Assembly: GCA_905221605.1 (NCBI GenBank)
Contig: CAJNDS010002124.1
Coordinates: forward strand, 658,921-722,920
Reading direction: 5' to 3'
Length of the DNA: 64,000 nt
From: Symbiodinium natans
Lineage: Eukaryota > Sar > Dinophyceae > Suessiales > Symbiodiniaceae
Within the stretch, counting starts at the first letter, position 1, and every line of letters begins with the position of its first letter. The notes beneath the pieces are model-generated. The model was not told the origin of the DNA and searched no databases. It worked only from the letters and a program-made list of their open reading frames with translations. Shown piece by piece: positions 1-64,000 of the stretch. The position numbers were made by a program, and so were the translations under genes.

Positions 1-21
1 ATGTTTCCTAACTCACCTAGA

Positions 22-17812
<17,791 letters not shown>

Positions 17813-18158
17813 GCATGGGTGTGCTATGGTAGACTCTTCTAGGGTTTAGGGTTTAGGGTTTAGGGTTTAGGGTTTAGGGTTTAGGGTACTCTGGTGTAGT
17901 TTTGTACCATAACTTCTGTGACTTACAGCATAGTATCGTATGCTCCCTGCAGCATATTCTTATATATACGATCATCTCTTGAAGTTAGGGCTCGTCCTAT
18001 ATACTCTTAGCCTGCAGAAATACGCCCATCAATTACGGTTTCCCTAAGAACTGTGTGATCCAAGGCCCTTGCCCTAGAACCTTCAACTGGATCATTGTTC
18101 CAGCACTAGAAAGCCACAACCGTTGTGCCTTAGTCTGTCTTGTTGGTGCTAGTAGCAG

Positions 18159-18224
18159 TAGGATGCCCAGTAGTACCCTTATTCCCTTTTTGGGGGTTTC
18201 GGTTCCAATATAAACCCCTTTAAG
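18159..18224. mobile_element. MITE family 1, truncated copy
   Basis: Left 65 bp only, broken off after CCCCTTTAAG and followed by a TAGTGGCAGCAG simple sequence. Confidence 0.65.
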
Positions 18225-18438
18225 TAGTGGCAGCAGCAGTGCAGCAGCAGTCCGAAAACCCTAAGCCCTAGAAGTAGTAACAGCCAGCCAAATGCTTCTG
18301 ATGCAAGGACCCCAAATTGAGGACCCCCTTACGTCACACACAGGGTTAAGGTTCGCAGCTTCCCCCCATAAACCATAAACCTTAAACCCTAAACCCAGCA
18401 TACTTGCTCCAAAATTACCAAACCCTAAACCCTAAACC

Positions 18439-18470
<32 letters not shown>

Positions 18471-18753
18471 ACCCTAAACCCTAAACCCTAAACCCTAAAC
18501 CCTGAACCCAGCACACTTCCCCTCAAAAAAGGTGCTACATAGGAGCCTTTAGGCAAGCCCGGAGGGGATCCTGAAGCCCAGTGGAACCCTGTACGTTTTT
18601 CTGGGCAAGGTATCCTTACAGAGTAACAAGCCCAAAAAGGTACCCTTATGACAGGGTTTAGGGTTCAGGGCTTAGGGTTTAGGGCTTAGGGTTTAGGGTT
18701 TAGGGCTTAGGGTTTAGGGTTTAGGGTTATAATATGGTTACTGGGGTACCAAG

Positions 18754-21700
18754 ATGTTCGTTCCTTTCCGCACGCTGCAACTCGGCGTTTTCCACGTTCC
18801 CGGCGGGCCGGCTGGTTTCGCACAGCTGGGTGGGCAACCCTGCGATCTTTGGATGTGAAGTCGTAAGGGTTTAGGGTTTAGGTTTTAGTTTAGGGTTTAG
18901 GGTTTAGGGTTCAGGGTTGGTTCAGGGTTTAGGGCTCAGGGCTTAATGTTCAGGGTTTAGGGTTCGGACGGGATGCTAGAAGTAAGCGGCAAGACCGTTT
19001 TGCCTTCAATTGATCACACCATCCTTGACTATGCGAAACTAGACTGTAGGAGTAGCAAATCCTCACTATGCTTTCTGTTCTATGCTGTACTACATTTTTC
19101 CAACCCTAAACCCTAAACCCTAAACCCTAAACCCTAAACCCTAAACCCTAAACCCTAAACCCTAAACCCTAAACCCTAAACCCTAAACCCTAAACCCTAA
19201 ACCCTAAACCCTAAACCCTAAACCCTAAACCCTAAACCCTAAACCCTAAACCCTAAACCCTAAACCCTAAACCCTAAACCCTAAACCCTGTTTTGTTGCG
19301 CAGCTTGACCGGCTCGAGTTGGCGAGGCAGCGGATGCAAGCAGTTCCGCTAAGCGGAAGACTGCACCGTGTGAGATTCTCAAGATGTCGGGTTCAGGGTT
19401 TAGGGCTTAGGGTTTAGGGTTTAGGGGTCTGAGGGTTTCGGGGCCGAAGGAAATTCATAGGGGTTTAGGGGTTTAGGGTTTTGGGGTTTGTGATATCCCG
19501 AACCTAGGGCTACTTGGGGGATGGATTGTTCCGAGGTCTAACGGCCAGGCCATGGTCCCTTACCATGGTCCCTTACCGTGGTCCCTTGCGATTCTGAAGT
19601 ATGGGCCCTTTTTTCCTCGGGTTGTATAAGGGGTACAAGCGGGCTCTCGAAAACAAGGCCGCATACTAAGGGCCCCAGTCAATTCGAATCGGATTTTGGG
19701 GGGTAATTATGGTATACATATATATATATAGGCACCATATGGGAATACCATTAGTAATTATTCCGACCCCTATATGAATCCCCAAATCCCAAACCCGCAA
19801 ACCCATGCAATATCTAAGACCCAAGAGAGGAGTCCTCAACGCACCTGAGGCTTGGTAGGGTTTCGGGTTTAGGGTTAGGGGTTTCGGGTTTAGGGTTTCG
19901 GGTTTAGGGTTTAGGGTTTAGGATTTAGGCCAAGCCTGGACCCCATGTGGAACCTACTTTCGTGGGTGTTATGTTCGCCCCCAAATGGAGGGGATGGCCC
20001 TAAAAAACTCCAGTTCTGTAAGTTTCAGGTAGGGCTACGCGGCTTAGGGTCTAGGCTTTAGGCTCCTGGGGCCCAGCCGGCTTCAAAGTTTAGGAGTGGT
20101 GGAGGTTCAGGGTACTCTTCTTTGGCGCTAAGAGTTGTCAAGCCTAAGCCCAACTCTTAATCTTGAGCCCGAAGCCCTGGAAAACGCTAGAGTCCTAAAC
20201 CCGAAACCTACAGGATTCCGTGTGGAGTGGCGAAACCTGTGGGATTATGTCCCAAAGGGTCCATGTACCTATATAGTACATACTTAGGCCTCAAAGGGGT
20301 TCCTATTTAGCAGCTTTAGGGCCCAAGCTAAACCCTAAACCCTAAACCCTAAACCCTAAACCCTAAACCCTAAACCCTAAACCCTTAGGGTGTGTGGGGT
20401 GGCGGGGGCGTTGGGAATTCTCCGCTGGCGTCCGCTTTTCCATGCCTCGCGCGTTAGCTGAGCAGTAGCTTTCCTGGAGTCCCTTCCGGCTCTGGGAACT
20501 TGAGGGTTTAGGGTTTAGGGTTTAGGGTTACCCTAAACCCTAAATTCCCTAAACCCTAAAACAACCCTGCTAGGAACGTCGGATCGGTCTGAGGTATTCA
20601 GGGGTCTAAGGTTTTAGGGTTTAGGGCTTTAGGGCGCAAAAGTGCATTAATAGGATTTGGGGATTTGGTGGTTTGAGGGTTTGTATAGGGTTTGGGGACT
20701 AGGATTGAGGCCACTAAGAATTTAGAGTTTTTGGGTTAAAGGCTTGAGGGCGCTAGCTCGGTCCTGCATCATAACCCTATTACTCAGTAACTGCTGACTA
20801 GGGTTTCGGGTCTAGGGTTTAGGGCCCAGGGTACTGCGACCTACCATCCTTCTAGTAGTGTCAACCAGACTGTGCATTGAAGAGAACATGACAATACGTG
20901 TGCAGAAGTTTGGCCCTCCGGCTACTGATGCATGCTATGCATTCTGGAATCTAGTATACTGCTTGAGGATACCTTAACGCACGAGTGTGTTAGTACGAGA
21001 ATCGTAGTGTAGCCAAGCCCGGTACAATACTCCCAACCCGACCCTAAGCCCTATGCAAATCCTCAAACCACTGCATCCCCAAACCCTACTGTTGATCCGT
21101 ATTTCTGCACTTTCACCAACCCTTTAGGTTTACGTGCACTTCATGCTTTGTACCTGCTAGGTCCCCGGGTGGCGCAGGATATAAGGGTATAGTCCTTGGA
21201 GAATGCCTCGTATAGGATCCTCGGGTGGTGTATGGTGGCCCCTAAACAATAAACCCTACAGCCCCAACCCCCCATTTTTTTACCCTAAACCCTACACCCC
21301 AGAACCCTAAACCCCTGCACACCAAACTCCAAATCCCAAACTCTTTAAACCCTAAACCCGACAGTATATGTTTCTGTGATCTCGCGACCTGAACCCGAGA
21401 CCTTAAGCCCTGATCCCTTAGCCCTTGGACGGTTTTGGGGTTTAGGGTTTATAGGGTTTAGAAATCCTAAACCCTTAAATCCCTCAACTCGAAACCCAAA
21501 ATTCCAATTGCCGCGATCCCGGGCATTCACACAAGGGACTTATTTGGATTGAATCCGTTCCACGGCGCTGATGGATTATGTTGAATCCGCAGGCAAAAGG
21601 GTGCAGGATTCAGGGTTCGGATCGACATGTTATAATTTCAACAAGTCAAGATCACCTAGGAAACTAAATCCAACACCCTAAACACTAAGCCCTAAACCTT

Positions 21701-23508
21701 AAACCCCCAAGCTCGAACCTTAAACCCTAAACCCTAAGCGCCAAACCCTAAACCCTAAACCTCAAGCCATACCCAATGATCCGTTCGAATTGAGGGTTCT
21801 ATCGTAGAGTTGAATCCCCGAGCCTGCTCGAACACTGCAAGCTCAGGATTTAGGGTTTAGGGTTTAGGGTTTAGGGTTTAGGGTGTCGGGGTGGCTCAAA
21901 AAGCTTAAACCACTGAACCGCTGAGCCCGAAAGCCCCCTCACCCTGAGAAGGCCAGTTCGCGCCGAGTGCCTAACATTGCAGCTTCGTCTGGAGGAGCAG
22001 CCATGCAGCAGCAACTTAGGGTTCAGGGTTTCGGGTTTCGGGTTTAGGGTTTAGGGTTTAGGGTTTAGGGTTTAGGGTTTAGGTGCAGGCGGAGGGTCGC
22101 AAGATTTTTCCAAAACCTTGCGAGCTTCTAAAGCGATTAACCCGAAACCCAGAAGACTCAAAACCCGACGTGGTCTCGAATGAAAATTGCGACGTTTTCA
22201 AGTTTTCACCCTGCCATGATACTTCAGGAGGTAGGTCCTTGGGATGTTTTTGAATTCCATATCGCTGGGTACAATTGGGACTTTGTTCAGACCTCAAGCC
22301 CCAAACACAAAACCCTACCCCAAACCCGACTTGCTCAGAGAGTTTTCAGGGCCCACCCTCGTTAAGCTGAGCCTCTAGGATGAAGGGCTTTACACCATAA
22401 GTAGGTTCAGGGTTTAGGGTTTAGGGTTTAGGGTTTAGGGTTCATGGCTGGGGGATCCCTTACAGTGTAAGGTTTTAGGGTTCGAAAGATGGGTCTAGTG
22501 TTCAGGGCATAGGGTTGAATCAGGGTAATCAAACTATAAACTCCGGCACAACCTCAAGAGCCTTCCCTAGAACACCGTGGTGAAACCCGCAACCCCTGCG
22601 GACCGAGCGGTGCATGGGTTTACATTTTGTAGTGTTTACGGGGGTTTAGGGTTTAGGGTTTAGGGTTTAGGGTTTAGGGTTTAGGGTTTAGGGTTTAGGG
22701 TTTAGGGTGACCTGGGGTATGCAGCCCTCCAAACCCCAAGATTGGAAACTGAAGTGGTTCGGGTCTGTAGGGCTTAGGGTTCAGTCGCACGCCAAGTGCT
22801 CCTTTTAAGGTACTCGTAGGTGCATACCCTAAACCCTAAACCGCCCTAGACTCGGAGCTCCCCTAAACTACCCTAAGGTTTAGGCTTAGGGTTTAGGGTT
22901 TAAGGTTTAGGGTTTAGGGTTTGGGCCCCCAAACCACAGGCCCAAAATCCTAAATCCGCAGCAGTCAAAGGCCGGCGAGACATCGCGGCCACTGTGGGGA
23001 TGGCGTCTGGGCTTGGCGTCTCTTTGCGCAGCCGGTGGCTAGCCTTGATAGCCCTAAACCCTAAACCCGAAACCCTAAACCCTAAACCCTAAACCCTAAA
23101 CCCTAAACCCTAAACCCTAAACCCTAAACCCTAGGGAGTAGCCTTATTGTACATGAAGGGGCCCCGGGAAGGTTCTCTAAGGTAGGTTTCGAGGAAGCCT
23201 ATTTTTGATATGGGCCCTGGTATTGGGATGGCCAATGAGGGATAGTGACTTAGAGAACAGCCAATGGCTTCTGTCCTGAAATTCCAAACCAGAACCCCTG
23301 CACCCTCTTCACTTGGTGTGCAGGGGAGAGCTCAGGCATCGTGGAGTTTCCAGTGCCTACCGAAAAGCCTTCAATGATTGGAAGCCCACGGGGTGAAATG
23401 AGGAGCAACGGGAGCCTGCTGAGCAAAGCTCGAACCAAGGCACAGGCAGCCCAGAAGAAGGCTGGTGCAAAGTTCGATGCTGCGAATCCTCGCCCGAATG
23501 CCTGTTAG
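18754..23508 (+). CDS. Gene B: partly resolved multi-exon gene
   Basis: Unrecognised. Exon 18754-18862 ends GAAGTC|GTAAGG, a canonical donor, in a frame reading STFPAGRLVSHSWVGNPAIF. It continues in phase into 19304-19367 (acceptor GCGCAG, donor CACC|GTGTGAG), which encodes LDRLELARQRMQAVPLSGRL. Weaker candidate exons lie near 20400-20450, 21570-21620 and 22985-23050. The last candidate exon begins after TGTGCAG at 23324. It encodes EFPVPTEKPSMIGSPRGEM and an Ala/Lys-rich tail to TAG at 23506-23508. A 14-nt candidate micro-exon with donor GTACGT at 23820-23833 hints that the gene might continue, which would put the LTR element in its intron. The internal structure is uncertain. Confidence 0.3.
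19104..19289 (-). repeat. CCCTAAA array, about 26 units
   Basis: The longest clean array in the window (186 bp). It ends 14 bp before the exon at 19304. Confidence 0.95.
20254..20390. mobile_element. MITE family 2, right arm replaced by a telomere-like array
   Basis: The left part is nearly identical to the copy at 34613. After GGGCCCAAG it passes into CCCTAAA units and ends ACCCTTAGGG. Confidence 0.65.
23324..23508 (+). CDS. Gene B terminal exon candidate
   Basis: Acceptor GTGTGCAG|GG followed by about 60 open codons ending at TAG 23506. The product is polar, with a basic Ala/Lys-rich segment (ARTKAQAAQKKAGAKF) near the C-terminus. No telomere repeats lie inside it, and an array starts about 45 bp after the stop. 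Confidence 0.45.
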
Positions 23509-23874
23509 TGATGTACCATCGTCCACCGACAGCGAGGTTTTCACTTTGACAAGAACCCTAAACCCTAAACCCTAAACCCTGAACCCTAAACCCTAAACCC
23601 TAAACCCTAAACCCTAAACCCTAAACCCTAAACCCTAAACCCTAAACCCTAAACCCTAAACCCTATTCGATGTTGTGGATGATCGGGGCTTTGCGGCTTG
23701 CCTGCCTGCATGCTAGCCTCTTGCTTAGGGTTCAGGGTGTAGGCTTCGGGTTCTCTACACCCAACCCCTAAACCCTAAAACCTAAACCCTAAGCCGCCCT
23801 TGACTGCCCTACTCTGCAGCTCCTGAACCGCAGGTACGTAGTCCCCTTAAGGGTTTAGGGTTTAGGGTTTAGGG

Positions 23875-24153
23875 TACGGGGGGACAACCAAGGAAGGAAA
23901 TCAACTCCCCTAATCGCCCTGAACTTATATTTCCCAGATCGAACCAAGAAACAACCAAGAACACGGATAAGAGCAACAAGGAAGGGGCACCCTTACACAA
24001 GTAGAGGGGCACTAACCCAACCCTCACTCCCAAACACGGACTTTTTTCTTTGGACGGGCTGGCCATCCTTGAGCCAAACATAGTTTACGGGTTCATTAAC
24101 CCTTTCAACTTCCAACACTAACTCCTTTCTACAATACCAATTGCAGCTCCGCA
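23875..24153 (-). repeat. 3' LTR of the retroelement
   Basis: 279-bp partner of the LTR at 32384-32662. On its outer side the host sequence is again a TTTAGGG array (about 23850-23874). Identity of the pair implies recent insertion or gene conversion. Confidence 0.9.
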
Positions 24154-24161
24154 CTCCCCCT
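24154..24161 (-). promoter_or_regulatory. Polypurine tract
   Basis: Immediately upstream of the 3' LTR the minus strand reads GGACAGGGGGAG, ending in the purine run AGGGGGAG. Position and composition are those of a plus-strand primer of LTR elements. Confidence 0.65.
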
Positions 24162-24523
24162 GTCCTAGGATTTCCTAGGACACATTGGAGATGCAGGTCT
24201 TTTGGCCAAAAACTGCCATTAAGGCAGCAGCCAGCTGCTTGAAATGCAAGTTGTGGTTTAACGTCTTCCAGGACGGAATTATAGCACATTGGCTAACCTA
24301 CTACCCATAGAGAATCTTTTTTCACCATGATCCTCTCATCACTGAAGACTCCTTGGCCTTCTTCACCACAAACCGTGGTCTTCGCTACGCGAAAAGCTAC
24401 TTACTTCTACTATCAGGGATTTCCATACCCTTAATAGTAACCACCACATTGTCAGCACATTGGCTGTTCCAGCGCACCCGTCTCCAGAAAGAGAAAAACT
24501 ATCCCTTCATCCATACCATCCAA
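24162..24523 (-). other. Element 3' untranslated segment
   Basis: About 360 bp between the last coding codon and the polypurine tract. No telomere repeats, no open frame of note and no pol remnant were recognised. Confidence 0.5.
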
Positions 24524-24774
24524 TCACTTCTTTTTCCGATTGTTGGCAATCTTGAGGTGAAGTTGCAGCAGAATATACTCCAGGTCCGAAACTGTAAGAA
24601 CAGGATCCTGTACGCCCCTTTGAATTGAGGATACCAATCCTTCCCTCTTTGCGTCCTCAATCGCCTGGCAAGATTGACCCAGCTCTTCATTCGCAGTGGC
24701 AGACCCTGGTGCATCCGCATCAGATGGACGATCCTTTTCTTCAGGATCTTGAACCATTACCACCTCTTCTTTTT
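24524..24774 (-). pseudogene. Frame-shifted C-terminal continuation of ORF3
   Basis: Past an A6 run (minus strand of 24772-24777) the +1 frame is open for about 80 codons to a stop at 24524. It has the same acidic/helical style as the element proteins (EEVVMVQDPEEKDRPSDADA, SDLEYILLQLHLKIANN). Either a single-base insertion, an assembly error or +1 recoding separates it from ORF3. Confidence 0.5.
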
Positions 24775-27260
24775 TGGGACTGACTTTTCTCCCTCTTCTT
24801 TGTCTTTCCACCGACATTTGACTTTGTGCGCGTCTTCGAGGATTTTTCCACTGCAGAAGCCACCACATTGGATGTTGATCCACCCTTCTCAATGATCGTC
24901 GGCATCTTCTTCGGCTTTGGAACCATGAGAGTGTAAGGATCTTCAATAGCTGCAGCTTTCCTCTTCTTTTTTACCTTTTTCTTCTCTTCTTCAACGGCAA
25001 CCTCCGTCTCCGAAGTCTCAACCACTCCTGTTTCGGCAGGAATATCCTTGCTGGACTCCCTTCCTAGGGATCTCTTTTTACCTCTTTTGGGATCCTTTTC
25101 CTCTCCCAAATTGGCTCGCTCATACCATATCCTCAGGTCATTGACCCATTCTTCCACCTCCGCGAGCGAAACCTCATACGACTTCACTACTTCGAGAAGT
25201 TCCAGCACGGACAACATTTCAGTGGTCCACGAAACCCATACTTGATCCATTTGGTCAGCATCTCCAGTGAACTTCAGGAGTTTGAACAATGGGTCCGCCT
25301 CTGCTCGAGCCAAATCTGGCTTGCCACCGGAGAGAAATGAAATCGCCTCCATCAACAGTTCCGTCATCTTGGTCTCTTCGTCATAAACCATAAAATCCTC
25401 ATCATCATCGAACTGTTCAGGAGAGATCTCCTTTTCTCCACCATTTGCACCAGACTTTTTCCTTGGACCATCCCTTGGGGGCGTCCTTGGAGACCTTGGC
25501 CTCTGTTTTTCCAACGGAACACCATGCTCGAAGACACACCTGTCACCAAATCGACACTTCCCAGACCGAGCAAACTGGACGCACCTCACACCAGTTGCAT
25601 CATGCGAGAACTCACAATCCTTTCCAGCGAAACATTCTCTCCCTGCCACATAGTATTTGCACCAATATGAATGTAGCACCACATCATCTTCGGAATGGAT
25701 GAATTTGCAGTCGTCACCGAATTTGCAGCGATCTTTCCCCCTGCCGAACCAATAGCAGAAACCCTTCTTCCTCTTCTCCAAGCGCTCTGCCTCATACCGG
25801 TCCATAGGGCGATTGTGCTCTACATGAACATTGCCATGTACCTGGGGACTGCTCCCTTCACCCGACGTGCTATCAGTATTTGGTGCTTGGAGTACAGCTG
25901 GAAAACCCGGCCTTGGTCCTACCACCTTCATGATCGGTTTTCCGCCAACTCCTGAGCCATGCTGAGACGATCCAAAAACATTGAACATCTTCATGAAGGC
26001 CTTTCTAGTGCCAATCTTCTGCACCCTTTTGATTGGACGTTTCATTGCTCCAACCTTGCATCCAGATGCGTTCAAACGACACAACCTCCTATAACCAACT
26101 CTATGTCCCTTCTTCCAAAGAGCCATAAGAATTTTAGAGGCAGTAACATTCTCCACCTCTACCTTTTCCAATGGTCCCTCACTTCCCGGAACAAACCCAT
26201 CCATATCTGAAGACCTTTCCATCTTTTTTGACACCACTTCGTCGAGGTAGTCTTCTGAGATCCAGGGTAAGTTCCCCTTAGAGGAAGGATTGTCATCATT
26301 GTTTGGTCCTTCACCAGGATACCCTTTTGTGCTGTCAAAGATCTTACCAGTAGTGCGGTCCTGCATAGAGAAATTCGAAGCCACGCGGGAGTACACTGAC
26401 CACAAGAAAATCCTTGTGTCCGCCAGTCTTGATGACCCACTGGATGTCTCCTCTTCCGGAGAAACTTCTGGCGCTTTGCCATCCCCTCCAGTGTCACCAC
26501 TTATCTCACCTCCAGCATCTTCAATGGGAATAAGGGATTCATTGTTCCCTTGATCAAGCACCGCGCCCTCTGGTCCAAAAACTTCCAGCACCGCTGTCGA
26601 AGGATCCACCTCTTCATCAGCATCGTCGTCCATCCTTCTCCAGAGAGCCTCCAATTGGTCCGCACAAGTCGCCGCTTGAAGGAACTCCATCAACCGAGCC
26701 CTCCCGCGCTGCCAGAGAAATTCCGAAATCATCACCGACCCTTGGGCTCCCAGATTCAGGAATGGGTGAACCATTTTGGCTACCCTCGCCATAAGTTCAA
26801 TATGAACTTCCATGCCTGGACTGCGGCTCCAATCGTAGGCAATTGCCTCCATAGCAGTTCCAAACTTGTCAGTGTTCTTGAATTCCCCTTCCAGACCAGG
26901 AGACAACAAAGCACCCATCACTGAAAGAGGATAATTCCCCACCGCCGGCAAGCACGGGTTTTCATGGAACGAATGATGCAGGTCAGTATAATGTCCTTGA
27001 TCTCTCCTTTGAAAAAGGAGTGCTCCAGTCCCTAGCTGGGCATTCATTTCATCCACTTGAACCATTTCAGCACATATCCTCTGTGCCATGTACGCCATTG
27101 CTGGCCAGACGGAACGATCGGTAAGACCGCGACGCATAACCCAATCAGTTGTTGGCGACTGAATCAGCGTCCTTGGATCATACACCAGAACAACCATCGC
27201 ACCGTCACCCATTGACTGATCAGCATCGGATGACATGCTAATAACCAAATTTCGATCCAT
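24741..27260 (-). CDS. Element ORF3: three CCCH zinc fingers, basic C-terminus
   Basis: 839 residues starting at ATG 27260, four codons after the ORF2 stop and in the same frame. The N-terminal 240 residues are mostly helical and match no family that I recognise. Three CCCH fingers lie at about 499-576: C-x9-C-x5-C-x3-H, then C-x8-C-x5-C-x3-H twice (CKFGDDCKFIH, CFAGKDCEFSH, CRFGDRCVFEH). A Lys/Arg-rich tail follows (KKKVKKKRKAAAIEDP). Paired CCCH fingers usually bind AU-rich or other single-stranded RNA, and here they may replace the CCHC nucleocapsid knuckle of ordinary gag. The frame stops at 24741, but an open acidic continuation exists in the +1 frame. Confidence 0.75.
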   Translation of the reverse strand: MDRNLVISMSSDADQSMGDGAMVVLVYDPRTLIQSPTTDWVMRRGLTDRSVWPAMAYMAQRICAEMVQVDEMNAQLGTGALLFQRRDQGHYTDLHHSFHENPCLPAVGNYPLSVMGALLSPGLEGEFKNTDKFGTAMEAIAYDWSRSPGMEVHIELMARVAKMVHPFLNLGAQGSVMISEFLWQRGRARLMEFLQAATCADQLEALWRRMDDDADEEVDPSTAVLEVFGPEGAVLDQGNNESLIPIEDAGGEISGDTGGDGKAPEVSPEEETSSGSSRLADTRIFLWSVYSRVASNFSMQDRTTGKIFDSTKGYPGEGPNNDDNPSSKGNLPWISEDYLDEVVSKKMERSSDMDGFVPGSEGPLEKVEVENVTASKILMALWKKGHRVGYRRLCRLNASGCKVGAMKRPIKRVQKIGTRKAFMKMFNVFGSSQHGSGVGGKPIMKVVGPRPGFPAVLQAPNTDSTSGEGSSPQVHGNVHVEHNRPMDRYEAERLEKRKKGFCYWFGRGKDRCKFGDDCKFIHSEDDVVLHSYWCKYYVAGRECFAGKDCEFSHDATGVRCVQFARSGKCRFGDRCVFEHGVPLEKQRPRSPRTPPRDGPRKKSGANGGEKEISPEQFDDDEDFMVYDEETKMTELLMEAISFLSGGKPDLARAEADPLFKLLKFTGDADQMDQVWVSWTTEMLSVLELLEVVKSYEVSLAEVEEWVNDLRIWYERANLGEEKDPKRGKKRSLGRESSKDIPAETGVVETSETEVAVEEEKKKVKKKRKAAAIEDPYTLMVPKPKKMPTIIEKGGSTSNVVASAVEKSSKTRTKSNVGGKTKKREKSQSQKRRGGNGSRS

Positions 27261-27272
27261 CTTATTGGACCC

Positions 27273-28838
27273 TTATTGGCAGTCTCTTTGCCCCACCGGC
27301 AACTTGCCAACTGCAACCTTCCAATAAATCCGAGTCAGAAGGCCTTTAACCAGCAATTGCTGAAGGTCACTCCTCACCGGACCACCATCCAACATCTTCG
27401 CATCATCACCACGGAGGTCATTGCTCCCACCTTCTCCTTCTTTTTGGTCAGTCTCCTCGCCAGAAATCTGTACTGCTCCTTCCGGCGCCGTCTCCTGTCC
27501 AGCCACTTCTTGCCCAGGAAGAACTTGAGCGCTTTCAGAGACATTCACCTGTCCAGCAACACCTTGCCCAGGTAAAACCTCATCCGTGGAGCCCACCGCC
27601 AGCGAACCAACCATAACTGAACCATCCCTTGCTCTTTTTTGAGACCGTTCAGCTCGACGAGAAGGTTGTGGTAGCGAAAAAACTTGTGAAGTCACTTCTT
27701 GGCGGGTCTCCCCCCGCGACGCTTTGTCGCGCCCTTCGCCAAGGTGAACCGATTTTTTCGGCCCGTCATTGGAGCCTGAAGAACCACTTTGCGGAACATT
27801 GCCACGATTCGCAGTTCTCTGTGAATCCCTTTCTTGCAAAAAGATTTCCTTCAGGCGTTGTACGGCATTGGTCTCCTCTTCGCTTGAATCGCTTGAGGAA
27901 GCGGCATACGAGACCAAAGCCTCCGCCTGTTCATCATCATCCACCACATCTGCCCACGCTCTGCTGAACCGATACGACAACCCACCACGAGGCTTCAGTT
28001 CCAGTGGCTTCGGCTTTTCCACCACTTCCGCCGGTTGCACTCGTCGTTGTGACCGAGAGCGTGGCACCTGTCGCACCTGTTTTTTGTCCAGCAAGGGCCT
28101 TCCCCTTCTCACAGGGTTTGATCTTGACCGATACTTTTTTGTTGGTGGATTCACCGGCGGCATTCCAACTCCCACCAACCGCAGCTTCTGTACACACAAC
28201 GGAGACCTCTGCGCAAGCGTCCAACCATCACGGTACCTGACCTTATCAAAAAGCTCCCGATAGGAGCCTCTCGGCATAGTTTTTGCACCGGAGTCTTCAG
28301 CTTCACGCACCTGAGTGAGGGTTCGCACCGCCGCTCTTCCAGTCCCTTTGTTCCCAGAAGATTGTTGTACCCGTACAGATGCATCAGAAGGAACTGCCTT
28401 TTCCGGTCCTCCCGGTCGATATCGGACCTCACCCACCAATTGCAGAATTTTGCATGCGGTCACTTTGTTGATCCCTTTGTCAACCAAATCTTCCACAAAG
28501 ATGAACTCTTGCAAATCCGACACATTGGTCACACCAAGCGTAATCATCACCTCACTTACATGAGGGGTATACACCCACAGGTGTGCGTTGCGAGCCATCC
28601 AATTTTCAATTGGCTCCTCCGGATTTTGAAGCTGAGTACCAGTGGATGCAGCCACTGAATTCTTTTGTTCATCAGCTTCTGCTTCATCCAGAGTACCTTT
28701 TTCACCATCTTTTTGTGACACATTGGTCATTTGCAGTGCTTTCGGTGCCGAGGATGAGGAAGGTTCAGCTCCCCCCCCCACTTGCAGGCGGCTGAAACGT
28801 GCTTCTATCCGTAATCTCCCATCCTCTCTCTTTTTCAA
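27273..28838 (-). CDS. Element ORF2: SAM-like domain and Arg/Ser-rich region
   Basis: 522 codons overlapping the end of ORF1 by 74 bp in the +1 frame. It opens with TTG, and the first ATG is about 36 codons in (near 28730). Independent initiation is therefore doubtful, and fusion to ORF1 by frameshift at the G9 run (28771-28779) is more likely. Residues about 91-136 form a helical SAM/HhH-like domain (VSDLQEFIFVEDLVDKGI then KVTACKILQLVGEV). A basic RS-rich patch follows (PRSRSQRRVQ), then acidic and Gly/Glu-rich low-complexity sequence. It ends at a TAA (27273-27275) that lies in frame with ORF3. No enzymatic motif was seen. Confidence 0.7.
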   Translation of the reverse strand: MKKREDGRLRIEARFSRLQVGGGAEPSSSSAPKALQMTNVSQKDGEKGTLDEAEADEQKNSVAASTGTQLQNPEEPIENWMARNAHLWVYTPHVSEVMITLGVTNVSDLQEFIFVEDLVDKGINKVTACKILQLVGEVRYRPGGPEKAVPSDASVRVQQSSGNKGTGRAAVRTLTQVREAEDSGAKTMPRGSYRELFDKVRYRDGWTLAQRSPLCVQKLRLVGVGMPPVNPPTKKYRSRSNPVRRGRPLLDKKQVRQVPRSRSQRRVQPAEVVEKPKPLELKPRGGLSYRFSRAWADVVDDDEQAEALVSYAASSSDSSEEETNAVQRLKEIFLQERDSQRTANRGNVPQSGSSGSNDGPKKSVHLGEGRDKASRGETRQEVTSQVFSLPQPSRRAERSQKRARDGSVMVGSLAVGSTDEVLPGQGVAGQVNVSESAQVLPGQEVAGQETAPEGAVQISGEETDQKEGEGGSNDLRGDDAKMLDGGPVRSDLQQLLVKGLLTRIYWKVAVGKLPVGQRDCQ

Positions 28839-31800
28839 ACCGGACCTGATTGGCCACCTGTACCAAGTGTTTCAGGAGCGACAGCCGCTCCTCTGACATC
28901 TCGTCATGGGAGTACTTGCAGAAATTTAACCCTTTCCGGCAACGTTCTCGAAGGTAATAATCGAAACAGCAATTGTGGAACCCTGCGTCCCTTAGTGACT
29001 TCCTGGAAGCATTGTCCCAAGATTTGCCGGGCTCCCAAGTCCCTTCCAATGCTATGTCATCGTTGTGAAGGTACCTGCATGCAGTCCCATATTTACAACC
29101 ACCTTGATTGTAATACAGACACAGCCGACCTTTTGGCTCACCTGACGTAGGCTCACCCTTTGATGCACCTTTGCCAAAATTGTACTTGGCCCGGAAGGCT
29201 AAATCCTCCCGCTCCTGCTGTGCCTCATCCACTGTACCTTCCTCTGTAGGAGGGTCACCGATGTTCCCTTCCTCATCATCAGCTTCTTGGCTATTCTTTG
29301 GATCAGTTGACCCTCCTCCTGGCCAACCTTCACCATAACGACGATGCTCATAGGAACACTCATCACCATTGCGACACCGTCCCCGATTGAAGAACTTGCA
29401 CAGCTTGCTGTAACCAGGTGACAACACAGTCTTTGGTGTCATGTAAGCCTTTTTGTACTGGTCAGGGTCCATGTAGGCTTCCATTGGCTTGTTCTCCCTT
29501 TTGCTCATGGATTGCACTGCACCATCAAGCTCCTGCAAAAATAGCTTGGTGTCCAACCAAAGCGCGTTCCAAAACTCATCTTCCCCTTGATTCAGCACCG
29601 TTGCCACCGCTTCACCCACAACTGGTCGAGAAAATCTCCTTTTTTTGCATGCCAGTTCGAAAAGCGCGTTGTGGTACTGTTTTCGGGAAAAAGTGGTTAA
29701 CTCCCCCAAGCCTGTGCTTTCTGTACCATCAGGCTTCCAACCACCATTTTGCAAGATGCCATACGCGCGCCGAGCTTCCGCATTGAGGAATGCCTGATCT
29801 GCAACACACTCCTGTAAATCTTCCATCGGGCGACCCAACAGCATCCCTGTAATTTTGCCAACATAGGCTTCCTCTTCGTTTCCATTCTCCAGAAGAGCTT
29901 TGTAGATCTTTTCTCCATAAAGTTGTCTTTCTTCTCGTTCTTCAGAGGATAACTCCTGTATCACAAGCTCCTCATCGGAATGCTCTTCCTCCTGTTTCCA
30001 GTCCCATTGACCGTTTGAATCTCGGTACCACTGACCAACATACCATGGATTCGTCCACCACGTACTCCAGCCGCTGGGTTTCCACTTCCGCAGCGTTGAG
30101 GAAGAGTCCTCCACGTCCTCTTCCAAAACCAGAAAGGTGTCCAAGATTATGGTACCATCATCTTCCACTAGTTTCACTGTTCCATTGACAGTATCACCAA
30201 ATCTGAAATGGCACGTATTGTTCCCTTCTGTAGGAATCAATACATTCAAATCACCATGGTCCAAAAAGGCTCCATACCCATTGATGCAGCGCACTAGACC
30301 CATGATCTCATCTCCCTCTTGATAGCAATGTGTCCCAGGTGATTCCAAGGCTCCCGCTCGGGGCACTTTCTTTGCTTGCTCTTCAGAAACCACCTCTGTA
30401 TCATCGGCTCCTGGCGCATCCTTTGTTTTCACCTTTGAGTCACACTGCTCGTCCTGCTCCACGAGTCCCACAAGCTCATCTTTTTTGTGCTCCTGGACTT
30501 CAGGACCTCTCTTTTTCTCCGCCAAAGGCTTTGCCTCATCTGCTGTAATTCGCTCGGTGTCGACTTCCGGCGAACTTCCAGACGGCAACACTTCTCCCTT
30601 CATGGGAGTGGACCCATCATTGGAGTCCTTTGTCACACCTTCTGCAGCAGGCAAATCTTCCTCCACTGCAGGGCAATTGAGTCGATCATCCACGGCAGGC
30701 ATGCTTTCTTCCACCGCAGGATCCTTTGGTTCCATGGCTTCCAAAGGAGAATTTCCACCATCATTGACCACAGCTGCCTCATTGGCTCCGGTGTAGCCCT
30801 TGTCATTTCGTTCCTCGCTGCTAACTTCAGGTTGCACCAGTGCGTCCACCTGTGAACCTCCATCATCAGCTGCTGCGGAGACCTGCGCCCCATTGTTGCA
30901 GTCGCCCGTGGAACGTAACGCCATATGCACCTCAACCCGTGCTTCCTTCGCACTCCAGGTAATATCTGGCGCATCGACCCGCGCATCATTGGCGCTCCAG
31001 GCCTCATTTTTCAGATCTTCTGTGTCTCCAGCTATTCCAGAAGCTTCTTTTTCCCTTTGAATGGCAGGAACCTTGGCACCAAACGAAGAGACCTCCTCAG
31101 TCGCAACACACGACCTTTTCCCTCCGTCTTCCAAATCTCCAGGACCACATTCCCGAACGACAGGTACCACATCCACCACTCGATCTTCTGCAGCCGACAC
31201 AGTTCCGATCTCCACATTGGGAATCTTTTCTTCTGGACCTACCGATTCCACCGCTGCCACACCCTCAGAAAGTGCTCCCATTCCTTCCCGATCCAGATGT
31301 TGAGCTCCAGCGATGTCTGTTCGGTTTCCAGGAATCTCCTCCTCATCAGGAGAACCCGAGGTCGGGGCGTCACCACCAGCCCTAGGACCGCTATCCCTGA
31401 TAGTAGAGGAAAAATCTTTTTCACCTAAACTATTTACACTACCCTGGAATGCCCTCGTAGACTCAGTCTTCGGAGTAGAGGATGAAGAATCCAGTGCCGC
31501 CTCCATTTCCAGCTCATTGCCCGAAGGAGACCCAACCACCTCGTCACTCTTCATCTTTTCACCTACCACCGGCAATGTCCACTTGCTTTCCTGCGTATCC
31601 AGGCAGTAATAATATTGTCTCCCATCTTCATGGAGGTGCCATTCCCACGTTGTCCCATCGCACGCTTTGATCAGATGCTCGTCTTTCTGAAAACCATCCC
31701 TTTCAGAGACCTGTCGCATCTCGTCCTCTTCTTCGGACAACTGTCGCAACCTCTCAGCCTCCATCTGTAGGATCTCCTCCTCCCCCATGGCGTATCCAGC

Positions 31801-32316
31801 AGCAGGTGCAGCTTCAAAGCTGTCCGCACCCTTCTGTTCATGACCGCTTCCACCACCTTGGGGACTCGAAGATGGACCCCTTTTGATCTTGTTCAGAGGC
31901 CTCCGGGCCGCTTGCAGCACTTCTCCAATCAGATCGGTCTGAGACTCTTGGTCTACCATTCGACCCGAAGTCGAAGACGACGGCTGATACCCGTGTTTGT
32001 GCAACACTCGTAAAGCAGTCACCTCCATTTCACGATCTATACCACCAGTCGCGTCCCAGTTCCTTTTCTCACCAGGCTTTGGCGATACAGAAACAGCACG
32101 TCCTTCAGCTTCAGCATTGCTAACCATATCCCTATTGGGATTCATACCCACATTGGGGCTTTCTGCAACCAAGGCCTCTTCCAGATGTTCTTCAGCGCCG
32201 GGAATCACCTCTTCCAACACCGATCTTTCACCCAGAGACTCAGCTGCACCATTTCCAGCTCCACCATCTTGTCCACCATCCGAGGCAAGTTGGAGCCATC
32301 GCTTCGGAGAAGGCAT
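28765..32316 (-). CDS. Element ORF1: WW, S1-like, MLLE and three CCCH zinc fingers
   Basis: The first ATG is at 32316. The frame is open from 32349, where a GTG follows a TAA. Numbered from 32349 the product is 1,194 residues. Domains: WW at about 230-260 (WEWHLHEDGRQYYY then SKWTLP), a long acidic low-complexity region, an S1/OB-like RNA-binding segment at about 675-740 (GDEIMGLVRCINGYGAF, then GDTVNGTVKLVEDDGTIIL), an MLLE (PABC-type) domain at about 808-866 (GKITGMLLGRPMEDL, the poly(A)-binding-protein signature), and CCCH fingers at about 982-1001, 1074-1094 and 1128-1148 (C-x7-C-x5-C-x3-H, the last C-x7-C-x6-C-x3-H). WW, S1, MLLE and CCCH modules belong to mRNA-binding and translation factors. 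A role as a gag-like ribonucleoprotein is inferred. The frame ends in a G9 run overlapping ORF2. Confidence 0.8.
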   Translation of the reverse strand: MPSPKRWLQLASDGGQDGGAGNGAAESLGERSVLEEVIPGAEEHLEEALVAESPNVGMNPNRDMVSNAEAEGRAVSVSPKPGEKRNWDATGGIDREMEVTALRVLHKHGYQPSSSTSGRMVDQESQTDLIGEVLQAARRPLNKIKRGPSSSPQGGGSGHEQKGADSFEAAPAAGYAMGEEEILQMEAERLRQLSEEEDEMRQVSERDGFQKDEHLIKACDGTTWEWHLHEDGRQYYYCLDTQESKWTLPVVGEKMKSDEVVGSPSGNELEMEAALDSSSSTPKTESTRAFQGSVNSLGEKDFSSTIRDSGPRAGGDAPTSGSPDEEEIPGNRTDIAGAQHLDREGMGALSEGVAAVESVGPEEKIPNVEIGTVSAAEDRVVDVVPVVRECGPGDLEDGGKRSCVATEEVSSFGAKVPAIQREKEASGIAGDTEDLKNEAWSANDARVDAPDITWSAKEARVEVHMALRSTGDCNNGAQVSAAADDGGSQVDALVQPEVSSEERNDKGYTGANEAAVVNDGGNSPLEAMEPKDPAVEESMPAVDDRLNCPAVEEDLPAAEGVTKDSNDGSTPMKGEVLPSGSSPEVDTERITADEAKPLAEKKRGPEVQEHKKDELVGLVEQDEQCDSKVKTKDAPGADDTEVVSEEQAKKVPRAGALESPGTHCYQEGDEIMGLVRCINGYGAFLDHGDLNVLIPTEGNNTCHFRFGDTVNGTVKLVEDDGTIILDTFLVLEEDVEDSSSTLRKWKPSGWSTWWTNPWYVGQWYRDSNGQWDWKQEEEHSDEELVIQELSSEEREERQLYGEKIYKALLENGNEEEAYVGKITGMLLGRPMEDLQECVADQAFLNAEARRAYGILQNGGWKPDGTESTGLGELTTFSRKQYHNALFELACKKRRFSRPVVGEAVATVLNQGEDEFWNALWLDTKLFLQELDGAVQSMSKRENKPMEAYMDPDQYKKAYMTPKTVLSPGYSKLCKFFNRGRCRNGDECSYEHRRYGEGWPGGGSTDPKNSQEADDEEGNIGDPPTEEGTVDEAQQEREDLAFRAKYNFGKGASKGEPTSGEPKGRLCLYYNQGGCKYGTACRYLHNDDIALEGTWEPGKSWDNASRKSLRDAGFHNCCFDYYLRERCRKGLNFCKYSHDEMSEERLSLLKHLVQVANQVRFEKERGWEITDRSTFQPPASGGGS

Positions 32317-32370
32317 TGCTTCTTGATCCCAAAAACCTTGAAAGAACACTTAACCGCAGGGAACCTAATT

Positions 32371-32383
32371 TGGGCTCATAACC
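32371..32383 (-). promoter_or_regulatory. Primer binding site, half-tRNA initiator-Met type
   Basis: Directly after the 5' LTR the minus strand reads GGTTATGAGCCCA. Its complement TGGGCTCATAACC is the anticodon stem-loop of an initiator methionine tRNA (CAT anticodon flanked by GGG and CC). Copia of Drosophila and yeast Ty5 prime from such an internal tRNA-iMet fragment rather than from the tRNA 3' end. Confidence 0.7.
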
Positions 32384-32662
32384 TACGGGGGGACAACCAA
32401 GGAAGGAAATCAACTCCCCTAATCGCCCTGAACTTATATTTCCCAGATCGAACCAAGAAACAACCAAGAACACGGATAAGAGCAACAAGGAAGGGGCACC
32501 CTTACACAAGTAGAGGGGCACTAACCCAACCCTCACTCCCAAACACGGACTTTTTTCTTTGGACGGGCTGGCCATCCTTGAGCCAAACATAGTTTACGGG
32601 TTCATTAACCCTTTCAACTTCCAACACTAACTCCTTTCTACAATACCAATTGCAGCTCCGCA
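32384..32662 (-). repeat. 5' LTR of the retroelement
   Basis: 279 bp, starting TGCGGAGCTGC and ending CCCCCCGTA on the minus strand. No difference from the copy at 23875-24153 was found when the two were compared by eye. Just outside, the host sequence is TAGGGTTTAGGG. Confidence 0.9.
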
Positions 32663-33264
32663 TAGGGTTTAGGGTTTGCTTGCTGTTTTTAGGTAGGGAC
32701 AGAGAAAACCCTGGGACCCAGAATGGGCTCTACTTTAGTGCCTTTTGGTGGGGATCAGGTTGCATCTAGGCCCTACGCAACACCCGAACCCCAAAACCCC
32801 CTACCCCTTGAACCCTAACCCGTTATTCCTTGGTCACTTTGGGGACCCCTGTGTCGGGAGTACACATTTAGACATTTAGAAGGTGGTTTAAAGTTGGCCT
32901 CGTGCAGTAGCATCTATTAGGTGCGAGTGCTGCTACCCATTGGGGAAACCCTAAACCCTATGCAGCCCAAACCCTGAACCCTGAAGCCTAACCCTAAACC
33001 CTAAGCCCTAAACCCTAAACCCTAAACCCTAAACCCTAAACCCTAAACCCTATACACACCCTAACCCTAACACCCTAAACCCTACACCCTAAACCCTGAG
33101 GCCCTAATCCCGAAACCCTGAGCCCGCAGCACCCTAAGCCCTAAACCCTAAACCCTAATCCCTAATCCCTAATCCCTAAACCCTAAACCCTAAACCCTAA
33201 ACCCTAAACCCTAGCCCTTAACCCTAAACCCTATACCCTATGCACCCTAAACCCGAAAACTCAG

Positions 33265-33322
33265 GCGCCACGTGCCGGCAGCTCCCGACGCGCGTTGCGC
33301 GGAGGGCTCTCCCTGAGGCATA
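33265..33322 (+). CDS. Candidate isolated exon
   Basis: Acceptor CTCAG|GCGCC followed by an open frame (ATCRQLPTRVARRALPE) and a possible GC donor at GAG|GCATAG, bracketed by telomere-like arrays. It may be the first exon of gene C or the end of an upstream gene interrupted by the LTR element. Confidence 0.25.
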
Positions 33323-33339
33323 GGGCTACACTGGGTTGG

Positions 33340-33492
33340 GGGTTTCGGGTTTAGGGTTTAGGGTTTTGGGTTTAGGGTTTGGGGTTTGGGGTTTGGGGTT
33401 TGGGGTTTAGGGTTTAGGGTTTAGGGTTTGGGGTTTGGGGTTTAGGGTTTATAGGGTTTAGGGTTTAGGGTTTAGGGTTTGGGGTTTAGGGA
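33340..33492 (+). repeat. TTTAGGG/TTTGGGG mixed array
   Basis: Alternating blocks of canonical heptamers and the TTTGGGG variant. Confidence 0.9.
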
Positions 33493-34612
33493 TAAACCTA
33501 AACCCCAACCCTTAACCCCTAAACCTTAAGGGCCGAAGTTGTCCCTAGCGATGTTCTGAGCTCCCAGGTTGTCCCTGTTGTCCGGAGTAGTGTTCGGCCT
33601 TAGAATCGAATTCGTTGGTGGTTTGTTTCTGAAACAAGGCATCAGGGTTCAGGGTTCAGGGTTTAGGGCTTATAGGGTTTAGGGTGTAGGGTGTAGGGTT
33701 CAGGGTTTAGGGTTCAGGGTTCAGGGTTCAGGGTTTAGGGTTTAGGGTTCAGGGTTTAGGGTTTAGGGTTCGAGGGCTTCCGACTAGGGCCTTGTGTGGG
33801 GAACAAGCGTCGGCCTGAAACACGACCCGCAACCTCTGAACTACATCTAGGGGCGTGATTGTCCAGCTATGCAAGAAGCTCTGTATATGTTGGGTTTTTT
33901 TTGCCTGCATATTTAGTAATACTTAGTGGTTGCGAAAGTATTTCTTCACAACTCAAATGTTCATGTGCTTTTGTTGCCTGTCTCTGCCTTTGTTAGCAGG
34001 AGTTGTGATGCAGGGTCGCCTGGCTGGTCAAATTTGGCAAGGGGGACGTTCGCAGTGTGTGTTGCATTGGAAGCTGTTGCGTTGCTGCCCGCAGCAGACA
34101 CCAACATCTTCATGTTACAAGCTCATATCTCAACACACCGGAGAATCACTAAACCCTAAACCCTAAACGCGAAACCCTCAACCCAAAACCCTGTGAACCT
34201 TAAACCCTAAACCCCAAACCCGAAATTGGATCTGCAAAACAGGAAGCCCCTAGACATTACACATTACCCCGTAGAGTGTCAAGAGTTGAACCCCTCCTCT
34301 CCTCTTATTGTTTCTAAGAACCCTAAACCCTAGCCGAGCCCTATATCCCTAAACCCCGAAACCCGAAACCCTGAACCCAAAGCCCTAAGCCCTAAGCCCT
34401 AGATCCTCTGTAAAGTTCTGCTTCTAAGTGGTCCTCAAGACCCCGTCAAAGCACCCCCAGTCCAGTTGAACCATGGTGTTGCTGTAAAATTTATGGCGTT
34501 TAGAAATAAGGGTTAAGGGTTTAGGGCTGTTAAGACTTTTGGCTCGTTTAGGGCTTTGGGTTTTGTTTGGGGGCTGTAGAGTTTAGGGATTCGACGCTTT
34601 GGACATTGCCCA

Positions 34613-34713
34613 AAGGGTCCATGTACCTATATAGTACATACTTAGGCCTCAAAGGGGTTCCTATTTAGTAGCTTTAGGGCCCAAGTATATACTATAAAGG
34701 TACATGGACCCTT
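34613..34713. mobile_element. MITE family 2, intact copy
   Basis: Inverted ends AAGGGTCCATGTACCTATAT and (complement) ATATAAAGGTACATGGACCC around a GGCCTCAAAGGGGTTCC centre. Confidence 0.75.
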
Positions 34714-35763
34714 AGGGTTGCTCTGAAATGCCTTCAAAACAGGACCACCCCTGCCTCGCTATGCCGTATCTGACATGCGAACAACAACCTTCTCTCAGCT
34801 CCGGCTGTTGCCGTATTCCGCGCGACGGAGATGTTACGACCCGACTCACAGACATGCAGTTGCTATCACTTTGGGTCCTTGCGCTCGGCGATTCCGACGA
34901 CTTGTTGGTCCATGACAACAAGCGCAGGCTCAACGAATGTCATGGGCGCCTGAGTTTGCTGAGTGCAAGCGAGCAGAGCTGTTTCCGACGCAAACGCTCA
35001 GATTCCTGCTTCCTCGATCTGTGCGAGCTTGCGAGTAGGAACCCTCATTCCCCGGGCTTTTCTTCAGTCTTCGTAGGCCACTTTTGCATTCTTTCGATGG
35101 TGCTGTCTTGGCCACGGTGCAGCAATGGCAACTCGACGTTGCAAGGCCTCACTACCCGTCACGTACCAACACTACAGTGCTGGCTGAGACGCGATGCTGC
35201 ATTGATGCTGCATTGATCATCGTCTCCATCATCATCATCACCATCTCCATCTCCATCACCATCACAAGGCTCTAATCAACTGACTCACGCCCAGAAGGTG
35301 GTATGTTTTCGGTTTCCGGCGGACCCTGGGCTCGAGAAACGTTGCACACGGCGCCCCAGCCGTGTAGCACGTTTTAGGTTCAAGGTTTTGTCGACTTACC
35401 AAGGTTATTTTAGGTTCAAAGCTTTTCGACTCACCAAGGTCACCAGTAAGTTCATTCTAATGAATACCTTAGGTTCCCGTCATGCCAAAAAAAGCTGCAA
35501 ACCGCAACTGTGGCCCCAGATGCCCAACGTCAGGTGACACTCAACACCACGCGTCCAGACCTGTGGGAAGCAAGGCTGCATTCATGTGTGTGGCTGATGG
35601 CGCTTGGTTTGATGTTAAGCCCTGAACTTTGCAGAATCTATAGGGCTTTGTGGGTACATGGCTACGAAGCACATCCCGAAAGGCCACAGATCGACATGAG
35701 GACACCCCGTCACAGCGCGCTTCCATGGTCGCGTTTGTGGCGGGCCTGCGCTTCATGTATCAC
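34714..35763 (+). other. About 1 kb free of telomere repeats, with a 162-codon open frame
   Basis: This stretch lacks heptamers and holds an open frame at 34728-35216 whose product is Cys/Ser/Arg/Leu-rich (for example CFRRKRSDSCFLDLCELASR). It resembles no family that I know. The frame starts at the edge of a MITE copy. An imperfect tandem pair (TTTTAGGTTCAA... ACCAAGGT, about 35 bp) lies at 35371-35440. It could be intergenic sequence with a chance frame. Confidence 0.25.
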
Positions 35764-35814
35764 TAAATCCTAAACCCTAAACATCCCTAAACCCTAAACC
35801 CTATAACACGCAAG

Positions 35815-38800
35815 GACGGAGCTGCGATGGTCCTTTTCCTCAGAACCCAAGATGGCAAAGCACAGCTGGGAAGGATCGGGACCTATCTGGACAAAGTGCC
35901 CCTTGGCCGCAAGAGCATGGGTTTAGGGTTTAGGGTTTAGGGTTTTGGGTTTTGGGTTTTGGGATATTGCAGAAGAGCCCCAATTTCGAACAAGCCGGGT
36001 ATGTTGCTTGAATCTTTTCACGTGGAACACGTGCACTTGAGTCCAGCTTGCTTTTTGTTTTTGCAAATTAATACAGGGCTCGCAATAGTTATTAAGAGCA
36101 TTCCCTCATAGTTCCTTTATAAATATACGATCATAACCCTGAAAACCCTATTCTACTTATTAAGGCCCCTATGTTACGGGAAGTCATTTAAAGCTTTCGA
36201 ACGCTCGACATTACGTACCACTGTTCCGCCTGCACCCTGCTACGATGATGAGCGCCCTCGAGCCCTAAGCCCTCTCTCTTGCACCACTCCACCCCCCCCC
36301 CAGGGCCTGACAGCCTGCGCCCGTCCTAAACAGTCCTCAGTCCGACACCTCAAGTCTTGGGTTTCAGGTTTAGGGTGTAGGGTTTGGGTTTGGGGTTTAG
36401 GGTTTCGGATTAAGGGTTAGGGAATTGATGAGGCACAGCCCTAAGCCTCAAACCCTAAGCACAGCACCTTCAACTCTTTTTTCTAGAGTTGAAGAGGCTC
36501 CTGTGTGGGTGCCCCTGCATGAACTTCCAGAACGCGGCCATGGCTCATCACCCCATCTGATGTGATACGAACATGTTTTTTTTTTGGTTTTGTGTGTGTG
36601 TGGTGTATGTGTGTGCGTGGGTGTGAGTGTGTGTGCGAAGGTGTGTGAAGGTGTGTTGTTGTGTTTGGGTTCCTGTGACATCCCAACCTCATGCGCGAAG
36701 TGTTTCGTTTTGCCAGGGCTTCCTAAAACCCCAAATCCAAAACCCCAACCCTAATCCCGAAACCCCAAACCCTAAGCCCCAAACCCTACACCCTAAACTC
36801 GAAACCCTAAACCCTAAACCCTTGCCCTAAACCCTAAACCCTAAACCCTCAATACTCTGAGCCCTACTGGGCACTGGCATGAAGACTTAGGTCCACAGAC
36901 GGTAAGCTGCAGAAGCTGATCGATGAGACAGGCATTCCTTTTTGTTTAGTTTTAGTTTGGGCTTTAGGGCTTGGGGTTTAGGGTTTGGGGTTTAGGGTTT
37001 AGGGTTTGAGGTTTAAGGTTTGGGGTCTAGGGTTTGGGGTTTAGGGTTTGGGGTTAGGGTTTAGGGGGCTCAATTATTACAGGGTGTAGGGCTTCAGGGT
37101 TCAGGGTGTAGGGCTTTAGGGGCTGAGCCCTATAACTTGCGAGTTGAGCCTATAAGGTTCGCATGTTCTCCCCTCAGACTAATAGTCCTTCATAGAGCGT
37201 ACAGTACCTCCTATGATAATCCTAAACCCTAAACCCTAAACCCTAAACCCTAAACCCTAAACCCTAGTGCAGGATTCACTGCTTCTCCCGCCACCGTGCC
37301 GGGCTCAGAGGGCCGCATCTCGGGGTCGACGTGGGCCCGAAACCCTAAACCCTAAACTTATAAACCCTAAACCGTAAACCCTAAACCCTAAACCCTAAAC
37401 CCTAAACCCTAAACCCTAAACCCTAAACCCTAAACCCTGAACCGAAACCCTAAACCCTGAACCGAAACCCTAAACCCCAATTCCTAAACCCGCTTAGCCT
37501 TGCCAAGTCTTTTCCACAATGTTTGCCTCGCATCCTTGACGCCCAACGACCTAACCCCTCATATCCCAGCAAATCCCCTTTCTTCAAACTCCAAACCCTA
37601 AACCCTAGGTTGTCCGGTTCCTTGGGAGGGGGGGGCCCAGGTCTGCCCCAAAACAGGAGCTGAAGTCATAGTAAGCCAGGGTATATACCCTCCATGCCCA
37701 ATGGGTTTCGGGTTTTGGGTTTAGGGTTGAGAATACAAGAGCTTAAATCATAGTAACCCACAGTTCCCTCATGCCCAAGATACAGGGTTTAGGGTTCAGG
37801 TCCTACATGACTCACAAATACCCCTAAACCCTAAAACCGCACAGCCCTAAACAACCCCAGAAGCCGAAAACGCCCAAAAGCCCCCCCCCCCCCCCCACCC
37901 CCCCCCCCCCCTTCCCCCCCCCTTTCCCCCCCCCTTCCCCCCCCTCCCCCCCAAAGAAAAACAAAACCTAATCAGGGATCCTGAACCCTAAGGATCTCAG
38001 GAAATCCCTCAAAACCATCTTAAGTAACCTAAACAGGGAACCTCAACCCTAAACCCTAAGCCCTAAACCCTAAACCCTGAACCCTAAACCCTAAACCCTA
38101 AACCCAAACTCTAAACCCCCAAAACCCCCAAAACCCTAAGAAACTCATGAAAGCCCTCAAAACCATCTTTCAAGCTTTGCCAAGTCTGAGCTCTTGGAGG
38201 TCTCAGACAAAGGCCAGTTTTTTCGGGTTTAAGGCTTTGGGAGTTTGAGGTTTAGGAGTTTGGGGTTTTAGGGTTTTGGAGTTTGGTAGTTTAGGGGTTT
38301 TGGGTGTGGGAGCTTAGGGCTCAGGGTTTATAAGTTTGGGGTTTAGGGTTTTGGGTTTGGGAGTTTAGGGTTTCAGGCTCTGGGAGTTTCGGGTTGAGGA
38401 GTTTAGGGGGCCAGCAGTTTAGGGCTTAGGGTTTTGGAGTGCTACGCTTCAGGCTTTGGGAGTTTAGGGTTTAGGAGCTTAGGGTGTAGGAGTTTAGGGC
38501 TTAAGGGTTTGGGAGTTTTTGGTTTAGGAGTTTAGGGGTTTAGGAGTTTAGGGCTTGAGGTTTGGGAGTTTTCGTGTTTAGGGTTTGGGAGTTTCGAGTT
38601 TCGATTCTTGGGAGTTTCGGTATTCGGACCTGGGCTAGCAACTTTTTTGGAGTTTCTGTGTGCTCGGGGTTCGTTCATTGTTGCTCTCGGCTTTGGGTCT
38701 GAACTCCTTCGAACCGCCTAAACAAACATGCCTAAAGCGATCAAAAGCCGAAAGCTCAACCCCTGAACCCTAGCCCTAAACCCGCGCAAAGAGTACCATG

Positions 38801-41800
38801 GGAAGGTGTATGTAGGCGCAGGGTTGCGTATGTTCAGCGCGCCACCTTGCGCAGATAGTTTTAGATGACCCTCAGCCCCCAAGCCTTGAACCCTGAACTC
38901 TAAACCCCACAGACCCGAAACTTTGGGGTTCAGGCTTTAGGGTTTAGGATTTAGGGTTTAGGGTTTAGGGTTTAGGGTTAAGTTTGGGGTTTAGGGTTTC
39001 AGGGTATCAGGGTTTATGGTAGGTTTGATTTCCGAAGCAGGTATTCCTAAGGCTCAGAGGGCTCTTGTTTCCACGTTGCTGGGCTAGCATAAGCCTTCTT
39101 CAATGGTGGTGCCTGTTACCCTAAACCCTAAACCCTAAACCTTAAACCCTCAGGAGGCGTCAGCACTGGCACACGAAGTCGTAGACATTGGCGCGCCTCA
39201 AACCCCCTACTCCCTAAAGTCTGCAAAAACAGTGGGTTGGGGTTCAGGGGACGTTTCGCCCACGTTCTGGGCTAGGGCTTAGGGGTTTAGGGTTTAGGGT
39301 TTAGTGTTTAGGGTTTAGGGTTTAGGGTTTAGGGTAAACCCTAAACCCACCTAACCCTGAAGCCTAAACTAAAACTCGCCAGGCCTCCAAAGAGTTCTGC
39401 TGGTGGGGCTTGGCACAAAGGATTCCGAAGATTGGATGCAGGCCACTGGGTTTAGGGTTTAGGGTTTAGGGTTTAGGGTTTAGGGTTTAGGGTTCTGGGG
39501 CCTGCTTTCACGAGATTCCTTTCGTGTCGTAGCAGCGCCTCCTGAAGGGAAACTTCTATTTTCGTACCCTAAACCCTAAACCCTAAACCCTTAACCCTAA
39601 ACCCTTAACCCTAAATCCTAAACCCTGAACCCTAAACATCCGCCTTAAAGCAGGCTCCCTATTGTGAAAGTTTGGCGACTTGAGGCGTGAGAGGGGTACT
39701 TCATGGGGTTCAGGGTTTCACATTCACAGATACCAAGATTTCGGGTTTAGGGCTTAGGGTTTAGTTTAGGGTATAGGATTTACTGAGAAAAAAACTTGAA
39801 AGCCACTTGAGAACCTTACACCCAAAGCTCTAATCGTGCACTTGCTGGCCTTACGCCATAAAAGCCTATGTTCTTTTGAAGCCCGATATACTATATATCC
39901 CATGAAACCCAAGCTGCGGGTTTAGGGTTTCCGGTATATATATTTACTTCGTAGAATCGTAGAAGCTGAAGAGCCTGTGACTTACACCCGAAATTCAAAC
40001 ACCTATATGGCCCGTAGCCCGATGTTCAAAGCCCCAAACCCCCCAAATCCCCCAAACCCCCCAAACCCCCCAAACCCCCCAAACCCCCCAAACCCCCCAA
40101 ACCCCCCAAACCCTAAACCCTAAACGTAGGAGCCTTCAACCCTAATACCTAATCCCCAGGCTGGCAGCACAGCAGGGGCTGCATTGGCAGAGATCGAAGG
40201 CCTGGAAAAGCCTTGGCCAGCGTTTAGGGTCTAGGGTTTAGGGTTTAGGGTTTAGGGTTTAGGGTTTAGGGTTTAGGGTTTAGGGTTTAGGGTTTAGGGT
40301 TTAGGGTTTAGGGTTTAGGGTTTAGGGTCAGAGTTTAGGATTGAGGGTTTCAGCTCGAGCTCCTTCAGTTTGGGGTCCTCCCTCTCTCTTGTTTTATAGG
40401 GCTGGGTCGGAAGTCGGTCGTACAGTGTTTAAGCCAGGTTTAAGGTTTAGGGTTCAGGGTACGGAGCTCCCATCTTGGGGCACTTCAAACTCTACACTTC
40501 ACTTTCTAATTTTCCCGAGGCTTCGGGACCCTAAACCCTCAACCCGAAACCCTAAACCCGCAACCCTGAACGGAAAAGTTGCGGGGTTTTAAGCGCTCGG
40601 GTTCAGGATGAGCACTTAGCGGATGTGTGGCAAAACTTACCCCCCACCCCAAGACCTACACCGAAACCTCCCCTCCCCGCAATTTCTGGGCAGGCAGCGC
40701 GTCTTTGGCATCGCGGCGGCAAGGATTCAGGAGTTTGGGAGGGTTTAGGGCAAACTCACCTAAACCCTAAACCCTAAAGCCTAAACCCTAAACCCCAAAC
40801 CCTGAACCCCAAACCCTACACCCTACACCCTAAACCCTAAACCCTAAACCCTAAACCCTAAACCCTAAACCCTAAACCCTAAACCCTAAACCCTAAACCC
40901 TAAACCCTAAACCCTAAACCCTAAACCCTAAACCATAAAGAGCTTAGAGTGTAGAGCTTAAGGTTCAGATCTGCCTTTGAAGGCGTGTGGCCCGATGATT
41001 CCCTCAACCGGGGGGCTCGCCCCCCCCCCCCCCCCCCCCCTAGTGCAACCCCACGACTCCTATAAGGGGTTTGGGGTTCAGGGTTGTTTAAACTCTGAAC
41101 CTGAACTACCCTAAACTACTCAAGCTGCCCGGAACTCCCTGAACCCCCCCTAGCCCTTAACCCTACACCCCAAACCCTCAACGCCGAACTGCAAACTACC
41201 CCAAATCCGAAACCTGCGGAGCTTAGGTTTGCATCGACGGAGTCGAGGCGCGTTTTGTTTTGGGGCTTAGGGTTTACAGTTTAGGGTTTAGGGTTTAGGG
41301 TTTAAAGAAAATTAGGGGTTCAATCCTAACCTAAGGGTTCATTCTTTATGTTCATCCGAAGGTCCGTAACCCCTCCAAGCGCTGCATTTGAAATATACGA
41401 CTTGCACGCAAGCCTTGAAGATAGCGCTGACTCCACACCTGGTGCCCCAATGTGAGTGTCTTCAGCCTTAAACCGTGCTAAGCTCTAAACCCTAAACCCT
41501 ATAACTCTATAACCCTATAACCCTATATCCCTATAACCCTAAACCCTAACGAAACGCGAAATTAGCCCTGAGCCTTCCTCCTCCATACTCTTTCGAGAGT
41601 TACCCAGCGGGCAGGACTTAGGGCTTGGGGTTGAGGGTTGAGGCCTGACGCTTCAAATCCTTAACCTTCAATCCCTAACTGAATCCCTCAACCCTATACA
41701 CCCTACCTAAAGGCTCCTACGTAGTACCTTCTCTGGGGAGCTATACTAGAATCCCCTATGACTCACCCAAAAACGATTTTCCTTTAGCGCCTTCAGGTAA

Positions 41801-42639
41801 GTCCTAAGCGTAGGTGCTTGGCCAATGTGGGCGTCTTCCGCCTTAAACCCTAAACGCTAAACCCCAAACCCTAAACCCTAAACCCTAAACGGCCCTCAAC
41901 CCCAAACCCTTTAAGTGCACGCGAGGTTCAGGAGCTGATTCAAGGATTGCTTTCAGCACTTGGCTCCTCTGGCCTCACAAAGGTGGAGCCTCTTGGCTGC
42001 AAGCCCCCCGCCCCCCCCCCCCCAAAGAAAAAACAAAAATATAACAGTAACAACAACAAAAATAGTAAGAGTAATAAAACCCTAGCCCGAAGCCCCAAAC
42101 CCTAAGCTCCAATTGCAAGGGTTTCGGACTTAGGATTGTCAATCGTGGGCCGAGGGCTTTGCTGAATTCCTTTACTATTTTGGGTATAGTTGACCCTTAA
42201 TACCTGAACCCCTATGTATGCAAGCCCTAAACCCTATCAGCGGCCTCTTTCCGGGTTTGGGGTTCGGGACTTAGGTGTTCGTGGTTAGGGCTGGTTTTGC
42301 CAAAAAGACAACAACCTCGCTCCTCAATGGGTTGCCATGTCTGTGCTGGGGGTTCAGGATGTAGGGTTTCAGGTTTACGGCTTAGGGATGAGGATGACAA
42401 CCAAGGATTTCATTGTTCGTGTGTGGGACCTCCCTGAACCCTAAACCCTCAACACCCACAGGCTGATTTCCACGAATCCTTGCCTTCAGCAACAAACTCC
42501 GCTGTTTCCCAGCTGTCCCTGACCAAGCACCTACCTTAATTATTCCTTAAAACCAGAACCCTAGAACGCCTAAACCGAAAGTGTAAGAACTCAGAGGGTT
42601 CGTCGTAGACGACCCGTGGTGGGTACCGTTGTGCCGGTG

Positions 42640-42720
<81 letters not shown>

Positions 42721-45700
42721 GGAGTTTTGCCAAAGGAGCCCCTACCCCCTGTGCTGAACCGCCTATGGTCGATGCGTTTACGTCGTGTGGGTGGCGCGGT
42801 CCTCCATGAAAAAATTGTGCACCGACCCCCCACCCCCCCCCCCCCCCCGCCCCCCCGCGTTTTGAGGTTGTGAGGGAGGGGCCGCCCAGGGTCGGCGGAC
42901 CCGAAACCCTAACCCTAGCGAAAACCTCTGTATTGAGGACTGTTAGAAAAATGGGGAACATCCGAAGTTTCGGGTTCGACGTAGGCTACTGGGCGCCTAT
43001 CCTGCGGGCAGCGGCGCAGCGATCGAGGAGGCTACGAAGAGCTGCAGCTGAGGAGGCAGGGTTTAGGGTTCAGTTCAGGGTGTGGGGTGTTAGGGTGTTT
43101 GGGGTTGAGAGGCGATTTCGTCCTTTCCCTTTTAGTTTTCTTTCGGGTTCAGGGGCTAGGTAAGCGGAGGAGTAGGAGGAGTGGCGGGGGGGGGGGGGGG
43201 TGGAATGACCATACGCCCGAAACCCTTAAATTAAACCCAAGCTCTAAGCTGAATACCCGGAGCCATGTAGCACCAGGCCAGTGAGAAAACCTGTGCCCCC
43301 AAACAATGGTAAGTGTGCTCAAGAAGTAGGGACGATTCCGTTTTGTACAAGTATATTTTGGGTTCTTATTGTTCATTATGAGCATAAAAATATGTTATGG
43401 AACTAGCAGGAATAAGAGGTTGCTATAGCTTATACACAGTTATCATAGGTTGTTAAAACAGGTTATGTTCTCTATAGGTACACGCTTTGGAAGTGCATGG
43501 GTGTTTATGTTGAGTGTCTGTTGCGGATACTAGCAAGAAAAGCACTACCACAGACAGGTAAACCCTGAACCCGAAACCCTAAACCCTAAACCCCTAAACC
43601 CCTAAACCCCTAAACCCCTAAACCCCTAAACCCCTAAACCCCTGAACCCTAAACCCTAAAAACCGCTAGCGCCGGTTCAGAAAGTTGGTCGCACGAAGGA
43701 CCCTTTGGCTGCTCGGACACCGACAAATCGCCGGAGCGAAAGCGCGGGCCACCGGTGAAAAATACAGCTGCTTCCTTGTGTTGGGGATCTGAGGTTTAGG
43801 GTTTAGGGCTAGGGTTTAGGGTTTAGGGTTTAGGGTTGAGGGCTGAGGGTTTAGGGTTTAGGCTTGGGCCTAGTTTTCATTCCCGACATGGTTCCGAAGC
43901 GCTTATAAGGAAGGAAGCCCATGTCGAGCCCTCAGTCCCTAAACCTAATTTAGGGTTTAGGGTTTAGGGTTTAGGGTTTAGGGTTTAGGGTTCAGGGGTT
44001 AGGGTTCAGGGATATACATACAGCCTAAACCCGAAACCTAAACCCTAAACCCTCACGCTAAGTTACCGGGGAGGGGTGGTCCCATCAGAGGTCCTCCTCT
44101 GTGTCCTCGTGCCCCGAAACCCCGAAACACAGAATCAAACTGAACTCCAAAGCTTAAAACCCTAAACCCTAAACCCCAAACCCCAAACCCTAAACCCTAA
44201 ACCCCAAACCCCAAACCCTAAACCATATTTAATTTAGGGTTTCTGAGAGACCGCACCCAGGTCCGTTGTGGAGCCCAGCGGCCCCTCAACGCCCTGCTTC
44301 CCCTTCTCACGTGCTCCTGGGTTTGGGGGTTTAGGGTTGAGGGCTTAGGGTTTAGGGTTTGAGGTCTAGGGGGTTAGGGGTTTAGGGTTTAGGGTTTAGG
44401 TTTTATGGTTTAGGGTTTGGGGCGTTAGGGTTTAGGGTTTTTGGGCTTGGGGCTTGGGATTTGTAGGGGCTTCGGGTGCAGCTTGTCGGCTAGCCTTCAC
44501 ATGAACGTTTAAAGCCCCCAAATCCCCCAAGCCCTAAGCCCTACAACCCTCAAGCCCTAAGGCACCCCCAAGACCTAAGCCCTAAGCCCTAAACCCCCAA
44601 GCCCTAAACCCTAAACCGGAAACCCTAAACCCTACTTTTCCATCAGGTACTTCAATGCCTCAACGGCTCATCGGCACCTGTTTTTGGCCACTGACTCCAC
44701 AGGCGGCCCGGAGGGGGCATGGGGGAGTTCATCTCGCATCGGATCAGATGCCAGGTTTTAGGGTTTAGAGTGTGACCATAAACCCTAAACTCTAAACTCT
44801 AAACCCTAAACCCTGAACCCTAAACCCCTACCTTGCGGTTTCAGGTTGCCTTTTGCCTAAGGGGGTTTGCGTGAGGGTTCGACTGGGATCCTGTACTACC
44901 GGTGTGTTAGAGTCGTTGAATGCGCCGAATACCGGGCCACAAGTGAGGGTCCATGGGGGTTTGGGGTGAGGTGGGTTTAAAGTTTAGGGTTTGGGTCTAG
45001 GGTTTTAGGGTTTAGGGTTTCAGGTTTCGGGTTTAGGGTTTAGGGCTTAGGGTTTAGGGTTCAGGGGGAGTAGCTTTAACAGTACATAGACATCGTCTCA
45101 GGCGGCTTAGATCACGATGTTGGATGAACTGACTTTGAAGGCCCGGCAGATTTTCCAGAAGTCAAGGGCTTAAGGCTCCAAGGGCCCATGTAACCTATAT
45201 AACGCTACTACATGGGAACCCCTTGAAGGCCCAAGTATATACTATATAGGTACATGGACCCTTGGAACCCCTTTAAGGCCCAAGTATATACTATATAGGT
45301 ACATGGACCCTTAGAAGAAAGGTTTCGGGCGGGATCAGGATCCCAAAAACGCAGGCAATTTTTCCCCTCGTGTGTTCAAGAGAGCACCGACAACCCTAAA
45401 CGCCCTCAGCCCCAGAACCCTTGGGTTTAGGGTGTAGGGTTTAGCGTTTAGGGTTTAGGGTTTAGGGTTTACAAGATGTGCCACAACAATGGCGACTGGC
45501 CAGAAGCACCCTGCGATGCTGAAACACCTTCTCAGACTTTGGGCTTTACGGTTCCCAAGGCCCTAAACCCTAATTAAACCCTGACAACCCTATAAACCCT
45601 GTAAACCCTATAAACCCTATTAACCCGATAAACCCGATAAACCCTATCAAACTCTAAACCCTAAACCACCCTACCACTGTAAAGCCAGCATCCGCCCTCG

Positions 45701-46644
45701 CCAGCCCTAAGCCCTAAGCCCTAAACCCTAAGCCCTAAACCCTAAACCCTAAACCCTAAACCCTAAACCCTGAACGCGCGCAGGCGACCTGCCGCAGGAC
45801 CTGCAGATGCAGCCCACAGTGCTGCAGCTGTGCCGAGAAGTCGGGTTTAGGGTTTAGGGTTTAGGGTTTAGGGCTAGGGTTTAGGGTTTAGGGTTTAGGG
45901 TTTAGGGTTTAGGGTTTTAGGGTCTAGGGTTTCGGGTTTCGGGTTTAGGGTTTAGGGTTTTAGTTAGGGTAGCAACCTCGGAAGCTTAAGCTATATAGAC
46001 TCCTTAGCAATCCCTAATCTTCCGCGACCATCATTTTTCAGGGTGGTTCGACGCGACACAACTTTGATTGTGCATGCGACCTTCGAAACCTGCGACAACA
46101 TTTTTCGACGAAACGCTCAGCACCTTCCCCGAGCCCTCCCAGACTTCGCGTCGGATGTAGGTTTACGGTTTCGGGTTTAGGGTTTAGGGTTTCGGGCTTA
46201 GGAAATAGGAAATATGAAATAGGAAATAGGGTTTAGGAGATCATTTGTGGGTGCAGGGTCTCGATTTCACTCAAACCAGACACCCCAAGGGTCGAAGATC
46301 AAGTTATACCCAAAGACCCAGCCAGTATCCTGAACCTTCAGCCTCTAAACTTGAAGCCCTATATACCCACAACCCACTCTACCCTAAACTAAACCCCAAA
46401 GCCTTAAACCCGAGCCCCCAAAATCCGAAATCCCCTTATCCCGAAGCCAAGCCCTCAACCCCAAGCCCTAAGCCCTAAACCCTAAAGCCTAAACCCTAAA
46501 CCCTAAACCCTCAACCCTCAACCCTAAACCCTAAACCCTAAACTAGACCCCTAAACCCTCTAAGCCCCAAGCCGCAAATTCTAGTACAGTGAGGCACTAC
46601 GGCCCGACGCCGTGCGAAGAGGGGCTTGGTCCCCGGCAGTCCTG
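35815..46644 (+). CDS. Gene C: multi-exon gene, possible M17 aminopeptidase-like segment
   Basis: Exons read by eye: 35815-35920, 36487-36560, 36891-36931, 37273-37330, 39154-39193, 39383-39441, 40160-40221, 40693-40723, about 41930-42000, 43668-43754, 44647-44754, 45476-45527, 45784-45844, 46042-46156, 46585-46644. Phase joins fit at 35920/36487, 39441/40160, 40221/40693, 45844/46042 and 46156/46585. The stretch RVLLVGLGTKDSEDWMQ, followed by AGSTAGAALAEIEGL and later LTKVEPLGC, resembles the N-terminal domain of M17 leucyl aminopeptidases (a VGLG strand then an Ala-rich helix). The catalytic NTDAEGR motif was not found in the window, so the match is weak and the downstream exons may belong to another gene. 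Later exons encode VVRRDTTLIVHATFETCDN and YSEALRPDAVRRGAWSPAVL. Four or more donors are GTTTAGGG from telomere arrays. Confidence 0.35.
39300..39352. repeat. Head-to-head TTTAGGG/CCCTAAA junction
   Basis: TTTAGGG units meet CCCTAAA at AGGGTAAACCC, another small inverted telomere-like junction. Confidence 0.85.
40020..40107 (-). repeat. 9-mer CCCCCCAAA array
   Basis: About nine copies of a C-expanded unit, grading into canonical CCCTAAA at its right edge. Confidence 0.9.
40225..40328 (+). repeat. TTTAGGG array providing a splice donor
   Basis: About 14 units start at the end of the exon at 40160-40221 (CCAGC|GTTTAGGG). Confidence 0.9.
40757..40935 (-). repeat. CCCTAAA array, about 22 units
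   Basis: Begins with degenerate units (CCCCAAA, CCCTACA) and becomes perfect. Confidence 0.95.
42641..42719 (+). repeat. Poly-G run of 79
   Basis: Uninterrupted G tract. Smaller C/G tracts lie at 37880-37954, 41019-41040, 42832-42850, 48777-48801, 53831-53887 and 55703-55760. Confidence 0.95.
45179..45312. mobile_element. MITE family 2, copy with duplicated right arm
   Basis: The right arm CCCAAGTATATACTATATAG through ATGGACCCTT occurs twice in tandem. Confidence 0.7.
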
Positions 46645-47200
46645 GTTTAGGGTTTAGGGTTTAGGGTTTAGGGTTTAGGGTTTAGGGTTTAGGGTTTAGG
46701 GTTTAGGGTTTAGGGTTTAGGGTTTAGGGTTCTGGCTTTTTACGGTAAAGGCTTTTTCGGGTTTGAAGGGTTTATAGGGGTTTATACGGTTTATAGGGTT
46801 TGTAGGGTTTATAGGCTTTGTACGGTAAAGGCTTTATCGGGTTTGAAGGGTTTGTAGGGTTTATCGGGTTTATTTGGGTTTAGGGTGTAGGGTTTTGGGT
46901 TTATTGGGTTTAGTGTTTTGGGTTTTGGGTTGCGGGTTTGTAGGGTTTATAGGGTTTATAGGGGTTTATCGGGTTTGTAGGGTTTATAGGGTTTAGGGTA
47001 TATTGGGTTTAGGGTTTAGGGTTTTGGGTTTTGGGTTTCGGGTTTGTAGGGTTTATAGGGTTTATAGGGGTTTATCGGATTTGCAGGGTTTATAGGGTTT
47101 GTAGGGTTTATCGGGTTTGTAGGGTTTATAGGGTTTAGGGTTTATTGGGTTTAGGGTTTTGGGTCTAGGGTTTACAGGGTTTGGGGTTTTAGGATTCGGG
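46645..47200 (+). repeat. TTTAGGG array followed by 9-mer TTTATAGGG variants
   Basis: Twelve canonical units begin at the donor of the exon at 46585-46644. From 46741 nine-base variants (TTTATAGGG, TTTGTAGGG, TTTATCGGG) take over in longer repeated blocks, for example TACGGTAAAGGCTTT at 46741 and 46821. Confidence 0.9.
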
Positions 47201-47866
47201 GTTTTGGGGGTGTAGGGACAGTGTAGGGTTGGTGGTTTATGTAGGGTTTTTTGGTCTGGGTTCTCGACTGGCTGCTAAGCCCTAAACCCTAAACAATAAA
47301 TACCCTAAACCCTATAAAACCTATAAACCCTAAACCCTAAACCCTAGCCCTAAACTAACCCCCCTATATAAAACCCCGACAGGATCCCGAGCCCTTGCAA
47401 ACCTTGAACCCCAAACCCCAAACCCTGCGGGTTTCGTTCGTTCTTGCAGTGCGGATCCTAAGCTCTTGAAGCGTGAACCCCCAAACCCAAAAAGGGTTTA
47501 GGGTCTTGCTCGGGTTTAGGGTTGTCGAGAGCTGCCCATGTGTGTGTGTGTGTCATACCCAGTTCCCGGATTACTTTGTGCGGGTTTGGGGGTGTAGGGC
47601 TTTAGGGTTTCAGGGTTTATGGAGTGCCAACTGAACTGCAGATTAGTAGGATAGTTCCCCTGCACCACCTAGATATTCGGCATAGCCCGCCTCCCGAAAA
47701 AGTAGCAAGATGGGCGCCCAACGCAATGATAAGCTTGTGTTGGCACTCAGGTGAGCACCATTTCATACAAACCCTGGAACTCGTAGAATCCCTACTCAAG
47801 CCCTAGACCTAAACGCCCAGACCCATATCTCGCCAAGCCCGAAACATCTATAAATGCTAAAGGATA

Positions 47867-47998
47867 CCCTAACCCCTAACCCCTAACCCCTAAACCCTAA
47901 ACCCTAAACCCTAAACCCTAAACCCTAAACCCTAAACCCTAAACCCTAAACCCTAAACCCTAAACCCTAAACCCTAAACCCTAAACCCTAAACCCTAC
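47867..47998 (-). repeat. CCCTAAA array
   Basis: Three CCCCTAA-type units followed by about 15 perfect heptamers upstream of gene E. Confidence 0.95.
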
Positions 47999-48068
47999 AT
48001 GATTGTTTCTGGCCCAAGGGTGAGACTGCCCCCCCTGCGCCTGGCCCTGGTGCCCTCAAGTGAGAGCC

Positions 48069-51000
48069 ATGGCGATTCGGAAGCGGGCCCCGGACGCTGC
48101 CCTTGCGCGAAAAAGACAGGCCACGAAGGGGGTTTAGGGTTTAGGGTTTAGGGTTTAGGGTTGAAAGGGCTGAGGGTTAGGGATCTTTGTGTTCAGGGTT
48201 CAGGTTGTTGGATTGGTAGCGTTGCTAGCTTTTGAAGTAGGGCTGTCACTCTTGCTACGATTGCCCTTAAAAGGCGCTTTCACTTTAGCCTGTCTAGGGC
48301 ATGAAATCTCTAAACCCTAAACCCTAAACCCTTAGGTCTAGGATTCAGGTTTTGACTTATTTCGCCAATAGTTGAACTTTAATTTTTTTGGGTTTCCTTA
48401 TTTAGTAGGAACATCAAAGTGTAACCTTTTCACTCCTGGTTTCTTGGAGAAGTAAGTTGAGGGCTCAAGGTAGAGGCCCTTGGCCTTAGAGTCGAGCCTG
48501 AAACCCTAAACTCTGAACCCCATACCCGAACCCCAATCCAGGCCCTAAACCCTAAACCCTAAACCCTAGAATTTGCGGGGTTTGGGGTTGAAAGCTCAGT
48601 AGGGTTGAGGGTCCTTTGCTTTGGTCTAAGGGTAGTTTACAGGGTCCCTTAAAATGGTCCCTTACCTCTTTCAAAAGGGTTCTGAAGTGTGCACCCTTGA
48701 GTTACATGGGGTATAGAAGACTCAGGGACCATGTAGGTTGGGGTTCAGCATCACCACTACTTGCTTAAGAACCCCCGCCCCCCCCCCCCCCCCCCCCCCC
48801 CAATAAAGTAGAATGAAGATTAATTATCCCTAGTGCCCTTACAATTACAAGGAAGAATGTTTTTTGTATTTGCTTTGGGGTTCTTAGCCCTAAACCCTAA
48901 ACCCTAAACCCTAAACCCTAAACCCTAAACCCTAAACCCTAAACCCTAAACCCTAAACCCTAAGAAACCCTAAACCATAGCAGAACCAGGCCCTCAGGAA
49001 GGCGCGGAAGGCGGTGAAGGACAAGGCCGTGAAGACCACGGCCCTTTGTTTCGAGGGGGGGAAGGTTCCTTTTTGAGGTTTAGGGTTCAGGGTTTAGGGT
49101 CACTGGTTCTGAACACTAAGCCTTAAACCCCAACCCCTAAACCCTAAACCCCACACCCAATGCAGCCTTGGGTTGGTTGGCTTAGGCCACGTAGGCTCTT
49201 TGTTGGGGCTTCCCAGTCACTGCCCGAACACCTCTGGATGTCAGGGGATTAGGGTTTAGGGTTTAGGGCTTCTCTTACCTTTTAGGGTTTAGGGTTTAGG
49301 GTTTGGGGATTAGGGTTTAGGGTCAGGTTTAGGGTTCAGGGTTTAGGGTTTAAAGGGTTCAGGGGTTTAGGGGTCTAGGGGTTTAGGGGTTTAGGGGTTT
49401 AGGGGTTTAGGGGTTTAGGGTTTAAGGGTTTAAGGGTTCAAGGGTTTAGGGGTTTAGCTGTTTAGGGGTTTAGGCTGGCTTTGGGGGTTTGGGGGGGCTT
49501 TGAATTGGAGTTTAGGGTTTATCGGGTTCAGGGCTTAGAGTTTAGGGTTCGGCGAGGTACATGGTACCGCCTGTTCCCCTTCCATTAGTGCGGGCCTAGA
49601 GTCCTGGAGTATTCGCCGGCAGGGCAGCTTGTGACCTAAGCCTCAAACCCTAAACCTGCAACAACATTCTACCCTGTAGACGCGAAAGTCGGATCCCGAA
49701 ACCCCTTTCGGGGCGGCCCCTTTCTATAAGCCTTATCGTCACAACATCGGTTTGAGTTTGGCTTTATAGGATTTAGGGGTTCAGGGTTCAGGGTGAAGGG
49801 CTTTCCATGTGGAATGGCTACGAGTTGGCTAATCCGACCCTTTTTTCAGGACTGCATGAGGTGTATATATAGTGTCTATGTAGGGTAGTAGGATGAAGGG
49901 GGTCCATGAGCCGAGGTATAAACGGTTTAAACCCTGAAGCCTAAACTCTAAGTCTATGCAGGGTGGTAGGATTAAGGGGCCTAAACCCTAAACCCTAAAC
50001 TTCTCAAAGATTCTCCAAGCATCCCAGATTGGGTGTGTGAGGTTCCAGAGCCATTCGGCATCGGAGAGCACTGAGCGTGTACGGATTTGATGGTATTTGG
50101 GTTTAAGTTTTAGGGTTTAGGTTTTCGGGTTTACATGTTATGGTAAGGTTTTGGGTTGAATTTATGCAGGCAAAAAAGGGGAATACTCGCCAATATTCGT
50201 CTGCGAAATCTGCAGACTAAATGCTATGCCAACTGAGGCGAACAACTACAACAAAGAAAGCACAAATGCAAAGCACTCTTAGCCTCAAAATCCAACCCAC
50301 TCATTACGGGAACGAAAACACACACCTAAGCCCTGTAAACACTACACACGCTAAACCTTTCTTCTATGACACATGAGTAAGCCCTTGAACCCTAAACCGC
50401 AAACCCTAAACCGTAAACCCTGAACCCTAGACCCTAGACCCTAAACCCTAAACCCTAAACCCTAAACCCTAAACCCTAAACCCCAAACCATAGTCACCTA
50501 GGATGCCTGCAAGCATCATAACCCCTAAGCCCTAAATGAAGCCTCAGCCGTGCATCCAAGGCAAACTTCCGCCAGAAGGGAGGCAGGGGCCATGCTCCAA
50601 CTTGAGGCTTTAGGGTTTAGAGTTTAGGGTTTAGGGTTTAGGGTTTAGGGTTTAGGGTTTAGGGCGTTTCGCATACGCCCACGTATGGCCGAGTTGAGTC
50701 CCCAAAGCTTACAACGCTGGAAGCCGGAGTCTTTTTTTTGCTTAGGGTTTATGGAACCCGAACGATGTTGCTTCAGCCCTAAAACCCTAAAACCCTGAAA
50801 CCCTAAAGTCCCAAACCCTCAACCCTAAACCCTGAACCCTAAACCCTAAACCCTAAACTCTAAACCCTAAACCCTAAACCCTAAACTCTAAACCCTAAAC
50901 CCTGAACCCTAAACCCTAAACAGAGAGTGGAAGTGCCCAGTGAGAGCCCTGGAGGCTACGGCAAAAGAATTGCCAATTGCTGGCAAGTCCCTGCTGGCGG

Positions 51001-53829
51001 GATCAAGAAGTCTCCAGCCTATCGACTGGCTTCCTGACTGCCTTCTGTAGGGTTTAGGGTTTAGGGTTTAAGGTTTAGGGTTTAGGGTTTAGGGTTTTGG
51101 GGTCTTCTTGCTTGGGGGGGCTTTTCCTGACTGCCTTCTTTCGGGTTTCGGGCTGAGGGTTTAGAGTTTTGGGGTCTGCTTGCTTTGGGGGCTCGGGCTT
51201 CTAGAGTAGGGTTTAGGGTTTTGGGTTTTGGGTTTTGGGTTTAGGGTGTAGGGTGTAGGGTTGCAGGTGTTGGTAGCAGCAAACACGATAAGGCGGCGTA
51301 GCCTTTAGCCGTAAAGCTTCGGAGGCCCCTGAGCCCTCAAACCCTCCCCCTAGAAGCCTGAATCCTGAATCCTGCACCCCCCCCCCGAAGCCCTAGGTAC
51401 CCTACAATGATCCACTTCAAGGGGTAATCTAGGGGGATGTAAGGTACCTAACTTCCTCATTTACTCTGAGCCCCCTAAACCCTAAATCCTAAACCCTAAA
51501 CCCTAAACCCTAAGCCCTAAACCCTAAACCCTAAACCCTACACCCTGAACTTACTTGGGTGCGTGGAGAGTCATGGGATTGGCACCGATGGGGTCAGAGG
51601 GTCCGCTCGTAGCCCGAGAGCATCTTGAATGCAGTGTGTTGGGTTTGGGGTACAGGGTTTGGGGTTTCGAGCCTTTCCGACTTGTGTGTTTGGGGTTTAG
51701 GGTTTCGAGTTTAGGGTTTAGGACTTCGGGTTTAGGGTTTAGGGTTTAGGGTTTGATGAGGTTTTAGGGTTAGGGTTTAGGGTTTAGGGTTTTGGGTTTA
51801 GGGTTTATTGTTTAGGAGCGTTTTGGCGCTGCCGACAGCTTGTGCCTGAGGAGGCTCCCTGTGTCGCAGCTGCTTCACCCTGCAGCGGGACAGGGAACAG
51901 GTCTTCCGCTCTACCAAGGCGACAGGGTTTAGGGTTTGGGGTTTGGGGTTTAGGGTTTAGGGTTTGGGGTTTGGGGTTTAGGGTTTAGGGTTTAGGGTGT
52001 CAGTGGATGCATCCAGCTGGGCGAGGCCGGCTGCGCGGGCAAGATCTTCGGGCAGCCATGCTAGAAAGCATGCATGCAGCTTGCCGCGGGCCCCACAGCG
52101 AAGCCCTAAACCCTAAACCCTAAACCCTAAACCCTAAACCCTAAACCCTAAACCCTAAACCCTAAACCCTAAACCCTACACAGCAGCTTTTGAACAAAGT
52201 CTTGCTGTGCTGAACGACATTAAGGCGGGAGCCGCGCGCAGCCCTGCCTACCCTAAGCCCTTGACCCTAATCCAGTCCTACTCCTGAATTTTTGGCAGAT
52301 CGATCTCATAGCCCAAACCCAAAACCGTAAGCCCTAAGCCCTAAACTCCGGCAAGCCCTAAACTCCCCCTAAGCCCTAAACTCCCCTAAGCCCTAGACTC
52401 CCCTAAGCACTAAACTCCCTTATAAACCCTAAACCCTAAACCCTAAACCCTAAACGCCCCCTAAGCGCACGCACTTTGCGCTCTTGGACCTTTCAATCAC
52501 CGAGGTCGCGGCGCGATGCGGGCAAGACCCACCTCCTGCGCCCAAGGATCGCGACGGAGCGCCGTTGAAAGGCCTGCCTGCTTTGCAAGGGTTTAGGGTT
52601 TGAGGTTTAGGGTTTAGGGTTTAGGGTTTAGGGTTTAGAGTCATTACTTCAGGTAAGGTAGAGACGTTTCGGATGTTAGAGTTCTATTCTAAGTTCAAGG
52701 GCCCCAGCGAGACGAGTACTTGGGCCTAGAACTCCGACCCGACCGCCCTTCAACACTGAACTTTTGGGTTTGGGGTTTTGGGTTTAGGGTTTAGGTTTTG
52801 ACCGCCCTTCAACACTGAACTTTTGGGTTTAGGGTGTAGAGGCTTAGGGTTTATGATTTAGGATTCATACGCCTTGTAAACCCCACAAGCCCCAGAAGTC
52901 CTAGTTGTAACCCTAAACCCTAAACCCTAAACCCTGAACCCTAAACACGCTGAGGCGGCTTCCCTCTGGACAAGTATCCGCCCAACGTCCTGGTCGACGG
53001 CCAGCGCATGTATTGGGTTCCGGACGACTGGGCCCAGGCTAGGGTTTCGGGTTTAGGGTTTAGGGTTTAGGGTTAAGGGTTTAGGGTTTAGGGTTTAGGG
53101 TTTAGGGTTTAGGGTTTAGGGTAGCCGGCATATACCACTCTAGGTAGGCCCTTGGGATATTTTGCATGTTTCTCTTACTGGGTTTAAGAGGGTCATCGTT
53201 TGTACTAAGGGATTATAATTGGGGGGTAGTACTATAATCTCTATGAAGGACTGTTTGACAAAAGGGGGAACATCCCAAGTCATACTTAGGAACATATTTC
53301 AGAGTTTAAGGGCCATCCTGGGACTCAGCTCTAAGATCTAAAACCTGTACCCGAACCCCCCTAAACCCTGTCATCTCCCGAAGCTCTAAGCACATACCCT
53401 GTAAAGCCTGAACTCTCTTGGCGTGCTTTTCGGGTACAGGGTTGAATTGTGAGGTGGGGCTCATAGAATATTTTTGGCGAGGGGGTTTGTGGCATGTTTC
53501 CCCACGGCATCCGCCTTGTTGAAGTTACCCCCACTATATCCCTGAACCCCTTAAACCTCAAACCCTGGACCCCTGCGGAACCCTCAACCACGAAAGCCTG
53601 CACATCTTTAAGCCCCTCTGACAGGTGGTCAAAAACACGGGTCCGGGTGGAACCTACATCGGCCAGGGGCCCTGCACCAGGAAAGTTGAGGCATTGTCGT
53701 GTTTTGGGGTTTGGTGCTTAGGGTGCGGTTTCGTGCTTGGGTTTAGTGCTCTAGTGCTTAGGGTATGAGCAGGAGGGCTCAGGCAGCTGCAAAAGAGACT
53801 GCTGAAGGTTGAGGGAGGGGCTTAGGGCT

Positions 53830-53868
<39 letters not shown>

Positions 53869-55712
53869 ACCCCCCCCCCCCCCCCCCAACGTGAGTAGCA
53901 TCCTCCCCCCCCCCCCCCGTCCCCAAAGCGTCAAACAAGAAGGGGTAACCCCCCCCCCCGCCTAAATGAAATTCTTGGTGCGTTCCATGAGCCTTGACTT
54001 GTGAGCGTGACAGGATGCCCCCTAACCGTCAAACCCTCAACCCTAAACTCTAAACCCTAAACCCGAAGCCCTAAACCCCAAACCCTAAACTCTAAACCCT
54101 AAACCCTAAACCCTAAACCCTAAACCCTAAACCCTAAACCCTAAACCCTAAACCCTAAACCCTAAACCCTAAACCCTAAACCCTAAACCCTAAACCCTAA
54201 ACCCTAAACCCTAAACCCTAAACCCTAAACCCTAAGGCTGGATGAGCCCAGAGGGAAAGTTCTTCTACCACAGGCCTGCCGCCTTAGGCATCGGGGTTTT
54301 GGGGTTTTAGGGCCCTAGGGCAGGGCTTTTTTCTGGTGTTGGGGTTTAGGGTTTAGGGTTTAGGGTTTTGGGGTTGTAGAGTTTCAGGGCTTTAAAGGTT
54401 TTTTTGTTATGGTTTTGAGGGTTTTCGGGGTTTGGGGTTGTAGGGCTAGGGATTACTCAGGGGTCGTTGGCCTCTCGGAAGCCTCAAGGTTTAGGGTTTA
54501 GGGTTTAGGGTTTAGGGTTTTGGGTTTTGGGTTTCGGGTTTCGGGTTTAGGGTTTAGGGTTTAGCGGCCAAGCCTTTCCATCCCCAGGGTCCCTCCCTTG
54601 GTCCCTTGATCCTCATGTCAAGGCGTGAAGGCCCCTAAACCCTAAACCCTAAACCCTAAACCCTAAACCCTAAACCCTAAACCCTAAACCCTATCGTGCC
54701 CCGGAGGTTGAGCTCCGTAAGGTTCCCCTGAATATCTAGGATGCCCAGTAGTTGTTCCCTTTTTGGGGGGTTTAGGTTCCCTTATAACCCCCTTAAGCAA
54801 AAAAGGGCACCCGTTTTAAGCCTTGGTTACTGGGCAGCCTAGGAATGTACTCCTAATGTGGCCACCTTTTGGACCAAAACAGGATCACACAAACCCAAGG
54901 GTGAAATACTCCGAATGTGGCCCTTATACTACCTTAAGAACCTTTAAAGGATCACAAAAAACCAAGGGAACAACACAACCCCTAGATCTTGTGCGCGTCA
55001 AGCATTTTGATCCCCCTCTGTGCAGCGGGCTTGTCGAGAGTCCTATTTGCTTAAAGACCCCAGAACATAAAGGATAAAAATGCCTAAATTGCCCTTATAG
55101 GGGGAGGGTGGGTCTTTAAGCAATTAGTAAACCCTAAACCGTGAACCCTAAATCCTTAACCCTAAATTCTGATTATCTCATGTGAGAAAGTTATCCCTTC
55201 AATCGTGTTTAAACTCACACACATATATATATATATATATATATCCTGCTTACCATGGTGAATATGGTTCCCTATACACCCTAGATCCTCCGACTCCGCA
55301 CACTGAACCCCGCTGTTTAAGTTCACGGAGCCTTCACTATGTGCTGAGGTTTTGGGTTCTGGGGTTTTGCGGAAGCTTACGTGCTAACGGGCACCGATTG
55401 TTAGCATAAGGAGGAACATCCCAACCCTAAACCCTAAACCCTAAACCCTAAACCCTAAACCCTAAACCCTAAACCCTAAACCCTAAACCCTAAACCCTAA
55501 ACCCTAAACCCTAAACCCCCGTTTTTGACCGGAGGTTCGGCTACCCCACCGCGATCCAGGAGACCCTGGGCAGAAAGCTTACTGCTGCAGATGGCCCCTG
55601 GGCCTAAACCTGAAAATCCTAAGCTGGGGTTTCGGGTTTAGGGCTTAGGGCTTAGGGTTTAGTCCACTTATATTAACAGTCCTTGATAGGGATTTTAGTA
55701 CACCCCCCCCCC

Positions 55713-55751
<39 letters not shown>

Positions 55752-58155
55752 CCTCCCCCTCCCCATGATTATAATCCCGATTAAGGACTGTTAGTACCGA
55801 TTAACGGATTAAGGACTGTTAGTACAAGGGGGGAACATCCTAAACCCTAAGCCCTAAACGCCACACCCGAAACCCGAAGCCCTGATGGTCCAACAATGTT
55901 TTAGGAGTTGTTCGTCTTTGAGGGTGTTAGGTCTTTAGGTTTTTGGGTCTGAGGCTTTTAGGGTATAGGGCTTGAGGGTTTAAGGGTTTTGGGACTAGAC
56001 GGTTTTTTGGATTTTCAGGTTTTAGTGTCTTGGAGCTTCAGGGGTTAAATAGGGAATCAGGTACCTTTTTCACCGGCGCAGGGGGCTTTTTAAGAACTTG
56101 TATGGAGATGCGAGTTTTTCAAGGATCGTTTACACCAGAGGACCCTAACTTGAGAGTTGCTTTGCCTATAGCTGCTTACCATCACAAGGTCATGCAAGCT
56201 AAGCCCGAAACCCTAGACCCTAAACCCTAAACCCTAAAGCCTAAACCCTAAACCAAGAATCCTGAACCCTGAACCCTGAACCCTAAACCCTACCCTTGCT
56301 CAATCCTGAGGCTTCAATGGCATGGTGAGATCTGTGAAGCGGACCGTGTCCGCGGCATCGGATGCGAAGTTTCTGAAGGAGGCCCAACGCCCTCAGGGCT
56401 TGATGGTTTGTGGGCGTGGGGTTTGGGGTTTGGTGTTTGAAGTTTGAAGTTTGGGGTTTGGGGGTCTTGGGGTTTGGGGTTTAGGGCTAAGGGTTTGGGG
56501 TTCTGGGTTTGGGGTGTAGGTTTACGGTTTAGGTTTCAGGTCTCGGGGCTTAATTCTGGTTTAGGGGTTTAGGGGTTCGCAGTATGGGAACTCGGTACAT
56601 AGGTGCCCTATTCAACCTCCCTAAGTTGTCTTGTAGAATATCAGCAACCTCACGAAGAAGCCTTGTATGTAGCCATTCGACATGGTCATAGGTGTGTGAG
56701 AAGATTTTTTCAGAACTAAAGGAGCTGCTGTTTGCATGCGCATGGCAGCCGCTGAACACCTTAAAGCCCTATGGACCCTATGAAGAAAAACACTAGACCG
56801 CAGACCCTAAACCCCAAACCTGAAACCCTAAATCCCAAACCCTAAACCCTAAACCCTAAAACCTAAACCCTAAACCCTAAACCCTAAACCCTAAACCCTA
56901 AACCCTAAACCCTAAACCCATGCAAGGTGCTCACACCCTCAGAGCGAAAGCATGTGGTGCCAGCCGCGCTGCCTGAGCGGCAGGGGAGAGGTTGGGGTGG
57001 TTTAGGGTTTAGGGTCAAGGGTCCCTAAACCCTAAACCCTAAACCCTAAACGAGTTAAAAGAGCCTTCGTCGAACAGGAAACTTTCTGGAGGGCCGGAAA
57101 TTTGCCTCAGAGAGTGGTCCAGCTGCCCTGACCCCAGCTCGACTGTAGGGCTTCCCTAAACCCTGAACCCTAAACCCTAAACCCTAAAATTTCTGCGCCT
57201 GTGATTCTGCATTGTTACTATACATGAGACCTGACAGGGCCCATGATTTAGCCTTGCACCGGGTTTGGGGCATAGGATCCGTCTCCGTGGGCCCTTCCAT
57301 GTTGAAGGGCTCGGGTTTCAGTTGTCTTTTTTGTTTCGATGTGCGGGTTTTGGTTCGGGTTTTGTGGCTATTAGGGCTTGGAGCTTCATTTCCCAACACT
57401 AAACCCTAAACCCTAAACCCTAAGCCCTAAACGCAGCACGGGGCTGCTCTGAGGAAGTTCCACTTCGCGGTGGTTTCTGCACGCCGGGCGAACATTCATG
57501 AAGGCCACCAAAGGGTTAAGGGAGTGTCGACTCTTGGGTTCAATTCGAGGTAAAAGTTTAGGTTTAGGTTTTAGGTTTTAGGGTTTAGGGTTTAGGGTTT
57601 AGGTTTAGAGTTTGAAGCTCTCTTGACTTAGTAAGTCTACTTCGTCTCCCCTAGAAACCCTATTATAATCCTCAGAACCCACCTGACTGACCCTACCTGA
57701 CCCTAAACCCTAAACCCTAAACCCTCCTTACTAAGTCAAAAGGGCAAGTAGGGTTTCGGGCGTAGGCTTGCCCAAACTCCGATCATGGCCCACTGACAAC
57801 ATTAGTAAACCCTAAACCCTAAACCCTAAGCCCTAAACCCTAAACCTTAAACCCTAAACCCTAAACCCTAAACCTTATCTTCCAGCGCAGTCAAGCCTTG
57901 GGCCCTCATGGGCTGCGACTTGGCTTCAGTTTCAAAAGCCGCTCGGCGTGCGCTGTTGGCACTCGAGGCAGGCACTTGCCCGGGCGCCATTTGGAGGATG
58001 CCCACATTGCTCGATTTCTGAAACACTGGAAATCTCTAACTGGGATGCTATACTTGAAGCTCCTGAGTCACTGGCACGCGCCAGACTCAGCTGAAGTTGA
58101 GATCCGCAAGCAATTGGAAAGGACGAAGATTCACACGCACAGGCCAGAAGCCTGA
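48069..58155 (+). CDS. Gene E: multi-exon basic protein with MBD-like patch
   Basis: ATG at 48069 starts MAIRKRAPDAALARKRQATK, which ends at GGG|GTTTAG (48131). Next exons: 48990-49054 (ALRKARKAVKDKAVKTTAL), about 50011-50060, 50924-51046 (KELPIAGKSLLAGSRSLQP), 51870-51926, 52186-52245, 52465-52590, 52955-53037 (GFPLDKYPPNVLVDGQRMYW), 53625-53684, 54236-54273, 55535-55601, 56311-56405, 56927-56990, 57078-57144, 57437-57515, and a last exon 57886-58155 ending TGA. VVKNTGPGGTYIGQGP plus GWMSPEGKFFYHR resembles the W-x-SP-x-GK-x-F core of methyl-CpG-binding (MBD) domains. That resemblance is weak but suggestive. A basic N-terminus fits a nuclear nucleic-acid-binding protein. The first ATG may not be the true start. 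Confidence 0.4.
53205..53282. mobile_element. MITE family 3, partial copy
   Basis: GGGATTATAATTGGGGGG ... GAAGGACTGTTTGAC then GGGGGAACATCCCAAG, with the left end decayed. Confidence 0.55.
54010..54235 (-). repeat. CCCTAAA array, over 20 units
   Basis: Degenerate start, then perfect heptamers to within one base of the acceptor of the exon at 54236. Confidence 0.95.
54736..54842. mobile_element. MITE family 1, intact copy
   Basis: 107 bp with both CTAGGATGCCCAGTA-type ends and TA at each border. Confidence 0.75.
55424..55518 (-). repeat. CCCTAAA array
   Basis: About 13 perfect units following a fragment GGAGGAACATCCCA of MITE family 3. Confidence 0.95.
55668..55841. mobile_element. MITE family 3, copy with poly-C expanded centre
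   Basis: TTAACAGTCCTTGATAGGG on the left, over 50 C with few interruptions in the middle, then GATTAAGGACTGTTAGTAC twice and GGGGGGAACATCC. Confidence 0.65.
57886..58155 (+). CDS. Gene E last exon
   Basis: The acceptor CTTCCAG at 57885 is followed by 89 open codons to TGA 58153-58155, with a helical, charged product (DAHIARFLKHWKSLTGMLYL and a Lys/Arg-rich end). Two other frames are also partly open, with stops at 58021 and near 58098. I prefer the longest. Repeats are absent here and for about 270 bp downstream, as expected for a 3' end and flank. Confidence 0.45.
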   Translation, partial: RSQALGPHGLRLGFSFKSRSACAVGTRGRHLPGRHLEDAHIARFLKHWKSLTGMLYLKLLSHWHAPDSAEVEIRKQLERTKIHTHRPEA

Positions 58156-58982
58156 AACCTGCAATGCAGATGAGCTCTTTGAGGAGTGAGACCACGCAAG
58201 CCGTGCTGGGCTCAGTTGTGCATTTGAGCGCAGGCTCATTTTAAAATCAGTCCGAATGCCGAATCGACAAGCCCCGAAAGCATATGGCGCTCAAGCGGGT
58301 GACCGATGCACTGTTTTTATTTTGGCTTCGGGTTCAGGGATGTTTCAGAGCACCAGCCTGATGAACAACTCTTTGGATTATGCATTGTATATGTTATCTG
58401 GTAAATTATATATATATATATAGGTTTAGGGTTTGGGGTTCCAACCCAGAGCGTCATCCATCCGGCCGCTGTTGAGGAAGAGGGAGTGAGAGAGAGAGGG
58501 GAAAAATGTTGCAAATCCGGTAGGCGAAGAGAGATGCTGGCCAAAACCCTAGAACCTCAACTTTTTAACTCCCGGTTTCGAAATCAGGGGGAGGGAGGGA
58601 GGGAAGGAGGGAGGGAAGGAGGGAGGGAGGCAGAGACTGCTCGAGAGAGATGAAGGGCCCGTGGGCTGGGTGGTTAGCTCATGTGCCGTGGTTAACCCTA
58701 CCCCCTAAACCCTAAACCATCTAGGCTTGCGCATGAGCCCGAAAATCTCCGAGCAAGGGATTCACCCTAGAGCCTGAGAAAGCATCCCCAGGGTAACACG
58801 CCCCAACTTCCCAGCCCGTACCACCACTCCTTCTGTTGATGGTTCAGGGTTTAGGGTTTGGGTTGAGGTTTTTGGGCTTTTGGGTTCAGGACAAGATTTA
58901 ATTTATAGTTTAGGGTTCAGTTCCCTCGGCCCGGAGCCCCAAACCCCAAACCCCAAACCCCAAACCCTAAACCCTCTGCCAG
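58156..58982 (+). other. Intergenic stretch between genes E and G
   Basis: Few heptamers. Contains a short (TA)n at about 58409-58422, a GGGA-rich simple repeat at 58589-58630 and no convincing exon. Confidence 0.4.
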
Positions 58983-61900
58983 GAATCCTCAGCATCATGC
59001 ACGTGGAGGCTCATTTCCGAATGACAGGCGCAGGGACTCTGGGTTTGGGCGTGCAGAGCGGGAGGTTTGGGGTTTCGGGTTTAGGGTTGAGGGGTTTAGG
59101 GTTTAGGGTTTAGGGTTTCGGGTTTAGGGTTTAGGGTTTAGGTTTGGGGTTCAGGGTTTAGGAGGTGTCAAGTTGAAGAGCTGCCGCCTCATACCTCGAC
59201 AGCCGAGCAAATCCCTAATCCCCTCGAACCTAAACCCTGCCCACCCTAAGCCCTAAAACCCTAAAACCCTAAAACCCTAAACCCTAAACCCTAAACCCTA
59301 AACCCTAAACCCTAAACCCTATAAACCCTAAACCCTAAACCTCAGCCCTATAAACCTAAACCCTAAATGCGAAATCAGCTTTCAAGTTGCTCGACTGAGT
59401 TCTCAAAACCCTAAACCCAAATGTTCCACCGTGCTTTTGTAGGGGCCCCCTCTACAAAGGCCGCCTCAGAACAGTCGAAGCTGGATTTTGCCGTGTTTAG
59501 GTCCAGGGGTTGTATGAGCTTTAATAGGGAGGATTATGCAAGTTTACAAGGTACAGCCATGCCCGTCGATTGACTTTAAACGCGCGGCGCGCGGAATTTT
59601 CTTACGACACCCAGGCGATTTGACCTGAGAGAGGGACCTGGTCTGCACCCCCAAACAGTCAGGGTGTCCTGAATAGCCCGGGGGGGGGGGGGGGGCACAC
59701 ACTAAGGAAGGTACAACATGAAACCCTAAACCTAAATGGCAAGGCCCAAGAGCGATCAGTCCTATCTGGGGGTTTCCGATATTAGGAGTACCTTAGCGGG
59801 TTCCTTAGTATAAGGGAATCCTACTACTTGGGGTTTACATTCCTAAACACCCTAAACCCTCAACCCTAACCCTCAACCCTAAACCCTAAACCCCCGCCAC
59901 CCCTTTTTCAAAGACGTCGCAATTGGCCGACCGGCAGGTGTCGCCCCACCTGGTACGTAGATGCGGCCAGTGAGGAGCCCACCCTCCACCCTCAGCCCAA
60001 AGCCCAAAGCCTAAACCCTTAAAACCCTAAACCCCTAAACTCTAATCCCCGAAATCCTAAACCCTTAAAACCCTAAACCCCTAACCCCTAAACTCGTCAA
60101 CCCCCAAACCCCAAATCTTAAACCTAAATAACTTCAGTGATTTGGGGGCCTAAGGGCGCTAGGAGCATTGAAAGTTCCAACCCCCACCAAGATTCCAAGA
60201 GTATCCTAGAAGGAGCCCTTCAAAGGGATACGAAGAGGGTATGTAGCCCACAAGGAGAACTTTCTGACAGGGAAAATGTGCCTTAAGTGTTCGCGCTGGA
60301 TGGACTAGCCATTCCCCCTTACCGCATAACAAGGGGAATCTGCAGGATATTCCCTCGGCTCGTGAATCCCAAAAGAGAAGCTTTGCGGGCCGGGGGGGGG
60401 GGGGGGGGCAGGCAAATTTCATATACCTCCTGCAACCAATAATGTTTAGTACTGTTTCAACTGCCATGGGTGCGGACTGTGCGACGTCCCTCCCGTCGGC
60501 CACGGCGACGCCAGATTTGTCTAGTCTGGCTTCAAACGCGAGAGTTTAGTACCTGTATCGGGCTTCTACACGTCAGTCGAAATAATTAATTAGGGCTTCG
60601 TAAGGGACGTGTGGCCGAAGGATTACCAGAAACCTTGTGTTTGCTCGCATGCTTGCCAGAAGTTTAGGGTTGAGGGTTTTGGCTTTAAGCCCCAAACGCA
60701 GAACCCCTAAACCCTAAACCCTAAACCCTAAACCTTAAACCCTAAACCCTAAACCCTAAACCCTAAACCCTCCAGCCTTTTGCTCAGGAGGACTACAAGA
60801 AGCTAGGCCTGAATGTGAAGGTGGGTGGAAAGCTGACGCCGGCGAGGAGACCCCTTGGGTTTAGGGGTGTAGGGTCTAGGGTTGACTAGGGTTTAGGGTT
60901 TAGGGTTTAGGGTTTAGGGTTTAGGGTTCAGGGTGTGTCAGGGGAGGGCGCGCGCTCGGGTGTGAAACGCCCCGGGCCGCGCGCTCACGTTGCCCGTCAA
61001 CCCACCCCGGCCACCCAAACTATACTCTATTAGGGTTTAGGGTTTATTGAATTCATTTTCTTGTGCACCGATGCATGCTTCTATGTTTTTAAAGTTGCAG
61101 TGTTAGGGTTTAAGCTGGGGTTGGGGGTAGCCTCGGCCCTTTTCGGGCCTTCGGCGTGTCAGGGCCCGTAGAGGCCCCATCTTTACTTGAAGGTCAGATA
61201 ATGCCTGTATATAAGTTGCAGGGCTCGGGCTTAAGCTGGCGTGCCCCTTGAAGCCTGCCTGGGAGGCCCTGGAACCACCAAAAAAGGTTCCAGGAATCCA
61301 GCCACCAGGGGCCTGACGTTGTCGTAAGGAAGGCCAATATCCGTTGGCCTGTCCAGGACAAACGGTAAGGCTTAACCCTCACCTTTCCGTCTCTCTTTTC
61401 GGCCCTTGGCCGAGCGTTCGCGGTCTGTCGCTCGACGGAAGCGACCCCTCACTTAGTTTAGGGTTTAGGGTTTCGGGTTTGGGGTTTAGAACCTGAACCT
61501 TACACCCGCTAAATCCTGCACCCCGAAACCACGAAGTCCAAAGCTTCCTGCCTTGAGGCCCACACTCTGCCCAACCAAGAACTGGGTTTTGGAGTACTAT
61601 ACTTTAAATATTTTTGTTTTGGTTCTGGGTCGCCCTTATAGCTACTGATACCTAAAAAGCAAAAACTTCTTTTTTCGGGGTCTACTCCAAAGTTGGGAGA
61701 ACTCGGCTGAGGTTTATGGCTGATCATGGTTAAGACGTTAAGCCCCTATGCAGGCTTCATTCATGCTTAGGGCGTAGGGCTTGGGGCTTAGGGCTTAAGG
61801 CTTCGGGCGTAGGGCTTCGGGTTTAGGGTCTAGGGTTGAGGGTTTCATATATGGGTGCAGGGTCTGACCTATGTTTTAGGGTTTTGGGTTTGTAGTTTAA

Positions 61901-63893
61901 AGGGTCTAGGGTTTGACCCAAAACAGTAAAACTCTCAGCCGCAAAGCGCATTTGCAACCTTACAAGTTCAGCGAGGCCCCCGATCCCCAAACCCGAAACC
62001 GCAAACCCCCAAACCCCAAACCCTAATCCAGAAACGCTAAACCCCTCAAAACCATAAACCCCTAAGCCCTAAACCGCTAAACCCTAAACCACGAAACCCT
62101 CAACCCTAAAGCAAAGCTCTTGGAGTTTTGGAGGTTTGTCGGGGTCTTTTGGTACATGGAGGAATCCAAACCCTAAACCCTAAAGCCTAAACCCTAAACC
62201 CTAAGCCCTAAGCCCTAAACCCCTAACCCCCCTAAACCCCTAAACCCTAAACCCTAAACCCCAAACCCTAAACCCTATTCCTGAGCCCTAAACCCCAAAA
62301 GCCCTAAGCCCCAGCCCCTAAGCCAGCCGAGCCGAAGGAACATGGCCCTCGACGACGCCCAGTCCAAGGGGCTGGTGTGCGTTCAGGAGCCGCGTCATGG
62401 GTTTCGGGTTTAGGGTTTAGGGTTTAGGGTTTGGGGTGTTGGGTTTAGGGTTTAGAGTTTAGGGTTTAGGGTTTAGGGTTTAGGGTTTAGGGTTTGTGTT
62501 TAGGGTTCATGGTTCAGATGCTTTTGGGGCTTTAGGGGGCTCTAAGTTTATTGAGGGGTTCAGTTTCTTAGGGTTGGGGCTTTGGGGTTTCGGGTTTTGG
62601 GGTTTAGGTTTTGGGGTTTAGGCTTTTGGGGTTTGGGGGTTTTCGGGTTCAGGGTTTCAGGGCTTAGTGGTTTCGGGGACTGGGGGTTTTGCCTTTGATG
62701 ATACCGTAGGTGTATACCACACAAGTAGAAAACTTACCAAAGTGAAAATGTGTGCGTATATTTGCACATACATGGAACCTCCCTAAACCCTAAACTCTAA
62801 ACCTGTATACATGTCAAATTGGATGTGTGTGTAGAATGTACTCCGAATTTGCAAGGCTTCTTCGATCGCCCGCGCCTCGACTTTGAGCCCAACACCCCAA
62901 ACCCGAGCCCCAAATCGCCCTAAAATTAAGGGTTTAGGGTCACCCTAAACCTCAAACCCTAAGCCCCAAGCCCTAAACCCAAATCCCAAACCCCCAAGCC
63001 TCAACAGTCGAAGCGCCTACAGCTCCCTAAACCCTGAACCCTAAGCCCTAAACCCTAAACCCTAAGCCCTAAACCCTAAACCCTAAACCCTAGACCCTAG
63101 ACCCTAAGCCAGGTCAGCGATGACATCTCCAAGTGGGAATACTTTGACTGCGAGAAGCCACCTGACAGTACACGGCCCCAAGCCCACAAACTCGTTTTGG
63201 GTTCAGGGTTTTCGGGTTTAGGGTTTAGGGTTTAGGGTTTCGGATTTAGGATTTAGGGTTTAGGGTTTAGGGTTTAGGGTTCAGAGAACGCATACTGAGG
63301 CCCCCTCCCGGATGTCAGTTGAAGACATTCATTCCAGCCCCTGTGCGTTGTTACTAGACCCGGTTTAGGGTTTAGGGTTAGTTGAGGCGTCAAGTTTTAA
63401 GGCTTAAAACTTCAAACAAACTAAGATGATACGTGAGTCCTAACCTCTAAACCCCTACTATAGGCGACAAGCCAAACTAAGAACCGGCCAGTACTTAAGC
63501 CGTGGTGGAGGGTAGACGCGGTCGGGTAGACCCTTCTGTTCCTCAAAAATAGGGTTTAGGGTTTAGGGTCACAAAAACAGGAGATCTCACCATGATTCCG
63601 CAAACTCTAAACGGGTTTAGGGTGTACGGCGGGGGCATGCAGGTTCGGGACATGGGGCGTACTAAACCATGAACCCTAAACAATAAGCCCCAAACCCTGA
63701 CCCCAACACCCTTCTGCACCCCAAACCCGAAACTGCCCCAAAACCTAGACTGCCCTGAGCCCTAAACCCTAGACCCTAAACCCTAAACCCTAAACCCCGG
63801 CACCCCTCTGCAAAAGCCAAGGCAGAACTTCAAGGGCTTGACCAGCTTCACCCAGGCCAACAACGCCGTCAAAGGCGTCTTGGAGCCCCAAAA
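58983..63893 (+). CDS. Gene G: multi-exon gene, partial at the window edge
   Basis: Unrecognised. Exons: 58983-59041 (ILSIMHVEAHFRMTGAGTLG), 59443-59492 (APSTKAASEQSKLDFA), 59914-59952 (TSQLADRQVSPHL), 60788-60820 (EDYKKLGLNVK), 62327-62380 (NMALDDAQSKGLVC), about 62855-62895 (FFDRPRLDFEP), 63113-63167 (VSDDISKWEYFDCEKPPD) and about 63826-63893 (NFKGLTSFTQANNAVKGVLE). The first five join in phase with canonical donors (GTGTTT, GTACGT, GTGGGT, GTTCAG). The beginning and end of the gene are not resolved. The product is hydrophilic, with no signal peptide seen. Introns are 350-1,500 bp and telomere-repeat-rich. Confidence 0.4.
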
Positions 63894-63904
63894 CTCCGAA
63901 CCTT

Positions 63905-64000
63905 GAACCCCAAACCCTAAACCCTAAACCCCAAACCCTAAACTCTACACCCTAAACCCTAAACCCCAAACCCTAAACCCTAAACCCTAAACCCTATACC
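63905..64000 (-). repeat. CCCTAAA array at the window end
   Basis: CCCTAAA/CCCCAAA units continue to the last base and probably beyond. Confidence 0.9.

What the first reader, a model, noticed from the sequence alone, without database searches (positions are those of the whole stretch)
23875..32662. LTR element with no pol that carries a set of translation/mRNA-binding domains
LTRs, primer site and polypurine tract are intact, yet the 8.2-kb interior shows no protease, integrase, reverse transcriptase or RNase H. It encodes WW, S1-like, MLLE (PABC-type), SAM-like and six CCCH modules. MLLE domains bind PAM2 peptides on translation and deadenylation factors. An element that packages MLLE and CCCH fingers could dock on poly(A)-linked mRNPs, or bias translation of its own RNA, while borrowing pol in trans. 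I do not know of a described element with this combination.
Basis: partly seen in the sequence, partly recalled or inferred. Interest (0 to 1): 0.88.

Follow-up and report, generated by a model that had tools for sequence, protein, structure and literature searches.

The report
Pol-less retrotransposon targeting telomere-type repeats
A mobile DNA element that lacks the usual copying enzymes carries instead one very long RNA-binding-type protein, and nearly all sampled copies sit at one fixed position inside telomere-type repeats, which is unusual for this class of element.

Summary
Window 23875-32662 is a complete LTR element read on the minus strand: identical 279-nt LTRs, a tRNA-Met-type primer site, a polypurine tract and a 5-bp target duplication. 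Pfam finds no protease, integrase, RT or RNase H. MLLE and six CCCH motifs are solid; S1 is supported by fold; WW is sub-threshold; SAM is unsupported.

The three ORFs are pieces of one frame. Of 14 complete copies examined, 6 keep a frame over 2500 codons, and protein relatives reach 2609 aa without pol. Among the six, dN/dS is 0.20-0.33 in 13 of 15 pairs, so the protein appears to be under selection.

Of 136 host-side junctions matched genome-wide, 100 were listed; in 91 the element sits exactly at TAGGG or CCCTA, the same place in the (TTTAGGG)n unit. All 14 complete copies have 5-bp duplications. The LTR-end/primer-site pattern occurs 772 times.

Best reading: a family with its own selected RNP protein and a telomere-repeat-specific integration route, borrowing pol. 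The pol donor was sought in a small part of the RT loci and not found.

The parts
23870..23874 (.). target-site duplication TAGGG, one copy, at the end of a TTTAGGG array
   Evidence: with one duplication removed the flanks form an unbroken TTTAGGG array
23875..24153 (-). 3' LTR (279 nt, sense TGCGG...CCGTA)
24154..24163 (-). polypurine tract ACAGGGGGAG
24524..24970 (-). frame that holds the C-terminal piece of the polyprotein
25519..25760 (-). second CCCH triplet (approximate bounds, my arithmetic from the protein)
28906..29400 (-). first CCCH triplet (approximate bounds, my arithmetic from the protein)
29737..29946 (-). MLLE (PABC-type) domain
30067..30330 (-). S1-like domain
31567..31653 (-). 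WW-like stretch, sub-threshold
32372..32383 (-). primer-binding site GGTTATGAGCCC, complementary to a tRNA-Met anticodon arm (tRNA identity recalled)
32384..32662 (-). 5' LTR
32663..32667 (.). target-site duplication TAGGG, other copy

Best explanation
It is a young copy of a high-copy, pol-less LTR retrotransposon family. Shown: the element carries all cis signals (LTRs, half-tRNA-type primer site, polypurine tract, 5-bp duplication) and one ~2600-codon polyprotein with MLLE, S1-like and six CCCH domains, whose changes between copies are mostly synonymous per site; sampled insertions fall at one position of the TTTAGGG unit, in both orientations. Inferred: reverse transcriptase and integrase come in trans from a Copia-type element; the polyprotein takes the part of Gag, binding the element's own RNA through CCCH/S1 and linking it through MLLE to PAM2-bearing translation or mRNP factors; it works mainly on the RNA that encodes it (cis preference), which is why its frame is kept; and the register-specific integration is set either by the donor integrase or by the polyprotein.
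For: Cis signals and 5-bp duplications in 14 of 14 complete copies, LTR pairs without a difference in 13 of 14. No pol in the window copy, in three full-length relatives, or in the Pfam labels of the 9 relatives found among candidates of 1435-4566 aa. Six of 14 copies have one frame over 2500 codons; among these six dN/dS is 0.20-0.33 in 13 of 15 pairs and 0.58 and 0.66 in two low-count pairs (pairs are not independent). All 15 frame-changing indels and both nonsense changes among the 14 copies are private, while 36 of 167 substitutions are shared. Targeting: 16 of 16 five-prime host junctions of the first sample are TAGGG, CCCTA or one-base variants; of 136 junctions matched genome-wide 100 were listed and 91 of these are exact, against 0.030 per base for these 5-mers in the window outside the element. 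MLLE columns G812, E813, G831-G835 and L838 are invariant in all 13 aligned sequences, the window's included. Copia RTs abound in this genome: 2237 RVT_2 candidates, 150 scored, all over the cut-off, 0 of 14 control genomes ring.
Against: No pol donor was found. The comparison was narrow: of the 772 primer-site places 100 are listed, on contigs up to C336, and of 2237 RT candidates 150 are scored; seven contigs hold both and the nearest pair is 22.7 kb apart (by eye). Short pieces at the 3' side of ten RT elements and one 5' side share nothing visible, but most pieces may not reach the element's end. No Gag-type capsid fold was shown: the model of the 843-aa piece is useless (mean pLDDT 29.9), so an unrecognised enzyme there is not excluded. 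The private disabling changes could partly be assembly errors, which would be private too, so the cis-preference argument is weak (about 0.016 by the sharing rate, my arithmetic). The copies used for dN/dS were chosen for being open, and two of the six still carry a disabling change. Three of the 100 listed junctions do not fit (one telomeric in another register, two not telomeric). Nothing here tests MLLE-PAM2 or RNA binding.
Confidence: 0.6

Rival explanations
1. Captured host gene: an mRNA for a PABC/CCCH protein was picked up between LTRs and is a passenger with no role in transposition.
For: MLLE, S1, CCCH and WW are ordinary host RNA-metabolism domains (recalled; matches); no Gag domain was recognised.
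Against: Low dN/dS between very young copies; full-length relatives that differ at 9-18% of aligned residues keep the whole frame; 40 and 24 protein clusters, overlapping sets, were found in two searches.
Confidence: 0.15
2. Gag-only element of a known type (like TR-GAG): the polyprotein is a diverged Gag of a specific autonomous Copia family that has the same Gag plus pol.
For: Position right after the primer site and the whole-interior frame fit Gag.
Against: No protein with this sequence plus pol among candidates of 1435-4566 aa; 771 of 772 primer-site junctions carry the same next base A, so a donor with this LTR end and a leader that differs there is at most rare; no CCHC knuckle in three full-length relatives.
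Confidence: 0.17
3. Autonomous element with unrecognised replication enzymes in the unresolved 843-aa and 532-aa pieces.
For: These pieces have no recognised fold apart from CCCH.
Against: Pfam RT, integrase and RNase H models do not hit at E up to 10 (HMMER's filters drop most matches above about 0.1); a deeper fold test could not be made.
Confidence: 0.05

Closest known systems
Ty1/copia LTR retrotransposons
   Same: LTRs, primer site complementary to an internal (anticodon-arm) part of tRNA-Met (recalled for copia and Ty5), 5-bp duplication
   Different: no pol; LTR ends TG...TA; giant polyprotein with MLLE and CCCH
TR-GAG and other non-autonomous LTR elements (LARD, TRIM)
   Same: cis signals and no pol, mobilised in trans (recalled)
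   Different: TR-GAG keeps a recognisable Gag, LARD and TRIM are non-coding or short (recalled; only search listings seen)
TRAS and SART of the silkworm
   Same: insertion into telomeric repeats (TRAS into (TTAGG)n in a PMC6338049 passage; silkworm telomere-specific elements in PMC4700185 passages)
   Different: those are non-LTR elements with their own endonuclease and RT (endonuclease recalled)
Yeast Ty5
   Same: LTR element with telomere-linked targeting
   Different: targets silent chromatin through integrase and Sir4, not a DNA sequence (PMC4700185, passages seen)
Retrotransposons carrying DNA methyltransferases in Symbiodinium and Klebsormidium
   Same: host-type accessory domain in algal retroelements, Ka/Ks below 0.2 reported for the Klebsormidium one (PMC5890265, passages seen)
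   Different: those keep RT; the accessory domain is an enzyme

Membership tests
LTR retrotransposon | two direct LTRs, primer site, polypurine tract, target duplication | tested here: met
   14 of 14 complete copies
Ty1/copia superfamily | pol in the order PR-IN-RT-RH | tested here: not met
   no pol domain
Ty1/copia superfamily | 5-bp target duplication | tested here: met
   14 of 14; shared with other superfamilies (recalled)
Ty1/copia superfamily | primer site matching an internal tRNA-Met segment | tested here: inconclusive
   sequence GGTTATGAGCCC present; the tRNA match is recalled, the host's tRNA was not searched
LARD | long non-coding interior | tested here: not met
   one frame over 2500 codons in 6 of 14 copies
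TR-GAG | Gag homologous to that of an autonomous element | tested here: inconclusive
   no such relative found, but most RT loci were not examined
TRAS/SART-like telomeric-repeat element | insertion at a fixed place of the telomeric repeat | tested here: met
   91 of 100 listed junctions exact
TRAS/SART-like telomeric-repeat element | non-LTR structure with endonuclease and RT | tested here: not met
   LTRs present, no RT
MLLE (PABC) domain | Pfam score above the curated cut-off and MLLE fold | tested here: met
WW domain | Pfam score above the curated cut-off | tested here: not met
   18.7 against 26.9 bits, E 0.0018
S1 domain | S1 fold | tested here: met
SAM domain | Pfam hit or fold | tested here: inconclusive
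   no Pfam hit; not folded

The most novel reading that the evidence does not exclude
A two-part LTR retrotransposon: one element supplies only pol, this one supplies only a selected RNP polyprotein whose CCCH/S1 modules recognise its RNA and also steer the integration complex to a fixed place in TTTAGGG repeats, while MLLE ties it to the translation machinery. An LTR element with sequence-register-specific integration into telomeric repeats, guided by an RNA-binding protein rather than by the integrase alone.
Probability: 0.2. Interest if true: 0.93.

Novelty: new variant of a known kind. Interest (0 to 1): 0.82.

Why it matters
Sequence-specific integration is known mainly from non-LTR elements; [quoted passage not shown] An LTR family that repeatedly hits one position of the telomere unit gives a natural system for studying targeted integration, with a safe-harbour logic in a genome rich in interstitial telomeric arrays. 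A pol-less element whose 2600-residue protein still shows purifying selection makes the question of cis preference in non-autonomous elements testable.

Tried and rejected
Third homology search for a fusion of this protein with pol: none among candidates of 1435-4566 aa. Structure of the 843-aa piece: mean pLDDT 29.9, not used. PAM2, PPxY and similar motif patterns in three full-length relatives: none, so I see no MLLE ligand in the polyprotein itself. Dinoflagellate spliced leader in the window: none, so the host group is not settled. IMG/VR scan with ORF1: none. Rfam (gathering scores) and tRNA scans of the window: none. Pol donor: short pieces at the 3' side of ten RT elements (L044-L052, L054) and one 5' side (L053) were fetched. 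Nine of them (L044-L052) have no blastn match to this element; L053 and L054 were only scanned for telomere runs and for the primer-site motif, which both lack. One piece is partly N (L048), and several may not reach the element's end. One RT element (C502) lies near telomeric repeats, but the 146-nt stretch its two sides share ends about 20 nt before them. Pattern CA+GGTTATGAGCCC gave 161 places, control 2; in the three loci fetched the match lies inside a long frame in L055, L056 and once in L057, and the other L057 match lies in a second copy of that ~1-kb repeat, so I did not take them for primer sites; the remaining places were not examined. A chance origin of the telomeric junctions was rejected. 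Literature: judging by titles and starts of abstracts, no paper on an LTR element with MLLE or on an LTR element inserted at a fixed place in telomeric repeats was listed; the library holds open-licence papers only, and the one paper on heat-activated Copia elements of Symbiodinium that I looked up was not held.

Full report
Setting. The window lies at G000:C1812:658921-722920 of an unnamed 759-Mb assembly in 2543 contigs. The host is not identified. Perfect 10-mers of the TTTAGGG repeat cover 16% of the window (19% outside the element), and the genome holds very many Copia reverse transcriptases. TTTAGGG telomeres and Copia abundance are reported for dinoflagellates (PMC11453091 and PMC5890265, passages seen), but the window lacks a spliced leader, so this is only a suggestion.

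The element. Window 23875-32662 is a complete LTR element on the minus strand. The LTRs are identical over 279 nt. Directly after the 5' LTR comes GGTTATGAGCCC and directly before the 3' LTR ACAGGGGGAG. I recall the first as the complement of a tRNA-Met anticodon arm, the half-tRNA priming known from copia and Ty5; no host tRNA was examined. The flanks carry TAGGG twice, and with one copy removed they form an unbroken TTTAGGG array.

One polyprotein, no pol. The window copy is interrupted by two frame-changing indels and one in-frame stop. The 14 complete copies examined are all the LTR pairs in the 40 places listed (the window and 13 fetched); the other 12 places had no partner in that list. 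Of the 14, 6 have a frame over 2500 codons, and 4 show neither a frame-changing indel nor a nonsense codon. Pfam lists no protease, integrase, RT or RNase H in the window pieces or in three full-length relatives. The 40, 24 and 9 relatives found in three overlapping protein searches carry no such Pfam label; the last search admitted candidates up to 4566 aa.

Selection. In 15 pairs among the six open copies, dN/dS is 0.20-0.33 in 13 and 0.58 and 0.66 in two pairs with few changes. One of the two most divergent pairs has 37.5 synonymous changes over 1746 sites and 25.5 nonsynonymous over 5967, where equal rates would give about 128 (my arithmetic). The pairs share history and are not independent. 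The copies were chosen because they are open, and two of the six carry a disabling change, but their substitutions are not thereby forced to be synonymous. Among three full-length protein relatives, 239-440 residues differ while the frame stays open; neutral change would give 0.055-0.064 stops per missense change, so 13 or more, though such proteins are listed only if open. All 15 frame-changing indels and 2 nonsense changes among the 14 copies are private, against 36 shared of 167 substitutions; at that sharing rate the chance of seeing none of 17 shared is about 0.016. Assembly errors weaken this point.

Target. In the first sample of 30 LTR loci the 16 five-prime junctions are TAGGG 7, CCCTA 7, ACCTA 1 and CAGGG 1; telomere-type coverage falls from 76% in the first 20 nt of host flank to 13% beyond 500 nt. 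All 14 complete copies have matching 5-bp duplications. This sample comes from the top-scoring 40 of 1356 candidates and so from the youngest copies. A wider pattern search for host-side junctions found 136 places (control 0) and listed 100. It skips flanks with C at -12, which removes most CCCTAAACCCTA junctions, so the orientation ratio is not meaningful. Of the 100, 91 are exact TAGGG or CCCTA (88 within a full TTTAGGG or AACCCTA), six are one-base variants, one is telomeric in another register, and two are not telomeric at the junction. They need not all be independent: two pairs share the same unusual flank. The two 5-mers occur at 0.030 per base in the window outside the element. TAGGG and CCCTA are the same double-stranded site, so the element enters in either orientation at one place in the 7-bp unit. 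Survival bias among random insertions could favour telomeric arrays but not one register, so I take the specificity to belong to integration.

Copy number. The LTR-end plus primer-site pattern occurs 772 times, its reversed control 0 times. Only 1 of the 772 has a next base other than A.

Pol donor. The own genome gives 2237 RVT_2 candidates, 150 scored. By eye I compared the 100 listed primer-site places (contigs up to C336) with the 150 RT places: seven contigs hold both, and the nearest pair is 22.7 kb apart. Short pieces beside ten RT elements (ten 3' sides and one 5' side) showed no primer site and, for the nine compared by blastn, no match to this element. This covers a small part of the RT loci, so the donor may still be there.

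Mechanism. Shown: cis signals, one polyprotein without recognised pol and with low dN/dS, register-specific telomeric insertion, recent activity. Inferred: pol in trans, Gag-like RNP role, MLLE link to PAM2 proteins, cis preference. Open: whether the integrase or the polyprotein sets the target. Yeast Ty5 reaches telomeric chromatin through integrase and Sir4 rather than a DNA sequence (PMC4700185, passages); the silkworm elements TRAS and SART enter telomeric repeats but are non-LTR. The nine paper searches made here listed, by title and start of abstract, no LTR element with this combination.

Noticed in passing
window 1-64000: Short TTTAGGG/CCCTAAA arrays are scattered through the window, 16% of all bases.
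   Followed up: partly
window 20251-20327, 34609-34685, 45215-45316: A 77-nt repeat occurs twice at 99% identity, and a 49-nt tandem repeat at 45215 looks by eye like its reverse complement.
   Followed up: no
window 6833-7196, 37881-37952, 42641-42719: Long AGT repeat (364 nt), a C run (72 nt) and a G run (79 nt).
   Followed up: no
L045-L047, L051: Four Copia-type elements of this genome show a further open frame of about 170-400 aa after the RNase H end of pol.
   Followed up: no
P0012, P0017, P0043, P0045 against P0016, P0025 and the window: The family has two unlike N-terminal ends (MATNWL... and MPSPKRW-type) joined to the same rest, as if subfamilies had recombined.
   Followed up: no
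L033, L036: Two copies have variant duplications (ACCTA, CAGGG) in degenerate telomeric repeats, so the target seems to tolerate one mismatch.
   Followed up: partly
L048: Part of one Copia flank reads as X on translation, so it is N in the source, withheld or masked.
   Followed up: no
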